Shown one piece after another: positions 1 to 64,000 of a stretch of DNA of 64,000 bases (positions within the stretch are counted from its first letter, which is position 1; each line of letters opens with the position of its first letter). The translations under genes were made by a program, and so were the position numbers. Location: contig CASDRS010000010.1 in assembly GCA_949283255.1 (NCBI GenBank), positions 1 to 64,000 on the forward strand, read 5' to 3'. The stretch comes from an uncultured bacterium. GTDB taxonomy: Bacteria > Cyanobacteriota > Vampirovibrionia > Gastranaerophilales > Gastranaerophilaceae. The notes under the pieces are model-generated. The model was not told the origin of the DNA. It did not search any database and worked only from the letters and a program-made list of their open reading frames with translations.

Positions 1-2
1 GG

Positions 3-47
3 AGGAAATCCAAGACAGGCGAGAACGTAGTGAGAGCCGAGGAGTAA
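3..47 (+). CDS. Possible 3' end of a truncated upstream gene
   Basis: Frame 3 of the first bases is open from the window edge to a TAA at 45-47, giving about 14 basic and acidic residues. A hairpin suitable as a terminator follows at 61-76. This could be the tail of a plus-strand gene converging on the tRNA gene. Too little is present to name a product, and the open frame may be chance. Confidence 0.25.
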   Translation, partial: RKSKTGENVVRAEE

Positions 48-53
48 ATATAC

Positions 54-76
54 TAAAAAAGACACCCGAAGGTGTC
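54..76 (-). terminator. Rho-independent terminator of tRNA-Asp
   Basis: Read on the minus strand this is a 6-bp stem GACACC/GGUGUC closed by a UUCG tetraloop in its stable C(UUCG)G context, followed by six U. It lies just past the encoded CCA end of the tRNA gene. On the plus strand the tail is weaker (UUUAAAA), so it may also stop a gene entering from the left. Confidence 0.8.
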
Positions 77-83
77 TTTAAAA

Positions 84-161
84 TGGCGGGAACGACGAGG
101 CTCGAACTCGCGACCTCATGCGTGACAGGCATGCGCTCTAACCAAACTGAGCTACGCTCCC
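84..161 (-). tRNA. tRNA-Asp (anticodon GUC)
   Basis: The minus strand folds into a full cloverleaf: acceptor GGGAGCG pairing with CGTTCCC, D-stem GCTC/GAGC, anticodon stem CATGC/GCATG with loop CUGUCAC (anticodon GUC, aspartate), T-arm with TTCGAGC loop, discriminator G, and an encoded CCA (84-86). Total 78 nt. It has its own promoter (188-216) and a UUCG-hairpin terminator (54-76), so it looks like a single-gene unit. Confidence 0.95.
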
Positions 162-187
162 ATGTCATTGGTCTTTCGACAATTCTT

Positions 188-216
188 ATTATAAAATGCT
201 GAAAAAAATTTTGCAA
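188..216 (-). promoter_or_regulatory. Promoter of tRNA-Asp
   Basis: On the minus strand a -35 box TTGCAA (211-216) is followed after 17 bp by a perfect -10 TATAAT (188-193). Transcription would start near 181, about 20 nt before the mature tRNA 5' end at 161. Confidence 0.65.
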
Positions 217-250
217 TACCCTGAAAGAAAAAACTTTTATATAAATTTTC

Positions 251-282
251 AAAAAAAAGCTTCACTTTCGTGAAGCCTTTTT
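251..282 (-). terminator. Terminator of the GH57 gene
   Basis: On the minus strand a 7-bp stem GCTTCAC/GTGAAGC with a GAAA loop is followed by a run of eight T. It begins about 15 bases after the stop codon of the GH57 gene. The plus strand also carries a T-run after the stem, so it could work in both directions. Confidence 0.8.
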
Positions 283-296
283 ATTAGTTTATCAAA

Positions 297-2021
297 TTAG
301 TCTGTATAAAGTGGAGCTAATTTCTTTGACTGTTGAGGAATAACTCCTTCCTCTAAAGATTGATATACTCTGTAATCAATTACAGGGAAACAATTATCTA
401 TACTTTCAATCTCTCTAAGTTTGGCATCATCAATATTACCACTCTCAATCATATCGCAGATAGTTTCAAATCTGTCAACGTGTTCTCTGAATCTATCCGT
501 AGCATAATCTTTTGCCTGCCATGTAGTAATCAAGAACGGCCAATCTGAGCTTTGAAGTAATAAATTTTCTCTAGCCATTTGATTTAATGCTCTGTGAAGA
601 AGTTTATCTTCAGGGATTTCCGGATATTTATCCGCAATTCTGTTAATACGTTTTTCACAAGAGTGGATGATAGGCCACATCCATTCTGTCAAATGGTTTT
701 GCCATACATAGAAGTGTCCGCCTTGTCCCCAAGAACTTTCAGGGATTTGGATAGCTTCCGTTGGAGGATGTGCGTGAATATATTCACCTGCTGTCATTCT
801 CTCAACTTCCGGAAGATATGTATGGAACTTTTTGATAACCTGTTTAATGAATTCCACACCTTCAAACCACCAGTGTCCGAACAACTCGGTGTCGAAAGAT
901 ACCATTACCAAACCTTCTTTACCATTATGTGATTTCTTATAATCATTCAACAAGTGATAAATTAAAGTTGTATAATGGTCAGAGTTTTCATTTACTTTAT
1001 TCAATGCCAACACAGGATCATAAAGCATCTTATCACCAAGATCAGTTGTTGGAGAAGTTATTCTCCAGTAGTGCATACCTGAATTAGCATCTTTTCTGTG
1101 GAATTCACGGTAGCAACCATCACCAGGATAGCCGTCAGCTGCTGACCAAACCTGATATCCTGCTCTATCGTTTCTGCCCATAACAGCTACTTGAGCATCA
1201 GGCAACCAATATGCAGAATATGTATCATAACCTGTAGCAGGTCTTTCAGGAAGTGGAATATATTCAATGTTTCCGTAAACACCTATTACACGTCTGTTAC
1301 CGATAGAATTTCCACCTTCGATAACATGAGATTCGGTAAAGAAGTATTCAATGCCGTTATTTTGAAGAGTAACTTCAATAGACGGACGCCAATGTTTCTT
1401 ACCATCCTTGCCTACATATTCATAACCTTGCCTGTAAGCACATTCAGGAAGCCAACACCCTGTAGCTTTCTTACCAAACAATCTTTTTGTAGTATCAGAA
1501 CCAACTTTGAATTGAGCATTCAAGTTACTGTCAGTTGCCAACAACGGAGAGAACCCGTGAGTAGCACCAGAAGTTGTAATCTCTATACAACCTAAATCCT
1601 GATACTTTTTAAATGCGGAAATAAGGTCCATACCATATTTATTTACAAATGAATCTTTAATATAGTTGAACCAATCAAAATAATATTTTGCTAAATATTT
1701 CAAATGTTGAGAATGAGGAACTTTAGGGTCAGGATATCTTTCCAAATCTTTGGAAACTTTTGCTATTCTTGAATCCAAATACTTAACAAACCCATGCTTC
1801 AAATGTTCATCATTGAGCTGCTCGGCAAGAATAGGTGTAATACCTACCGTCAGTTTTGCCTTAATGCCTTCATCATACAGCTCGGAAATAGCATTCAACA
1901 AAGGAACGTATGTTTCCGCCATACATTCATAAAGGTTTTCTTCCCCGAAAGGCCACATACCGGCTTTTCTATAATAAGGAAGGTGGCTGTGTAACATAAA
2001 TACAAATTGACCTACTGACAT
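297..2021 (-). CDS. GH57 family 1,4-alpha-glucan branching enzyme-like protein
   Basis: A 574-residue glycoside hydrolase family 57 protein, probably a glycogen branching enzyme that cleaves an alpha-1,4-glucan and rejoins it by an alpha-1,6 bond in the cytoplasm. Seen: N-terminal LHSHLPYYRKAG, the nucleophile region CWLPECAYRQG (Glu about 193) and the acid/base region SFDTELFGHWW (Asp about 377), in the order and spacing of the branching-enzyme subgroup (TT1467-like). I start at the second Met: GGAGG lies five bases before that ATG, whereas the ATG four codons upstream has only a weak purine run. It is monocistronic, divergent from a GH38 gene and closed by a terminator. Other GH57 activities (amylase, 4-alpha-glucanotransferase) cannot be excluded, but the motifs favour branching. 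Confidence 0.85.
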   Translation of the reverse strand: MSVGQFVFMLHSHLPYYRKAGMWPFGEENLYECMAETYVPLLNAISELYDEGIKAKLTVGITPILAEQLNDEHLKHGFVKYLDSRIAKVSKDLERYPDPKVPHSQHLKYLAKYYFDWFNYIKDSFVNKYGMDLISAFKKYQDLGCIEITTSGATHGFSPLLATDSNLNAQFKVGSDTTKRLFGKKATGCWLPECAYRQGYEYVGKDGKKHWRPSIEVTLQNNGIEYFFTESHVIEGGNSIGNRRVIGVYGNIEYIPLPERPATGYDTYSAYWLPDAQVAVMGRNDRAGYQVWSAADGYPGDGCYREFHRKDANSGMHYWRITSPTTDLGDKMLYDPVLALNKVNENSDHYTTLIYHLLNDYKKSHNGKEGLVMVSFDTELFGHWWFEGVEFIKQVIKKFHTYLPEVERMTAGEYIHAHPPTEAIQIPESSWGQGGHFYVWQNHLTEWMWPIIHSCEKRINRIADKYPEIPEDKLLHRALNQMARENLLLQSSDWPFLITTWQAKDYATDRFREHVDRFETICDMIESGNIDDAKLREIESIDNCFPVIDYRVYQSLEEGVIPQQSKKLAPLYTD

Positions 2022-2257
2022 TAACGCCTCCATATCTCTCTTTTTACTTAAATTATTTTCTATATATAATCAAGTTTCTACACTAAAATATATAACACAA
2101 AAGGATAAAAAATATAATCCTGTAGAACTAATTCTACTGAATAAATTTACAAAAGTTAAAATATACTCTTTATATATTCTATAGAGAATAAATTCAGCTG
2201 CCGATATCCCTCTACAAAACCTTGCCGCAATAGTTTTCGCCATATTTGCTTAACAAA

Positions 2258-2292
2258 TTGCTACATTTTTAATAAAGGGTTATACTTGTGAT
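2258..2292 (+). promoter_or_regulatory. Promoter placing the transcript start on the GH38 ATG
   Basis: TTGCTA (2258-2263), 17 bp, TATACT (2281-2286), then six bases to the ATG at 2293. The expected start of transcription is the A of the ATG, and there is no Shine-Dalgarno sequence, so the mRNA may be leaderless. Confidence 0.5.
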
Positions 2293-4335
2293 ATGAAAAA
2301 GAAAAAAGTTATTGCATATTTACATACCCATTGGGACAGAGAATGGTATAGAGAATTTGAAATTTTCAGACTCAGATTGTTAAGAGTTTTCGATAATATT
2401 TTGGAACTTTTAGAACAAAATAAAATACCCGCTTTTTATTTCGACGGGCAAGTTTCAGCTATTTTAGATTACCTTGAAATCAGACCTGAAAAAGAAAAAT
2501 TAATCAGAAAATTTATTGCAGAAAAAAAGCTTTTTATCGGACCTTGTTACACCCTTGTTGATGAATTTTTAACCGACAAAGCTGCATTTGAATACAACCT
2601 GAAAATTGGACTTCAGATTTCCAGAAACTTTGGCTGTGAGGACTTTATAGGTTATTTGGCAGATACTTTCGGGCACAGCAAAAATATCCCAACTCTTTTC
2701 AAAAAATACGGAATTGATAAATGTGTGGTTTGGAGAGGATGCGGAGATATTCCTTCCGAGTTTATGTTTAATGGAGTAAAAACAGTTAATCTTATCAGGG
2801 GATATTTTATGGATATTTTTTCTTCAAAAATTTCTATTGAAGAAAAAGCTTCTTGGCTAAAAGGGAACCTTGATAAAATCGCAGAAAAATCAGGAGATAC
2901 TCTTCTGCTTCCGATAGGCGCAGATCATCTCGGGATTGAACCTGACATAAGCGAACAGATCAAAAAAGTAAACACTATTTTAAAAGATTATGAAATAAAG
3001 TTATCTACACCATTTGAATATTTTGAACTAGTTAAAAATAACTTTAAAACCGAATGGAATGATGAATTAAGAGATAACAGCAAAACATTTATTCTACAAG
3101 GCTGCTATTCTGCAAGAACAAAAATTAAACAATACAATGCAGAAGCTTCATTCAAAATAGAACTGGCTGACAAAATTCAAAAAGAATTTGGCTCAAAGTA
3201 TGATAAATCAATAGAATACGCCTACAAACTTCTACTAAAAAATCAGGCTCACGATGGAATTTGCGGATGCTCTACCGATGCAGTACACAGAGAAAATATC
3301 ACCAGATACGAAAAAATTATTCAGGTAGCTGAAACCATTTTAAAAGAACTGAAATTTCTTAACCCTGAAAAATATGAACGTATTTGGACATCTTATGTAA
3401 GCACATTCAGCTCTTTAATAAAAGAAGAAGGAACAGAACCTCCAAAAAATTCACAAATAATTTCAAGAAGAAAAGGTTTTGTTGATGATCTTCTTTATGA
3501 CACACAGAGAATACCGATAACAGAAGATTACACAACAATTTACACATACCTGAAAGAACTTTCGCCTTCAAAAGACAAACTAATCGTAACTGACAACAAA
3601 ATTTCAAATACAAAAATCAAATTAACAGTAGAAAACGGGAAAATAAAAACTTCCGACGGAGTAATAATTGATTTTGTCAGATACAAAGACTTGGGCGACA
3701 CTTATAATTTTGGAGCAAAAGAAGACGACACGCCTGAGATTGCAAAGATAATTTCATCTTCAGCAATAATAAAAGGCAACCTTAGAGTCGGGCTCAGAAT
3801 TAAAACAAGCTTTTTTAATGTAAACATATACCTAGACAAAAACTCCAAAATCTTAAGATTTAAAATTGATTGGAATAACAGATTAAAAAACAGTCTGTGG
3901 CAAATAAGATTTAGCACACAATCTCCAATTTTAAAGACTGCCTCAGAGGATCTCGGAAGTATCATTACCAGAAATTTTGATCCAAACTACAACTTAAGAG
4001 AACACCTTCCAAAACAACGAGGAATTGAGGTTTGGACAAACACAGCACCAATGGAGAGATATGTAAGCATAAATCTCAAAAATAACAAACACTTTGGAAT
4101 AGTAACCAAAGGTCTTACTGAATATGAAGTATACAAAAATACTTTATCCATAACACTGCTAAGATCAACGGGAATTATCTCAAATCCGAAAAACCCTTCA
4201 CGCTCAACACCTGCAGGTCCGCCGATAGAAGTTCCGGAAGCACAGCAACTCGGAAGAAATCAAGTTGAATTTGCAATTGGAGAAATCAACCCTGAAAATT
4301 ATGTAAATCAGGTAAATGAGCTATTTTTAGGCTAG
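2293..4335 (+). CDS. Glycoside hydrolase family 38 (alpha-mannosidase-like)
   Basis: A 680-residue protein with GH38 features: HTHWDREW at residues 11-18 (zinc-binding His and Asp), YLADTFGHS around 122 with the predicted nucleophile Asp124, and NQAHDGICGCSTD near 317-329 carrying a further zinc-ligand His-Asp. Family members release terminal alpha-mannose with retention; no signal peptide is seen, so a cytoplasmic role on imported glycans is likely. At 680 residues it is shorter than the roughly 850-1000 usual for bacterial members; the C-terminal beta-sandwich looks reduced. The start is the only reasonable ATG but lacks a Shine-Dalgarno sequence. The 3' end overlaps the convergent gene by 9 bp. 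Confidence 0.85.
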   Translation: MKKKKVIAYLHTHWDREWYREFEIFRLRLLRVFDNILELLEQNKIPAFYFDGQVSAILDYLEIRPEKEKLIRKFIAEKKLFIGPCYTLVDEFLTDKAAFEYNLKIGLQISRNFGCEDFIGYLADTFGHSKNIPTLFKKYGIDKCVVWRGCGDIPSEFMFNGVKTVNLIRGYFMDIFSSKISIEEKASWLKGNLDKIAEKSGDTLLLPIGADHLGIEPDISEQIKKVNTILKDYEIKLSTPFEYFELVKNNFKTEWNDELRDNSKTFILQGCYSARTKIKQYNAEASFKIELADKIQKEFGSKYDKSIEYAYKLLLKNQAHDGICGCSTDAVHRENITRYEKIIQVAETILKELKFLNPEKYERIWTSYVSTFSSLIKEEGTEPPKNSQIISRRKGFVDDLLYDTQRIPITEDYTTIYTYLKELSPSKDKLIVTDNKISNTKIKLTVENGKIKTSDGVIIDFVRYKDLGDTYNFGAKEDDTPEIAKIISSSAIIKGNLRVGLRIKTSFFNVNIYLDKNSKILRFKIDWNNRLKNSLWQIRFSTQSPILKTASEDLGSIITRNFDPNYNLREHLPKQRGIEVWTNTAPMERYVSINLKNNKHFGIVTKGLTEYEVYKNTLSITLLRSTGIISNPKNPSRSTPAGPPIEVPEAQQLGRNQVEFAIGEINPENYVNQVNELFLG

Positions 4336-5598
4336 TCCTTTTTCTTCTCTTCTCTTCTTCAACTCATCAGAATCCACGACAAGAGTGCTGTCTTTAACGT
4401 CGGTTTCTTCAGTCTTGTCAGAAGAAATTTTGACCTCTTCACTCTTCTTGTCTTCTTCTTGATTAGCTGTACCGTTAGTATTATCAGTACCATCAGTACC
4501 TTGTGCCTGATTGTCAGTACCCTCAGTCCTATCTATTCTCGGGATTTCAATTCCGCCAACACCTGTTGCATCCTCGACTGTTAATTGAGCACCTTCAACT
4601 CTTGCAAATTGAGCCTCTATATTCGCTTGAGAAGCACTTACGGCATCATCACCTTTAGCTCCTGCATCCATAGCATTACCGCCATTTTTCAAATCTATAA
4701 CACCCATCCTGTAATTTCTGTCAAACAACATAGAGAACAATTTGTATTTTGAAGCATTCAAAGCAACTTTTGCTGTATTTACTCCATTTGCATTTTTTGC
4801 AGCTTCATTAATCTGTTGCTGCTTTTCTTGATCTCCAGTCATTAATTCAGCACCAATATCAACAGTTTCCGTACCAAAATCAGTTGCTGTCAGAGGTATT
4901 GAATTAAATTGCTCAATCTCTGCATCCAACTCGTTTAACTGAGCACCAATTTGCGTAATATCTTGTTGAGCTTGAGCACCCAACCCATTTAATATCGTAC
5001 CTAAAGCCGCAATCCTGTTTAAATCAGCAGGACTCAAATCTTGATCTTTATTTTGAGCTTTTTCCAATAGTCTGTCCAGTTCTTGCTTTAACGAAGATGT
5101 CCTATTTTCTACAGCATTAGCTCTGACTTCAGCAGCAGTACTAATTTTTTCGGCCTGTTTATCATCAATCCTAAGCTTTAACTCCATCATCTTTTCAGCC
5201 TGAGTTGCAGAAACACTTTGAGAAGACATCGCTTTCCCCTGCTCATACTTACTCTCGCCGCTCAATTCCATACTCTGCCTAAACTGCTGAGCCTGTGTAG
5301 AAGAAGCCTTCTCTGCCGCATCGTCAGCATCAGGCTCATCACTTTGCGAATTTGCATCATTAATTTCATCCAGCGTAGTTGCACCATTTACCGATTCATA
5401 AGTTACATCATCAGGCGCATCCTGCAGTTTACTAACTTCCTCTGCCCAACGCACTATCTCCTCAGGAATATCCTCGCCCTGATTCATATAATCCATAATT
5501 TGACTTGGAGTTAATCGTTCCCAAGCTATATCTGTATTTTTTTTCTTATCAAAATAAGTTCTTACCGCATTTTGTATTGAACTTACCGCTTCTACCAT
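4327..5598 (-). CDS. Unrecognised acidic, Gln/Ala-rich coiled-coil protein
   Basis: 423 residues, no family recognised. The N-terminal 70 residues look folded (WERLTPSQIMDYMNQGEDIPEEIVRW). The middle (about 80-270) is rich in Gln, Ala, Glu and Lys and probably alpha-helical or coiled coil. A short conserved-looking block NASKYKLFSMLFDRNYRMG follows near 285. The C-terminus is low-complexity (repeated GTDN/TNGT and many Asp, Glu, Lys). No signal peptide or membrane segment. The start is supported by GGAGG ten bases upstream. The KYKL block recurs at the C-terminus of the 113-residue protein at 6119-6460, suggesting the two are related or share a partner. Probably lineage-specific. Confidence 0.7.
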   Translation of the reverse strand: MVEAVSSIQNAVRTYFDKKKNTDIAWERLTPSQIMDYMNQGEDIPEEIVRWAEEVSKLQDAPDDVTYESVNGATTLDEINDANSQSDEPDADDAAEKASSTQAQQFRQSMELSGESKYEQGKAMSSQSVSATQAEKMMELKLRIDDKQAEKISTAAEVRANAVENRTSSLKQELDRLLEKAQNKDQDLSPADLNRIAALGTILNGLGAQAQQDITQIGAQLNELDAEIEQFNSIPLTATDFGTETVDIGAELMTGDQEKQQQINEAAKNANGVNTAKVALNASKYKLFSMLFDRNYRMGVIDLKNGGNAMDAGAKGDDAVSASQANIEAQFARVEGAQLTVEDATGVGGIEIPRIDRTEGTDNQAQGTDGTDNTNGTANQEEDKKSEEVKISSDKTEETDVKDSTLVVDSDELKKRREEKGLA

Positions 5599-5677
5599 TT
5601 TTGAGGTTCCTCCGCTGTATTGCTATTATTCAAATCTTTTAACGGCACTTTTAATTGAAAACTTTAAAATATTATAT

Positions 5678-5698
5678 TAACTTTTGTAACAAAAGTTA
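5678..5698. promoter_or_regulatory. Perfect 9-bp palindrome, candidate operator
   Basis: TAACTTTTG and its exact complement CAAAAGTTA flank a central TAA. It lies between the divergently transcribed 423-residue and 58-residue genes, about 80 bases before each start. Its symmetry and position suit a dimeric regulator; no T-run follows, so a terminator is unlikely. Confidence 0.4.
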
Positions 5699-5781
5699 GA
5701 TAAATGATATATAAAAAGTCAATATTTTTAGGAAAAAATTTTTTATATAAGTACGAGAGATAAAAAGAAGAGAGGTTTAAA

Positions 5782-5958
5782 ATGGCTAAGACAATTTTAA
5801 TGCCGAACACGGTAACTGATACATATAAAAACACTTCAAAAGCAATAAGTGAAGTCGACTTATCAGGTAAACACATCATAAGAAAATCATTAGTAGAAAT
5901 TATGAGACAATCTTTCTTCCATGGTGCAAACATTTACGGAAACAATTTTATCGCATAA
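5782..5958 (+). CDS. Small unrecognised protein, 58 aa
   Basis: A complete small gene: AGAGAGG six bases before the ATG, 58 codons, TAA, then a strong terminator at 6013-6037. The product begins MAKTILMPNT and ends NIYGNNFIA; it is mildly basic, with no signal peptide or membrane segment. It stands alone between the 423- and 113-residue genes on its own transcription unit. The good ribosome site and dedicated terminator make it likely to be real. Function unknown. Confidence 0.65.
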   Translation: MAKTILMPNTVTDTYKNTSKAISEVDLSGKHIIRKSLVEIMRQSFFHGANIYGNNFIA

Positions 5959-6012
5959 TATCGTTGGAATATAGGAAATATAGGAAAAGAAAATCTAAAA
6001 AAGGACATATCT

Positions 6013-6037
6013 TGCCGGCAAAAAGCCGGCATTTTTA
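6013..6037 (+). terminator. Terminator after the 58-residue gene
   Basis: A GC-rich 7-bp stem TGCCGGC/GCCGGCA with an AAAAA loop is followed by TTTTTATT. It is a typical rho-independent terminator, 55 bases past the stop codon. Confidence 0.85.
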
Positions 6038-6118
6038 TTACAAATTGTAACAAAAATGTTTAAAAAATTATATATATGGGTATATATATAATATATACTA
6101 ATTGGAGGAGTTAGAGCT

Positions 6119-6460
6119 ATGTCAATGAACGTGTCAGCGATGAGCGGAACGGCATCTGGAATAATGATAGACAGCGAATATCAAAGAATAATTCGTGAAC
6201 TTAGAGCATTGGGGATAGAACCAACAGGAAACAAGACAACAGACAAAGCAAAACTGGAAGAAGCAAAAGCATCGAAAGCAAAACAGACAAATCAAGTCGA
6301 CAACATTCAGTTTGTTAACAAAACAGAAGATACAGAAAAAGCAGGAGAAGAATCTTCAAAAGACACAATTAAAAATGACAAAACCGTACAAGCAGAACAA
6401 ATGACAGGCGCAACACAGCTGGCACAATTAAACAAATACAAACTTCTGGGACTGTACTAG
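6119..6460 (+). CDS. Unrecognised small protein with SAP-like N-terminal region
   Basis: 113 residues, preceded by GGAGGAG eleven bases before the ATG. Residues 22-50 (IIRELRALGIEPTGNKTTDK and on) resemble the helix-turn-helix of a SAP-type motif, which in other proteins binds DNA, but this is only a visual resemblance. The middle is Lys/Glu/Thr-rich and probably disordered; the protein ends NKYKLLGLY, echoing the KYKL block of the 423-residue neighbour. No signal peptide. The upstream region is extremely AT-rich and contains TTGTAACAAAAATG, a variant of half of the 5678-5698 palindrome. Confidence 0.65.
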   Translation: MSMNVSAMSGTASGIMIDSEYQRIIRELRALGIEPTGNKTTDKAKLEEAKASKAKQTNQVDNIQFVNKTEDTEKAGEESSKDTIKNDKTVQAEQMTGATQLAQLNKYKLLGLY

Positions 6461-6475
6461 AGAGAAAAAACTTAA

Positions 6476-7372
6476 TTAATATTGAACATATTCAAAATCT
6501 TTAAAATCAGATGGGGATGAGAACATCTCATAATCACTCATCAAAAAACCACCTGAGAAAGTGATAGATTTTCTATTACTTCCCTTAGGGAAAGTTAGGA
6601 TATTATCGCCATTCAAACCAACGATTGTAGATCTTATATTTTTAATATCCTCTTCGGTATTAGGTCTTGTTGAAATAATTCGGATATTAGAAATATGTCT
6701 GTTATTATCAACTTTAAAGGTGAAATAAAACAAAGTGCCATACGGAGCCTCAACATCAGAATGTTCCATAATAGTATTTTGAAGATCACTTCTCCACTTA
6801 TTCCACGCAATTAATTCAGCTCTAACCTTTGGATTTTTAAGCTGGTCGCATATTGAGCAACCAGAAGATGAATCCGTATTTTTATCAACTTTAGGCTTTT
6901 CAGTTCTTGTTTGCGAGGAAGAATTATTAGAAACCGGCTCCTCCGGAGACGGAAGAATTTCTGTATTGAGCATTTTTTCAACTTGCTCAAGCACTTTATC
7001 ACTATTATCTAAAACCTGAGATTGAGAATTTGCCTGACTATCAGGATTACTTTGTGAATTTCCATTATTAACAGGCATATTTTGAATAAAATCAGAAGGA
7101 ATAATCTTCACATCAGAAGGAATAATCGGCGCATCCGAAGTTTCAACTGATTGACTGTTAGAAACATTTGGCAAATCCACTATTTGAACAGGAGCATCAC
7201 CTATCTTAAACATTCTGACACTCTGAAGATCCGTAGGCCGCTGGCTTAATCCGCTGATTTTAAAATCCGGAGGGGTTAAGATAAACTGCTTATGCACGCC
7301 CGGTCTAATTGTCGATGCTATTATTGTCGACAATAAAACTGCTATAATAACAAATATACTTAAAATTTTCAT
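6476..7372 (-). CDS. TonB-like membrane-anchored protein
   Basis: 298 residues. One N-terminal membrane segment (about 3-19), then a long Ser/Asn/Gln/Pro-rich linker (about 45-165), a CSIC pair near 172-175, and a C-terminal domain (about 185-298) with the alpha/beta pattern of a TonB C-terminal domain (GTLFYFTFKVDNNRHISNIR). TonB-type proteins link an energised inner membrane to outer-membrane partners. No ExbB/ExbD pair is adjacent; instead it closes a three-gene minus-strand module with FHA-like and VWA membrane proteins. The ATG is one base past the upstream stop (TAATATG), so translation is probably coupled. The TonB fold is inferred from pattern only; TolA-like is an alternative. Confidence 0.6.
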   Translation of the reverse strand: MKILSIFVIIAVLLSTIIASTIRPGVHKQFILTPPDFKISGLSQRPTDLQSVRMFKIGDAPVQIVDLPNVSNSQSVETSDAPIIPSDVKIIPSDFIQNMPVNNGNSQSNPDSQANSQSQVLDNSDKVLEQVEKMLNTEILPSPEEPVSNNSSSQTRTEKPKVDKNTDSSSGCSICDQLKNPKVRAELIAWNKWRSDLQNTIMEHSDVEAPYGTLFYFTFKVDNNRHISNIRIISTRPNTEEDIKNIRSTIVGLNGDNILTFPKGSNRKSITFSGGFLMSDYEMFSSPSDFKDFEYVQY

Positions 7373-7373
7373 A

Positions 7374-8981
7374 TTAATCTTTGTCTAATTTGGAAATTAA
7401 TTCATCACAAGCCCAAACTTCATAACGAGTCTGAGCAAGCATCAACGTTTCGGCAATAAGTAATGCCGTAGGCACAAGAGCAGCTATAATACTTAGCATA
7501 ACACCTCTAAAATCACCGCCTGTTTCACTCATAAAGTATGATACGTTCATCATAAATTCAATAAAAATAATTACACAGGCAATACTCATAAATAATCTCT
7601 TATCAGATTCAAGCTTTCTTGTACCCTCAAGCCCGTATATAGAAACACCGTGCTGACGATAATCAGTAAACCCGTCCTGTTTTATAACCTGTGAACCTTG
7701 AATTTTCTTCCCAGTTAAAAACGCACTTACAAAAGAGAAAAACGCAAATATAATCAAGAAAGTTGCAAGCCCTAAAAACACAGGACTAAATCTTAAACCT
7801 GAAATTCTAACCCATCCAGCAGCTTCAGGGAAACACATTGCAAGAGTGTTTGAAACACCATACGCAAGCAAAGGTGCCGTTAATATACCGATTACAATTT
7901 CACCGAAAGATTTCAATTGCAACATAAACATCTTGTCTTTTATATTATTAATCTTAGTATGACTCAAAGAATTTACAAATCTGTCAATCCAAACTCTATA
8001 AGACTTTAATACAGTCTCAAAATCCTCTCTAAACTCATACTTATTTAAAACTGCATTATATTCCATACTATTGCTTTTAAAATACCCGCATCCAATTGCC
8101 AAAGCTGTCATTATGCCGACAAAGAAGAAAGTTAAAAATATAGAAAAAGCAACAAAATTACTCAATGACATAAAATATATCTGGTTAACTGTATAAATTC
8201 CGATAATAAAAATCGCAGCCCCCCATAACATAAAGTTCTTAGCAAGAACCGCCGACTGAGAAAGTTTCATTGATTTACTCTGCAAATACAAATAAACGCC
8301 CTGTTTTAGCATTAAAGCAATAGAGAAGACGATAAATGAATAAGCAATCCATGCCTGCACATTTGTTGCAAGATAAACTTGTCTGGAAGCTTCCTGAGTA
8401 GACAAACCCATCAAATAATTTGCAACTGCAAACGAACTCAAAATAGAACTGATATAAAGTGCAATATGCAAGAAGATACTTGTTCTGGTATTTGCCATAA
8501 TTTTTGATTTTAATTCTGATATAGGATAAGCAATCTGCTTTATAATAGCAATCCTAGCTTTTTCCAGAGGCGCTCTAGATTTTTCAAGCTTCACTTTCGA
8601 AATTACACTCGGATCATCCCCATACAAATCTTTCAGCTGAGTATCGGAAAGATTAACAATATCAACGGAGTTCATATCAATCACCCCGACAGAATCAACG
8701 TGAACCTCAACAAATTCCGTGCTGTTGTTAAATGTAATCTTGCAAACTCTATCAACCTTAATACGACCGAGCACCTGTCCTTTAAAAAGAACATTCGGAT
8801 TTTTAAAATTATTTGAAACAAAGCATTCCCCTGTTTCACGATTAACCTGAACAGTTATTATTACGTCATACCCTATCTGCAAAACGCAATCACATTTAGG
8901 GTTGTTTCCGATATTAATCAAATTTTTGTTTTTAAATTGTTTTTCTCCGGAAGAAGATTTAATAGTAATAGTAGCTGCCAT
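7374..8981 (-). CDS. Polytopic membrane protein with FHA-like N-terminal domain
   Basis: 535 residues. Residues 1-100 resemble a forkhead-associated domain (INIGNNPKCDCVLQIG, then beta-rich segments), which in other proteins binds phosphothreonine peptides. About eight hydrophobic membrane segments follow between residues 165 and 525, arranged roughly in pairs. AAGGA lies eight bases before the ATG. It is the middle gene of a module: VWA protein, this gene, TonB-like protein. I do not recognise the membrane domain; regulatory or scaffold function is inferred only from the FHA-like head. Confidence 0.55.
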   Translation of the reverse strand: MAATITIKSSSGEKQFKNKNLINIGNNPKCDCVLQIGYDVIITVQVNRETGECFVSNNFKNPNVLFKGQVLGRIKVDRVCKITFNNSTEFVEVHVDSVGVIDMNSVDIVNLSDTQLKDLYGDDPSVISKVKLEKSRAPLEKARIAIIKQIAYPISELKSKIMANTRTSIFLHIALYISSILSSFAVANYLMGLSTQEASRQVYLATNVQAWIAYSFIVFSIALMLKQGVYLYLQSKSMKLSQSAVLAKNFMLWGAAIFIIGIYTVNQIYFMSLSNFVAFSIFLTFFFVGIMTALAIGCGYFKSNSMEYNAVLNKYEFREDFETVLKSYRVWIDRFVNSLSHTKINNIKDKMFMLQLKSFGEIVIGILTAPLLAYGVSNTLAMCFPEAAGWVRISGLRFSPVFLGLATFLIIFAFFSFVSAFLTGKKIQGSQVIKQDGFTDYRQHGVSIYGLEGTRKLESDKRLFMSIACVIIFIEFMMNVSYFMSETGGDFRGVMLSIIAALVPTALLIAETLMLAQTRYEVWACDELISKLDKD

Positions 8982-8992
8982 ATAATATATCC

Positions 8993-9661
8993 TTATCTTT
9001 CAAGCGCATGTATAAATTGTCTTATTGCCTTATCACAATTTTGTTTAGGTGAAACAATAAGTTTAGATTCACCCAAAACAGGAGTCAAAGCCTCCTTTAC
9101 AACATCCAATTTTTCAGGATGAGCATATAAAAACATCATAGCCAAATCAGGAGCCTTGGCCTTAGCTCTTCGAACTTCTGCAGGGAAAGTATTCCAATTC
9201 AACTGTTTTTCACTCACCCCTTCATTTTCAAGATCACCAATAACAACAACTGCAGGCATATAACCCAATTTTTTCATTTCAAGAGAATAATTGAGCGCCT
9301 TCCTAAGCCCGACACCATAAGCCGTGCCATAATCTTTTTCATCATATGCCGTAAAAGCTTCCATAACTTTGTTTATATTAGAGCCGTTGAAAGGGGCACC
9401 CTCATAAATCAAATATGCATCTTCCGATACACGAATAATTTTTATTTTATCTTCAGGATCAAGAAGATTACAAATTTGCCTTAAAAGCTTTTTCTGTTCA
9501 GGTAAGTCCTTCTGATTAGAAGCTGAAGAGTCAACAACGAACATAACCGCCGCAGGCTTAAAATTATCAACTTTTATTTTTGTCAGTCCTGACCACACAA
9601 GCTTCAAAATCACAGAAGCCATAAGAACAACTATTCCAAGTATTATCAGTCTTTTGTTCAT
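8993..9661 (-). CDS. Membrane-anchored von Willebrand factor A domain protein
   Basis: 222 residues from the ATG chosen here. One N-terminal membrane segment (about 4-24), then a VWA domain with the metal-ion site DSSAS near residue 45 and a second acidic site GDLENEG near 145. VWA domains bind ligands through a divalent metal and often act in membrane-complex assembly. An in-frame TTG 22 codons upstream overlaps the -10 box TATAAT at 9717-9722, so translation most likely starts at 9661. First gene of the VWA/FHA-like/TonB-like module, 11 bases before the next start. Confidence 0.7.
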   Translation of the reverse strand: MNKRLIILGIVVLMASVILKLVWSGLTKIKVDNFKPAAVMFVVDSSASNQKDLPEQKKLLRQICNLLDPEDKIKIIRVSEDAYLIYEGAPFNGSNINKVMEAFTAYDEKDYGTAYGVGLRKALNYSLEMKKLGYMPAVVVIGDLENEGVSEKQLNWNTFPAEVRRAKAKAPDLAMMFLYAHPEKLDVVKEALTPVLGESKLIVSPKQNCDKAIRQFIHALER

Positions 9662-9711
9662 AAACCAACTCTTTTCCTGAATGATATCATAATTTACAAA
9701 CTTTCGCAATA

Positions 9712-9741
9712 TTGCTATTATAGCCAAGATTATGTTATAAT
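9712..9741 (+). promoter_or_regulatory. plsY promoter overlapping a divergent promoter
   Basis: Plus strand: TTGCTA (9712-9717), 18 bp, TATAAT (9736-9741) preceded by TGT, an extended -10. The minus strand carries its own TATAAT at 9717-9722 for the VWA gene. The two core promoters overlap, so the polymerases may compete. Confidence 0.55.
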
Positions 9742-9776
9742 ACCATACGTTATTAAAATTAGATTAGGGAGACTTT

Positions 9777-10379
9777 ATGGAAATATTAGAAACAATACTT
9801 ACTGTGCTGATAGCGTATCTTATCGGTTCAATTCCAACCGGCTATATTATCGTAAAAACAGCTACAGGCCAAGATATAAGAACAATAGGTTCAGGTTCAA
9901 CAGGCGCAACCAACGTAAAAAGAGTTATGGGCAAGAAATGGTTTTTCATAACACTTCTTTTGGATGCATTTAAAGGTGCATTACCTGTTATTTTGGCCAA
10001 AATATTTGCTACAACATTTACGACTATAGGATTGCTGCCTGTACTGGCTGCCATTGCGGTAATTTTAGGTCATTCAAAATCAATATTTTTGAAATTTACC
10101 GGCGGAAAATCAGTTGCCTCAGGAGTTGGAACAATACTTGCTCTAAATTGGCAGGTAGGACTAATTATTGCCTTAATTTGGTCTATTATCACTTACGTAT
10201 CAAAATATGTCTCACTCGGTTCAATTATTGCACTGGCAATATCTCCATTCTTAATGTATTTTATTGACGGGCACTATGCATACGTAGGATATTGCGCACT
10301 GGGAGCAATTTATATTATTTGGCTTCACCGCTCCAACATCAAAAGACTTATTAAAGGCGAAGAAAATAAAGTTAGATAA
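9777..10379 (+). CDS. plsY: Acyl-phosphate glycerol-3-phosphate acyltransferase PlsY
   Basis: 200-residue integral membrane enzyme that transfers an acyl group from acyl-phosphate to glycerol-3-phosphate, the first step of phospholipid synthesis. Seen: YLIGSIPTGYII near the N-terminus, the loop IRTIGSGSTGATNVKR, the segment LLLDAFKGALPV, and GHSKSIFLKFTGGKSVASGVG, all conserved in PlsY, with five or so membrane segments. Normal length. AGGGAG lies six bases before the ATG. Partner PlsX is not in the window. Confidence 0.95.
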   Translation: MEILETILTVLIAYLIGSIPTGYIIVKTATGQDIRTIGSGSTGATNVKRVMGKKWFFITLLLDAFKGALPVILAKIFATTFTTIGLLPVLAAIAVILGHSKSIFLKFTGGKSVASGVGTILALNWQVGLIIALIWSIITYVSKYVSLGSIIALAISPFLMYFIDGHYAYVGYCALGAIYIIWLHRSNIKRLIKGEENKVR

Positions 10380-10480
10380 GAATACAAGAACAAGCGGAAA
10401 CTATTGTCTGAACAATACATTAGAGCAAAGCAAATTGTTAAAAAATAATAAATTTTACTTCAATATTGTTTTTGTTGTTC

Positions 10481-10486
10481 TATAAT
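10481..10486 (+). promoter_or_regulatory. -10 box of the grpE promoter
   Basis: Perfect TATAAT. The expected start of transcription is near 10493, downstream of an in-frame ATG at 10495 or just before it, which supports the ATG at 10516 as the grpE start. No convincing -35 box is seen, and no CIRCE (HrcA) element is visible. Confidence 0.5.
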
Positions 10487-10515
10487 TGAACTATATGATT
10501 AAAAGAGGTAGAGAT

Positions 10516-11100
10516 ATGAAAAATAAACATGGACATAACCCGTTTAAAAACGCAGAAATAACAGAAGACGCAACAGAAAAAGAAACTGAAACTTCTGAAA
10601 ACACAAAAGAAGATGATGTTAAAGAAACGGCTTCTGATAGCGAAAAGAATGATTTTGACAAATTAAAAGAAGATTTTGACAATTTGAATAACCAGTATTT
10701 AAGACTAGCCGCAGATTTTGACAATTACAGAAAAAGACAAGAAACAGAAAGAGAAAATTTGTTAAAATTCGGGACCGAAAATGCATTGAAAAAGATGATA
10801 GAAGTTCTTGATAATTTTGAACGAGGTAAAAAATCTCTTGAAGGCATCGAAGATTGTCAAAAAGTAAAAGACAGCTTTGATATGATACACAAACAAGTAA
10901 TTGATGCACTGTCTAAGCTTGGATTGGAAGAAATAAAAGCCGAAGGCGAAGAGTTCGATCCTAATTTCCACGACGCAATAATGAGAACCCCAACAACAGA
11001 ATACCCTGAAAATACAGTAATAAAAGAATTACAAAAGGGTTATAAGATGGGCGACAAAGTATTGAGACCAACACTGGTAAATGTCGCAACAGAAGGTTAA
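10516..11100 (+). CDS. grpE: Nucleotide exchange factor GrpE
   Basis: 194 residues. GrpE drives ADP release from DnaK. Seen: acidic, disordered N-terminus (to about 45), the long coiled coil containing NQYLRLAADFDNYRKRQETE, and the C-terminal beta domain with FDPNFHDAIM and GYKMGDKVLRPTLVNVA. The chosen ATG has AGAGG seven bases upstream; earlier in-frame starts lie at or before the predicted transcript start. dnaJ follows after 74 bases with its own promoter; dnaK is not in the window. Confidence 0.95.
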   Translation: MKNKHGHNPFKNAEITEDATEKETETSENTKEDDVKETASDSEKNDFDKLKEDFDNLNNQYLRLAADFDNYRKRQETERENLLKFGTENALKKMIEVLDNFERGKKSLEGIEDCQKVKDSFDMIHKQVIDALSKLGLEEIKAEGEEFDPNFHDAIMRTPTTEYPENTVIKELQKGYKMGDKVLRPTLVNVATEG

Positions 11101-11102
11101 GA

Positions 11103-11133
11103 TTGGACACGAGTACAAAATTAAAGTTATAAT
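11103..11133 (+). promoter_or_regulatory. Candidate dnaJ promoter
   Basis: TTGGAC (11103-11108), 19 bp, perfect TATAAT (11128-11133), lying between the grpE stop and the dnaJ start. The spacing is a little long. Confidence 0.4.
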
Positions 11134-11174
11134 GAAATAGGAAGAATAAGAAGATATCAGAAGAATAGGGAACA

Positions 11175-12305
11175 ATGGCAGATTATTATGAAATATTAGG
11201 TGTCTCAAAAGATGCCTCTAAGGATGAGATAAAATCCGCTTTTAGACAGAAAGCGAGGAAGCTGCACCCTGATGTAAACAAAGCCCCGGATGCAGAAGAA
11301 AGATTTAAAGAATTAGGAAAAGCGTATGAAACGCTAATGGATGATAATAAACGTGCAACATACGACCGTTATGGAGAAGATGGTCTAAAGAATGCAGGAT
11401 TTAATACAAACGGACCGTTTGAAGGCGGATTTGGGGATTTAAATGATATCTTCAATACCTTCTTTGGAGGTTTTGGCGGAGGCTTCGGCTTTGGAGGAGG
11501 CAGACCGGATCCTAATGCACCACAAGCAGGAGATGATTTGCGATATGACGTAGAAATCACTTTTGAAGAAGCAGTTTTTGGAACAACAAAAGAAATTACT
11601 TTTGACCACCTTGAGACATGTACCGAATGCGGAGGAACAGGAGCTGAAAAAGGTTCTAAGCCTATCACTTGCCCTACATGCCACGGAACAGGTCAAGTTC
11701 AGACAGTTGCAAGGACTCCTCTTGGAGCATTCACTCAAATTAGTCCTTGTCCAGATTGTCACGGAACTGGTGTAAAGATTTCAAAACCATGCAAAGCTTG
11801 TAAGGGTTATGGTAAAGTAGAAAAAGAAAAGAAAATAGAAATAAAAATTCCTGCAGGCGTTGACAGCCATTCTAAGATGAGAGTTTCAGGAGAAGGCGAC
11901 GCAGGCAAAAACGGAGGAAGAGCAGGCGACTTATTTGTAGTAATCCACGTCAAGCCGTCAGATTACTTTACAAGAGACGGCGCAGACGTATATACAAAAC
12001 TGCAAATCACACCAGAACAAGCCGTTCTTGGTGACGAAGTAATGATAAAAACTTTGGATGGCGAACAAAAAGTTCAAATACATGCCGGCATACAAAACGG
12101 AAATACAATAAGAATAAGAAATGCAGGTGTACCAATACTTTCAAGGCCATCGCAAAGAGGCGATCACATAATAGTTGTATCGGTAAAAATACCGACACAA
12201 TTAAGCGAACAAGAAAAAGATTTATACAGAAAGATTTACGAACTGAGAAGCGGTAAAAAACCGCAAGAATCGTTACTATCAAAAGTAAAGGGAGTATTTC
12301 AATAA
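11175..12305 (+). CDS. dnaJ: Chaperone DnaJ
   Basis: 376 residues, the full type I Hsp40 layout: J domain (1-70) with the HPD motif, a Gly/Phe-rich stretch (about 75-110), four CxxCxGxG zinc repeats ([32 protein letters not shown]; about 150-220), and the C-terminal substrate-binding and dimer domains. It delivers clients to DnaK and stimulates its ATPase. RBS AGGGAA before the ATG. The stop codon overlaps the ATG of the exported beta-propeller gene (TAATG). Confidence 0.97.
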
Positions 12306-13735
12306 TGCGCAAATTTTTAATCGGGATCGGAATATTAATGAGTCTGTCATTAGGGACTGCAATTGGCGCCCCGCTTCCCGATAACGTTCAGACATTTGTA
12401 AAATCAGCCTTTCCGGAAACGAACTTTCGTTTTGACGGAGTAGTTATATTGCCTGACAACACAGTATATTTACCGTTAATTCCATCAAAATTCAATGACG
12501 GAAACGAAGTAAAAATAAAATCTACCATTCCGGCAGGTCAAACTCTAAGCCAAAAGCCGGATGTAATAATACTTAGTAACGACTATGTACTTCTAAAAAT
12601 GCTAACAAACAACAAAGGTAAGAACACTATTGTTAATTTAACAATACCTCCTTTGGAATTAAGGACAGGACTATTTCCGCAAGATATGCTGGTACCAAAG
12701 AATTTTATAGTACCTGCAAACTTAAAGAATATAATAGGTAATCTGAATATTCAAACTACACACGATACAGGCTTGGTAATTCCTGTATCACAACCAAAAG
12801 CAGGAGCAGTTGTAAATACACTTGCAGACACTCCGCAATTACAAAACAAGACATTTTATATTACAACCAATTTAACCAAAAATATTCAAGTTGTAAGCCC
12901 TGAGAGAAAACTTGCAAGTTATGCTCTTTATCAGGAAAACACTCCTATAATGTTAAAAGGATATCAGGATTTTCTATTGGTAACGTCTTATGGCAAAAAA
13001 TCTGTTGATGTTATTTCCTTAGCAGATGAAAAAGTTATCAAAGAAATTTCGTTTAAAACTCAACCTGATGAAATCGTAATAGATGAAAAAAATAAACTTG
13101 CATACATCTCAAGCGGAGAAGATGCAAGTATGTATGTTGTCGACTTAAATACAATGACAATAAAAAAACAACTCCGTTTGAATGGTATGTGCGAAAAAGT
13201 GACATTAAGCGATGACGGTACAAAATTATTTTATAATGACAAACAAACAAGAGAAATTTGGGCAGTTGAACTTGACAATGATTACTTGCTAAAAGAGATC
13301 GGGAGATTTCCGAATGTCTCTAAAATAGCTTACATAAACGGGAAAGTATACATTACAAGCAGAACGAAGAACCGTCTTGCAATAGTAGATTACGAGACGA
13401 TGGGTCTTATGTCTGAGAATGAAATTTCAGAAAAGCCTGTAGATATGTTTGTATACAAAGATAATTTATTTATACTTGGGGCAGGCAACAAAACAATTGA
13501 TGTTATAGACACAACAATTGATACAAGAACTCAGACAATAGAATTGCCATCAAATATTTTCCCAACAAAAATTACACAAGTTGGCAATTCAAATATAGCC
13601 TTAATAACAGATGCAAAAGCAGGGTGTTATTCAATTCTTGATTTAGATAAAAAAGCAATTATAAAAACAAATCAGCTGGAAACCCCTGTAAGCTCAATAC
13701 TCATTACAAACAAAGTTAAGAAAATAGGAAAATGA
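12305..13735 (+). CDS. Exported beta-propeller protein (YncE/YVTN-like)
   Basis: 476 residues. N-terminal signal peptide (about 1-21, hydrophobic core ending GTAIGA). A domain of about 140 residues follows (FDGVVILPDNTVYLPLIPSK), then propeller-like repeats from about 190 to the end with YVTN-type blades (KSVDVISLADEKVIKEI, KLAYISSGEDASMYVVDL, NKTIDVIDTTIDTRTQTIEL). Such proteins are usually periplasmic binding or scaffold proteins. The start overlaps the dnaJ stop by one base, and the stop overlaps the next start by four (ATGA), so three genes look translationally coupled. Ligand unknown. Confidence 0.7.
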   Translation: MRKFLIGIGILMSLSLGTAIGAPLPDNVQTFVKSAFPETNFRFDGVVILPDNTVYLPLIPSKFNDGNEVKIKSTIPAGQTLSQKPDVIILSNDYVLLKMLTNNKGKNTIVNLTIPPLELRTGLFPQDMLVPKNFIVPANLKNIIGNLNIQTTHDTGLVIPVSQPKAGAVVNTLADTPQLQNKTFYITTNLTKNIQVVSPERKLASYALYQENTPIMLKGYQDFLLVTSYGKKSVDVISLADEKVIKEISFKTQPDEIVIDEKNKLAYISSGEDASMYVVDLNTMTIKKQLRLNGMCEKVTLSDDGTKLFYNDKQTREIWAVELDNDYLLKEIGRFPNVSKIAYINGKVYITSRTKNRLAIVDYETMGLMSENEISEKPVDMFVYKDNLFILGAGNKTIDVIDTTIDTRTQTIELPSNIFPTKITQVGNSNIALITDAKAGCYSILDLDKKAIIKTNQLETPVSSILITNKVKKIGK

Positions 13736-14301
13736 TACAAGAATTTGACTTAACAACGCAGGAAATTTTAAAAGGTCTGGAAAAAACACAAAGAGACTTT
13801 TGGAACATATCAAGACCAACCGCACTATTTTTGCACAGATTAATAAAAACAGAAGGATTTGTTTCAGGTTTAGAAGTAGGAACTTCAAACGGATATAGCG
13901 GAATATGGCTTGGGAAAGCTCTAAAATCGAATGGCGGACACTTAACAACAATTGAATTTTATGAAAAGAGATATTCAATAGCACAGAGCAATTTTGAAAA
14001 ATGCGGAGTTGCAGATGCAATAACAATTCGCCCAGGAGAAGCCCTTAAAGTTTTAGAATATCTGCCTGACGATTTTAAAATAGACTTTGCGTTTGTGGAT
14101 GCAAACAAGCGAGAATCCGTAGATTACTTCAGATTAATACATCCGCATTTGAAAGTCGGAGGAGTTTATACTTGCGATAACGTATTATCACACAAGGAAA
14201 AAGTTCAAACATATATAGATGCAATAAACAATCACCCTGATTATAGGCATACAGTTCTTGATCTGCCTGCAGGTTTATCTTTTGCAAGAAAGATTAAGTA
14301 A
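13732..14301 (+). CDS. SAM-dependent O-methyltransferase family 3-like
   Basis: 189 residues with a class I methyltransferase fold: motif I GLEVGTSNGYSGIWLG near residue 45, TTIEFYEKRYSIAQ as the acidic end of strand 2, and FAFVDANKRESVDYF near 115, where the DANK motif is the metal-site signature of catechol/caffeoyl-CoA O-methyltransferases. It transfers methyl from S-adenosylmethionine to a hydroxyl, probably metal-dependent. ATGA overlap with the propeller gene. Substrate unknown. Confidence 0.8.
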   Translation: MIQEFDLTTQEILKGLEKTQRDFWNISRPTALFLHRLIKTEGFVSGLEVGTSNGYSGIWLGKALKSNGGHLTTIEFYEKRYSIAQSNFEKCGVADAITIRPGEALKVLEYLPDDFKIDFAFVDANKRESVDYFRLIHPHLKVGGVYTCDNVLSHKEKVQTYIDAINNHPDYRHTVLDLPAGLSFARKIK

Positions 14302-14312
14302 ATTCGATTTTA

Positions 14313-14347
14313 TTGCCACACAGCATTATTTATGATATTCTAAATCT
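14313..14347 (+). promoter_or_regulatory. Promoter placing the transcript start on the acyltransferase ATG
   Basis: TTGCCA (14313-14318), exactly 17 bp, TATTCT (14336-14341), then six bases to the ATG at 14348. No Shine-Dalgarno sequence. Same geometry as upstream of the GH38 gene and polA. Confidence 0.5.
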
Positions 14348-15031
14348 ATGGTCAGATTAATAAACAACAAGAATGTAATAATATTAAAAAAAGCAATAAG
14401 CGGCTATATGCAGCTGCAAAAATATTATACACATATTGTAGAAATCAATAACAAACATTTGGAACCTTGCATATACGCAATGTGGCATGCAGATCAATTT
14501 TGCATATACGGAGTTCCGAATAAAAATAAAGTAAGCATCCTAATAAGCAACTCCTTTGACGGTGACTTGGTAGCATACGCCGTAGAAGGCTTGGGCTTCA
14601 AGACAGTAAGAGGTTCAGCAGGGAAAAGAGGTGCCATCGAAAGCAGTCTCAAGATGGTAGAATTGCTTGAAGCAGGTGAAAGTGTAGCCTTAATGGTAGA
14701 CGGACCGCAAGGGCCTTTACACTCAGTCAAAAACGGAGCTGTCAGACTGGCTAAAATGTCAGGTGCACCAATAGTTCCGATGGGTTGGTACTGCCCGCAG
14801 TGGAATTTCATAAATTTACCATCATGGGATAAAATGACCGCACCAATAGGTGATACAAAAATTGTAAATTTATATGGGGAACCAATATACGTACCGAAAG
14901 ATTTGCCGCAAGACAAGGAAGTTGAAATCAGACGACAACTAAAAGATGCATTGGATGATATCCACAAAAGACTTCCGGAAGTATACAAGGAGGCGAAGAA
15001 AAATAAATTATGGAACAACCTGAAAAAATAA
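14348..15031 (+). CDS. DUF374-type lysophospholipid/lipid A acyltransferase-like protein
   Basis: 227 residues. Motifs of the DUF374/LPLAT group: MWHADQ near 43, SNSFDGDLVAYAVEGLGF, TVRGSAGKRGA, and MVDGPQGPLHSVKNGAVRLA with SGAPIVP. Members are membrane-associated acyltransferases, some of them acting on lipid A or its precursors; the exact acceptor cannot be told. The ATG lacks a Shine-Dalgarno sequence and follows a -10-like box by six bases. The 3' end overlaps the nitrilase-family gene by 22 bases, so the unit continues through dacB. Confidence 0.75.
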   Translation: MVRLINNKNVIILKKAISGYMQLQKYYTHIVEINNKHLEPCIYAMWHADQFCIYGVPNKNKVSILISNSFDGDLVAYAVEGLGFKTVRGSAGKRGAIESSLKMVELLEAGESVALMVDGPQGPLHSVKNGAVRLAKMSGAPIVPMGWYCPQWNFINLPSWDKMTAPIGDTKIVNLYGEPIYVPKDLPQDKEVEIRRQLKDALDDIHKRLPEVYKEAKKNKLWNNLKK

Positions 15032-15834
15032 AAGTTTCCGCACTTCAGATGTGCTCAGAGATAGGAAACAAAGTTGCTAATTTTAAAAAGGTTGAGAGGA
15101 TAGTATCGAACGAACTTACAAAAGATACTGATTTTTTAATATTACCTGAAGTATGGACTGTCGGGTGGTCTTGTGAGGATTTTGTAGCAAGCGCGGAAAG
15201 TCTTGAGAGAAGTGAAACAGTTAAATTTTTGTCTGAAATTGCAAAAGATTATGATACAAATATCCTTGGCGGCAGCTTCATTGTAAAAGGAGATTCACAA
15301 AAATATTACAACACTTGTCCTGTAATAAACCGCAAAGGAGAACTTGTCACAACATATTCCAAAATGCACCTGTATTCATATTGTGGCTGCAGTGAAGGGA
15401 CATATATTACAAGCGGGAATAACCCGGTTATGGTCACACTTGATGGGGTAAAAATAGGACTTACAATATGCTACGACATAAGATTTCCTGAAATATACAG
15501 AGCCTATAGACATGCCGGAGCTGATATGCTTGTTAATATGGCAGCTTGGGGACTCAAAAAACCGATACCTTGGGAAGCTTTAACCAGAGCTAGAGCAATA
15601 GAAAATCAAGCCTATATGGTAGCCGTGACACAATCAGGTGTAATAAAAGGTGACGATTGGAATATCGGACATTCCAGAATATTGGATTACGTAGGCGAGA
15701 CAATCGGCGAAATAAAAGATCAAAAAGAGGGCTTGATGAGCTCCGAAATAAAATTTAATGAAATGTATGAATACCGAAATTGTTGTACTATACTAAAGGA
15801 CATTAAGGGAAATTATGAGGTTAAATCTGTATGA
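15010..15834 (+). CDS. Nitrilase-superfamily carbon-nitrogen hydrolase
   Basis: 274 residues, single nitrilase domain with the Glu-Lys-Cys triad: Glu47 in LPEVW, Lys118 in YSKMHLY and Cys154 in LTICYDIRFPE. It hydrolyses an amide or nitrile-type C-N bond; the general pattern is like omega-amidase/Nit2 enzymes that deaminate 2-oxoglutaramate, but substrate assignment from sequence alone is weak. No signal peptide. Starts inside the end of the acyltransferase gene and overlaps the dacB start by four bases (ATGA). Confidence 0.85.
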   Translation: MEQPEKIKVSALQMCSEIGNKVANFKKVERIVSNELTKDTDFLILPEVWTVGWSCEDFVASAESLERSETVKFLSEIAKDYDTNILGGSFIVKGDSQKYYNTCPVINRKGELVTTYSKMHLYSYCGCSEGTYITSGNNPVMVTLDGVKIGLTICYDIRFPEIYRAYRHAGADMLVNMAAWGLKKPIPWEALTRARAIENQAYMVAVTQSGVIKGDDWNIGHSRILDYVGETIGEIKDQKEGLMSSEIKFNEMYEYRNCCTILKDIKGNYEVKSV

Positions 15835-17189
15835 AAAGAATACTTTCAATAGTAGCTGCCGCATTATTAATAACAGCATCCATGCCTGCTATCGCTGTAG
15901 AAAATCCGATTAATAAAGCAATAACGGATTCAAAAATTAATCGAGGAGCGATTTCCGTCTCAGTAAAAGACATCAAAACAGGTAAAGAGCTATACAAAAT
16001 AAACGAGGATAAACCTGTAAATCCTGCATCAACACAAAAATTGGTTACGACAGCAGCCTCTATAAATACCCTTGGAAAAGATTACAAATTTGAAACTCAA
16101 TTATACAAAACGACAGACAACGAATTATTTTTAAAACTTGGAGCAGACCCATATCTTACCAGCAAAGATTTGAAAAATATATTTTCAGCTGCAAAAGCCA
16201 AAAATATAAATACTCCAAAAATGATATACATTGATGATTACATCTTAGATTCCGAAAACTGGGGAGAAGGATGGCAATGGGATGATGATCTAAACCCTTT
16301 AATGCCGAAGTTTGGGCCATATAATCTTGACAATAACCTACTCAGCATAATAGTTGCCCCGACAAGTCCAAATTCCCCCGCAAAGATTTATCCTGAAGTA
16401 TTTTATCCGCTGGCATTTATGAATTTGGTTACAACAGGAAAGACAACAGACGTAACAATTTCACATAACACAAATATCTCAGCAGAAATGCTGCAATTGG
16501 AAGGAACAGTTCAAAGACTTACAAAGAAAACTATTCCTATAACAAATATGAAAAGATACTTCCGCCTAAGACTGGAAGATGCAATAGCAGATTCCAAAAT
16601 GGAATATTACGGTAAATTTGCTGAAAAGAAATTGCCTCAAAAAAACATCTATTTAGTAAAAACAGTTGAACACGACTTTAATAAAGCCGTAGTCGATATA
16701 CTAAAAAACAGTAATAATATGGTAGCAGAAACCGTATTCAAATTAGCAGGCGGTAAATTTGTAAATAATACAGGTTCAATAAGTTCTGCGATAAAAATGT
16801 TTAATGAATACTGCTCAAAACAAGGGTTAAAACCTGAAGATATAAAAATAGTAGATGGAAGCGGAGTATCCAAGAACAATTTAATGACATCGGATTTTAT
16901 GACAGATTTTCTTGTCGCAGAATCTAAAACAGAAGATTACGAGCTATTTAAAACCTCAATGGCCTCACCTGGAGAAGGTACTTTAGAAAACAGAATGCTC
17001 TATTTCAAAGATAACTTAAAAGCAAAAACAGGCACCCTGACAGATGTCAGCGCAATCGCAGGCTATCTAAAAACACGAAGCGGGAATGATGTGGCATTTG
17101 ATATCATGATAAATGATCCAAAATCAAAAGCTGCTGACAAAAAAATGCTTGAAGAATACATTATAAGAGCAATCTACATAACATTCTAA
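15831..17189 (+). CDS. dacB: D-Ala-D-Ala carboxypeptidase/endopeptidase (peptidase S13)
   Basis: 452 residues, exported penicillin-binding protein of the PBP4/S13 family that trims or opens peptidoglycan cross-links. Seen: signal peptide (1-22), SxxK motif in NPASTQKLVT near 65-69, SxN motif in NSNNMVAE near 295, and KTGTLTDVSAIAGYL near 400, in the expected order, with the S13 insertion (GWQWDDDLNPLMPKFGPYN) between the first two. Length normal. ATGA overlap with the upstream hydrolase gene; GAGG lies ten bases before the ATG. Confidence 0.92.
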   Translation: MKRILSIVAAALLITASMPAIAVENPINKAITDSKINRGAISVSVKDIKTGKELYKINEDKPVNPASTQKLVTTAASINTLGKDYKFETQLYKTTDNELFLKLGADPYLTSKDLKNIFSAAKAKNINTPKMIYIDDYILDSENWGEGWQWDDDLNPLMPKFGPYNLDNNLLSIIVAPTSPNSPAKIYPEVFYPLAFMNLVTTGKTTDVTISHNTNISAEMLQLEGTVQRLTKKTIPITNMKRYFRLRLEDAIADSKMEYYGKFAEKKLPQKNIYLVKTVEHDFNKAVVDILKNSNNMVAETVFKLAGGKFVNNTGSISSAIKMFNEYCSKQGLKPEDIKIVDGSGVSKNNLMTSDFMTDFLVAESKTEDYELFKTSMASPGEGTLENRMLYFKDNLKAKTGTLTDVSAIAGYLKTRSGNDVAFDIMINDPKSKAADKKMLEEYIIRAIYITF

Positions 17190-17263
17190 GTACAAAATTT
17201 CCGACAAAAATAATCCTAAAACATATCCCGCCAAAAGAGTGGGATATCCTACCTTTAGTGGAC

Positions 17264-17291
17264 TTGCACAAAATCTTTTTTGAGATATAAT
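17264..17291 (+). promoter_or_regulatory. tig promoter
   Basis: TTGCAC (17264-17269), 16 bp, perfect TATAAT (17286-17291), about 40 bases before the tig ATG. Confidence 0.6.
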
Positions 17292-17331
17292 TTGAAAAGA
17301 TATGATACCAAAATTGTAAAGGAAAAAATTT

Positions 17332-18657
17332 ATGCAAGTTACACTAGAAAATGAAAAAGAGAATGTTGTAAAATTAGACATCACAGTCCCAGCAAAAGAA
17401 GCAGCAGATGCTTATAATCAAGCAGTAAAAAGAATATCACAATATGTAAATATAGATGGCTTCAGAAAAGGGAAAGCACCAAGAAATGTTGTAGAAAGAC
17501 ATGTAGGTGTAGAAAGAATTAAACAGGAAGCATTAGAAGGACTAATGCCAAGAGTATTAAGCCAAGCAATTGATGAAAACAAGCTTGACGTAATAACACA
17601 GCCATATATCACTTCATACAACTACAACGTAGGCGAAGATTTAAAAGTTACAGCAAAAGTTGAAACAAGACCTGAAGTAACATTGGGCGAATACAAAAAC
17701 ATAAGCATCGAAGTTGAAGATTCTCCAGTAGCAGCAGATGCAATGGACAAAGCACTCGATGCATTAAGAAATCAACATGCTGAAACAAAAATTATCACAG
17801 ACAGAAAAACAAAAGATACAGATATCGTAAAAATAGATTTTGACGGATACGTAAACGGCGAAAAAATCAAAGGCGGAGAAGGAAAGAATTATCCTCTAGA
17901 TTTGGCTCATTCAAACTTCATCCCAGGATTTGCCGAACAATTAGTAGACAAAAATCTAAATGAAGAATTTGATATTGAAGTAACATTCCCTGAAGATTAT
18001 CACGACGAAACATTAAAAGGGCAAAAAGCTACATTCAAAATTAAAATAAACGAAATCAGCGAAAGAGTAGTTCCTGAATTAACAGATGAGTTTGTAGAAA
18101 AAATCGGACCATTCAAGACAGTTGACGAATTGAAAGCAGACATCCAAAAATATTTGGACGAAGCAAGAGAAAACACAAACAAAAACAATTCAGAAAACGA
18201 AATCTTCAAAAAAGTAATCGAAAATGCTTCAGTTGAAATTCCTGAATCAATGATAGAAAGAGAAGCACAATCCCTAACTGCAGAATACAAGAACAGACTA
18301 GCAGCACAAGGATTAAGCTGGGAAATGATAACAAAAGCAAAAGAGGAAAAAGAAATCTTAGAAAACATCCACGAAGATGCAAAAGTAAGAATTAAAAATT
18401 CGTTGGTAATCGACAAGATTGCGAAAGTAGAAAACATTGCATTAGACAGAAGCGATTTGGATAAGAAATTTGCAGAGTTGAGCGCAGCATACAGGATATC
18501 ACAACAAGATTTGTACAAACAAATCGGTAAAAATCCTGAAATATTGTCTTCACTTTCACAACAAGCTATGAATGACAAAGTAAGAGATTTCTTACTAAAC
18601 AACAACAAAGTAGAAATCGTAGCTCCAAAGAAAAAAGAAAAAGTTGAAGAAAAGTAA
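17332..18657 (+). CDS. tig: Trigger factor
   Basis: 441 residues, ribosome-bound chaperone and peptidyl-prolyl isomerase. Seen: ribosome-binding signature GFRKGKAPRNVVERHVG near residue 42-58, the FKBP-like domain (about 155-245, DGYVNGEKIKGGEGKNYPLDLAHSNFIPGFAEQL), and the helical C-terminal arms. The C-terminal end is Lys/Glu-rich. AAGGA lies eight bases before the ATG. First gene of the conserved tig-clpP-clpX order. Confidence 0.97.
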   Translation: MQVTLENEKENVVKLDITVPAKEAADAYNQAVKRISQYVNIDGFRKGKAPRNVVERHVGVERIKQEALEGLMPRVLSQAIDENKLDVITQPYITSYNYNVGEDLKVTAKVETRPEVTLGEYKNISIEVEDSPVAADAMDKALDALRNQHAETKIITDRKTKDTDIVKIDFDGYVNGEKIKGGEGKNYPLDLAHSNFIPGFAEQLVDKNLNEEFDIEVTFPEDYHDETLKGQKATFKIKINEISERVVPELTDEFVEKIGPFKTVDELKADIQKYLDEARENTNKNNSENEIFKKVIENASVEIPESMIEREAQSLTAEYKNRLAAQGLSWEMITKAKEEKEILENIHEDAKVRIKNSLVIDKIAKVENIALDRSDLDKKFAELSAAYRISQQDLYKQIGKNPEILSSLSQQAMNDKVRDFLLNNNKVEIVAPKKKEKVEEK

Positions 18658-18672
18658 AAACATTCGTATAAT
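18644..18672 (+). promoter_or_regulatory. Internal clpP promoter
   Basis: TTGAAG (18644-18649, inside the last codons of tig), 17 bp, perfect TATAAT (18667-18672), with the clpP ATG at 18695. It would let clpPX be expressed apart from tig. Confidence 0.55.
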
Positions 18673-18694
18673 AAAATAAGAAAGGGAAATAAAT

Positions 18695-19285
18695 ATGAGT
18701 TTTGTACCTGTAGTAATAGAACAGTCAAGCCGAGGAGAAAGATCGTTCGATATATTCTCCAGACTATTAAGAGAAAGAATCATATTTTTGGGCACACCAA
18801 TAGATGATATGGTAGCAAACTTAATAGTTGCGCAATTGCTTTTGCTTGACAGTGAAAATCCTGAAAAAGATATTATGCTATATATCAACAGTCCGGGAGG
18901 AAGTGTTACTGCAGGGTTTGCGATATATGATACAATGCAACACATAAGAGCAGATGTTTCAACAATCTGTTTGGGACAAGCTGCTTCTATGGGTGCATTC
19001 TTGTTATCATCAGGAGCAAAAGGAAAGAGAATGGCTCTTCCACACTCTCGTGTTTTAATTCACCAACCTTTAGGCGGAGCACAAGGTCAGGCAACTGATA
19101 TTGAAATTCAAGCCGCTGAAATTATCCGAATCAAAAAATCGTTAAACGAAATCTTAGCTTCAAACACAGGTCAATCATTGAAAAAGATTGAAAAAGATAC
19201 AGACCGTGATTATATCATGACTCCGGCAGAAGCTTTGGAATATGGTATGATCGACAAAGTTATATCAAGAGATGCAATCAAGTAA
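18695..19285 (+). CDS. clpP: ATP-dependent Clp protease proteolytic subunit
   Basis: 196 residues. Serine peptidase that forms the double-heptamer chamber of ClpXP. Catalytic triad visible: Ser98 in GQAASMGA, His123 in VLIHQPLGG, Asp172 in TDRDYIM. Normal length with a short propeptide-like start. AAAGGG before the ATG. Followed after 27 bases by clpX, its unfoldase partner. Confidence 0.97.
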
Positions 19286-19312
19286 GATTTCATAAAAGGA
19301 GAAATTTAAATT

Positions 19313-20617
19313 ATGCCAAAGCATGATGATAGCAGATTAAAATGTTCCTTTTGCGGGAAATCACAGGATCAGGTAAAAAAACTTATCGCCGGTCCTGAAG
19401 TATACATCTGCGACGAATGTGTAGAACTTTGTAATGAAATCCTTGACGAAGAATTCTTTGAAAACAAGGATAAAGAAGGCGAAGGAAGTGAAGATAAAAA
19501 AGAAGAAAAACCAATTCCAAAGCCACACGAAATCAAAGCATATCTTGATCAATACATAATCGGTCAGGATGATGCAAAAAAAGTTCTCGCAGTAGCTGTT
19601 TACAATCACTACAAGAGATTGAAACACAACAAGAACACTGATTTAAAGAATAATGTAGAAATCCAAAAATCTAACATATTGCTTGTCGGACCAACCGGTT
19701 CAGGTAAAACATTATTGGCGCAAACACTTGCCAAAATGTTGGATGTACCGTTTGCAGTAGCAGATGCTACAACATTAACTGAAGCAGGTTACGTAGGCGA
19801 TGATGTAGAGAACATTTTGCTACGTTTATATCAAAATGCCGATTTTGATTCAGCAAAAGCAGAACGAGGCATTATATATATAGACGAAATAGACAAAATT
19901 TCAAGAAAATCCGAAAACACATCTATCACAAGAGACGTTTCCGGAGAAGGTGTACAACAAGCACTGTTAAAAATGATAGAAGGTACGGTTGCACATGTTC
20001 CGCCTCAGGGAGGAAGAAAGCACCCTCACCAAGAATTCATTGAAGTCGACACAAGCAACATCTTATTCATTGTAGGTGGAGCATTTGTCGGGTTGGAAAA
20101 AATCATTGAAAGACGTGCTGATGTTGGATCAACCGTCGGATTTGGAGCAAAAGCTGCAATGTCTCAAGCTGAAAAAGATGCTAATGCAGCAAAATTATTG
20201 AAGAAGCTTCAACCGGAAGACTTGCTGAAATTCGGTTTAATCCCTGAATTTATAGGCAGAATTCCGACTTACGCAGTTTTGGATCCGTTAAACGAAAAGA
20301 CATTAAAGATGATTTTAACAGAGCCAAAGAATGCTGTATTGAAGCAATATAAATGTCTGCTTGAAATGGATGGAGTAGACTTAGAATTCGAGCCTGATGC
20401 AATTGATTTAATCGCTCAGGAAGCACTAAAACGTAAGACAGGTGCAAGAGCTCTAAGATCTATAGTTGAAGAGATAATGCTTGATGTTATGTATGATGTA
20501 CCATCAAAAGAACATTCAGACAAAATCGTAATAACAGCAGATATGGTAAAAAACAGAAAATGTGCGGAATTAATTCCATTACCGAAAAAAGAAGACAGTA
20601 AAGAAATTTCTGCATAA
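19313..20617 (+). CDS. clpX: ATP-dependent protease ATP-binding subunit ClpX
   Basis: 434 residues. AAA+ unfoldase feeding ClpP. Seen: N-terminal zinc domain with CSFCGKS and CDECVELC, Walker [13 protein letters not shown], Walker [11 protein letters not shown], the ClpP-contact IGF-type loop ([14 protein letters not shown] region), and sensor 2 [15 protein letters not shown] ten bases before the ATG. A strong terminator closes the unit. Confidence 0.98.
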
Positions 20618-20638
20618 TATATATAATAAAGAGAGATG

Positions 20639-20668
20639 GAAACCGCCTAATAATTAGGCGGTTTCTTA
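20639..20668 (+). terminator. Terminator of tig-clpP-clpX
   Basis: A perfect 12-bp inverted repeat GAAACCGCCTAA/TTAGGCGGTTTC with a 3-base loop, 21 bases after the clpX stop, followed by TTAATATT. The T-run is short but the stem is long. Confidence 0.8.
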
Positions 20669-20754
20669 ATATTACGAAACAAAACAATAAACATAACGCA
20701 AAAAAAAATTTATTTATATTTTAATATCAGATAGCAGAAAACAAAGGTAGTATT

Positions 20755-21912
20755 ATGGGTTTGACTAAAATTATCAATTTTACAGCAGATACAACATTAT
20801 TAAATAAATTCAAGAACCAGCAAGGATTTAAAACAATCACTCAAGAAGTTGTGCAACAAACTGCATCCGAAATATCCGAAACACAAGTAAAGAAAGAATC
20901 AGAGACACTACAACCGGAAACTAGCTCCACAGAACAGAATAACCATCATAAAGTAAGAAATTGGAGTATTGGATTAGGTTCAGCAGCAGTATTAATCTCG
21001 CTTGGAGTCTTAGGAAGAAACGGTTATTTGGGAAAAGGAATGCAAAAATTTCTTGGAGGTATAAAAAAGAATGCAAATGAGTTTGCAGATGAGTTAAAAC
21101 CCAAAATAAACGATATTGCAGATGACGTTGTTGAAGATATATCACATAATACAGAATCAACAGCAAATAAAGCTGACGATATTATTAAAGACAATACTTC
21201 AGATAAAACTGAAACTATACTTGGGAAAGTTGATGACAATATAACAGACAATGCTTCAGATAAAACTGAAACTATACTCGGGAAAGCTGATGACAATACT
21301 TCAAAATCTACACAGCCTAATGCACTGAGTAAAAAAGATTTAAATAAACTACATAAAAAACTAGATGCTCAACTGGATAAAACAATACCGGAAATAAAAG
21401 ACTATTTGCATGTTAATATTCCAAAAACACAAGAAAATTTTGAAGAATTAGTAGAAGCTGCAACAAAACCAAATAATGGTCTCATAGAAAAAAATGGTAT
21501 AGAATATTTGCCAATATACGATGCTAACAAGAATTTAACTTCTATTTTTACAACGAAGAACATGTACTCTTTTGATAAAAATGGAAAAATCCAATTAAAC
21601 TATGATTTAAACAATGAAATCTACATAAGCTTTAACAAGAACGGAGAGATTGACTCCGCATATAGACGTATAAACAAACAATTATATACTTATGATTCAA
21701 ATGGGAATTTGAAATTTATACAAATGACATATGAACTTAACAATAGAAAAATAAAGAAAATTATTTTACTAAACGGGAATGGAGAAATTCAAGCCGTTAG
21801 CCATATAGATAGTTCAACAAATATGACAATTAAGGAAGAATTTTATAATAATCTTGGACAAATATTTAAAACTAATTATTATGACAATATTATAACCAAA
21901 ATGTCTCTATAA
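20755..21912 (+). CDS. Unrecognised single-pass membrane protein with 19-residue tandem repeat
   Basis: 385 residues, no family recognised. The N-terminal part (1-65) is polar. One membrane segment lies near 67-85 (SIGLGSAAVLISLGVLG). An acidic linker carries two copies of a 19-residue unit (DNTSDKTETILGKVDDNIT-like, near 146-183). The C-terminal half (about 255-385) has repeated Tyr/Asn-rich strands (FDKNGKIQLNYDLNNE, FNKNGEIDSAYR, YDSNGNLKFIQ, LNGNGEIQAV), similar in look to YwqK/MORN-like antitoxin or wrap repeats. RBS AAAGG seven bases before the ATG. Function unknown; probably lineage-specific. Confidence 0.65.
   Translation: MGLTKIINFTADTTLLNKFKNQQGFKTITQEVVQQTASEISETQVKKESETLQPETSSTEQNNHHKVRNWSIGLGSAAVLISLGVLGRNGYLGKGMQKFLGGIKKNANEFADELKPKINDIADDVVEDISHNTESTANKADDIIKDNTSDKTETILGKVDDNITDNASDKTETILGKADDNTSKSTQPNALSKKDLNKLHKKLDAQLDKTIPEIKDYLHVNIPKTQENFEELVEAATKPNNGLIEKNGIEYLPIYDANKNLTSIFTTKNMYSFDKNGKIQLNYDLNNEIYISFNKNGEIDSAYRRINKQLYTYDSNGNLKFIQMTYELNNRKIKKIILLNGNGEIQAVSHIDSSTNMTIKEEFYNNLGQIFKTNYYDNIITKMSL
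21190..21303 (+). repeat. Two tandem 57-bp repeats inside a coding region
   Basis: Two adjacent units (21190-21246 and 21247-21303) are nearly identical over their first 51 bases (GACAATNCTTCAGATAAAAC and onward). The period of 57 keeps the frame and encodes a 19-residue acidic linker repeat in the membrane protein at 20755-21912. Confidence 0.85.
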
Positions 21913-21958
21913 AACTCCAATAATATCAAATGGGAAATAACACTATATGTAACAATCC

Positions 21959-21993
21959 TTGATAAAAAGTGTTTTTTGTGAAAAAATATCCCT
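21959..21993 (+). promoter_or_regulatory. Candidate promoter placing the transcript start on the polA ATG
   Basis: TTGATA (21959-21964), 17 bp, AAAAAT (21982-21987), then six bases to the ATG at 21994. No Shine-Dalgarno sequence. The -10 box is poor (4 of 6), so this is the weakest member of the leaderless-type set. Confidence 0.35.
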
Positions 21994-24810
21994 ATGGGGA
22001 ATAGTAAAACTTTAATCTTAATTGACGGACACGCATTAGCATTCAGGCAGTATTACGCACTAGAGAGAACCGGAATGAAAACTTCATCAGGACAACCGAC
22101 TTGGGCTGTTTACGGGTTCTTCAAAGCAATATTTGATTTATTAAAAAATCAAAAAATAAAAACTGATGCAATAGCCGTTACATTTGATGTCAGCCATCAT
22201 ACTTTCCGTGTTGAAAAATACGAAAATTATAAGAGCAACAGAGAGCAGATGCCTGACACAATGAGATCCCAGATGGACCTTATTTATGAAGGCCTTAGAG
22301 CGTTTAATATTCCGATATACACGAAAGAAGGCTATGAAGCCGATGATGTTATAGGAACAATATCAAGAGAAGCGTGTGAGCTCGGACATAAAGTTTTAAT
22401 ATTAACGGGAGATCAGGATGCGTTTCAGCTTATCGATAAAGATGGATGTGTAAAAGTTATTTTACCAACTAAGGGTGAGTTAAAGGAATACGATTGGAAC
22501 GCAGTATATGAAAAGCTCGGAGTTTACCCAAACCAAATTATCGATTATAAATCACTAAGAGGAGACACTTCAGACTGTATCCCGGGAATCAGAGGGATTG
22601 GCGAAAAAACTGCTCAAGCTCTCTTAGGAGAATATGGAACGTTAGAAAATATTCTTGCTCACGTGGATGAAATAAAATCAAACTCTGTCAGAACGAAAAT
22701 TCAAACAGGGATTGAAGATGCAAAATTGAGTTATTACCTTGCAACTATAGTAAGAGATTTGGATGTCAAATTTGATTTTGACAAAACAAAAGTTGAGCTC
22801 CCTGACATCTCAAAAGTAACGGAGTTCTTAAAATCCATGCAATTTTATGGATTTATAAAAAACATAAACAGTATTTTGGCAGCATTTAATCCTGATGAAA
22901 ATACCCCTGTGCAAGCTAACCCAGAACCGGATAATAAGGTTGTAAAAGAAGAGCAAATACAGCTTGGACTTTTTTCAGAAGCAGTTCATGCTGAAATCAA
23001 TAAAAATTCCAACACATTCAGCCACAAAATAATAACAATGAAAGAGGAATTACAGCAATTACGCAAAACATTGGAGTCAAAGCATCTTATCTCTTTTGAC
23101 ATAAAAGCTGAGATAAAAAATGCCGTAGACAATTTAATTATAGGAATTGCATTTGCATACAAGAATGAAAACGATGATGCGGAAGCTTTTTATATCCCAA
23201 TAAATCACACAACTTTAACAGTTGAGCTCAACACAGACGATGTAATGGCTGAGTTAAAACCTATATTTGAATCAAACGACATAAAAAAGGCCACTTACGA
23301 TGTTAAGGTTGAATACAGTATTCTAAGAGCCCTAAACATTGAATTGAACGGGGTTGTATCAGATGTACAACTGGCAAGCTATATAAAAAATCCTTCAAGA
23401 AAACATGACTTGGAAATCCAGTCAATGGAAAATCTTAATCACGCAATATGCGAATTTGCAAATTTTGAGGAAATAAAGAAAAAGAAAATTAAACTGCAGG
23501 ACGCAAATATTGAAAATGTATCGCTGCATGTTTGTGATGAAGTTTCTACTATTCTTAATTTAACAGAATATTGGAATAAAACTCTTACGAAAGAAGAATT
23601 GAAGATATTAAACGAAATAGAAATTCCTCTCTCAAGAGTTTTAGCTGAAATGGAATATAACGGAGTCTCAATTGATACAAATTACCTGAGAGAACTCTCA
23701 GATAACATGAGTGATAATTTGAAAAAATTAGAGGATGAAATATTCACCCTTGCAGGCTGCACCTTCAATATAAATTCTCCAAAACAGGTTGGGGAAGTCC
23801 TTTTTGACAAGTTAGGCTTAAAAACTAAAAAACGTAAAAAATCAACAGGCGCCGAAGTATTGGAGGAGCTTGCCACAGAATACGAAATAGCTCAGAAGTT
23901 ATTGGATTATCGCAAATTTGCCAAGCTTAAATCTACATATACAGATTCGCTTCCAACACTAATAAGCAGTAAGGATAATAGAATACACACAACATTTAAT
24001 CAAACTGTAACAACAACAGGTAGATTGTCTTCTTCAAATCCGAACCTGCAAAATATACCGGCAAGAACAGAAGATGGAAGCAAAATACGTGCAGCATTTG
24101 TTCCTTCAGACAAATCCACATCAGTACTTCTATCAGCCGATTATTCACAAATTGAATTAAGATTACTTGCACACATTTCGCAAGACCCGCATTTGATAGA
24201 GGCTTTTAACAACAATGTAGATGTCCACACTCTAACAGCATCAAAAGTCTTCGAAGTTCCGATTGATCAGGTTACAAAAGAGATGAGATATCGAGCAAAA
24301 GCCGTCAACTTCGGCATAATATACGGGCAGAGCAAATACGGACTTGCAAAAGCTATAGGTATAAGCAACGATGAAGCAGATAGCTTTATCAAAAAATATT
24401 TTGATACATACCCAAATATTAAACTATACATGGAAGCAACAGTCTCAGAAGCTTTAAGAAAAGGATATGTAGAAACAATCTTTGGTCGCAGAAGATATCT
24501 TCAAGCAGAACTTGAAAGCCCAAATATGATGATAAGAGAATTTGCAAAAAGGGCAGCCATTAACCAGCCAATACAAGGAACAGCAGCAGATCTGATGAAG
24601 ATTGCAATGATTGACTTTTATAAGAAAATAAAAGAAAATAAATTAAAATCAAAGATGATTTTACAAGTACACGATGAACTTGTAATAGAAACATTGAAAG
24701 ATGAATTGGAACAAGTTACATCGCTGGTAAAAGAAGCAATGGAACTAAATCAACCGTTAAGAGTTCCTCTTGTTGTAGATATAAATACAGGTGAATCATG
24801 GAAAGAATAA
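21994..24810 (+). CDS. polA: DNA polymerase I
   Basis: 938 residues. Repair and Okazaki-fragment polymerase. The 5'-nuclease domain (1-300) begins LILIDGHALAFRQYYAL and includes YKSNREQMP and GDTSDCIPGIRGIGEKTA. The middle domain (about 340-540) has a 3'-exonuclease fold but the first motif reads FDIKAE rather than FDTET, so proofreading is probably lost or weak. Polymerase motifs are intact: A (DYSQIELRLLAHIS), B (RAKAVNFGIIYGQ), C (QVHDELV). The start lacks a Shine-Dalgarno sequence. The small exported-protein gene overlaps its 3' end by 13 bases. Confidence 0.96.
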   Translation: MGNSKTLILIDGHALAFRQYYALERTGMKTSSGQPTWAVYGFFKAIFDLLKNQKIKTDAIAVTFDVSHHTFRVEKYENYKSNREQMPDTMRSQMDLIYEGLRAFNIPIYTKEGYEADDVIGTISREACELGHKVLILTGDQDAFQLIDKDGCVKVILPTKGELKEYDWNAVYEKLGVYPNQIIDYKSLRGDTSDCIPGIRGIGEKTAQALLGEYGTLENILAHVDEIKSNSVRTKIQTGIEDAKLSYYLATIVRDLDVKFDFDKTKVELPDISKVTEFLKSMQFYGFIKNINSILAAFNPDENTPVQANPEPDNKVVKEEQIQLGLFSEAVHAEINKNSNTFSHKIITMKEELQQLRKTLESKHLISFDIKAEIKNAVDNLIIGIAFAYKNENDDAEAFYIPINHTTLTVELNTDDVMAELKPIFESNDIKKATYDVKVEYSILRALNIELNGVVSDVQLASYIKNPSRKHDLEIQSMENLNHAICEFANFEEIKKKKIKLQDANIENVSLHVCDEVSTILNLTEYWNKTLTKEELKILNEIEIPLSRVLAEMEYNGVSIDTNYLRELSDNMSDNLKKLEDEIFTLAGCTFNINSPKQVGEVLFDKLGLKTKKRKKSTGAEVLEELATEYEIAQKLLDYRKFAKLKSTYTDSLPTLISSKDNRIHTTFNQTVTTTGRLSSSNPNLQNIPARTEDGSKIRAAFVPSDKSTSVLLSADYSQIELRLLAHISQDPHLIEAFNNNVDVHTLTASKVFEVPIDQVTKEMRYRAKAVNFGIIYGQSKYGLAKAIGISNDEADSFIKKYFDTYPNIKLYMEATVSEALRKGYVETIFGRRRYLQAELESPNMMIREFAKRAAINQPIQGTAADLMKIAMIDFYKKIKENKLKSKMILQVHDELVIETLKDELEQVTSLVKEAMELNQPLRVPLVVDINTGESWKE

Positions 24811-25226
24811 CAAAAAAAGCATTATCACTTATTACAATTTTACTGTGCTTAATCATTATACAAGCTCCGGCAAAAAGTGAGGAAATGTCTGTCGCACAAA
24901 TGACAATTCCTCAAACAGTCTCTTATGATGATTGCACAAAATCATATAATATTTCAGCAGAAAAACTGCTCTACTTAACTTTAGCCAGCATAAGCGCAAA
25001 TCGATTTGAGATAAGAGAAATGCAATCTAAAACCGGATACATTCTATTCAAAGCTGCAAACAAAGAATTTTTGGCAACCGTAGTATATTATGGCTTAAAT
25101 AAAAGTATGCTTAAAATAACGCCTGTAAACAACAACTACTACTTTGCCCCTGGTATAGTATTTAACATATTCAAATACATTGACCTTAACTATGAAAAAC
25201 CGATAGAATCAATTCCAAAAACCTAA
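24798..25226 (+). CDS. Small exported protein of unknown function
   Basis: 142 residues with a signal peptide (about 1-27: basic start, hydrophobic core, APAKSEE). The mature part has a pattern of strands and one helix (ISAEKLLYLTLASISANRFEIREMQSKTGYILFKAANKEFLATVVYY), suggesting a small alpha/beta periplasmic or lipid-facing domain. It starts inside the end of polA with AGGTG before the ATG, and ends 4 bp into the convergent tlyA gene. Family not recognised. Confidence 0.7.
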   Translation: MERITKKALSLITILLCLIIIQAPAKSEEMSVAQMTIPQTVSYDDCTKSYNISAEKLLYLTLASISANRFEIREMQSKTGYILFKAANKEFLATVVYYGLNKSMLKITPVNNNYYFAPGIVFNIFKYIDLNYEKPIESIPKT

Positions 25227-26032
25227 TTTAAAACGCTAAAAGCCGTTTCAACAATCTCATCAATTTTAACTTCAGACGGCTCACCCTCAGTCGCAAACCA
25301 AACAAGATACTCAATATTGCCGGAAGGTCCCTTTATTGAAGAATAAGTAAGCCCTTTAACAATATAACCAATAGAGATTGCATAATCTATCACGTTTTTG
25401 ATAACCTCTCCGTGAACTTTCTTATCTCTAACAACCCCGCCTTTTTCAACATTTTCTTTGCCGGCCTCAAACTGTGGTTTTATAAGACAAATCATTTCGT
25501 GAAAATCAGGATTAAGAAGCTTCTTCAAATTACCTAAAACCTTAGTCAAAGAGATAAAAGATAAATCACTCACCAACAAATCTGCTACAGTGCCACCCTC
25601 TGCATAAATATCCGAAAATTCACAAATACGCAAATTAGTTTTTTCAATAACTTTTACTCTCTTATCAGAGCGAATTTTCCAATCTAATTGACCATATCCG
25701 ACATCCACGGCATAAACAAACTTGGCTCCGTTTTGCAACAAACAATCACTAAACCCTCCGGTGGAAGCTCCAGCATCAAAACAAACCCTGCCGCTTACAT
25801 CAAAATTAAAAGCATCCAAAGCCTTTTTCAGCTTAAACCCGCCACGAGAAACGTACGGCATAGATTTCACGACAATATCATATTCCTTTTGAGGATTAAT
25901 CTGAAATCCTGCCTTAGTAATATATTCATCGTTAATCTTCACATGACCCGCTAAAATAGCAGCCGCAGCCTTACTTTTTGTATCAAAATACCCTAAATCA
26001 GTCAAGAATTTATCCAAACGTTCCTTAGACAT
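25223..26032 (-). CDS. tlyA: TlyA-type rRNA 2'-O-methyltransferase (hemolysin A family)
   Basis: 269 residues: an N-terminal S4 RNA-binding domain (1-65, ERLDKFLTDLGYFDTKSKA) and an FtsJ-like methyltransferase (CFDAGASTGGFSDCLLQNGA near 85, DLLVSDLSFISL near 150, LIKPQFEAG near 185). TlyA methylates ribosomal RNA in well-studied species. AAGG lies seven bases before the ATG. It is the last gene of a minus-strand unit whose upstream members are envelope genes; co-transcription is likely but its link to them is not obvious. Confidence 0.88.
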   Translation of the reverse strand: MSKERLDKFLTDLGYFDTKSKAAAAILAGHVKINDEYITKAGFQINPQKEYDIVVKSMPYVSRGGFKLKKALDAFNFDVSGRVCFDAGASTGGFSDCLLQNGAKFVYAVDVGYGQLDWKIRSDKRVKVIEKTNLRICEFSDIYAEGGTVADLLVSDLSFISLTKVLGNLKKLLNPDFHEMICLIKPQFEAGKENVEKGGVVRDKKVHGEVIKNVIDYAISIGYIVKGLTYSSIKGPSGNIEYLVWFATEGEPSEVKIDEIVETAFSVLN

Positions 26033-26035
26033 AAC

Positions 26036-27367
26036 CTAGCCTTCAACCTTATTATTTTGATTTTGCAAAACCGCCGAAATTATTGCAACCATCGTCCAGA
26101 AAATAAATTGTATCTGCGGTCTAAAGAATACCGTATCAACAAGCCCATGCACCATAACAGCACAAATAGAAATAACCGGCACTGCAACAAATATTACATC
26201 ACGAACTTTATCTGACTTAACTATAAAAGATATCCCATCTTTTAACATAACAAACAAAAATCCTAGAAACGCAATCAACGCAAAAATTCCGCTTTCAACT
26301 GCAGTCTCTAAGAAAATATTATAAGCACTTAATGCGTCAAAACCTGTTCTCATATACAACCCGTAAATCTCACGAAAATTCTTATTACCAACACCAATTC
26401 CTAATAACCAATTATCTTTAAACATCTGGATTGAAGATTGGTAAACATTAAATCTGAAGGAATTTGAAGAATCTTGTCGCATAGCAAAAATAGAAAACAC
26501 TCTTGCTCTAAGAGAACTTACAAATAAAATTGCGCAGAGAGCAAACGCAACACAAGAACCCAATACTGATAAAAGCACTTTCTTATACTTGTGCCACAAA
26601 AACTTAGCTGCAACCAAGAACAAACCTGCCAAAATAACCATACATCCGATATAAGAACCACGACAACCTGTCAAAAACAATGTTAAAACAGAGATTAAAG
26701 CCAACCCTAAAGAAACGAACCCGACCTTATAATGTTTTTCACTGAACAAGTATGCACATAATCCAAACAGTGAAGGAATACCTGCAACAAAATAACCGCC
26801 GAGCAAATTAGGATTATAAGGCTGTAAAGTACCGTAAACACGTGTCATAACTTCTTCGGGATTAAGATTTGAAACATCTTGCCAAGTTGAAATTTCATCA
26901 ACTTGAGCAAAGTTTTGCATAATCCCCATAATGCTTTCAAAACTTACGCAAATTCCAATTGCAGCCAATATATAAGGAATCTTGTTAACATTATGCTTAA
27001 GATAATGAACAACAGAAATATAAAATACAAGATAAGTAACAGTCTTTAAAAAACCTTTAAGACTCAACGCAAACAAGCTGGAGCCTGCAAGACTAATTAC
27101 TACTACCATAAAATAAGCAAGCAGCCATAACTCAAACTTCACAGGCTCGCACTTATCACCCGGCTTGGTCAGCAACTGAAGCACTGTCAAAAACGTTGTA
27201 ATAAGAGCAATAAACCCGATAGCATCAGAAGATAAGCAAGTCGATGCCAAAAAGACCAGAATTATAGATGCGAAAATCAGTTTGTCCAAAATTTGTAAGA
27301 ACAAACTGTTTTCGTATAAAATATTTAACTTATTTTGAGTAAATTTAAATAAACTATTGAACATCAT
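26036..27367 (-). CDS. O-antigen ligase/polymerase-like membrane protein
   Basis: 443 residues with about eleven to twelve membrane segments and the Wzy/WaaL-type region LTGCRGSYIG between segments, followed by a periplasmic loop with RQDSSNSFRFNVYQSSIQMF and GIGVGNKNFREIY, typical of the O-antigen ligase family. It would join or polymerise surface polysaccharide. Of the ATGATG pair at the start the first is taken. It overlaps the DUF4330 gene, and lies in a unit with a heptose kinase, which fits LPS assembly. Ligase versus polymerase cannot be decided. Confidence 0.78.
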   Translation of the reverse strand: MMFNSLFKFTQNKLNILYENSLFLQILDKLIFASIILVFLASTCLSSDAIGFIALITTFLTVLQLLTKPGDKCEPVKFELWLLAYFMVVVISLAGSSLFALSLKGFLKTVTYLVFYISVVHYLKHNVNKIPYILAAIGICVSFESIMGIMQNFAQVDEISTWQDVSNLNPEEVMTRVYGTLQPYNPNLLGGYFVAGIPSLFGLCAYLFSEKHYKVGFVSLGLALISVLTLFLTGCRGSYIGCMVILAGLFLVAAKFLWHKYKKVLLSVLGSCVAFALCAILFVSSLRARVFSIFAMRQDSSNSFRFNVYQSSIQMFKDNWLLGIGVGNKNFREIYGLYMRTGFDALSAYNIFLETAVESGIFALIAFLGFLFVMLKDGISFIVKSDKVRDVIFVAVPVISICAVMVHGLVDTVFFRPQIQFIFWTMVAIISAVLQNQNNKVEG

Positions 27368-27932
27368 CAACTTTATTTATATTAGTATCAATATCACCTT
27401 TCATATCGTCGTGAGAAACGGTAATATTAGAGACAGTACCGTTAAACTTATAATCAACACCTTCTAAAGTAATCGGCAATCCCATTTTAACCTTATTACC
27501 GCCAACAACTGCACCGTCTTTAGTAATCTTAGCAGTATCAGTAAGAGTTACAACGATATCATACAAACTTGCTTGAGCGACATCATCAACAACAAGAACA
27601 TTTTTAGTTGCAGATTTAGTGTTAGCAAGAACAGGAAGCACTGTCTTCTTTCTTTCTGTTTTTACATTTAAAACTTCCAAATCAGAATACGGAACATTTC
27701 TTATACTGATAAATGTCTTATCACCGGCCTTAATTGGAGTTTCAGTTCCGGTTAAAGTAATACCGCGCAAAAACACATCAAAAACGATTGGCGAAGTAGT
27801 TTCAATCTGCTTATCAGCAGTCTGCCTCACATTTTTAAAAGTTAAAAATCCAACAGCAAGAGCAATTGCAACTCCAAGAATTACAATCAAATCGAACGGT
27901 TTAAGATTTTTCAAAAATTCAAATTTTTCCAT
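27354..27932 (-). CDS. DUF4330 family membrane-anchored protein
   Basis: 192 residues: one membrane segment near 15-36 (FDLIVILGVAIALAVGFLTF), then an extracytoplasmic beta-rich domain with paired strands, resembling the DUF4330 family found in Cyanobacteria and relatives. I take the ATG with AAGGAG six bases upstream; a GTG five codons earlier overlaps that site and is rejected. It sits between the heptose kinase and the O-antigen ligase-like gene, so an envelope role is likely, but no activity is known. Confidence 0.7.
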   Translation of the reverse strand: MEKFEFLKNLKPFDLIVILGVAIALAVGFLTFKNVRQTADKQIETTSPIVFDVFLRGITLTGTETPIKAGDKTFISIRNVPYSDLEVLNVKTERKKTVLPVLANTKSATKNVLVVDDVAQASLYDIVVTLTDTAKITKDGAVVGGNKVKMGLPITLEGVDYKFNGTVSNITVSHDDMKGDIDTNINKVDDVQ

Positions 27933-27946
27933 AAGTTTCTCCTTCA

Positions 27947-28951
27947 CTAGAGTTTTTCAACTGCCGAGAGAAGCTCTTCAACAGTAGTAGTTGCGCACCC
28001 CCATTGTCTAACAACAATACTGGCAGCAACATTACCGATTAAAGCGGCATAAACAGGATCAGCTCCTGCAGCTAAAGCAAGAGAATAAACTGCCGTAACC
28101 GTATCACCGGCACCTGTAACATCAAACACTTCGGATTTATTGAATACAGGAATTTTTGTATATTTTTTATCAGGTTCCGCAACAAACATACCGTCAGCAC
28201 CGCAAGTAATCAAAATAGCTTCCGCATCTGTTTCAGCTAACAATTTGTCACCTGCTTTTTGCAAAGTTTCAATAGAATCAATTGCAAAACCAACAGATTT
28301 TTGAGTATCAGGAAGATTTGGAGTCATAGAAGTTATACCCTTATAACTGAACAAATCTCTCTGAGCATCAACTATAACCTTTTTACCATATTGCTTTGCA
28401 AGTTCAATGGTTCTTTTTATAACATTTTGAGTTAATGTCCCAATGTGATAATTGGATAAAATAACCAAGTCACAATCAGGAATTGCACGCTCAATATTGG
28501 TAATAACTTTAGACTCAGTCTCCTCAGACAAAGGCTCATTAGTTTGCCTGTCAATACGCACAATTTGCTGAGTTATAGATGTTGTGATAGAACCCAGTAT
28601 TCTTGTTTTTGTAATAGTTTTACGGTTCTTATCCTGAATTACATACCTTGTATCAATTCCGGCCTGTTTAAAAGTCTCAAACAATTGTTCAGCCTGATAA
28701 TCTTCACCAAAAACGCCAATTACAAAAATCTTTCCGTTATTAAGAGTTGCAACGTTATGAGCAGCATTAGATGCTCCACCCAAAATAGGTTTTGTCTTAG
28801 TATGCTGAAGGATAAGGACAGGCGCCTCACGAGAGATACGCTCTGCATCACCATAAACCATCTCATCCATTGCCAAATCTCCTACTACAAGGATTTTCGG
28901 CTCAGCCAACTTCTTAATATAAGAAACAAGTTTTTCTTTATCAATATTCAT
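27947..28951 (-). CDS. rfaE1: D-glycero-beta-D-manno-heptose-7-phosphate kinase (RfaE1/HldE kinase domain)
   Basis: 334 residues of PfkB/ribokinase fold. It phosphorylates heptose-7-phosphate to the 1,7-bisphosphate on the way to ADP-heptose for LPS inner core. Seen: ILVVGDLAMDEMVYGDAERISREAPVL near the N-terminus, GGASNAAHNVA, and the catalytic FDVTGAGDTV near 270. Only the kinase half is present; the cytidylyl/adenylyl half fused in E. coli HldE is absent, as in species with separate genes. The start is uncertain: an ATG at 28951 with a distant AGGGA, or a GTG at 28984 eleven codons upstream. Confidence 0.85.
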   Translation of the reverse strand: MNIDKEKLVSYIKKLAEPKILVVGDLAMDEMVYGDAERISREAPVLILQHTKTKPILGGASNAAHNVATLNNGKIFVIGVFGEDYQAEQLFETFKQAGIDTRYVIQDKNRKTITKTRILGSITTSITQQIVRIDRQTNEPLSEETESKVITNIERAIPDCDLVILSNYHIGTLTQNVIKRTIELAKQYGKKVIVDAQRDLFSYKGITSMTPNLPDTQKSVGFAIDSIETLQKAGDKLLAETDAEAILITCGADGMFVAEPDKKYTKIPVFNKSEVFDVTGAGDTVTAVYSLALAAGADPVYAALIGNVAASIVVRQWGCATTTVEELLSAVEKL

Positions 28952-29015
28952 ATAAAACGTTTCCCTACCGACAAAGCTTATCACGAATAAATTTAAAAAT
29001 CAAATTAAGAAAACA

Positions 29016-30947
29016 TCAATACTTTTTGCGACTTACAGATAATATTGGGGAAGGGGCTTTTATTTGCATTGATTTATCATTTTCTGGGTCATATTTATTT
29101 ATAACCACAACATTATTTGAATTTGATACTGTAGGTTCAATAGGAGCATTCCAATTTATCTTTTTTAAATCAGACTTTGCTGCTTCGGTATTCACTTTAT
29201 TTTTTGGAGAAAATACTCTTGTCGAAAGCGCATTCACATATTTTTCAGTCAAGTGAGCATAATCAAATAGACTTACACCATTTACGTTAACTTTTCTGGT
29301 CTCATGAATCTGTCTGATTAAATCTTCCTCGCTACCGCCCATAAAAGTAACAAACAAACCTGCTATCAAATCAGTTCCTTGAGCTTTATAATTTAGAACC
29401 GTTGTAATTTGCGAGTTTAATGTCTTTGGATTACAAGTCAAAAACAGAGGAGTGAACGCTTGGATATAATGCTTTTGGGACCAAGCTGACCAATCCTGCA
29501 TTTTCCTTGAATAAGCAACACTTTTATCAGGGAATATAACAGCACTTATGTAAATATTTTTAGACTTGCCAAGATTACCTATTTTTTCAACAAAATTTGT
29601 AACTTGTTGACGTCTGAAATCACCCCATTTTACCCAAAGCGGATGCGCAGTCGTCATAGTTACAGGATCAACACCATACTGCTGATAGAAAAGTGATCTT
29701 GCAGTTTCTGTATATCCCCAATTACCTGAAGCAGAAGGTGAAATCGCTTGAGGATATCTTATGTAATCCAAATTTATCCCGTCAGGCTTATAATCATTTA
29801 TAATCTCGCTGATTAAACGCTGCAAGAACTCTTGAACTTCAGCATTTGCAGGGTCCAAGAAATAACCGTTATGCTCCGAAGAGGACGGCGTTGCAACCGC
29901 AGACTCATAACCGGCAAGAGTTTTATTACCCCAATCCGGCTTTACTGCAAGAATATTTTTAGCATTTGAAGAAGGAAGTTGATTTCCAACATAGAAAGTC
30001 TCAAACCAGATATGAACTTTTATTCCTCTCTTATGAGCTTCCCTTATCCAAATTTTTAGCGGGTCAATCCCGTTAAACTTTTCATTTTGAGCAACAAACC
30101 CGTAACTTTCCATAGTTTTACTAGGGAATATTGTTCTGCCGTGGAAATAAGTCTCTAAGAAAATATTATCTATACCTGCATTCTTAACCTTTTCTATAGC
30201 AGCGATAATATCGTTTTCAGTCGTTTCTGTAGGTCGCAGCCATACTCCCTTAAATTCGTTCAACTTAAACGGGAGTACGCTTTTTATCGCAGCATTTGCA
30301 GATTCTATAGCTAATTTTGAATATTTTTGGGTTTCCTCAGGATTTTTTGCACCCTTACGGACATAAGTTTGAGCATCTTTAACAAAATCTGTTGGAACTT
30401 TCCAGTCATAAGAAGGGTTTTGCGCCTTATAATAATTTATCATGTTAGAAGCTTCTTCTATTTTTTGCAAAGCCTCAAACACAAGACTTTTTGAAGTATT
30501 GTATGTTGTAATAACACCTGTAGTTTCATCATAATATATCTTTGTACCAATACTTATATTTGCATTAATCCAGTTCTTCGCAACACCATGCCCGCTAATT
30601 ACAGCACCATTTTGAGGAATAAAGGAATCCGCACCACTAAGTTCAGTAACGGTATTACCTTCAATAATAGCCTCCGTTCCAAACTCGTTAGTACCTGTTC
30701 TATCCCCGTAATCTCGCGTATAAAGAATTAACTGGTCAGCACCTCTTGCACCTGGGAAATGCACTCCTGCACTATTAGAATAAATAGTAGGGTTTACAGC
30801 ATTAACCTGTCTTCTTGATTGGCTAAACAAAATTTCATTTTGCTCCATTTGATAAGGAGCATACATATTATCATCAGCCGCAAATGCTGACATTGTAAAA
30901 ATATTAAATATAAAAAACAATAAAAATAAACAATTCTTAAGTTTCAT
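29016..30947 (-). CDS. Exported GHL10/DUF187 glycoside hydrolase-like protein
   Basis: 643 residues. Signal peptide (1-23, ending SAFA). An N-terminal beta-rich part (to about 220) is followed by a TIM-barrel domain of the glycosyl hydrolase-like 10 family: EFKGVWLRPTETTENDI near 225, FLETYFHGRTIFPS, AHKRGIKVHIWFETFYVG, and NLDYIRYPQ near 395, typical of DUF187. Members are surface or periplasmic proteins thought to act on cell-wall glycans. It overlaps the TPR gene stop by one base, with GGGAG seven bases before the ATG. Third gene of a three-gene minus-strand unit. Confidence 0.83.
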   Translation of the reverse strand: MKLKNCLFLLFFIFNIFTMSAFAADDNMYAPYQMEQNEILFSQSRRQVNAVNPTIYSNSAGVHFPGARGADQLILYTRDYGDRTGTNEFGTEAIIEGNTVTELSGADSFIPQNGAVISGHGVAKNWINANISIGTKIYYDETTGVITTYNTSKSLVFEALQKIEEASNMINYYKAQNPSYDWKVPTDFVKDAQTYVRKGAKNPEETQKYSKLAIESANAAIKSVLPFKLNEFKGVWLRPTETTENDIIAAIEKVKNAGIDNIFLETYFHGRTIFPSKTMESYGFVAQNEKFNGIDPLKIWIREAHKRGIKVHIWFETFYVGNQLPSSNAKNILAVKPDWGNKTLAGYESAVATPSSSEHNGYFLDPANAEVQEFLQRLISEIINDYKPDGINLDYIRYPQAISPSASGNWGYTETARSLFYQQYGVDPVTMTTAHPLWVKWGDFRRQQVTNFVEKIGNLGKSKNIYISAVIFPDKSVAYSRKMQDWSAWSQKHYIQAFTPLFLTCNPKTLNSQITTVLNYKAQGTDLIAGLFVTFMGGSEEDLIRQIHETRKVNVNGVSLFDYAHLTEKYVNALSTRVFSPKNKVNTEAAKSDLKKINWNAPIEPTVSNSNNVVVINKYDPENDKSMQIKAPSPILSVSRKKY

Positions 30948-31633
30948 TATTTTGCTCCCTGCTGGCGAGGTACATAATCCTTTTTACTATAATATGCCTT
31001 ATCCAATAATAAAAGTTTGTTATTTAAACGTTTTTGATTTGGATTAACCATCAATGAAACTGTGTAATGATCTTTAGCTTTTTGTAAATCTCCCAGTTTT
31101 TCATATACGGTTGCCAAACGATTGTGCACCTCATAATAAGATCCATATCCGTTTTGCAAGGCTATCTTATAATACTTTAGCGCATTATGATAATCTTTTA
31201 TATTAAAATAATACTCCCCAAAATAATAATTGGCAAAAGGGTTAAGTTTTTCTAAGTTTACAGCCCTATAAAAATAATTTTTAGCCTGCGTTTTACGTCC
31301 GTTAAGCTCGTGTATAACACCGATTTGAGTACAAAACACCGCGTTATCTGGCTGCATACTTAAAAGAAGCATATATTTTGCAAGTGCTTTTGCAAGATAT
31401 GCTTCTTTCAGTTTTTTATTAGGTTCATCAACACCCTTATAAAAAAGTGTATCAGCTTCCTGTTCTATCTTTTGAGGAGATTTTAAAGCACTTACAGCAC
31501 CTGAATTACTATAATCCAAATCTTTTACAGGAACTGTCTCAGCCAAAACTTGACCTGCAATATTCAACAATAAGCAAGCGCTCGACAAAAGACAAATATA
31601 TAAGTGTTTTCTACAAATCTTGAGTATTTGCAT
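30947..31633 (-). CDS. Exported tetratricopeptide repeat protein
   Basis: 228 residues. Hydrophobic N-terminal signal (about 10-31, ending VLAET). Three to four TPR units between about 95 and 205, with typical paired helices (FCTQIGVIHELNGRKTQAKNYFYRA, PFANYYFGEYYFNIKDYHNALKYY, HNRLATVYEKLGDLQKAKDHY). TPRs usually mediate protein-protein contacts. It starts 23 bases inside the preceding small gene and its stop overlaps the start of the GHL10 gene, so the three are probably coupled. Confidence 0.82.
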   Translation of the reverse strand: MQILKICRKHLYICLLSSACLLLNIAGQVLAETVPVKDLDYSNSGAVSALKSPQKIEQEADTLFYKGVDEPNKKLKEAYLAKALAKYMLLLSMQPDNAVFCTQIGVIHELNGRKTQAKNYFYRAVNLEKLNPFANYYFGEYYFNIKDYHNALKYYKIALQNGYGSYYEVHNRLATVYEKLGDLQKAKDHYTVSLMVNPNQKRLNNKLLLLDKAYYSKKDYVPRQQGAK

Positions 31634-31952
31634 AATACTTGATATCCTGACGCATAAACTTATCTTTATCCTGCGCAGGATCGATGTAGTTAAAGAAATC
31701 TACTGTCTTATCAACTATAGTATTCCAAACCTCTGAATTAGTATATAATTTTGACTGACGTCTGTCACTTATTGGGGTAACAAATGGCTGACCGTTAACC
31801 TGTGCTTTATTCAGCTGCACATATTTAACAGCTTCGCTGGAACATCCGTAGTTTCTTAAATACTCTGGACTAGTGGACTCTTTAACACCAATTCCGGCAA
31901 ATGCAGGAAGAGATATAGCCAAAACTCCAACAGTTAATAAAAATTTCTTCAT
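31611..31952 (-). CDS. Small exported protein, first gene of the TPR-GHL10 unit
   Basis: 113 residues with a clear signal peptide (1-19, ending PAFA). The mature part is polar with one conserved-looking Cys (NYGCSSEAVKYVQLNKAQ) and ends in a helical, charged segment. GAGG lies seven bases before the ATG. No family recognised. Its position implies a periplasmic partner of the TPR and GHL10 proteins. Confidence 0.7.
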   Translation of the reverse strand: MKKFLLTVGVLAISLPAFAGIGVKESTSPEYLRNYGCSSEAVKYVQLNKAQVNGQPFVTPISDRRQSKLYTNSEVWNTIVDKTVDFFNYIDPAQDKDKFMRQDIKYYANTQDL

Positions 31953-32041
31953 AAAAATACCTCAACTTTATATGTCATGTTAACATTTTTTCGTAATACA
32001 TGCAATAGTATTATAAATTCTTAACAACAAAAATAAATGTA

Positions 32042-33097
32042 TTATTTGTATGATTTTTTTATGATTTCTTCAAGTTTATCTAAAAGTTGATTTTCAGGAA
32101 CCTTAGCAACAATCTCACCCTTTTTGAAGACATAACCTTCGCCAATACCGCCTGCGATACCAAAATCAGCGTGTTTAGCTTCTCCTGGGCCGTTTACGGC
32201 ACATCCCATTGTAGCTATAGTAATTGGGGCATCGAAATTTTTAAACCGTTCTTCTACTTTTTTGGCCAATTCAATCAAATTTATTTGAGTACGACCGCAA
32301 GTCGGGCAAGAAACAAAGTTTACACCGTGCTCTTTCAAACCCAAACTCTTCAGAATATCTATACCCGCACTAACTTCCTCTACAGGGTTTTCTGTCAATG
32401 AAACTCTTATGGTATCACCAATTCCCTCCGCTAACAAAGTTCCGAGCCCTACAGCAGATTTTATAATCCCGCCACGTAAAGTTCCAGCCTCAGTAACACC
32501 AAGGTGAAGAGGATACGGAACCTTTTCTGCAATTGAGCGATAAGCCTCAATAGTTGTCATTACATCAGAAGATTTTAACGATACTTTTATCAAATCAAAA
32601 TCAAGATCTTCCAATATTTTGATATGACCCATAGCACTTTGAACCATTTTTTCTGAAAGCGGAATATCTTTCTCCTGCAAATCTTTTTCTAAAGAGCCTG
32701 CATTTACACCGATTCTAATTGGCACATTTAATTGTTTAGCAAGAGTAACAACTTTTTCAACATTTTCTCTCTTACCTATATTTCCTGGGTTAATCCTTAA
32801 AGCACTTACGCCATTATTCATGCATTGAATAGCCAATCTGTAATCAAAATGGATATCCGCAACAATCGGGATATTGGTTTTTCTGACAATTTCTCCAACT
32901 GCTTCTGCCGCATCTTTATTCAGAACAGCAAGCCTTACAATATCGCAGCCTCTTTCTGCCAACTCATCAATTTGATAGCATGTCTTTTGGACATCTCTTG
33001 TGTCAGTATTACACATTGACTGTACACTTATTGGGGCATCTCCCCCAACTTTCACGTTTCCTATAGAAATTTGTTTTGATAATCTTCTCTTAATCAT
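32042..33097 (-). CDS. ispG: 4-hydroxy-3-methylbut-2-enyl diphosphate synthase (IspG/GcpE)
   Basis: 351 residues. Iron-sulfur enzyme reducing MEcPP to HMBPP in the MEP isoprenoid pathway. Seen: N-terminal VKVGGDAPISVQSMCNTDTRDV, the TIM-barrel segment VADIHFDYRLAI, and the 4Fe-4S region with CPTCGRTQINL near 270 and MGCAVNGPGEAKHADFGIAGG near 305. Normal length. The start lacks a Shine-Dalgarno sequence; a TATCAT box lies six bases upstream. ispD of the same pathway is at 35821-36474. Confidence 0.96.
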   Translation of the reverse strand: MIKRRLSKQISIGNVKVGGDAPISVQSMCNTDTRDVQKTCYQIDELAERGCDIVRLAVLNKDAAEAVGEIVRKTNIPIVADIHFDYRLAIQCMNNGVSALRINPGNIGKRENVEKVVTLAKQLNVPIRIGVNAGSLEKDLQEKDIPLSEKMVQSAMGHIKILEDLDFDLIKVSLKSSDVMTTIEAYRSIAEKVPYPLHLGVTEAGTLRGGIIKSAVGLGTLLAEGIGDTIRVSLTENPVEEVSAGIDILKSLGLKEHGVNFVSCPTCGRTQINLIELAKKVEERFKNFDAPITIATMGCAVNGPGEAKHADFGIAGGIGEGYVFKKGEIVAKVPENQLLDKLEEIIKKSYK

Positions 33098-33132
33098 AGT
33101 TTTATGATATCATAAATACAAAAAGGAGAGAA
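33085..33132. promoter_or_regulatory. Symmetric divergent promoter region, ispG and phosphoesterase
   Basis: A perfect palindrome TATGATATCATA (33103-33114) supplies a TATCAT -10 box on each strand (minus 33104-33109, plus 33108-33113). TTCTCT lies 17 bp upstream on both sides (plus 33085-33090, minus 33127-33132). On the minus strand the -10 box ends six bases before the ispG ATG. The -35 matches are weak (3 of 6). Confidence 0.45.
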
Positions 33133-33138
33133 GTTTTT

Positions 33139-33876
33139 ATGAAAGTTGCAGTAATATCAGATATACACGGAAATTTTCAAGCATTAGAGAGCGTACTTGC
33201 GGACTTACAAATGAATAATTGTGAACAAGTTTGGTGTCTTGGAGACTTAGCAATGGCAGGACCTCAACCAAGAGCAGTACTTGATTATTTTATGAATAAA
33301 GCTACAGATTGGGTTGTTATCAAAGGTAATACAGACAAAATGATTACCGATTTCAACTTAAAAATGTATGACAAGCTTCAGGCAAAATTTCCTGTTATGG
33401 CAAACGCATTGTTGGATGACGTTGATATTATAGAAAAAGATAAGAAAGAATATTTAGCATCTTTACCTGAGAAGAAAAATATGATTGTTGAAGGTGTGTC
33501 CGTTTTATTGGTTCACGGATCACCACGACGCAATAACGAAGATATCTTACCTGGAATGAAGCTATCTGAAGTACAAGAAATTATAGAAGGGGAAACCGCA
33601 AACTTGATTTTATGCGGACACACACATGTTCCTTGCGGTTATCAAACACTTTCAAAACAAACTGTAGTTAATGTCGGAAGTGTCGGGAGACCAATGACCG
33701 GAACCCCTAAAGCAAACTATGCAATAATAGATTTCAATTGCGGTACATTCACCGTTGAGCACAGAGAAGTTGATTACGACTACGAGCTTGCAGCAAGCTT
33801 AATTCGTGCAAAACAATTCGAAGGCGCATCGGAACTTGCTGATCAACTAATAATGCCAATATTGAGACATTTGTAA
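33139..33876 (+). CDS. YfcE/MJ0936-type metallophosphoesterase
   Basis: 245 residues. Calcineurin-like phosphoesterase with the metal-binding motifs SDIHGNFQAL (8-17), GDLAMAGP near 37, GNTDK near 60, and the late CGHTHVPCG near 160. Small stand-alone members hydrolyse phosphodiesters; the natural substrate is not predictable. AAAGGAGAG before the ATG. Divergent from ispG. Confidence 0.85.
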   Translation: MKVAVISDIHGNFQALESVLADLQMNNCEQVWCLGDLAMAGPQPRAVLDYFMNKATDWVVIKGNTDKMITDFNLKMYDKLQAKFPVMANALLDDVDIIEKDKKEYLASLPEKKNMIVEGVSVLLVHGSPRRNNEDILPGMKLSEVQEIIEGETANLILCGHTHVPCGYQTLSKQTVVNVGSVGRPMTGTPKANYAIIDFNCGTFTVEHREVDYDYELAASLIRAKQFEGASELADQLIMPILRHL

Positions 33877-34009
33877 AAATAATAAACCAAATTATACTTA
33901 TAAATCTGACATTTATAATATTGCCTTAAGAAAAATGTTTAAGGACGATTAATTTCGAATATTTGTGCCTTATAACTAACATGTCAATAAAGCAATATCA
34001 GGAGGAGAT

Positions 34010-34678
34010 ATGGAAATATCACCGGTCAGAATATTATTTGTAGAAGATCATAAGCTAATGAGGGTAGGACTAAAATCTTTGTTTGAGGAATACAAAGAAT
34101 TGGATGTCATATCCGAAGCCCAAAGCGGAAAAGAAGCTGTTGAGAATTACAAAATTTCTCATCCTGACGTAATATTAATGGATATAGGACTTCCTGATAT
34201 TACAGGTATTGAGGCTACAAAAAGAATTATAGAACTAAACCCGCAAGCAAAAATAATCATTTTAACATCACACCTGTCAGAACAGGAGGTAATGGACTCT
34301 CTTCAAGCAGGTGCTAGAGCTTATGTAATGAAAGACATAAACATAGAAATCCTAAAAATGATTATAAAAACGGTCAAGGATGGAGCAATGTGGCTTGATC
34401 CGCAAGTTGTACCGATACTTAGAGATAAAAACTGCGGTATCATTCCGCCACGCCAAATGTCCAGAGCAATGTTTAAGGAACAACACGCAAACCTGACTCA
34501 AAGAGAATATGAAGTCTTAAAACTTGTTGTAGACGGAAAATCTAATAACGAAATAGCCAAAGAATTAACAATATCAGAGCACACCGCAAAAGCCCATGTA
34601 TGCAATATTATTCAAAAGCTTGTAGTTGATGACAGAACTCAAGCTGCAGTTAAAGCTTTAAAAGAAGGACTTGTTTAA
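34010..34678 (+). CDS. NarL/FixJ-family response regulator
   Basis: 222 residues. Receiver domain (about 5-125) with the acidic pair Glu12/Asp13, phosphoacceptor Asp58 in LMDIGLPD, Thr86 and Lys108; C-terminal LuxR-type helix-turn-helix (about 160-222, LTQREYEVLKLVVDGKSNNEIAKELTISEHTAKAHV). It would bind DNA when phosphorylated. AGGAGGAG before the ATG. No sensor kinase is adjacent, so its partner is elsewhere. Confidence 0.93.
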   Translation: MEISPVRILFVEDHKLMRVGLKSLFEEYKELDVISEAQSGKEAVENYKISHPDVILMDIGLPDITGIEATKRIIELNPQAKIIILTSHLSEQEVMDSLQAGARAYVMKDINIEILKMIIKTVKDGAMWLDPQVVPILRDKNCGIIPPRQMSRAMFKEQHANLTQREYEVLKLVVDGKSNNEIAKELTISEHTAKAHVCNIIQKLVVDDRTQAAVKALKEGLV

Positions 34679-34757
34679 GTTTTGTAAATTTAGACTGAAA
34701 TTTCCTAAAGTTTTTCAACTTTTTGACGATACAACACATGTAATAAGGATAAAAGGC

Positions 34758-34949
34758 ATGGGAAATTTCAACGAATATCAACAAGGGCTTCCCGATTTAG
34801 GGAAAAATTATTGGCAAGATATCAAAGCTGAAAGTAAAGAAAACAATTCAGTGAATAATATCGTTGAACTTAATTGCAAAACGATTTTCTCACCTGAAGA
34901 TTTCAAAAATATAACTACCTACAATCCTTCTATTTTTAAAAAAGATTAA
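34758..34949 (+). CDS. Small unrecognised protein downstream of the response regulator
   Basis: 63 residues from the ATG with AAGGA eight bases upstream (the frame stays open further 5', but without a good start). The product begins MGNFNEYQQGLPDLGKNYW and has no signal peptide or membrane segment. It lies 80 bases past the response regulator and before a strong bidirectional terminator, so it is probably co-transcribed with it. Family unknown. Confidence 0.5.
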   Translation: MGNFNEYQQGLPDLGKNYWQDIKAESKENNSVNNIVELNCKTIFSPEDFKNITTYNPSIFKKD

Positions 34950-34975
34950 TTTTTCTCCTTTTATAATTGTACAAA

Positions 34976-35010
34976 AAATGACCTCCTAAATAAGAGGTCA
35001 TTTCTTTTTA
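34976..35010. terminator. Bidirectional terminator
   Basis: A perfect 10-bp stem AAATGACCTC/GAGGTCATTT with an 8-base loop, followed by TCTTTTTA on the plus strand and by TTTTTTG on the minus strand. It separates convergent genes (63-residue and 228-residue proteins). Confidence 0.85.
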
Positions 35011-35028
35011 TCTTAGGATTTATAATTA

Positions 35029-35715
35029 CTATTTATTTGCAATTTTTGTAGCAATTGCTGATGAAGCCAAAGCTATACCTGCGCCAATACCGGCAAACAG
35101 GCCTGCCTGCTTTACTTTGAAATTCAAAGCTGCACGTTTAAAGAACGCTACACTTTCTTTGAACTGTTCGCCATCTTTGAATGTACGCTTTGATTTATCA
35201 AAAACTTCAGCAAATTCATCTTCTAGCATAGCCTTATAATTGTCATTATACATCATAGCTCTACGCATAGCACTAGGCAAGAAAGTTTCCTTAAGAGCTT
35301 GTGCATCTTTGTCTGCTAAAAATGCTCTAACTGCTTCTTTCTTTGATTGACCTTTAGCAGGTTGAATTCCTAAAGCTTCAGCGTGTTTTGAAGCAAACTT
35401 TTCCATAGCTTTTCTTGCATTCTTCATTTTTTTCTGAGCAAAAGCTATAAGTTCTTCTCTTCCGCCTTTTTTAGCTACGATTTTAGCTACATCCTCATCA
35501 GTAATAAATGGATTAATCTTATCTAATGAAAGTGCCGCATTATACATCTTTCTATCTCTTTTTTCAAATCCATCAGCCATATAATTTGCAAATTTATCTG
35601 TCATTTTATTATATTTAACAGTTCTAGCAGTTAAAAAACCAGCTGCTCCTGTTGTAACTCCTGCAAGTACTGTTGGTACCGCAACACTATTAAATCTTGA
35701 AGAATCCACGTTCAT
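35029..35715 (-). CDS. Unrecognised protein with terminal hydrophobic segments
   Basis: 228 residues. A hydrophobic segment near 13-31 (VPTVLAGVTTGAAGFLTAR) and another near 200-222 (AGLFAGIGAGIALASSAIA) bracket a basic, helical, Lys/Ala-rich middle. The hairpin-like layout could put both ends in a membrane with the middle on one side. AAAGGAG six bases before the ATG. No family recognised; the style (short polar start, one Gly/Ala-rich segment) is like that of other unknown membrane proteins in this window. Confidence 0.65.
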   Translation of the reverse strand: MNVDSSRFNSVAVPTVLAGVTTGAAGFLTARTVKYNKMTDKFANYMADGFEKRDRKMYNAALSLDKINPFITDEDVAKIVAKKGGREELIAFAQKKMKNARKAMEKFASKHAEALGIQPAKGQSKKEAVRAFLADKDAQALKETFLPSAMRRAMMYNDNYKAMLEDEFAEVFDKSKRTFKDGEQFKESVAFFKRAALNFKVKQAGLFAGIGAGIALASSAIATKIANK

Positions 35716-35820
35716 ATTTTCTCCTTTAAAACCTTAATTCATTCCATATTAAAACGCTTCAAAAAAAAATTTGCTAATACAATTTAAAATATTTTACATA
35801 ATTTAATAAAATTAAGGTCC

Positions 35821-36474
35821 TTAAATCTGCGCCAGATATACCTTTGCAAGCTCGATATCACTTTGAGTCGTAATTTTTATATTGCGATAGCTTCCGTCAA
35901 TGACATATACAGTTTCGCCCATCTCTTCTAACATGCCGGCATCATCCGTGAAATTTTTACCTTCAAACTTTTTATGTGCCGCTAATATTTTGCTGTACTC
36001 AAACGCTTGAGGGGTTTGCGTATTATACAATTTAGATCTGTCAATCGTGCGAACAATTTTCCCGTGTTCAACTTCTTTAATAGTATCAATAGTTTTAGTC
36101 ATAACAGATAAGGCTTTAACCTCTTTAACCATTTCTTCGCAAATATTAATAAGCTCAGTCGTGATAATAGGTCTTGCACCATCATGAATAAGAACATAAT
36201 CACACTCTTCATACTTCAAACCGTTATATACAGATTGCTGACGAGTATTTCCACCTTCTATAATGACAACGTTTGTATAATCTGAAAATATTCGGTTTAA
36301 CTCTTCCATTATGGACTTGTTCGCACAAATAATTATTTTATCAACCTTTGAATATCTGAAAGCATCAACAGTATACTTTATCACCTCGATACCGTTAATC
36401 TTTTCTAGCAGCTTATTTTTATTCCCAAATCTTGAAGAATTTCCGCCTGCCGTAATTATTGCATTAGTTTTCAT
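35821..36474 (-). CDS. ispD: 2-C-methyl-D-erythritol 4-phosphate cytidylyltransferase (IspD)
   Basis: 217 residues. Transfers CMP to MEP in isoprenoid synthesis. Seen: N-terminal nucleotide-binding IITAGGNSSRFG, a Lys in NKLLEKINGIEVI, GGNTRQQSVYNGL near 75, IHDGARPII near 95, and IDRSKLYNTQTPQAF near 145; all are IspD landmarks. The usual AAGxGxR loop is slightly changed (AGGNSSRFG). AAGGAG precedes the ATG. It follows thiL with a gap of two bases. Confidence 0.93.
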   Translation of the reverse strand: MKTNAIITAGGNSSRFGNKNKLLEKINGIEVIKYTVDAFRYSKVDKIIICANKSIMEELNRIFSDYTNVVIIEGGNTRQQSVYNGLKYEECDYVLIHDGARPIITTELINICEEMVKEVKALSVMTKTIDTIKEVEHGKIVRTIDRSKLYNTQTPQAFEYSKILAAHKKFEGKNFTDDAGMLEEMGETVYVIDGSYRNIKITTQSDIELAKVYLAQI

Positions 36475-36476
36475 TA

Positions 36477-37388
36477 TTACTCCTTAAAATGATTAAATAA
36501 ATTTTTCTCTATATCCTCTCCGGTATAAAATTTTGAACTGTTACCGTAATCAACTCTAACTCCACGTCCTTCAACAACCTTTCCGATAACAAAACCATCC
36601 TTCAAGTCCATATTATCAGGAACAGTTGCAACAAGCTCATAATCTTCTCCCCCGAAAAAGATTAAATCCTGCCAGTTTTCAAAATTTTTCAAACCATTGC
36701 AGTATGGAATTTTATTAAAGTCAATTTCCAAACACACACCGCTTGACTCTGCAATTGCAACAAGAGCATCCATCAAACCATCTGATGTATCCATCATAGC
36801 ATAATCTTGTTTTATATTCGATGAAATTTTTTCTGAAAAATCCAACCGAGCCTTAGGCATCAAATGAGCAGATATAAACTCATCCTCTTCTCTTTTCCCG
36901 CTCATAAGTTCTCTCAAACCAGCTCCCGAAGAGCCGTGCGGCCCAGATACAACTATTTTTTGCCCAATTTTTGCACTGCTGCGTGAAGAAATCTTTCTTT
37001 CCCCAACAGCCCCAATAGCAGTTACGGAAATATAAATTTTATCAGCACCGGTTATATCACCGCCTACAATCTCAACTTTTCCGGCAGCATCCTTTGCGCC
37101 CATATAAAAGTCCTTAACAAAATGTTCATCAACACTATCAGGCAGAGAAAGCGCTATTGTCAAATATTTAGGCTCAGCACCGCTTGCGCAAATATCAGAA
37201 ATATTCACCATCACTGATTTATAACCGATTTGATAGGCATTAGCAAAACTCCTTGAAAAATGTACATCTTCTACAAGACTATCCTGACTGACAACAATCC
37301 CAAGATCTTTTAAATATGCGCAATCATCCCCAATATATTTTGAATTCAGAACGGATTTTATTAAATTTATGAATATTTTTTCTTTCAT
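36477..37388 (-). CDS. thiL: Thiamine-monophosphate kinase
   Basis: 303 residues. PurM-like ATP-dependent kinase converting thiamine phosphate to thiamine diphosphate. Seen: YIGDDCAYL near 19-27, VVSQDSLVEDVHF near 33-45, VNISDICASGAEPKYL near 62, GGDITGAD near 110, DTSDGLMDAL near 200 and FFGGEDYELVATV near 245. Length is slightly short for the family but all motifs are present. The ATG is two bases past the stop of the GGDEF gene, so it is probably translationally coupled. Confidence 0.92.
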   Translation of the reverse strand: MKEKIFINLIKSVLNSKYIGDDCAYLKDLGIVVSQDSLVEDVHFSRSFANAYQIGYKSVMVNISDICASGAEPKYLTIALSLPDSVDEHFVKDFYMGAKDAAGKVEIVGGDITGADKIYISVTAIGAVGERKISSRSSAKIGQKIVVSGPHGSSGAGLRELMSGKREEDEFISAHLMPKARLDFSEKISSNIKQDYAMMDTSDGLMDALVAIAESSGVCLEIDFNKIPYCNGLKNFENWQDLIFFGGEDYELVATVPDNMDLKDGFVIGKVVEGRGVRVDYGNSSKFYTGEDIEKNLFNHFKE

Positions 37389-37390
37389 TG

Positions 37391-39283
37391 TTATTTTAAA
37401 TCGTTTTCAATCAGCGCAGTAAATTCATTTACTAAAGCTGCATTCCATTTCTTTCCTGACTCTTTTCTAATCTCTTCCAATGCCTCTTGAGGAGACAATT
37501 TATCACGATAAGGGCGCTGCTCCGTCAATGCAAAATAAGCATCCACAATCAAAACTATTTGCGAAGTTATCGGAATATCATTTTTTGCAAGCTTTGCCGG
37601 ATAACCACTTCCATCCCAATTTTCATGATGCGATTCTACAATAGGAATTACATCCTGAATATAAGAGATAGGTGTTAAAATCTTCTTTGCCGCAATTACA
37701 GGATGCTCTTTAATCATATCTTTTTCAGCTTCAGTCAGCGGGGACACTTTTCTAAAAATATCCTGAGGGACAAGCAAATTACCGATATCATATAATAACA
37801 TTGCAATTTTTAAATTATCAACATCCTCTTTAGGCAAATCAAAACGCTTTGCAAGACTAACGGCAGTAAGAACCTTAGATTTTACAACACCTTGAGTATG
37901 CAAAGGATTGTAAGCTTGAGTTAACAAATCTGCAACAGAATACAAAACTTCACTCTGAACTCCTCCACCAACTAGCTTGCTTGTCAAATCATTTTTAAAA
38001 TCCTCGGATAACGGGATTCTACGCTTATTCAAAATATCCAAAAAGGCACTAACTGCAAGCTCCTGCCAAGAAGTTTCATCAATAGGTTTGGCCAAAGTTA
38101 CACGATTTCGACCGTTTTTCTTCGACATATACATAGCTTGATCTGTAAGGTCCAAAATATCCTCAATATTATCTGAATGCTCCAAGAATGTTGCAACACC
38201 GATACTTGCCGTAATATGTCCAATTGTATCCAACTCTGTATTTTCAATAGCTTTACGAATTCTTTCCGCGGCAATCATAGCACCCTCAGATGTTACACCA
38301 GGCAATATAATATTAAATTCTTCTCCGCCCATCCTTGCCGCAGTATCAATAGACCTTGCATTTGCCATCAATACCTGAGCTATAGACTTTATCGCCAAAT
38401 CGCCGTATGCGTGACCATACTTATCGTTAATACTTTTCAGAAAATCCAAATCAATTCCGATTATGCTAAAAGGCTGATTTATACGCTTTGCTCTTGTCAC
38501 TTCTTTTTTAAGATATTCTTCAAAATATCTTCGGTTATACAAACCGGTCAAACCATCTGTTATGGCCTGCTCCTTAACCTTTTCAAACAAGTCAGCAATA
38601 GTAATGGCAAGCTCAATTTGCTGTGCAAACATTGACAAAAAATCAGTTTCGGACTCAGCGAGCTCTTCCCTTGAAGAAAATACACAGAAAACGCCAAAAG
38701 GATTTTCGCGCGAATAAAGCGGAATAATGATTATTGAACGTATAGATTTATCTACAAGAATTTCATCTACCAGACTCTGCTTAACATCGGGCATTATAGC
38801 TTTGAGAGATCCTGCGATATCTTTTGACTGGATAATTTGTCTGTTCTCAAGCGCATTATAAAACATAGCATCTTTTAAATAAGCCAAACGCCTTGCCTGA
38901 ATTGGTGTTTTCAATATCTCATCTGCCCTCTTTATTGTTTTATTAACAGCCTCAGCTACAACAGACAAATAAACGCCGTCATCATCCTTGCACTTGCGCA
39001 TAATAGAACAATGTACATACCCCAAACCACCCTGAATACTGCTCACAATTGTCTCAAGAACATTATTCAAAGGTTTTGAAGAATTCATCATATCCCAAAT
39101 ATGTTGGAGTGTAAGAATTCTTTTATTCGCAACATTCAATTCATGCGTACGTTCTTCAATTTCTTTTTCCAGCTGCAAGTTTCTTTCATAAATTTCCAAA
39201 AAGTCTTGTTTCCCGTGGTATATATTACTTTCAACCTCGGAAATCTTTCTTCTGAACTCATTAAACTTATCGAAAAAACTCAT
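37391..39283 (-). CDS. GAF-GGDEF diguanylate cyclase with degenerate HD-GYP domain
   Basis: 630 residues. N-terminal coiled coil (about 10-60), a GAF-like sensor domain (about 65-230), a GGDEF domain (about 240-405) with AARMGGEEFNIILPG and an inhibitory-site RxxD (RSID) five residues before it, then an HD-GYP-like domain (about 455-610). The cyclase is predicted active, making c-di-GMP, with feedback control. The HD-GYP part keeps HHENWDGSGYP and RPYR but reads LYDIGN where HDIGK is expected and DAYFAL where DxxDAL is expected, so it has lost metal ligands and is probably not a phosphodiesterase. AAGGA before the ATG. Followed by thiL and ispD. Confidence 0.88.
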   Translation of the reverse strand: MSFFDKFNEFRRKISEVESNIYHGKQDFLEIYERNLQLEKEIEERTHELNVANKRILTLQHIWDMMNSSKPLNNVLETIVSSIQGGLGYVHCSIMRKCKDDDGVYLSVVAEAVNKTIKRADEILKTPIQARRLAYLKDAMFYNALENRQIIQSKDIAGSLKAIMPDVKQSLVDEILVDKSIRSIIIIPLYSRENPFGVFCVFSSREELAESETDFLSMFAQQIELAITIADLFEKVKEQAITDGLTGLYNRRYFEEYLKKEVTRAKRINQPFSIIGIDLDFLKSINDKYGHAYGDLAIKSIAQVLMANARSIDTAARMGGEEFNIILPGVTSEGAMIAAERIRKAIENTELDTIGHITASIGVATFLEHSDNIEDILDLTDQAMYMSKKNGRNRVTLAKPIDETSWQELAVSAFLDILNKRRIPLSEDFKNDLTSKLVGGGVQSEVLYSVADLLTQAYNPLHTQGVVKSKVLTAVSLAKRFDLPKEDVDNLKIAMLLYDIGNLLVPQDIFRKVSPLTEAEKDMIKEHPVIAAKKILTPISYIQDVIPIVESHHENWDGSGYPAKLAKNDIPITSQIVLIVDAYFALTEQRPYRDKLSPQEALEEIRKESGKKWNAALVNEFTALIENDLK

Positions 39284-39325
39284 ACTGGTCCTTGTAATTT
39301 AATATGCAGACGTGTATCCGTATAT

Positions 39326-39391
39326 ATTATACACTATTTTTCAAATTTTCGATAGTATTTGACATATTTAAAGTTTTGTAACGATACTATC
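39326..39391 (-). promoter_or_regulatory. Promoter and inverted repeat upstream of the GGDEF gene
   Basis: Minus-strand TATAAT at 39326-39331. An 8-bp inverted repeat GATAGTAT (39351-39358)/ATACTATC (39384-39391) covers the expected -35 position and reaches the stop codon of the ROK kinase gene. It could be an operator, or a weak hairpin; no T-run follows. Confidence 0.35.
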
Positions 39392-40334
39392 CTAGATACG
39401 CTGCACCTATCACTCCGGAGAAATCTCCAAGAGCCGTTTTTCTAAATTCTATCTTTGTTGCCGGAACAGGAAGACATTTCAGCTTAGCTTCCTTTATAGT
39501 TTTTTGGTAAAAATAATCTACAGCTTCTATCAGCCCGCCGCCAAGAATTATCAGCTTTGGATTTATAAGATTAATAACACTTGCAAGCCCGCCTGATAAA
39601 TACTCTGAAGCTTCATCAACACAACTTGTAACAAGCTCATCGCCTCTTTCTATTGATTTTCTGATCATACTTGATGTAATAGATTTTCCTTCTTCCAAAT
39701 AATCCAAAATCAATGAATGACGACCTTTTTTCAAAGCGCCTTCAATTCTTTTTTCAATTGCAGAACGGGAAGCATAAGCCTCCAAGCATCCGTGAGCACC
39801 ACACCCGCAAGGTCTTCCGTTTAAATCCACAATAATATGACCTAACTCGCCTGCCGTACCAGTTGCCCCACGAATTATCCTGCCGTCTTTCACAATACAA
39901 GAGCCGACCCCTGTACCGACGAAAACACAAACAAGGTCATCACAGCCTCGTCCCGCACCAAACTTGAGCTCGCCCAGAGTTGCAGCCTCTACATCATTTG
40001 CTAAATAAACAGGAAGTTTATATTCACCCTCCAACAACTCCTTGATATTAAAATCAAAACAGTCCAAATTCGGGGCACCTAAAATTATTCCGTTTTCTCT
40101 ATCTATCTGCCCAGCTGCAGCAACTCCGATTGATTGAATATCAGACAAATTCACATCACTCTCTTCCAAAAGTTCATTTATGCCGCTAAGCATTTTTCTC
40201 GAAATGTTTTCGATACCTTTTTCTTTTTTATTTTTCTTTTTTACAGAATGCAAAACTTGCCCGCTCTGTCTATCGACAAGCCCTATAAGTATCTTTGTCC
40301 CGCCTAAATCAATTCCAATAGAATAATTACTCAT
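39387..40334 (-). CDS. ROK-family sugar kinase (glucokinase-like)
   Basis: 315 residues. Seen: N-terminal phosphate loop IGIDLGGTKILIG, GAPNLDCFD, LANDVEAATLGE (catalytic Asp), VGTGVGSCIV, and the zinc motif CGCGAHGCLEAYAS, followed by NLINPKLIILGGG. It phosphorylates a hexose, most likely glucose, with ATP; a transcription-factor role is unlikely because no helix-turn-helix is present. I start at the ATG that follows a perfect TATAAT by six bases; an ATG-less extension upstream would overlap that promoter. Confidence 0.88.
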   Translation of the reverse strand: MSNYSIGIDLGGTKILIGLVDRQSGQVLHSVKKKNKKEKGIENISRKMLSGINELLEESDVNLSDIQSIGVAAAGQIDRENGIILGAPNLDCFDFNIKELLEGEYKLPVYLANDVEAATLGELKFGAGRGCDDLVCVFVGTGVGSCIVKDGRIIRGATGTAGELGHIIVDLNGRPCGCGAHGCLEAYASRSAIEKRIEGALKKGRHSLILDYLEEGKSITSSMIRKSIERGDELVTSCVDEASEYLSGGLASVINLINPKLIILGGGLIEAVDYFYQKTIKEAKLKCLPVPATKIEFRKTALGDFSGVIGAAYLG

Positions 40335-40370
40335 ACCCGAATTATAACACAAAATTGAAATTAGCCACAA
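40335..40370 (-). promoter_or_regulatory. Extended -10 promoter placing the transcript start on the ROK kinase ATG
   Basis: Minus strand: TTGTGG (40365-40370), 18 bp, TATAAT (40341-40346) preceded by TGT, then six bases to the ATG at 40334. No Shine-Dalgarno sequence. Confidence 0.55.
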
Positions 40371-40409
40371 TCAGACTCTTTGAAGAATTATCAGATTAAT
40401 TTATTATAT

Positions 40410-40439
40410 TTGGCGAAGAACGATATTTTATGTTATAAT
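40410..40439 (+). promoter_or_regulatory. ftsH promoter with extended -10
   Basis: TTGGCG (40410-40415), 18 bp, TATAAT (40434-40439) preceded by TGT. The leader to the ATG at 40475 is about 28 bases and holds AGAGAGGG. Confidence 0.55.
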
Positions 40440-40474
40440 AAGTTTACTAATAAGAGTTAATAGAGAGGGAAAAA

Positions 40475-42361
40475 ATGAATAAAAATCAATCAGCGGGTAT
40501 GTATATAGTTTTGGCAATAGTGGCTATGGTGTTTATATCATCAGTATTTATGTCAGGACCTGCAACAAGTACTTCTGAAATTTCATACTCTGAATTTTTA
40601 GAAAAACTTGATCAAGGCGAATTTAAAAATGTAGAAAAAGCTGACGAATACTTAATTGCAATTCCAAAAACACAGCCGCAAACTGAAAAGACAGAACCAA
40701 CTCAAACTCCTGCAAGTCCTTTTGCTGTAGAGAAAAAAGCTCCACAAGTTCAGTATAAAGTTTTGACTCCAAATGATCCGAACTTAATGAGCAAACTTGA
40801 GAAAGCAAATGTAGATATTTCAGTCAAAAAACCATCTGAATCTTCACAAATGCTTGGACTTTTAGGAAGTCTTATCTTACCGTTGATGTTTTTCATCTTC
40901 ATCATAATCATTGCAAAAAGCCTTCAAGCTGGCGGTTCGCAGGCAATGAGCTTTGGTAAAAGTAAAGCAAAAATGCTTCTTGACAGCAAAGTAAAAACCA
41001 CATTCAAAGACGTTGCAGGTATCGATGAAGAAAAGAAAGAATTAGAAGAAATTGTAGACTTTTTGAAAAACGGAGAAAAATATCTCAAACTAGGTGCCCG
41101 TATTCCAAAAGGTGTACTTCTTGTAGGCCCTCCGGGAACAGGTAAAACCTTAATGGCAAAAGCAGTAGCCGGAGAAGCAGGGGTTCCGTTCTTCTCTATC
41201 AGCGGTTCTGATTTCGTTGAAATGTTTGTCGGTGTTGGTGCAAGCCGTGTAAGAGATTTGTTTGAACAGGCAAAAAAACATCAACCATGTATTATATTCA
41301 TAGATGAAATTGATGCTGTAGGTCGTCAACGTGGCGCAGGGCTTGGTGGTGGACACGATGAAAGAGAACAAACTCTTAACCAGTTGCTTGTTGAAATGGA
41401 CGGATTTGATGAGAATACGAATATTATCGTTATCGCAGCAACAAACAGACCTGACATCCTTGATAATGCGCTTTTAAGACCTGGTAGATTTGACAGACAA
41501 ATATATATTAATGCTCCTGATGTTAAGGGTCGTGAAGAAATCTTAAAAGTTCACGCAAAGAACAAACAACTTGAAGATGATGTAGATTTAAAAGTTCTTG
41601 CTAAACGTACTCCTGGATTTACAGGTGCTGATTTACAAAACTTGCTTAACGAATCTGCACTTCTTGCAGCAAGAAACAATAAAACAAAAATATCAATGGA
41701 AGACATTGATAATTCAATAGACAGAGTTATCGCAGGCGTTGAGAAAAAGAGTCGAGTACTTACAGATGAAGATAAGGAACTTACTTCATACCACGAAGTT
41801 GGACACGCACTCATCGACAAGTTGCTTAAAGATGCAAATGAATTACATAAAGTATCAATCATTCCGAGAGGGATGGCTCTTGGTGTTACTTGGACAAGAC
41901 CTAAAGATGAGAAAGTTCACGTAAGCAAAGCTAAATTACTTGCCAAAATCACAGTATCCCTTGGCGGAAGAGCTGCAGAAGAAATTGTTTACGGTGCAGA
42001 CAACGTTAGCACCGGAGCTTCTCAAGACCTAATCAACGTAACCAACATTGCAAGAAAAATGGTTACGGCTTGGGGTATGTCTGAAAAATTAGGTAATATG
42101 TCTTACGGTAAAAATGAAGAAAATGTCTTTATGGGCAGAGACTTCGGACATCAAAGAGATTATTCAGAGCAAGTTGCTTACGAAATAGACACTGAAATCA
42201 AACAAATTGTAGATAAAAGATATGCACTTGCAAAAGAACTGTTAACTGAAAATCGTGACATGTTGGAAGCTATCTCTCGTGAACTTCTTGAAAAAGAAAC
42301 TCTCGACGAAAAAGAATTTGAAGAAATAATGAATAGAGTAAGAAGTGAACGAAACGCTTAA
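40475..42361 (+). CDS. ftsH: ATP-dependent zinc metalloprotease FtsH
   Basis: 628 residues. Membrane-anchored AAA+ protease. Two membrane segments (about 9-27 and 127-146) flank a small periplasmic domain rich in Pro/Thr/Lys; then the AAA domain with Walker [13 protein letters not shown], Walker [13 protein letters not shown] and [23 protein letters not shown]; then the peptidase with HEVGH near 443 (HExxH) and the third ligand Asp in the STGASQDL region. Length and order normal. Its stop lies 17 bases inside the next gene. Confidence 0.97.
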
Positions 42362-43139
42362 TAAAATAAGAACAATTGAATTTAATAACATTAAAATCGG
42401 GGGAGAATCATCTTTCCCGATTTTCAAACCTGTATTTATTATAGATACAAATGTAGCTAACCCACAAGAGATAGAACAAGCAAATCATTCTGAGGCTGAT
42501 ATCATTGGGTTAACATTCGATATAGAAACAGAAGACGAAATTTCAAAAGCTACAGCAAATCTTAAAAAGGCTCTACAAATTATAGACAAACCGATTATGC
42601 TAAAAGGAACCGGTAACAATGATATTGACAGAAGATTATTGCCTGAGTTAATGAAACAACTTACACAACCCGCAATCATAGCTTGGGCAAATGACAATAC
42701 CTATAAAGATATTCTTCCAGAAGTAATTAAGGGAAATCACGTTATCGTACTTCGAAGCCCGATAGATATTAATATAACAAAAGAATTGAATATTTTATCT
42801 CAAGATGCCGGATTAGACTTAAACAAAATCTTAATCGATACAGATATTGGCGGACTCGGCTATGGTTTTGAATACGGATACAGCATTATGGAGAAAATAA
42901 AATTAGAAGGATTAAATGGCGATAAATACTTGAATATGCCAATTATCAGCTTTGCTTGTGAAGAGTCGCTAAAAACTAAAGAAACAAAGTCCGATAATTA
43001 TCCGCCAAGCTGGGGCAACAGAAAAGAACGTGAAAACTTTTTTGAAATAGCATCTGCATCAGCAGTTTTAGCTGCAGGAGCAAATGTTATCGTAATGAAA
43101 AACTCTGATAATATCAAAATAATGAAAGGGCTTTGTTAA
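42345..43139 (+). CDS. acsD: Corrinoid iron-sulfur protein small subunit-like (AcsD/CdhD family)
   Basis: 264 residues, a TIM-barrel protein matching the small subunit of the corrinoid iron-sulfur protein of the CO dehydrogenase/acetyl-CoA synthase system. Seen: [13 protein letters not shown] near the N-terminus, [23 protein letters not shown] near 165-187, and [15 protein letters not shown] with [14 protein letters not shown] near the end. In that system it carries the methyl group with AcsC. It is about 40-50 residues shorter than the usual subunit. Start is a GTG inside the ftsH 3' end; no better start is seen. The stop overlaps the next ATG by one base. Confidence 0.8.
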
Positions 43140-44251
43140 TGGAATTATCAGGATTGCAAATTTTCAAATATTTACCGGGAGCAAAAAAAGCAGAACATTC
43201 CAATTGCAAAGAATGCGGATGTCCTACTTGTATGGCGTTTGCAATAAAGCTTGCAAAACACCAAATTGATATCTCATCTTGTCCGTATATATCAGAAGAA
43301 CTTAGAAATTTGTATGATATTTCTTCCAAGCAGCCTCAAAAAACCGTTGAAATTAACGGGCTTAAAATTGGCGGGGAAAATGTTTTATACAGACATGAAA
43401 AAACATTCATTAACAAAACAGCAATAGCAGTTATTGTAAAATCAAAAGAAGAATTTAAACGCGCAAAAGAATTTGAGATAACAAGGGTCAATGAGCATAT
43501 GAAAATAGATCTTGTCATCTTAAAATGCGAAATTGAGAAAGAGCTGATTGGCGACACAAATACAATCAGATATGAAGAGTTTGAAAAATTACCATTATTA
43601 AAAATAGAGAAAAACACATTTTCTGAAACGGCTCAAGAACTCATTAAAATAAGAGAGCGTGCAATAAAAGAAAAAGACGAAAAATATTCTTCGCCAATAT
43701 ATATACAATTCTCAGCAGAAAAAGATTTAAAAGTTGTATGTGCCGAAGCAAGCTTTTATATCTGTAAATATGCTAATATGCTTGTATTTGAAAAGTTTGA
43801 CGAAGCATTAATCTCAACATTAATGACCCTGAGGCAAAATATTTATACAGACCCGCAAAAACCACTGCAAGTAGAATCCAAAATATATGAGTTTAACAAC
43901 CCAGACGAAAACTCCTTGATATTTATGACTACAAATTTTGCACTAACATTCTTTGCGGTAGCAAACGAACTTGAGAGCCTTCCCGTTCCATCATATCTGA
44001 TAGTAACACCTGCCGATGGAATGAGTGTTTTAACAGCTTGGTCTGCTGAAAAATTTACGGCGAAAATGGTCGCCAAAACGCTAAAAAAATGGGATTTTGC
44101 AAGCAAAGTTAAAAACAGAAAAATCATCATCCCAGGCCTGCTTGCTCATATGAAAAAAGAATTGGAAGACGAAATAAAAGATTTTGAAATTGTTGTAGGT
44201 ACTGTTGATGCCTATGCTATAGCTGATTTCGTTAAAAATTACACAAAATAA
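43139..44251 (+). CDS. acsC: Corrinoid iron-sulfur protein large subunit-like (AcsC/CdhE family)
   Basis: 370 residues. N-terminal 4Fe-4S domain with four spaced cysteines Cys23, Cys26, Cys31 and Cys48 (CKECGCPTCMAFAIKLA), a TIM-barrel middle with KIGGENVLYRHEKTF, and a C-terminal corrinoid-binding-like domain (SVLTAWSAEKFTAKMVAKTL, IIIPGLLAHMKKELE). Known role of the family: the cobalamin subunit that hands a methyl group from methyltetrahydrofolate to acetyl-CoA synthase. It is shorter than the usual 440-450 residues, mostly in the middle. AAAGGG before the ATG. None of the other Wood-Ljungdahl genes is in the window. Confidence 0.82.
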   Translation: MELSGLQIFKYLPGAKKAEHSNCKECGCPTCMAFAIKLAKHQIDISSCPYISEELRNLYDISSKQPQKTVEINGLKIGGENVLYRHEKTFINKTAIAVIVKSKEEFKRAKEFEITRVNEHMKIDLVILKCEIEKELIGDTNTIRYEEFEKLPLLKIEKNTFSETAQELIKIRERAIKEKDEKYSSPIYIQFSAEKDLKVVCAEASFYICKYANMLVFEKFDEALISTLMTLRQNIYTDPQKPLQVESKIYEFNNPDENSLIFMTTNFALTFFAVANELESLPVPSYLIVTPADGMSVLTAWSAEKFTAKMVAKTLKKWDFASKVKNRKIIIPGLLAHMKKELEDEIKDFEIVVGTVDAYAIADFVKNYTK

Positions 44252-44281
44252 ATTCTAATGATAATATAAGTTTTTATAACA

Positions 44282-44310
44282 AAAGAGCTGTCTTTAAAAG
44301 ACAGCTCTTT
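44282..44310. terminator. Bidirectional terminator between acsC and fusA
   Basis: A long perfect stem AAAGAGCTGTCTTT/AAAGACAGCTCTTT with minimal loop; the arm sequences themselves give A-runs before and T-runs after the core GAGCTGTC stem on both strands. It lies between two convergent genes. Confidence 0.85.
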
Positions 44311-44332
44311 ATAATATTTATCAAGAAATTAA

Positions 44333-46423
44333 CTACTTAGCAGCAGCTCCTGACTTTTCGATAATTTCTTTTTCAATATTTGCAGGAACTTGTTCGTAAT
44401 GATTAAATTCCATAGAGAATGTACCACGACCTTGAGTATTAGATCTCAAATCAGTAGCATAACCGAACATATTAGCAAGCGGAACAAGCGCTCTGATAAT
44501 TACGTTACCTGTATTACCCTGAGGTTCTTGACCTTCAACACGGCCTCTTCTTCTTGAAATATCACCGATAATAGTACCTGTAAATTCATCAGGAATTTCA
44601 ATTTCAACCTTCATCATAGGTTCAAGGATACAAGGTTGAGCCTTGCGGCAACCTTCTTTAATAGCCATAGAACCGGCAATCTTAAATGCCATTTCTGAAG
44701 AGTCGACTTCGTGGTAAGATCCATCATAAAGTTCGACTTTAACGTCTATCATAGGGAACCCTGCAAGGATACCACCTTCAAGAGCTTCTTCCATACCTTT
44801 TCTGGCAGGTTCAATATATTCACGAGGAATAGCACCACCGACAATCTTGTTTTCAAATACAAATCCTGCATTTTCTTCTGCCGGAGAGATTTTAACCTTA
44901 ACGTGACCGTATTGACCTTTACCACCTGACTGACGAATGAATTTAGAATCCTGATCAGCTGTACCTCTGATTGTTTCACGATAAGCAACTTGAGGTTTAC
45001 CGATGTTAGCTTCTACTTTGAATTCTCTAAGCATTCTGTCTACGATGATATCAAGGTGAAGTTCACCCATACCTGAAATAATAGTCTGACCTGTTTCAGT
45101 ATCAGATTTAACACGGAATGAAGGATCTTCTTCAGCAAGTTTTTGAAGAGCAATACCCATCTTATCTTGGTCAGCTTTAGTCTTAGGCTCGATAGCAACG
45201 GAAATAACCGGTTCAGGGAAAGACATTCTTTCTAAGATAATAGGAGCTTTCTCATCACAAAGAGTATCACCAGTTGTAGTGTCTTTCAAACCAACAGCTG
45301 CACAGATATCACCTGCGTATACATCTTGTTCTTCAAGTCTTTGGTCAGCATACATACGAACCAATCTTGCGATACGTTCTTTCTTTCCGTTAGTAGCATT
45401 CAACACATAAGAGCCGGCAGAAATAACACCTGAATATACTCTTAAGAATGTTAAACGACCTACATAAGGGTCAGTCATAACCTTAAATGCGAGAGCTGAG
45501 AAAGGTTCACTGTCAGAAGAATGTCTTTCAGTTTTAGTACCGTCTTCTAATTCACCTTCGATAGCTTTTACATCTACAGGAGATGGCATATAATCTACAA
45601 CTGCGTTAAGAAGCAATTGAACACCCTTGTTCTTGAATGCAGTACCACAGCATACAGGAACAATCTTGTTGTTACATACAGCTTTTCTCAAAGCAGCCTT
45701 TAATTCTGGAACTGTAATAGATTCAGGATCCTCAAAATATTTTTCCATCAAAGCATCATCTTCAGAAGCAATAGCTTCAACCATAGCTTCTCTGTATTCT
45801 TTAGCTTTGTCTGCCAACTCAGCAGGAATATCTTCTTCTTTAATATCAGTACCCAAATCGTTAGTATAAATTTCAGCCTTCATTGTCATCAAATCAATAA
45901 GACCATTGAATTTATCTTCAGCACCGATAGGAAGTTGGATAGGTACAGCATTTGCACCCAATCTTGTTTTAATCTGATCTACAACTCTGTAGAAATCAGC
46001 ACCTGTTCTATCCATTTTGTTAACAAATACCATTCTAGGAACTTCGTATCTGTTAGCCTGTCTCCAAACTGTTTCAGATTGAGATTGAACACCGCCAACC
46101 GCACAGAAAACAGCAACAACACCATCCAATACACGAAGAGATCTTTCAACTTCGATTGTAAAGTCAACGTGTCCTGGGGTGTCGATAATATTTATTTGGT
46201 GTCCTTTCCATTCAGCAGTAACAGCAGCTGATTGAATTGTGATACCTCTTTCTCTTTCTTGTTCCATAAAGTCAGTTACAGCAGCACCATCGTGAACTTC
46301 ACCGATTTTATGAGTTTTACCTGTGTAAAATAGAATTCTTTCAGTAGTAGTGGTTTTACCGGCATCGATGTGAGCGGCAATACCAATGTTTCTGATTTTT
46401 TCTAATGGAGTTTTTCTAGCCAT
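44333..46423 (-). CDS. fusA: Elongation factor G
   Basis: 696 residues. Ribosomal translocase. G-domain motifs: [14 protein letters not shown] (G1), RGITIQSAA (G2), DTPGHVDF (G3), NKMDRTGAD (G4). Domains II-V follow with [14 protein letters not shown] and [12 protein letters not shown]. Full length. GGGAAAAC before the ATG. It stands alone: the rpsL-rpsG-fusA-tuf context common in bacteria is absent on both sides. Confidence 0.98.
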
Positions 46424-46482
46424 TGTTGTTTTCCCTTTTATATAATTGTGTACTTCTGCTATTTATCATTAGCTATACCAAA

Positions 46483-46511
46483 ATTATCCCACGAAAATAG
46501 ATTTTTTCAAG
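46483..46511 (-). promoter_or_regulatory. fusA promoter
   Basis: Minus strand: TTGAAA (46506-46511), 17 bp, GATAAT (46483-46488). The leader to the ATG at 46423 is about 50 bases. Confidence 0.6.
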
Positions 46512-46538
46512 AGAAATGAACATAACTTAACATTTGCT

Positions 46539-46567
46539 TGCACGACACCAAAACTCATGATAGACTA
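46539..46567 (+). promoter_or_regulatory. Promoter of the LysM protein
   Basis: Plus strand: TTGCAC (46539-46544), 17 bp, TAGACT (46562-46567) preceded by TGA, an extended -10. About 33 bases of leader to the ATG at 46607. Confidence 0.5.
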
Positions 46568-46606
46568 CAGGCAAGGAACAATTAACTAGATTGGGGTAAA
46601 GTTAAA

Positions 46607-47287
46607 ATGAAAAGTTCAACTATCAGAAGATCTAACTTATCAAAGGAGAAAATAGCGGTGTTAGAAGCTCTTTCAAAATTTAAAAACAAAAACAGTATTT
46701 CATCATCAAACAACAGTCTTAATAGCAATAGCGTTAATGTAGAACCTCAAGAAGACGGAACTCCTGAAGTTTACGTAAGACCTAATAAAGAAAAAGAACT
46801 TGATATTTTGTGGCAAAACTTCAGAATGCCTAAGGGAGAAAGATCTCCAATTGTATATTTGGGTATCGGTTTTGGAGCAGGTGTTGTGATTACATTGATT
46901 GTATCAGCACTTATCGGATTGAGCGCAAGTGATTTTCATCCAAACTTCAAGTTTAATTTAAAAATGCCTTCAATATCAATGCCGGCTGCTTCAAGCAGTT
47001 CAAAATTAAACTTCTTACCATCAAGCAATTCGAATTCAACTGATGAAGACGCAGCTTCCGCTGAGCAAAAGCCTGATGAAGAATATACAGTTCAAAGCGG
47101 AGACACAATGGAAGCTATTGTTAGAAGATTTTACGGCACATATTCAACAGAAAAAGTTAACAAAGTTATGAAAGCTAACAATATGACCGATCCGAATAAA
47201 TTATCTATTGGTCAAAAATTGGTTATCCCAATGAGCGAAAGCGATACGGGAGTAATACCAACAGACGAAACTCCGTCAGAAGAATAA
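46607..47287 (+). CDS. Single-pass membrane protein with C-terminal LysM domain
   Basis: 226 residues. A polar Ser/Asn-rich cytoplasmic part (1-85), one membrane segment near 86-108 (IVYLGIGFGAGVVITLIVSALIGL), a Ser/Pro-rich linker, then a LysM domain near 160-215 (EEYTVQSGDTMEAIVRRFYG, and NMTDPNKLSIGQKLVIP). LysM binds peptidoglycan GlcNAc, so the protein probably ties the inner membrane to the wall. No enzymatic domain. Followed by its own terminator. Confidence 0.85.
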   Translation: MKSSTIRRSNLSKEKIAVLEALSKFKNKNSISSSNNSLNSNSVNVEPQEDGTPEVYVRPNKEKELDILWQNFRMPKGERSPIVYLGIGFGAGVVITLIVSALIGLSASDFHPNFKFNLKMPSISMPAASSSSKLNFLPSSNSNSTDEDAASAEQKPDEEYTVQSGDTMEAIVRRFYGTYSTEKVNKVMKANNMTDPNKLSIGQKLVIPMSESDTGVIPTDETPSEE

Positions 47288-47300
47288 TTCCAATATAAAA

Positions 47301-47326
47301 CGGAACCATTAATGGTTCCGTTTTTT
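47301..47326 (+). terminator. Terminator of the LysM gene
   Basis: Stem CGGAACCAT/ATGGTTCCG with a TA loop followed by TTTTTT, 13 bases past the stop. Confidence 0.9.
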
Positions 47327-47420
47327 GTAAGAAATAAAAAACAGTCAAAATAGCAAATTAAAATATTCACGGGGTTTTGAATAAAAAATTTTTAAAATTA
47401 ATGCGAGTGAAAGGAGTAAT

Positions 47421-48698
47421 ATGAAGATTTACGGTATTAATGCATCTAATCAATTTGCAAGGAACAAGTTTAGGTTTCAACAAACAAACAACAAAATGAC
47501 ACAACCAAATTTCGGCGGAACAGCATACAAATATGATGCACACTGTGGAGATTCCGACAGAGGGCTTGGTTCCTATTGTTACATCTACAACAACAATGGA
47601 GACATCATTGCAAAAGGCACCAGCAGCATGTATAGCGACTCAGATGAAGCTGTTGTAAAAGCCCTAAAAAACTTACATCCCGGACATAATAATACAGAGA
47701 TAATACCTATCAATCCGAATAAATGTTATTATAATGGAGAAAAGGGGAGTGTCTACCTTGCAGATCCGGAAGAAGGCATCACTCAGGAAATGAGAGAAAA
47801 ATATGACTATATAGCTACAGAAAAAAGACCGCCTATTCCAACTTTAGAACAACTTAACCATAAATTTCACGCAATATACGGAGATGATACAGATTATAAC
47901 TCTGAGATCAAAAATATAACAGCTTATCACACAAGGTTGCTAAAAGCAGATTTAATAACAAGAAACAATCTTGAATTAAAGAATATCGAGGATGAAGAAA
48001 ATCTCCAACAATCAAAGTCAAACAGAAACAAATATTATTTTGATCATCTTAGACAACCATATTCAGAAGAGATAACGAATAAACTAAACACAGAATCTTA
48101 TTATGTTTATCAAAATGAACAGAACATTAATGATAACAAAGCCAAGATGGATTATTACGATGCCAGAATAAAATCTTCCAGAGAAAAGATAAAATATACA
48201 ACAGAACTTGAACACATACTTGATAAAGCCGGTGGAATCCTAATTCAAAGAGATATTGCCTCAAAAAAATTGTTAGAAGACAAAAATAATTTAGAGGTAA
48301 CTATTTTAAATCATATTGATACGGTACATTCAATAAAAGTAAAACAAGCTGAAAAAAGATATTATATTGAACAATTAAATTTATTAGAACAACAAAAAAA
48401 CAAAATCAGCAAACAAAAATGTGCAGGCAACGAAGCCAGCTACAGAGTTTGGGATAGAACTGCAAACTTGGGTGGATATGAATTTAGAACCCAAAAAGAA
48501 GAAATCAAAGAACAAATCAAAAAAGTAAATCAAGAACTTCACAATCTTAAATTAGAAAAAATTCGCCTTGGAGAACGCATCGCCAACAGTAAACCAGTCG
48601 TAGAAGAGGATTTAAAAGCAGTTGAAGCTCTTATAGCTCAAGCAGATGGAATATATCAAGAACTTGAAGCTTACTACAAAGCCAACAATCCGTTCTAA
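47421..48698 (+). CDS. Unrecognised coiled-coil protein
   Basis: 425 residues, no family recognised. The first 50 residues (MKIYGINASNQFARNKF and NFGGTAYKYDAHCG) seem a conserved-style head with an NFGG motif. A small domain follows (to about 150, DRGLGSYCYIYNNNGDIIAKG). From about 150 to the end it is mostly alpha-helical coiled coil, rich in Glu, Lys, Asn, Gln. No signal peptide or membrane segment. AAAGGAG five bases before the ATG, terminator at 48725. Single-gene unit. Probably lineage-specific. Confidence 0.7.
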   Translation: MKIYGINASNQFARNKFRFQQTNNKMTQPNFGGTAYKYDAHCGDSDRGLGSYCYIYNNNGDIIAKGTSSMYSDSDEAVVKALKNLHPGHNNTEIIPINPNKCYYNGEKGSVYLADPEEGITQEMREKYDYIATEKRPPIPTLEQLNHKFHAIYGDDTDYNSEIKNITAYHTRLLKADLITRNNLELKNIEDEENLQQSKSNRNKYYFDHLRQPYSEEITNKLNTESYYVYQNEQNINDNKAKMDYYDARIKSSREKIKYTTELEHILDKAGGILIQRDIASKKLLEDKNNLEVTILNHIDTVHSIKVKQAEKRYYIEQLNLLEQQKNKISKQKCAGNEASYRVWDRTANLGGYEFRTQKEEIKEQIKKVNQELHNLKLEKIRLGERIANSKPVVEEDLKAVEALIAQADGIYQELEAYYKANNPF

Positions 48699-48724
48699 AA
48701 CATACGAATTATAAACAATTTAAC

Positions 48725-48757
48725 AAACACTCCGATTCCAATTTCGGAGTGTTTTTG
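48725..48757 (+). terminator. Terminator of the coiled-coil gene
   Basis: An 11-bp stem AAACACTCCGA/TCGGAGTGTTT with an 8-base loop, followed by further T and G, 26 bases past the stop. Confidence 0.9.
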
Positions 48758-48924
48758 TCATCTTTCATTAAGAAAAATTAAGCTATAAATTCACTATTTG
48801 AAAGAATTTTCAAAAAAAATACAAACAAAAGTTATAAAAAGAGCATTTTTTCAATAAAAAAAAACTTTATATAAACATAACAAATTTGTAAACAGGGATA
48901 TTAATTATACAGAAAGGGGAATTT

Positions 48925-49764
48925 ATGGCAGGACTTGAAGGAGTTAAGGGATACGGACAAAGTTATTACGATTATGGTTCAGAATACGAAGGCAGAAAAT
49001 TCGGAGCAAAAGTTTCAATAGGAGCAGCAATGCTTCATAATTCAAAACAAAATCACCCAGTAGCAGATTTTAATACAGGACTAACAATTCCTTTAGGCGA
49101 AAGAGCAGCATTAGAAGCAGATGCAAACGCACAAATCGGAAAAGAAGTTAAAGGTGGCGGCGGTGAAGCAAGATTTGTTTTTGACGCAAACCCAAGATTA
49201 TCATTAAAAGCCGGTGCAGGCATTCATTATAACAATTTTGACCAAAAAGTAGTTGGCCTGGAACAATACGATTTCAGCTATGGTAATGCATCATCAGATG
49301 ATGGCAAATTATACCATAAGAATGAATACACCTTCAGTGGTCAAGGAGTAAAAACTCACAAATCAAGAGATGTTGAAAGAACCGTATACGGTACAGCAGG
49401 AGCTGATTATAAAGTATCGGATAAATTTACATTATCAGGCGGAGTTGCTCTTGGTCAAAAACGCTATGAAGGAGAACAGATCACAAATGTAGAAAACGGT
49501 AAATACACTTATGTTGTAAAAGAAGGACAGGAAGTTCATTATGATGACATTGGAGTTACAGTACAACAACCGGCTCAAACAGCAATAACAGAAAAAACTG
49601 TTATTGAAACAACTCAAGTATCTCAACCTGCATTTGTCGGTAATGTAAGACTCGGCGCATCTTATGATATCAACAAAAACCTACAAGCAGGCATCGTTGG
49701 AAGCATTCCTCTAAACAACAAGTCTGATGGTTTTGTAGGAGCAAGATTGACAGTCAAGTTTTAA
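48925..49764 (+). CDS. Outer-membrane beta-barrel-like protein without visible signal peptide
   Basis: 279 residues. Alternating hydrophobic/polar strands throughout (FGAKVSIGAAML, AALEADANAQIG, LSLKAGAGIHYN, VYGTAGADYKVSDKFTLSGGVALG, FVGNVRLGASYDINKNLQAGIVGSI) and a last strand ending in Phe (GFVGARLTVKF), the classic C-terminal signature of barrel proteins. Yet the protein starts MAGLEGVKGYGQ with no signal peptide, and no upstream in-frame start adds one (TAA nine codons upstream). AAGGGGA before the ATG, terminator downstream. Either it is exported by another route, or it is not a true outer-membrane protein. Confidence 0.6.
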   Translation: MAGLEGVKGYGQSYYDYGSEYEGRKFGAKVSIGAAMLHNSKQNHPVADFNTGLTIPLGERAALEADANAQIGKEVKGGGGEARFVFDANPRLSLKAGAGIHYNNFDQKVVGLEQYDFSYGNASSDDGKLYHKNEYTFSGQGVKTHKSRDVERTVYGTAGADYKVSDKFTLSGGVALGQKRYEGEQITNVENGKYTYVVKEGQEVHYDDIGVTVQQPAQTAITEKTVIETTQVSQPAFVGNVRLGASYDINKNLQAGIVGSIPLNNKSDGFVGARLTVKF

Positions 49765-49781
49765 ACTAAATCACATTTTAT

Positions 49782-49815
49782 AAAAAATCCGGTTTTAATC
49801 AAAACCGGATTTTTT
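49782..49815. terminator. Bidirectional terminator
   Basis: Stem AAAAAATCCGGTTTT/AAAACCGGATTTTTT with an AATC loop; T-runs on both strands. It separates the barrel-like gene from the convergent methyltransferase gene. Confidence 0.92.
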
Positions 49816-49827
49816 ATTATCACAAAT

Positions 49828-50703
49828 TTATTTAACCTTTTGGAAAAGCATAACATACTCGTGCTTAAAGATATAAAATCCACCGGCAAGAGCCCTGTAT
49901 CTCCATAGGTTTGCAGTTTTACCCTTGGCACGCTCATTACCTTGCATATCTTTTACAATTATAGATTTGGTAATAAAACCTACATTATTCATTCTTCTCA
50001 TACATTCAAAACCCAAAGGAATCAGCTGAGAATTTGCATATTTATCGCCAATGATAAGTGCCGCAAAGCGTCCTTTTTCCAATAAATCATATCCGTTTTG
50101 TGCAACACGTTCAAACAAATCATAAAATTCCTCAGTAGTTGCACAATTCGATAAATCCTCTTTTTTGTCGGAAAACTTAATTATATCATCATAAGGCGGA
50201 TGTAAGATTAGTAATTGAGCCTTTTCTTCACCCATAATATCAAGTCTTGCTTTAATTTTTTCTTTTGCAAGCTCTGTCGTACTATCCGCACAAATTATAT
50301 TCACATCAGTAACAAGCTGTTTCGGCGTAAACTTTTCGGAAACGCTTTCTGCAAGATCCTCTTTAAGCTCAACCCCAATACAGCGTCTGTTCATATTGAT
50401 TGCTTCAATACCAGAAGTACCTGAACCAAAGAACAAATCTAGAACGATATCATTTTTTTTGGTAAATCTTTCATATAACTGCTGGGCAATTTGAGGAATA
50501 TAATTTCCGTGATATTCGTTAGAATGCCCACCCTCCTTAAGACGAGTAGGAAATTCCCAAAGCGTATCAGTTTTAATATGATCGTACTTTTTCCACTCAT
50601 TAAGATTTATATCACTGTATTTTGTAGTTTTCACAGGTTTTACGACCTGCAAATCTGCCTTTTTAATAGGTTTTAGCTTGGTGTTAGCTTTTAATCTTGC
50701 CAC
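49828..50703 (-). CDS. Orphan DNA methyltransferase (N4/N6 type, HPPY variant)
   Basis: 291 residues. SAM-binding motif I VLDLFFGSGTSGIEAINMNRRCIGVE near 87-112 and catalytic motif IV LILHPPYDDIIKF near 166. The usual first residue of motif IV is Asp, Asn or Ser (D/N/S-PPY/W); here it is His. The conserved opening WEFPTRLKEGGHSNEYHGNYIP and the closing GKTANLWRYRALAGGFYIFKHEY suggest a defined family of amino-methyltransferases. No restriction enzyme or target-recognition gene is adjacent, so it is probably a solitary regulator/modifier. GTG start with AGGGA six bases upstream. Confidence 0.78.
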   Translation of the reverse strand: MARLKANTKLKPIKKADLQVVKPVKTTKYSDINLNEWKKYDHIKTDTLWEFPTRLKEGGHSNEYHGNYIPQIAQQLYERFTKKNDIVLDLFFGSGTSGIEAINMNRRCIGVELKEDLAESVSEKFTPKQLVTDVNIICADSTTELAKEKIKARLDIMGEEKAQLLILHPPYDDIIKFSDKKEDLSNCATTEEFYDLFERVAQNGYDLLEKGRFAALIIGDKYANSQLIPLGFECMRRMNNVGFITKSIIVKDMQGNERAKGKTANLWRYRALAGGFYIFKHEYVMLFQKVK

Positions 50704-50745
50704 GTTATCCCTCTTTCCCCTGTTAATAGTCTTTCACGATATCAT

Positions 50746-50775
50746 TTTATAGAAATGTTGCAAAATTGTAATCAA
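50746..50775 (-). promoter_or_regulatory. Candidate promoter of the DNA methyltransferase
   Basis: Minus strand: TTGATT (50770-50775), 18 bp, TATAAA (50746-50751). About 36 bases of leader to the GTG. Confidence 0.35.
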
Positions 50776-50829
50776 ACATTTAGATGAATTTGTATTTGAT
50801 GTAAATTAAAGAAAAGACAGGGGAGTAAA

Positions 50830-52611
50830 ATGGCGAGGATAAAACAACTATCAAAGCAGTTAATAAACCAAATTGCAGCAGGGGAAGTAATTGAAAGACC
50901 GGCTTCCGTAGTCAAGGAACTTGTGGAAAATTCCGTAGACGCAAGAGCAACTAAAATCAGTATCGAAATTACAAACGAATGCAGAAACATAAGAGTTGCC
51001 GATAACGGCTCAGGAATCCATCCTGATGATATTTTACTGGCATTTTCAAAACACGCAACCAGCAAAATTTCTACAGATGAAGATTTATATGCAATTGATA
51101 CCTTAGGATTTAGAGGAGAAGCCTTATCCTCAATTATTTCAATATCGAAATTGAGTTGCACAACAAGAACAAAGGAATTTGAAAACGGAACAAAAGTTAC
51201 CTGTGAAAATTCCGAAGTTAATAAAGTTCAAACAGGCTGTGCAGTTGGAACCATAATGGATGTAAAAGATTTATTTTATAATATCCCTGCAAGACTAAAA
51301 TTCCTCCGCAATCCTAATACTGAATTTTCTTATATTCAGGAAATAGTTCAATCGATAGCCATTATTCACCCGACGATAGCTTTTGAGCTGAAAAAAAATG
51401 GGAAAACCGTTCTTAAAACAACAGCTCAACAAGATTTGAAAAGAAATCTTAAAGAGATTTTTTCCGCATCTGTAACAGACAATTTAAAAGAAGTTCTAAA
51501 AACAGATGAGCTTGCCGGACTGAAAATTTCAGGCTACGTAAGCATCCCTAGCTTTACAAGATCCAGCAAAAAGGATTATCACATCTACATAAATTCAAGA
51601 ACAGTAAAATGCCCGATCTTTATGAAAGCCATTGATACAGCATATAAAAATCTTATAGCAAACGGTAAGTATCCGTTTGTAGTACTTAATCTTGAAATTC
51701 CGCCGACAGATGTCGATGTAAACGTTCACCCGACTAAAAAAGAAGTCAGATATAAAAATACAAACCAAATATTTAACTTTGTTATTGCAGGTATTTTAGG
51801 CGGACTTTCTAACTATAAAGAAACTCAAAAACCAACCACGAATTATTCTTCTGAAAACAATTCTACACCTCAGGATAATCCTAATGTTGTAGAATTTCAT
51901 CCAAAAGAAAAAACGCTTGATGTGTTTTACAACAAGGCAAATGATGAAATTGCAATAAGAGAAGATCTTCCAATCTATACCCCGACAAACACTTATAATA
52001 AACCTAAAGAAACAGAACAACAGAAATTTCTTGTACCTGAAGAAACTTCCCCTGAGCCTGAAGATATAATTATCGGGCAATACAAAAATACTTACATTCT
52101 GATAGAATTAGAAGACGGACTTGAAATTGTAGACCAGCATATCGCTGAAGAACGCTATATATACGAAAAACTTCAAAATGAAAAACAGATAGCATCACAA
52201 TTACTCTTTATATCAGATGTCCTAACAGTATCAGCAACCGAATGCCAACTCATCAAAGACAACATCGACAAATTTGAAAAGTTCGGTTTTGGAATTGAAT
52301 TTATATCGGATACGGAACTTACATTCAGAAGGGTTCCAATGTTGCTTACAAAAGTCCCACCCAAAGAAATTCTAACGGACATCCTTGAAAATATTGAAGG
52401 CAACAGCATAGATATAGAAGAACATATTCTTAAGACAACAGCTTGCAAAGCCTCTGTCAAAGCTGGTCAGAAACTCTCTATGTGGCAAATGCAAGAGATT
52501 ATAAAAAAATGGAGAACAACAAAACTCCCATACACCTGCCCTCACGGACGACCAATAAGTAAAGTTATTCCGCATAAAGAACTGGCAAGCTGGTTCCAAA
52601 GAAATGCCTAA
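50830..52611 (+). CDS. mutL: DNA mismatch repair protein MutL (endonuclease type)
   Basis: 593 residues. GHKL ATPase N-terminal half: QIAAGEVIERPASVVKELVENSVDA, ADNGSGI, TSKISTDEDL, GFRGEALSSI, and VHPTKKEVRY. The C-terminal half holds endonuclease motifs DQHIAEERYIYE (the DQHA(x)2E(x)4E metal site, with Ile for Ala), ACKASVKAGQKL and CPHGRP. It should nick the unmethylated-type strand in mismatch repair. RBS AGGGGAG before the ATG. mutS is not adjacent. Overlaps the convergent DUF3137 gene by four bases. Confidence 0.95.
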   Translation: MARIKQLSKQLINQIAAGEVIERPASVVKELVENSVDARATKISIEITNECRNIRVADNGSGIHPDDILLAFSKHATSKISTDEDLYAIDTLGFRGEALSSIISISKLSCTTRTKEFENGTKVTCENSEVNKVQTGCAVGTIMDVKDLFYNIPARLKFLRNPNTEFSYIQEIVQSIAIIHPTIAFELKKNGKTVLKTTAQQDLKRNLKEIFSASVTDNLKEVLKTDELAGLKISGYVSIPSFTRSSKKDYHIYINSRTVKCPIFMKAIDTAYKNLIANGKYPFVVLNLEIPPTDVDVNVHPTKKEVRYKNTNQIFNFVIAGILGGLSNYKETQKPTTNYSSENNSTPQDNPNVVEFHPKEKTLDVFYNKANDEIAIREDLPIYTPTNTYNKPKETEQQKFLVPEETSPEPEDIIIGQYKNTYILIELEDGLEIVDQHIAEERYIYEKLQNEKQIASQLLFISDVLTVSATECQLIKDNIDKFEKFGFGIEFISDTELTFRRVPMLLTKVPPKEILTDILENIEGNSIDIEEHILKTTACKASVKAGQKLSMWQMQEIIKKWRTTKLPYTCPHGRPISKVIPHKELASWFQRNA

Positions 52612-53750
52612 ATTCCTGTTTTTTCATCAAGCTTAAAGTAATCAACTAATGCAAGAATAGATGACAACTCATTGAAAAATCTTGTCATCTGCTTCGGATT
52701 ATTCAAATTTCGGAACAGACTGCCTATCTCAAACAAATTACGGTTTGTAGAGATTGCAAACATCAAATTTTCTCCATAAAAAGAACACTTAGCTTTTTTA
52801 GATCCAAATGCTGTTTGCAGATTTTTAAATCTCTGCATAAACGCAGGAGTAATTAAATACCTGCCTTCAACCTGATTTGAAGAATACGCTCTATATTTTT
52901 TTGAAAATTCCGGATCCTCAAGCTTTATCTCTTCCAAAACCTCTTGGTTATCACCTGATATAAGAGATGATATAAAATAAACAATCCCAACTACCAAAAG
53001 GGTTATAACAACAGCATAAATTATATTAGAAATAGTAATAACCCCACCGGACGGAATCAAACAAACACCACAAGATATTAAACTAAGAATACCCAGCGTA
53101 TGTTTGTTTCTCACATTATTATCGCCCTTTGTCGCAATAATCGTGGTATTTCTGATATCCTTATTTGATAAAAATTTTATTACAACGCCCTTAAACACAG
53201 AAACCGTCCGTTTATTTTTTCCTGACCCGGACTCATAGTACATATATGTTTCATCAATTTTAAATTTTACTCCATTATAAACACCACTAAATGAATCGTA
53301 ATTACAACGCCTGTTATAAATAGAAAACAGTTGACTTTGTCTTAGTTGGGAATCAGAATTTAATGCAGTATCCTCATACCAAGACAAATCACCAAACGCT
53401 GACAAAACCTTACGCATACAAGCGTGCTTCAACTTTGAGGCAAATTCACCACTATAATGTATCGGCAGCCAAATCAGAGCAACAAAAACTAATACTGCAA
53501 AAAATGGGCCCAGTACCTTAAAAAATTCGACTATAAATATATCTGAAGTCGTACTTGAGCAAATCGACTTTACCGAAAATATAAAAAATGAAAGACATAT
53601 AAGCTCAAAAAAGCATAACTCCATCAATTTAACTCTGCGCTCTTTTTCAAAACGTTCGAATGTTGGAACAATACTATTATGATATATTGAATAGAATTTG
53701 CTCCTATATTCTGACATATTTTTATTTGACTTAGCAACTTGTAAATCCAT
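52608..53750 (-). CDS. DUF3137-like membrane protein
   Basis: 380 residues. Two membrane segments near 45-62 and 80-97 in the N-terminal part (CFFELICLSFFIFSV; VLGPFFAVLVFVALIWLPI), then a soluble region resembling DUF3137 (YDSFSGVYNGVKFKIDETYMYYESG and VFKGVVIKFLSNK), another pair of membrane segments near 225-265, and a C-terminal part (FMQRFKNLQTAFGSKKAKCSFYGENLMFAI). Function of the family is unknown. AAAGG before the ATG. Single gene, downstream of the rpo terminator. Confidence 0.65.
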   Translation of the reverse strand: MDLQVAKSNKNMSEYRSKFYSIYHNSIVPTFERFEKERRVKLMELCFFELICLSFFIFSVKSICSSTTSDIFIVEFFKVLGPFFAVLVFVALIWLPIHYSGEFASKLKHACMRKVLSAFGDLSWYEDTALNSDSQLRQSQLFSIYNRRCNYDSFSGVYNGVKFKIDETYMYYESGSGKNKRTVSVFKGVVIKFLSNKDIRNTTIIATKGDNNVRNKHTLGILSLISCGVCLIPSGGVITISNIIYAVVITLLVVGIVYFISSLISGDNQEVLEEIKLEDPEFSKKYRAYSSNQVEGRYLITPAFMQRFKNLQTAFGSKKAKCSFYGENLMFAISTNRNLFEIGSLFRNLNNPKQMTRFFNELSSILALVDYFKLDEKTGI

Positions 53751-53826
53751 TTAACCCAACCTTTCAAATACTAAGTCTATCATAATTTAAAAATTTTTGA
53801 TAATACATTTAAAGTAAATTTTATAA

Positions 53827-53857
53827 AAAAAGACGACCCACAAAGGAGTCGCCTTTT
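53827..53857 (-). terminator. Terminator of the rpoB-rpoC1-rpoC2 unit
   Basis: Minus strand: an imperfect GC-rich stem AAGGCGACTCC/GGGTCGTCTT (one G-U pair, one bulge) with a short loop, followed by a run of seven T. It begins about 24 bases past the rpoC2 stop. Confidence 0.8.
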
Positions 53858-53880
53858 TAATTAAATATATAATGAACAAA

Positions 53881-56800
53881 CTATTCGTCTTTATGACTAA
53901 TACCATTGTCATCAATAGTCAAATCAGGAGCGCCGAACATTCCTTCAATTTCTTCCAAAATTGCGGAAGGTTTTCTAGCTTGATTTCTTTGTGCGACAGC
54001 ACGTTTTCTAGCTTCACGTTCCTTTTCTTCATTAGCATTTGAAAGGTGATGGAAACCTGTACCGGCAGGAATCAAACGACCGATAATAACGTTTTCCTTC
54101 AAGCCTCTCAACATATCCTTCTTACCTTCAACAGCAGCTTCAGTCAAGATTCTTGTTGTTTCTTGGAATGATGCAGCTGAAATGAAGCTTTCAGTATTTA
54201 ATGAAGCTTTTGTAATACCTAACAACATATATTCGCAAGTTGCAGGTTTGCCGCCATTACTTTCTACTTCCGCATTTTCTTTCTCGAATGTTTGAATTTC
54301 GATAAGTTCACCAGGAAGTAACTTAGTATCACCGGCATCAACAACTTTGACTTTCTTAGTCATCTGACGAACAATAATTTCAACGTGTTTATCAGCAATT
54401 TCAACACCTTGTGAACGATAAACTCTTTGAACTTCGTCTACCAAGTATTGCTGAGCTGCTTCAGGACCACAAAGTCTGATAACATCATGAGGATTTAAAG
54501 GTCCTGATGTCAAAGGTTGACCTTTTTTGATTTTCTGTTTGTCATGAACAACGATATTTGCATCAATTGCATACTTGATTTCAGTTCTGCCATTTTCTGT
54601 TACTAAATACAATCTTGGCAAATCTTCATCGGTTTCAATTTCAGCAACACCGTCTTCTTCAGCAAGGATTGCACAATCCTTAGGTTTACGTCCTTCAAGA
54701 AGTTCTTCAACCCTTGGCAAACCTTGTACGATATCACCGGTTTTTTGTCTTTCGAATACCAATGTCGCAATCATATCACCACGTAGAACAAGTGCTCCGG
54801 CATCAACAATTAACATTGTACCTGGGCTTATCAAATATGGTCTGCCGTGTCTGATAGTAAGATCACCTTTATTTACTGATATTACTTGACCTGAAACAGG
54901 AGCCTTATCCCCGCCTTCTGTCAACAACTGATCAACTTTAACAAAACTACCCTTCTTAACCAAAGCCTTGCCTGTACATTTTACTGTTGTTTCATACAAG
55001 TCACTGGTTAACAACAATCTTCTTGTTTCTTCTTCAGTATTCTTAACAGAAGCAACTCCATCATTTATCGCCAAAACTTGAGTCTTAGCAACAGGAGTCT
55101 TAGGGTCTATTACCTGACCGTCTTTTACAAGTAATTCTGTTTGCAAAGATGAAAGAAGTTTAGAATTTCCTTCTTGTTCACGACGTACAATCAAGTTTTC
55201 TAATACAACAATTCTTAAGTTATTGTTACTATCCAACTCAACCATACCTTTTAGATGTGACAAGTATCCTTGCATTTGAAGAACTAAGCTTGTTCTTGTG
55301 ATAGTAGAACCGTCAAGATTTCTAACTCTTGCTCCATCCTTGTATTGAAGTTGTGTTACAGGAACAATGTCAATCAATCCATCTGTTGTATTAAATTTGA
55401 TTGATACATCTTTCTGATCCACATTCAATACCTGAACAGGTCTTACCAAGATTTGAATAGGTTGATTTGAAATATTATCCTCATCTAATGACAAGTTTGT
55501 ATCAAGTTCTTCATCCAAATCATCTATATCCAAATCATCCATTGATGAATCCATTATTGTTACAATAGATGTTTCCTTAACTTTTATTCCGTCTGCAATT
55601 ACAGTACCTGCTTTTACAACTTCACCTTCGTCAACCTTCAATGCGCCAACATTTGGAAGTGTATGAACTTCACCAGGTCTTACTGTAATTTCGTGAATAA
55701 TATCGTTATATTCTTTGAATTCTACGATACCATCCAAGTGGCAATATACATCTTTTACAACTTCAGTTCCGGCTGTAACAAATGTTCCGTTATCAACCAT
55801 CTTTAATGAACTGTCTTTTGAAATCTGATGTATTTCTTCAGGAATAAATACTACTGAACCAGGTTTTGTAATAATTTGATTTTCATCAACTTCTACATCA
55901 ATATATCTGATTTCACCTGAAGATGAAACTGCACAATCATCATCGATTAATTCGGCAATAATCATACCGTTTTCTACAGGAGTATCTACAGGAGCTTTTA
56001 CGATATATTTTTCACCTGTCTTCTTAACTGTCCATAATTGTTCTTTCTTTGTCTGTTCAAATGTTGCATTTTCAGGAGACAATGAAGCAATTACAATAGT
56101 AATTTCTTTACCTTGTACAATCTTCTTAATTGTCTTGCCTTCAAACTTAACATCTTCAACAACAAGATCTTCACCAAAACGAACTTCACCACCGTGTTCA
56201 CAAATAGTCAATGTTTCAGCTAATTTTTCACCAGCCTTAACCTTCTGTTCGTCTTTAACAAGAACTTTTGAACCACCAGGCAAGTTGTATACATCACCAC
56301 CAAGAACCCAAATAACACCTTGTTTATTTGTTGTTCTTGAGATGTTACCTTGTCTGTCTTTCTTTTCGTCTGCAACAAAGTCTTCAAATAATACTTCACC
56401 TGACAAATCAGTTGTAATATCTTTTGTTGCTTTTTCTGTCAAACGAGAACCATCACCTTGTGATACAGGTTCATAAGTTGCGAGTTTGAAACCTTTTTCT
56501 ACTTTCATTCCGTTTGTGAAGAAGATTGTAGAACCTGCAGGAATGTGATATTTTTCAGTTCTCTTAGCACCCTTAACTTCGATGTCTGTTTCGTAATTTG
56601 AAACTTTTACAACATCACCGTGACGAGTTCTCAATTCTCTGGTTTTAACGTTAGAGATAACTTCACCGGCAATATTGGCTTCAATAGACTTCGTAGCACC
56701 TGAACCTTTGAATACACCACCTGTGTGGAATGTTCTCATTGTCAACTGCGTACCAGGTTCACCGATTGACTGAGCTGCGATAATACCGATTGCTTCACCG

Positions 56801-57753
56801 ATATCAACAAGCTTTTGAGTTGTCATTGCCCAACCATAACATTTTTGACAAATACCATACTCAAGACCGCAAGTTAAACCTGAACGAACTTTCAATTCTT
56901 GTAAGTTCAAGTGTGAAATCTTCTTGATATCGTTTCTATCAAGTGTCTTGCCACTTTCAACAAGAACTTTACCGTCATTATCAACAATATCTTGAGCAAT
57001 TGTTCTTCCTAACAATCTGTCGATTAAAGGAACAATAACAGTATCTCCATCACAAATTGGTTTCATATTGATAGATTTAGTTGTGTGACAATCATCAGCT
57101 CTGATGATAACGTCTTGCGCAACGTCAACCAAACGTCTGGTCAAATAACCTGAGTCAGCTGTTTTTAACGCAGTATCTACAAGCCCTTTTCTTGCACCAT
57201 ATGATGAAATGATGTATTCTGTAACGGATAAGCCTTCTTTAAAGTTTGCCTTAATCGGTAAGTCGATGATCTGACCTTGCGCATCTGCCATCAAACCACG
57301 CATACCAACCAACTGAGATACCTGTGATAAGTTACCTCTCGCTCCGGAGAACGCCATCATATATACAGGATTTAATCTATCAAAGTTATCAACAACACTT
57401 GAAGTCAATTTTGCAGTAGTCTCAGACCAAGTATCAATAACCTTTGTGTATCTTTCAACTTCTGTAATCTCACCTTTTAAGTATCTGTTGGTAGATTTTT
57501 CAATTTCCTTTTCTGCTTCCTGCAAAAGTTCTTTCTTAACAGCCGGAACCTGCAAATCTGCAATTGAAATCGTTGTACCTGACTTTGTTGCATATTTGTA
57601 ACCGAGGTTTTTCAAGCTGTTAGCTAACTCTGCAGTTGTTGCACCGCCAAACTCCAAATACATCTGTGATAAAAATTGGTTTAAAGCCTTTTTATCCATC
57701 TGTTTATTTATGAAGTCTAAGTGCTTCTTTGAATTAGTATAAGTTGTTTCCAT
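53881..57753 (-). CDS. rpoC2: RNA polymerase beta-prime subunit, C-terminal part (RpoC2)
   Basis: 1290 residues. Carries the bridge-helix/trigger-loop half of beta-prime. Seen: PVYMMAFSGARGNLSQVSQLVGMRG, GLSVTEYIISSYGARKGLVDTALKTADSGYLTRRLVDV, a zinc-site cluster CHTTKS/CGLEYGICQKCYG, and the trigger-loop start TQLTMRTFHTGGVF near 335-350. A very long insertion of beta-rich (sandwich-barrel hybrid-like) repeats (about 355-1000) separates this from the conserved end GDIVQGLPRVEELLEGRKPK. Such an insertion is known in cyanobacterial polymerases. Start: the ATG with GAGG nine bases upstream rather than the TTG five codons before. Confidence 0.97.
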   Translation of the reverse strand: METTYTNSKKHLDFINKQMDKKALNQFLSQMYLEFGGATTAELANSLKNLGYKYATKSGTTISIADLQVPAVKKELLQEAEKEIEKSTNRYLKGEITEVERYTKVIDTWSETTAKLTSSVVDNFDRLNPVYMMAFSGARGNLSQVSQLVGMRGLMADAQGQIIDLPIKANFKEGLSVTEYIISSYGARKGLVDTALKTADSGYLTRRLVDVAQDVIIRADDCHTTKSINMKPICDGDTVIVPLIDRLLGRTIAQDIVDNDGKVLVESGKTLDRNDIKKISHLNLQELKVRSGLTCGLEYGICQKCYGWAMTTQKLVDIGEAIGIIAAQSIGEPGTQLTMRTFHTGGVFKGSGATKSIEANIAGEVISNVKTRELRTRHGDVVKVSNYETDIEVKGAKRTEKYHIPAGSTIFFTNGMKVEKGFKLATYEPVSQGDGSRLTEKATKDITTDLSGEVLFEDFVADEKKDRQGNISRTTNKQGVIWVLGGDVYNLPGGSKVLVKDEQKVKAGEKLAETLTICEHGGEVRFGEDLVVEDVKFEGKTIKKIVQGKEITIVIASLSPENATFEQTKKEQLWTVKKTGEKYIVKAPVDTPVENGMIIAELIDDDCAVSSSGEIRYIDVEVDENQIITKPGSVVFIPEEIHQISKDSSLKMVDNGTFVTAGTEVVKDVYCHLDGIVEFKEYNDIIHEITVRPGEVHTLPNVGALKVDEGEVVKAGTVIADGIKVKETSIVTIMDSSMDDLDIDDLDEELDTNLSLDEDNISNQPIQILVRPVQVLNVDQKDVSIKFNTTDGLIDIVPVTQLQYKDGARVRNLDGSTITRTSLVLQMQGYLSHLKGMVELDSNNNLRIVVLENLIVRREQEGNSKLLSSLQTELLVKDGQVIDPKTPVAKTQVLAINDGVASVKNTEEETRRLLLTSDLYETTVKCTGKALVKKGSFVKVDQLLTEGGDKAPVSGQVISVNKGDLTIRHGRPYLISPGTMLIVDAGALVLRGDMIATLVFERQKTGDIVQGLPRVEELLEGRKPKDCAILAEEDGVAEIETDEDLPRLYLVTENGRTEIKYAIDANIVVHDKQKIKKGQPLTSGPLNPHDVIRLCGPEAAQQYLVDEVQRVYRSQGVEIADKHVEIIVRQMTKKVKVVDAGDTKLLPGELIEIQTFEKENAEVESNGGKPATCEYMLLGITKASLNTESFISAASFQETTRILTEAAVEGKKDMLRGLKENVIIGRLIPAGTGFHHLSNANEEKEREARKRAVAQRNQARKPSAILEEIEGMFGAPDLTIDDNGISHKDE

Positions 57754-57801
57754 TCTATATTTCCTCAATTTAATTAATTTACTTTTTGTTGAGTATCTAT
57801 T

Positions 57802-59514
57802 TTATAAGGTAATCGCTTTTCTTACTGTTTCGTTGAATATAATTCTACCAACAGTAGTTTCTATTCTGTCACCTTTTTCGTCTCTTACCACGATCTTATC
57901 GTGTAACTCAATTACGCCAACTTCAAGAGCTGAAATTGCATCCTGGAAGTTGTAGAAATATCCTTTAACTTCCATTTCAGGATTTTTCATAATTGTCAGG
58001 TAATACATACCCAAGACCATATCCTGTGATGGCGTAATAATAGGTTTACCGGTTGCAGGAGCCAAAATGTTGTTTGTTGCCAACATCAACATTCTTGCTT
58101 CCGTTTGAGCCTCGATTGATAACGGTACGTGAACAGCCATCTGGTCACCATCGAAGTCGGCGTTGAACGCTGTACATACCAATGGGTGAAGCTGTATTGC
58201 ACGACCTTCTACCAATTTAGGTTCAAATGCCTGAATACCTAATCTGTGAAGAGTTGGAGCACGGTTCAATAATACAGGGTGTCCGTCAATTACCTCTTCC
58301 AAGATATCCCAAACTATCGCTTCAGAACGCTCTATCTTCTTCTTTGCAGATTTGATGTTTTGAACGTATCCTCTTTCAATTAATTTGTTTACAACAAATG
58401 GTTTAAACAATTCAATTGCCATTTCTTTCGGCAAACCGCATTGGTTCAAACTCAATTGCGGACCTACTACGATAACTGAACGACCTGAGTAGTCAACACG
58501 TTTACCAAGTAAGTTCTGTCTGAAACGACCTTGTTTACCTTCAATAATATTTGATAATGATTTTAACGCTCTGTTATTCGGACCAACAACTGTTCTGCCA
58601 CGACGACCGTTATCAATTAAGGCATCTACTGCTTCTTGTAACATACGTTTTTCGTTTCTTACAATAATTTCAGGTGCTCCCATTTCTAACAATCTTTGCA
58701 AACGGTTGTTTCTGTTAATAACACGTCTGTACAAATCATTCAAATCTGATGTAGCAAACCTGCCGCCATCCAACTGTACCATTGGTCTCAAATCCGGAGG
58801 TGTTACAGGAAGTACATCCATTATCATCCATGTAGGATCTGTTTCTGAAGAAATTAAAGAATCTAACAATCTTAATCTCTTGATTAATTTAGATTTTCTT
58901 TGAACAGATGTAACGTTTCCGTTCAACTCTGCTCTCATTTCTTCTGCCATTTTCTTTATATCTAATTCAGATAGCAATTCTTTAATAGCTTCTGCACCAA
59001 TACCAACTTTTAATTCGCTGTCTTCGTGCTCTGCCATATAATCTTCATATTCTTCTTCACTTAATAATTGAAGCTTTTTAAATTCGCTATCTGCAGGATC
59101 CAAAACTACGTAATTGTTAAAGTAAATTACTTGTTCCAAATCTTTTAATGTCATATCAAGCAACAATCCCAAGTATGAAGGAATACCCTTCAAGAACCAA
59201 ATGTGAGATACAGGAGCCGCCAATTTAATGTGGCCCATTCTCTGTCTTCTTACTTTAGAATCTGTTACTTCTACACCGCATCGTTCACAAATAATACCTT
59301 TGTGACGTACTCTTTTATATTTACCGCAATAACATTCCCAGTCCTTCGATGGTCCGAAAATTCTTTCGCAGAACAAACCATCTCTTTCAGGTTTTAATGT
59401 ACGGTAGTTGATTGTTTCCGGTTTAGTAACCTCACCGTAGGACCATTTCAAAATCCTTTCCGGTGACGCTATACTAATTCGTATATAGTCAAAATAATCA
59501 ATACTTGTTGACAT
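57802..59514 (-). CDS. rpoC1: RNA polymerase beta-prime subunit, N-terminal part (RpoC1, gamma)
   Basis: 570 residues. Seen: zinc-finger region with CYCGKYKR and [74 protein letters not shown], and the catalytic [16 protein letters not shown] with its three Asp that hold magnesium. The split between this and rpoC2 is the cyanobacterial-lineage arrangement. AAGGAG before the ATG; 58 bases after rpoB. Confidence 0.98.
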
Positions 59515-59572
59515 TTATAATTTCTCCTTTTATTTGCAGGGGAAGTTAATCCCCTGCTTAATTAATAGCTTA

Positions 59573-62500
59573 TTATAGGTCTCCGAATGTAGTCGGTGTT
59601 TCAAAGAAGTTGATATTTAACAACTCTGAATCAATATCTGAAAGTGTTCTCTTTGGAGCTGACTTTCTCAAATCATCCATATCTGTCATTAAATCTACTT
59701 CTGCACCGTCTTTCTTCGCTACCGTAATATCCAAACCTATACTTTGTAATTCACGGACTAATACCTTGAATGACTCAGGAATACCAGGTCTTGGAATATT
59801 ATCACCTTTAACGATTGCTTCGTAAGCTCTGTTTCTACCGTTTACATCATCTGACTTGATTGTCAGCATTTCTTGCAATGTATAAGCAGCACCGTAAGCT
59901 TCCAAAGCCCAAACTTCCATTTCACCGAATCTCTGTCCGCCGAATTGAGCTTTACCGCCTAAAGGTTGTTGAGTTACTAATGAGTAAGGTCCTGTTGATC
60001 TTGCGTGAATCTTATCATCTACAAGGTGAACAAGTTTCAAGATGTATGAAAGACCTACGGCTACAGGTCTGTCAAATGGTTCACCTGTTCTACCGTCAAT
60101 CAATGTTACCTTACCGTCTTCATTTACCCAGTCACATCCGGATTCTTTAATACCTTTTAAAAGCTCAGCTTTTGTAGCTTTTTCAGAAGTATTGTCACCG
60201 TATCTTTCATCAAAAGATGGTGCCTCATAATGGTTACCTGTCAAGTATGCTGCCAAACCTAACAATAATTCATAAGTTTGACCTACGTTCATACGTGAAG
60301 GAACACCCAGAGGGTTCAATACGATATCTATAGGAGTACCGTTTGGCAAGAATGGCATATCTTCTCTTGGAAGTATTCTTGATACGATACCTTTGTTACC
60401 GTGACGTCCTGAAAGTTTATCACCGACTGAAACCTTACGTTTCTGTGCAATGTAAACTCTGATTACTGTGTTTGCACCAGGTGGTAATTCATCACCTTTT
60501 TCTCTGTCGAATACCTTAACATCGAGAACTCTACCGCCTTCTCCGTGAGGTACTCTCAATGAGTTATCTTTAACATCTCTTGCTTTTTCAGCAAAGATTG
60601 CTCTCAATAATTTTTCTTCAGGTGGATGTTCTGATTCACCCTTAGGTGTAACTTTACCTACCAATATATCGTCTGCGTATACTCTAGCACCTATACGAAC
60701 AATACCGCGTTCATCCAAATGTCTCAATGCGTCTTCGGATACGTTTGGAATTTCACGAGTAATTTCTTCAGGTCCGAGTTTTGTTTGACGTGCGTCTATT
60801 TCTAATTTTTCGATGTGGATTGATGTAAAGATATCATCATGTACACATCTTTCTGAAATCAAAATCGCATCTTCGAAGTTGTAACCTTCCCAAGGCATAT
60901 ACGCTACTAAAACGTTTTTACCTAATGAAAGTTCACCACAGTTAGTTGAAGCACCATCGGCGATTACATCACCAACCTTAACTTCATCACCCTGCCTTAC
61001 GATAGGCTTTTGGTTGATACAAGTATCTTGGTTACTTCTTAAATATTTTACTAACGGATATATATGCGGTTTGTTTTGTTTGTCTCTGATTACGATTTCT
61101 TCACCAACTACACGTTCAACAACACCGTCAACATCTGATACTACTACCATGCCGGAATCTTTTGCTGCACGTGCTTCCATACCGGTACCAACTACAGGTC
61201 TGTCTGTAATTAGAAGAGGTACTGATTGACGTTGCATGTTTGATCCCATCAATGCACGGTTAGCATCATCGTGTTCGATGAACGGTATCAATGATGTCGC
61301 AACAGAAATGATTTGAATAGGAGATACACCGACAAAGTCAACCTTATCTGCATCGCCCATTGTAAATTCTGATCTGTAACGAACCGGAACATAATCAGCT
61401 TTGATTGTATTATCAGGATTTAATTGAATATCTGCAGGAGCACAACGATAATTTTCATCCTCGTCTGCTGTCATATAAACAACTTCATCCGTAACTTTTC
61501 TGTCTTTTACAACAAAGAACGGAGATTCAATAAATCCGTAATCATTAACTTTCGCGTGTGTTGCCAATGAACCGATCAAACCTGCGTTAGGACCTTCCGG
61601 AGTTTCTATCGGACAAATACGTCCGTAGTGTGAAGGGTGAATATCACGAACAGCAAATCCTGCTCTTTCTCTCATCAAACCTCCAGGTCCAAGAGCTGAT
61701 ATACGTCTTTTGTGTGTCAACTCTGCAAGAGGGTTAATTTGGTCCATAAATTGTGACAACTGAGAACTTCCAAAGAATTCTTTTAATGATGCAACCAATG
61801 GTTTTGTATTTAACAAATTCAATGGTGTCAATGTTTCAGAATCTTGAAGTGTCATTCTTTCTTTAACAATTCTTTCAATTCTTGACAAACCTACTCTGAA
61901 TTGGTTCTGTAGCAATTCACCTACTGAACGAATTCTTCTGTTTCCTAAGTGGTCAATATCATCAACAGTTCCTTCATCATAAGTCAAATTGATTAAGTAT
62001 TCTATTGATGCAACGATATCTTGAACTGTCAAAGTTCTTTGATTCTTCGGAATATTCAAATTCAATTTTTTATTTAATTTATAACGACCTACACGACCGA
62101 TATCATATTTCTTTTCATCAAAGAAACGTGCTTCCAAAATTTGGCGGCCGCCTTGTGGAGATGCAGGATCTCCAGGTCTCAATTTCTTATATACTTCAAC
62201 CAAAGCATCATCTGTTGTTTCAGCTGTATCTTTGTCCAATGTTTTCTTCAAGAAATCAAAGTGCGTAAATATTGATTCCATTTCAGAAACTGTGATACCC
62301 ATAGCTTTCAACAAAGTTGTTGCTAAGATTTTTCTGTTCTTATCGATCTTAACGTATATTAAATCGTTAGAGTCTGTTTCAATTTTCAACCAAGCTCCAC
62401 GGTTAGGAATCATGGTTGCATTGTATAAACGTTTTCCTGCAGGTGAAATTTCACGTTTAAAATATACACCAGGAGAACGTACAATCTGAGATACGATTAC

Positions 62501-62890
62501 ACGCTCAGCACCGTTTACAATGAAAGTACCTTTATCTGTCATTGTAGGAATATCACCAATGTATACTTCCTGTTCTTTAATTTCACCGCTGTCACGGTTT
62601 ACTAATCTAATCATTACACGCAATTGTTTTGCATAAGTTGCGTCATGAATTCTTGCTTCTTCAACAGTGTATTTTGCATTGTCGAAAGTGTAATTCGGCA
62701 AGAAGTGTAATTCCAACCTTCCTGTATAATCCTTGATTGGTGAAAATGAAAGTAATTCTTCTTTCAAACCTTCTTTCAAGAACCACTCAAAAGATTTTTT
62801 TTGCACCTCAATAAGGTCCGGTAAATCATCCAAACGAGTATGTGGTATACCCATAGGAGTTACTCTGTTAGCTATTTTTGTCTTAGACAT
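59573..62890 (-). CDS. rpoB: RNA polymerase beta subunit
   Basis: 1105 residues. Starts [36 protein letters not shown]. Seen: the fork region [27 protein letters not shown] with the rifampicin-site residues, [64 protein letters not shown], and [24 protein letters not shown]. Length is in the short (cyanobacterial, ~1100) range. GAGG seven bases before the ATG. No rplJ/rplL upstream; it has its own promoter and a leader of about 205 bases. Confidence 0.99.
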
Positions 62891-63298
62891 TAAATCACCT
62901 CGTTAAATAAATGGTGTACGTACTATAATAAAAATGGTTTTCTAAATTCTAACTTAAGGCTGTTAACCTTTTATCTCTTAAAACTGAATTCCAATGAAAA
63001 CTTTTGGTATTAAACGGTTTCAGGGTGATAAACTTTTTTACTTATTTCGGAGCTTCCAAATATGGGCACACTTACTCCTACTTTAATTTTGCATGTTCTT
63101 AAATCATATTCTCAACAAAAATCGTAGTCAAGAAATTTTCTCATATAATAATATGAAATATTAATTTTTCTTTACAATCTAACTTTATAAATTTTTACAA
63201 TTAATGAAAACTTTTGCAACACAAGGTTTTACAGGTTGTAACATAACAAGATTATAAAGTTCCGAATATTTGTGCTACAATCTTAGAAAAGGAGTAGT
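62891..63298. promoter_or_regulatory. 408-base intergenic region: rpoB promoter, long leader, and direct repeat
   Basis: Minus strand: a strong promoter TTGACT (63126-63131), 17 bp, TATGAT (63103-63108) points at rpoB and predicts a leader of about 205 bases before its ATG. The leader has no obvious terminator. A 14-base sequence AATGAAAACTTTTG occurs twice in the region (62993-63006 and 63203-63216), 210 bases apart, each followed by an Nx(8-10)GGTTT and CAGG. No gene of more than a few codons is convincing in it. Confidence 0.6.
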
Positions 63299-63910
63299 AT
63301 GAAAAAGCTTTTTTTAATAATAGCAATAGTTTTGCTTAATTTCTCAGGTCTTGCCATTGCGAATGAAACTGAACCGCTCAAAGCAGGTGTTGAATTCAAT
63401 TGGGTAAACATGCTTCAATTCCAAAGAGATGAAGCTATCGAGCATTACAAACAAGAAATTTTTGCAAATGATGATGTCAAATCAATTAAGAAAAAAGAAT
63501 TCAGAAATACATACAAAGATTTCTTAAAAGATACCGAACAAAAGAAGCACTACAGAATAATTTCCTATGGTGCAACAGAAACAAAAGAAGCAAATTTATG
63601 CGGATTTTTTATTAACGATGATATTTTATACAGTTATGCCATTCAGTACAAAAATAACCCTAAATTTGTTTATTACTACTCGGCATTTGGCAAATTAATT
63701 TATGTAGATATATCATCCGACCAATACCCTAATTTTCCTTATTACTCAAGACAATACAGAGCAAACGGGAAATTATCCGGAGCGATATATTTTGTGTCAA
63801 AAGACTTGCAATATGTATATGAACCTGACGGCAAATTTAAAGGGGTTTGGTACAAAGACAAGATGTTTGACAGAAATGCAAAACAAATTTTGACCAGAAA
63901 CAATTGGTAA
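63299..63910 (+). CDS. Exported protein of unknown function
   Basis: 203 residues with a signal peptide (1-21, hydrophobic core LFLIIAIVLLNFSGLAIA). The mature part has a charged helical stretch (QFQRDEAIEHYKQEIFANDDVKSIKKKEF) and then Tyr-rich beta-type repeats (YYYSAFGKLIYVDISSD, YRANGKLSGAIYFVSKDLQYVYEPDGKFKGVWY) that resemble YwqK/MORN-style strands, like the end of the protein at 20755-21912. AAAGGAG before the ATG. Divergent from rpoB; asd follows after 49 bases. Confidence 0.7.
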   Translation: MKKLFLIIAIVLLNFSGLAIANETEPLKAGVEFNWVNMLQFQRDEAIEHYKQEIFANDDVKSIKKKEFRNTYKDFLKDTEQKKHYRIISYGATETKEANLCGFFINDDILYSYAIQYKNNPKFVYYYSAFGKLIYVDISSDQYPNFPYYSRQYRANGKLSGAIYFVSKDLQYVYEPDGKFKGVWYKDKMFDRNAKQILTRNNW

Positions 63911-63959
63911 TATACAATAATCTAAGTCTACAGAAGAGAAAACCATAAGAGAGGAAAAA

Positions 63960-64000
63960 ATGACAAGAAAACCGAATTTAGCAATACTTGGCGCAACAGG
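63960..64000 (+). CDS. asd: Aspartate-semialdehyde dehydrogenase, 5' end only
   Basis: The first 13 codons give MTRKPNLAILGATG, the Rossmann-fold start of aspartate-semialdehyde dehydrogenase (N-terminal xxVAVVGATG). AGAGAGG lies six bases before the ATG. The gene runs off the window. Other NAD(P)-binding enzymes with GATG starts (for example N-acetyl-glutamyl-phosphate reductase) are possible, but asd is the best guess. Confidence 0.6.
   Translation, partial: MTRKPNLAILGAT

Follow-up and report, generated by a model that had tools for sequence, protein, structure and literature searches.

Three consecutive genes on the minus strand of the window, the whole 64,000-nucleotide stretch of DNA analysed here, encode a VWA protein (F2), a membrane protein with an FHA-like head (F0) and a TonB/TolA-like protein (F1). 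The open reading frames lie where the earlier note had placed them, and the tight spacing that it gave as 1-11 bases corresponds to intergenic gaps of 11 bases between F2 and F0 and 1 base between F0 and F1. The features of the region are the following:

8993..9661, minus strand: F2, VWA protein of 222 aa, with one N-terminal transmembrane helix followed by the VWA domain
9518..9532, minus strand: MIDAS motif DSSAS, F2 residues 44-48, read from the sequence; with T113 and D143 it makes up a complete site
7374..8981, minus strand: F0, protein of 535 aa with an FHA-fold head and an eight-segment membrane domain
8682..8981, minus strand: residues 1-100 of F0, predicted FHA fold lacking the arginine that binds phosphothreonine (structure prediction and residue counts)
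7557..7559, minus strand: codon of E475, a glutamate invariant in F0 (109/109) and placed centrally in membrane segment 7
6476..7372, minus strand: F1, protein of 298 aa with one transmembrane helix, a P-x-x-H-K motif, a long disordered linker and a TonB/TolA-like C-terminal domain
6518..6835, minus strand: predicted TonB/TolA C-terminal fold, F1 residues 180-285 (structure prediction)
9662..9776, minus strand: intergenic region between the operon and the divergent plsY; presumed operon promoter, judged by position only
9777-10379: plsY, divergent and upstream of the trio

The ATG at 9661 is the F2 start common to the homologues, and a longer TTG start at 9727 is also present. The dN/dS values ranged from 0.03 to 0.20 across 11 comparisons, with dS saturated in most, indicating that the trio is under purifying selection; together with the linkage in relatives described below, this argues that the genes are not chance open reading frames. 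Promoter-like matches in the 6300-9900 region (19) were not clearly more numerous than in shuffled sequences (13.8, s.d. 3.5), and no RNA families were found at 4000-12500. The proteins adjoining the trio, encoded at 4327-5598 (minus strand) and 6119-6460 (plus strand), are conserved at that place in the genus, the first being found in 10/29 compared regions and the second in 4/29; neither matched a family in Pfam or NCBIfam.

A check of synteny had been proposed for the trio, and the genes were found to stay linked in relatives. F0 and F1 occur together in 80/80 named-genome loci, which are the best 80 of 127 loci found and many of which are labelled Candidatus Gastranaerophilales. F2 was found upstream of F0 in 72/80, and the eight loci that lack it all have F9, another VWA gene, nearby. 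The median gaps in these loci are 13 and 2 bases. The first set of relatives, which shares some genomes with the 80-locus set and is not independent of it, showed F1 with F0 in 28/28 loci and F2 in 27/28. Matches to the F0 profile were present in 193/286 genomes of the order and 89/244 of the phylum, all of them in the window's family except for one in genome G040, which is 66 percent complete and whose match may come from a misbinned contig. The profile searches thus confine the F0 family, apart from one doubtful case, to a single family of Gastranaerophilales. G030 gave a weak F0 match (E 2.9e-4; L040), which was left out of the counts, as no trio was found around it. No description of this operon was found in the open-licence PMC literature, and the module has no characterised relative because it is restricted to one lineage.

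The VWA domain of F2 was recognised by the Pfam VWA_2 model (34.7 bits, 3e-8; cut-off 27), in agreement with the VWA gene with MIDAS motif DSSAS that the earlier note had read at this place. The MIDAS residues are kept in 95-98 of 100 F2 sequences (D44 98, S46 98, S48 97, T113 95, D143 96), so by sequence the domain carries a complete MIDAS (D44-x-S46-x-S48, T113, D143), with metal-dependent ligand binding predicted. Topology reasoning would put the VWA domain on the periplasmic side. The available portion of PMC12204202 describes VWA force transducers that work with TolQ-like motors, having either the motor-contact motif S-x3-H in the helix of the VWA protein or a transpore Asp, together with an adjacent tolQ. 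F2 is like them an inner-membrane-tethered VWA protein thought to act across the envelope, but it lacks both S-x3-H in the helix region (0/100) and an acidic residue (Asp or Glu) in its most hydrophobic 19-residue window (0/100), and therefore fits neither class set out in that portion of the paper; a histidine at the edge of the helix region was found in 1/100 sequences, outside any S-x3-H. It differs further in that no ExbB lies on the contig of the trio and in being joined to FHA and TonB-like partners. VWA proteins of the relative Vampirovibrio have been considered possible attachment factors, according to the text available from PMC4451040.

The AlphaFold model of F0 had a mean pLDDT of 80.8; this model and that of F1 were each built from alignments of 29 sequences. 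The FHA-like head on an eight-segment membrane protein, as F0 had been described, was recovered in both parts. All 50 VIA-align rows listed for residues 1-100 are FHA-domain proteins, some identified by title and others presumed by us to be such, with a best Z of 13.0 to Rv1747 FHA-1, and an FHA domain or protein is named in the majority of the top 14 Foldseek matches, so the structure predictions indicate that the head adopts an FHA fold. F0 also contains eight hydrophobic segments. The head is like phosphothreonine-binding FHA domains in fold, but it differs from them in the position that we take to hold the binding arginine, after the conserved glycine and located through an I-G-x motif, where S (71), T (31), N (6) and A (1) were found among 109 sequences and arginine in none. 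A search for Hanks Ser/Thr kinases (PF00069) was negative in 14/14 genomes of the window's family, while the same search was positive in 11/14 controls. Since the arginine is missing and no Pkinase match was obtained, kinase-fed signalling through the FHA domain, for which a kinase search had been suggested, was rejected. In genus g25 of the same family the FHA domain is a stand-alone gene of 99 aa (L089-L093, near 6000-7000), which in L092 adjoins genes for outer-membrane efflux, MarR, HlyD and two MFS proteins.

No Pfam or NCBIfam family was found for F0. For the membrane domain, the Pfam matches are scattered and below the cut-off, a PDB sequence search gave one match (E 0.22) and Foldseek gave low-probability transporter matches only; no fold is named here, and none is claimed as new. 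E475 lies in a segment with local hydropathy of 1.84. K226, N266 and N479 are likewise invariant, and E361 and E511 are at least 98 percent conserved, these residues mapping in or near other helices. Such conservation of polar residues suggests that the membrane domain has a role beyond anchoring.

In the AlphaFold model of F1 a single helix is followed by a disordered linker and then by a C-terminal domain that is folded, with pLDDT above 90 over most of residues 180-285. The TonB-like C-terminal domain after a long linker, noticed earlier from the sequence, is invisible to Pfam and NCBIfam models and was recovered by structure comparison. In VIA-align the top 23 rows for residues 180-285 were all TonB/TolA C-terminal domains (Z 8.3 to 4.6), led by V. 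cholerae TolA at 8.3, a value tied with the next row at 8.2 and barely above the level that VIA-align calls common, the fold being small; H. pylori TonB scored 7.2. The first nine Foldseek matches were all TonB, TonB homologues or TolA, with weak E-values (best 0.022). These models indicate that F1 ends in a TonB/TolA fold, and the structure check proposed for F0 and F1 thus came out in favour of both folds. The juxtamembrane P-x-x-H-K motif is well conserved among 111 F1 sequences (P24 105, H27 100, K28 88).

The idea of a self-contained three-gene unit, implied by the earlier note, was not supported: most relatives have a five-gene operon, F4-F2-F0-F1-F3, of which the trio represents the reduced core. 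F4 is an exported-looking protein with a glycine-zipper region at its end (Pfam matches below cut-off); one of the three F4 proteins scanned matched the TrbI model (VirB10/TrbI) at 14.2 bits against a cut-off of 35, and the other two did not match. F3 begins with a zinc-ribbon-like head (CxxC and CDCG), from which a helix and a long linker lead to a TonB domain. The g38 form of F3 reached 35.2 bits with TonB_2 (cut-off 22), and 13/14 F3 members matched tonB_Cterm at E up to 1 (best 1.5e-5). Homology between F1 and F3 is not claimed, as hhalign of their alignments gave a probability of 14 percent and they may not be close homologues. Two further families were found around the operon. F10, encoded upstream of F4, is a small protein with a single helix and the same helix-P-x-x-H-K start as F1. 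The start of F9, often convergent behind F3, resembles a signal peptide, and a DxSGS motif was read in its sequence.

The F0 tree, from a quick search with SH-aLRT support only, midpoint rooting and several long branches, contained two main groups, one beside plsY and the other with F10 and F9. Members of the plsY group have F4 and F3, F3 alone, or neither, an arrangement that makes the form in the window the most reduced; along the tree F4 and F3 are lost stepwise and the trio stays intact. The window's genome contains F4 paralogues elsewhere, and a full F3 was not found in it, only a 66-codon match to the first 81 positions of F3. A third form of the operon, of VWA-F0-F3 type, was observed in genus g38 (L096, L098) after two genes, which in L096 are TrkA and TrkH of potassium transport.

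The absence of an ExbB/ExbD motor that had been remarked on stands for the operon and not for the genome, which carries one ExbB and two ExbD genes, all on contig C17, whereas the trio is on C10. ExbB was present in 23/23 and ExbD in 22/23 genomes searched. At the TonB-ExbB-ExbD-ExbD locus of the window's genome (L204, G000 contig C17, 5238-9532) the 405-aa TonB encoded there keeps S-x3-H, and an F4 paralogue and another exported-looking protein are found upstream; the F4 family is thereby connected with a TonB-type machine. Adjoining this locus (L204, 2085-5087) is a gene for a protein of 1000 aa that looks secreted and has the appearance of a two-partner-secretion exoprotein.

S-x3-H was found in the helix region of 0/111 F1 and 0/76 F3 sequences (0/187 together), whereas the same script detected it in 2/2 canonical TonB proteins, a third locus (L208) having been skipped by the control filter. 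A histidine occurs at the edge of the helix region in 11/111 F1 and 5/76 F3, none of them within S-x3-H. The TonB-dependent receptor plug domain was detected in 1/13 genomes of the genus and was absent from the window's own genome. F1 therefore resembles TonB and TolA transducers in its single N-terminal helix, disordered linker and C-terminal fold, but differs from them in lacking S-x3-H, a linked ExbBD and, in the genus, almost any TonB-dependent receptors.

We consider, with a probability of about 0.55, that the three genes make up the minimal core of a trans-envelope tether or transducer peculiar to this lineage, a reading in line with the envelope-spanning complex suggested in the earlier note. 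To our knowledge, the gut relatives of cyanobacteria have an envelope of two membranes about which little is known. F0 would be the inner-membrane hub, with a cytoplasmic FHA head binding a partner without needing phosphothreonine and with eight helices, including the invariant buried glutamate, holding the complex. F2 would present its metal-dependent MIDAS-containing VWA domain in the periplasm, and F1 would span the periplasm through its disordered linker so that its C-terminal domain could dock, probably through the strand addition used by TonB and TolA, with a partner close to the outer membrane. The exported-looking glycine-zipper protein F4 and the zinc-ribbon TonB-like protein F3 would join the module in most relatives. 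Such a module would link the outer layer, as a tether or as a coupler, with an event in the cytoplasm or membrane. In principle this resembles Agl-Glt or Tol, although the known motor contact is lacking.

Like the module, the Agl-Glt machine of Myxococcus (GltG, GltJ, AglRQS, CglB) has FHA and TonB-type domains located at the inner membrane, and both also include a second TonB-like protein and a VWA protein. GltJ carries zinc-ribbon and GYF domains, and F3 joins its zinc-ribbon-like head to a TonB domain. The single TolQ-type and two TolR-type motor genes of the window's genome, unlinked to the trio, match the AglR-AglQ-AglS make-up, and F9 is an exported-looking VWA protein. GltG combines FHA and TonB domains and contacts AglR, as described in the available part of PMC3169522, and GltG and GltJ are TolA/TonB-like according to the portion of PMC5349195 at hand. 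Such parts could be read as a gliding or adhesion machine of this kind, in which the FHA and zinc-ribbon heads would lie in the cytosol, the TonB-type domains would serve as arms in the periplasm, a VWA protein would be the adhesin and the ExbB/two-ExbD set would act as a motor like AglRQS. We regard it as unlikely: the FHA and TonB domains that GltG has in one protein are here on separate proteins (F0 and F1 are separate, adjacent genes in 80/80 loci), the FHA domain is fused to eight membrane segments, the motor genes lie outside the operon, S-x3-H is absent, and no F3 member comes near the GltJ model (17.2 bits in 1/14 members, against a cut-off of 450). No report of gliding in these bacteria was found in the parts of the literature available. 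On these comparisons, which covered GltG, GltJ and the AglRQS motor genes, we do not count the module as a member of Agl-Glt, with which it has a parts list in common and not sequences, gene order or motor contact; we would rather class it with TonB/TolA-type coupling across the envelope, as a new variant. The cyanobacterial TonB-like protein SjdR, which is similar to GltJ and has no TonB-like periplasmic domain according to the available text of PMC8262864, is by that account a further example of a cyanobacterial protein that is annotated as TonB yet stands apart from TonB-dependent transport.

An envelope-maintenance or sensing complex, in which the VWA-MIDAS and TonB-like domains would sense the periplasm or cell wall and signal inward through F0 and its FHA head, appears improbable as well. 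The invariant polar residues in the F0 helices and the separable FHA head would fit signalling, and the varied neighbours across genera (plsY, TrkA-TrkH, efflux genes) a general envelope role, but the loci have no kinase, regulator or response gene as a constant neighbour and the FHA pocket lacks its arginine. Quite unlikely, in our estimate, is that F0 is an unrecognised ion-driven motor or energy-coupling subunit replacing ExbB/ExbD, in which E475 with K226, N266, E361, N479 and E511 would form an ion path moving the F1 arm and F2. That F1 and F3 are extra TonB proteins sharing the genome's single ExbBD motor and driving outer-membrane import is very unlikely, despite ExbB and ExbD in nearly all genomes searched and the TonB/TolA fold of F1, given that their helix regions lack the S-x3-H of canonical TonB and that the receptor plug domain is so rare in the genus.

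Under the preferred reading, a tether or transducer, a whole family would carry TonB/TolA-type arms that lack the known motor contact, in a genus almost devoid of TonB-dependent receptors, and this would widen the range of trans-envelope coupling. F0, as an eight-segment FHA protein without a named family, would be a candidate new coupling or motor part. Mini-proteins of ~65 residues, in which a zinc-ribbon-like head is joined to a single helix, were also observed (L216-L219; G000 contig C9 18008-18205). They are homologous to the beginning of F3 and are encoded close to a gene that looks like one for a GGDEF-HD protein.
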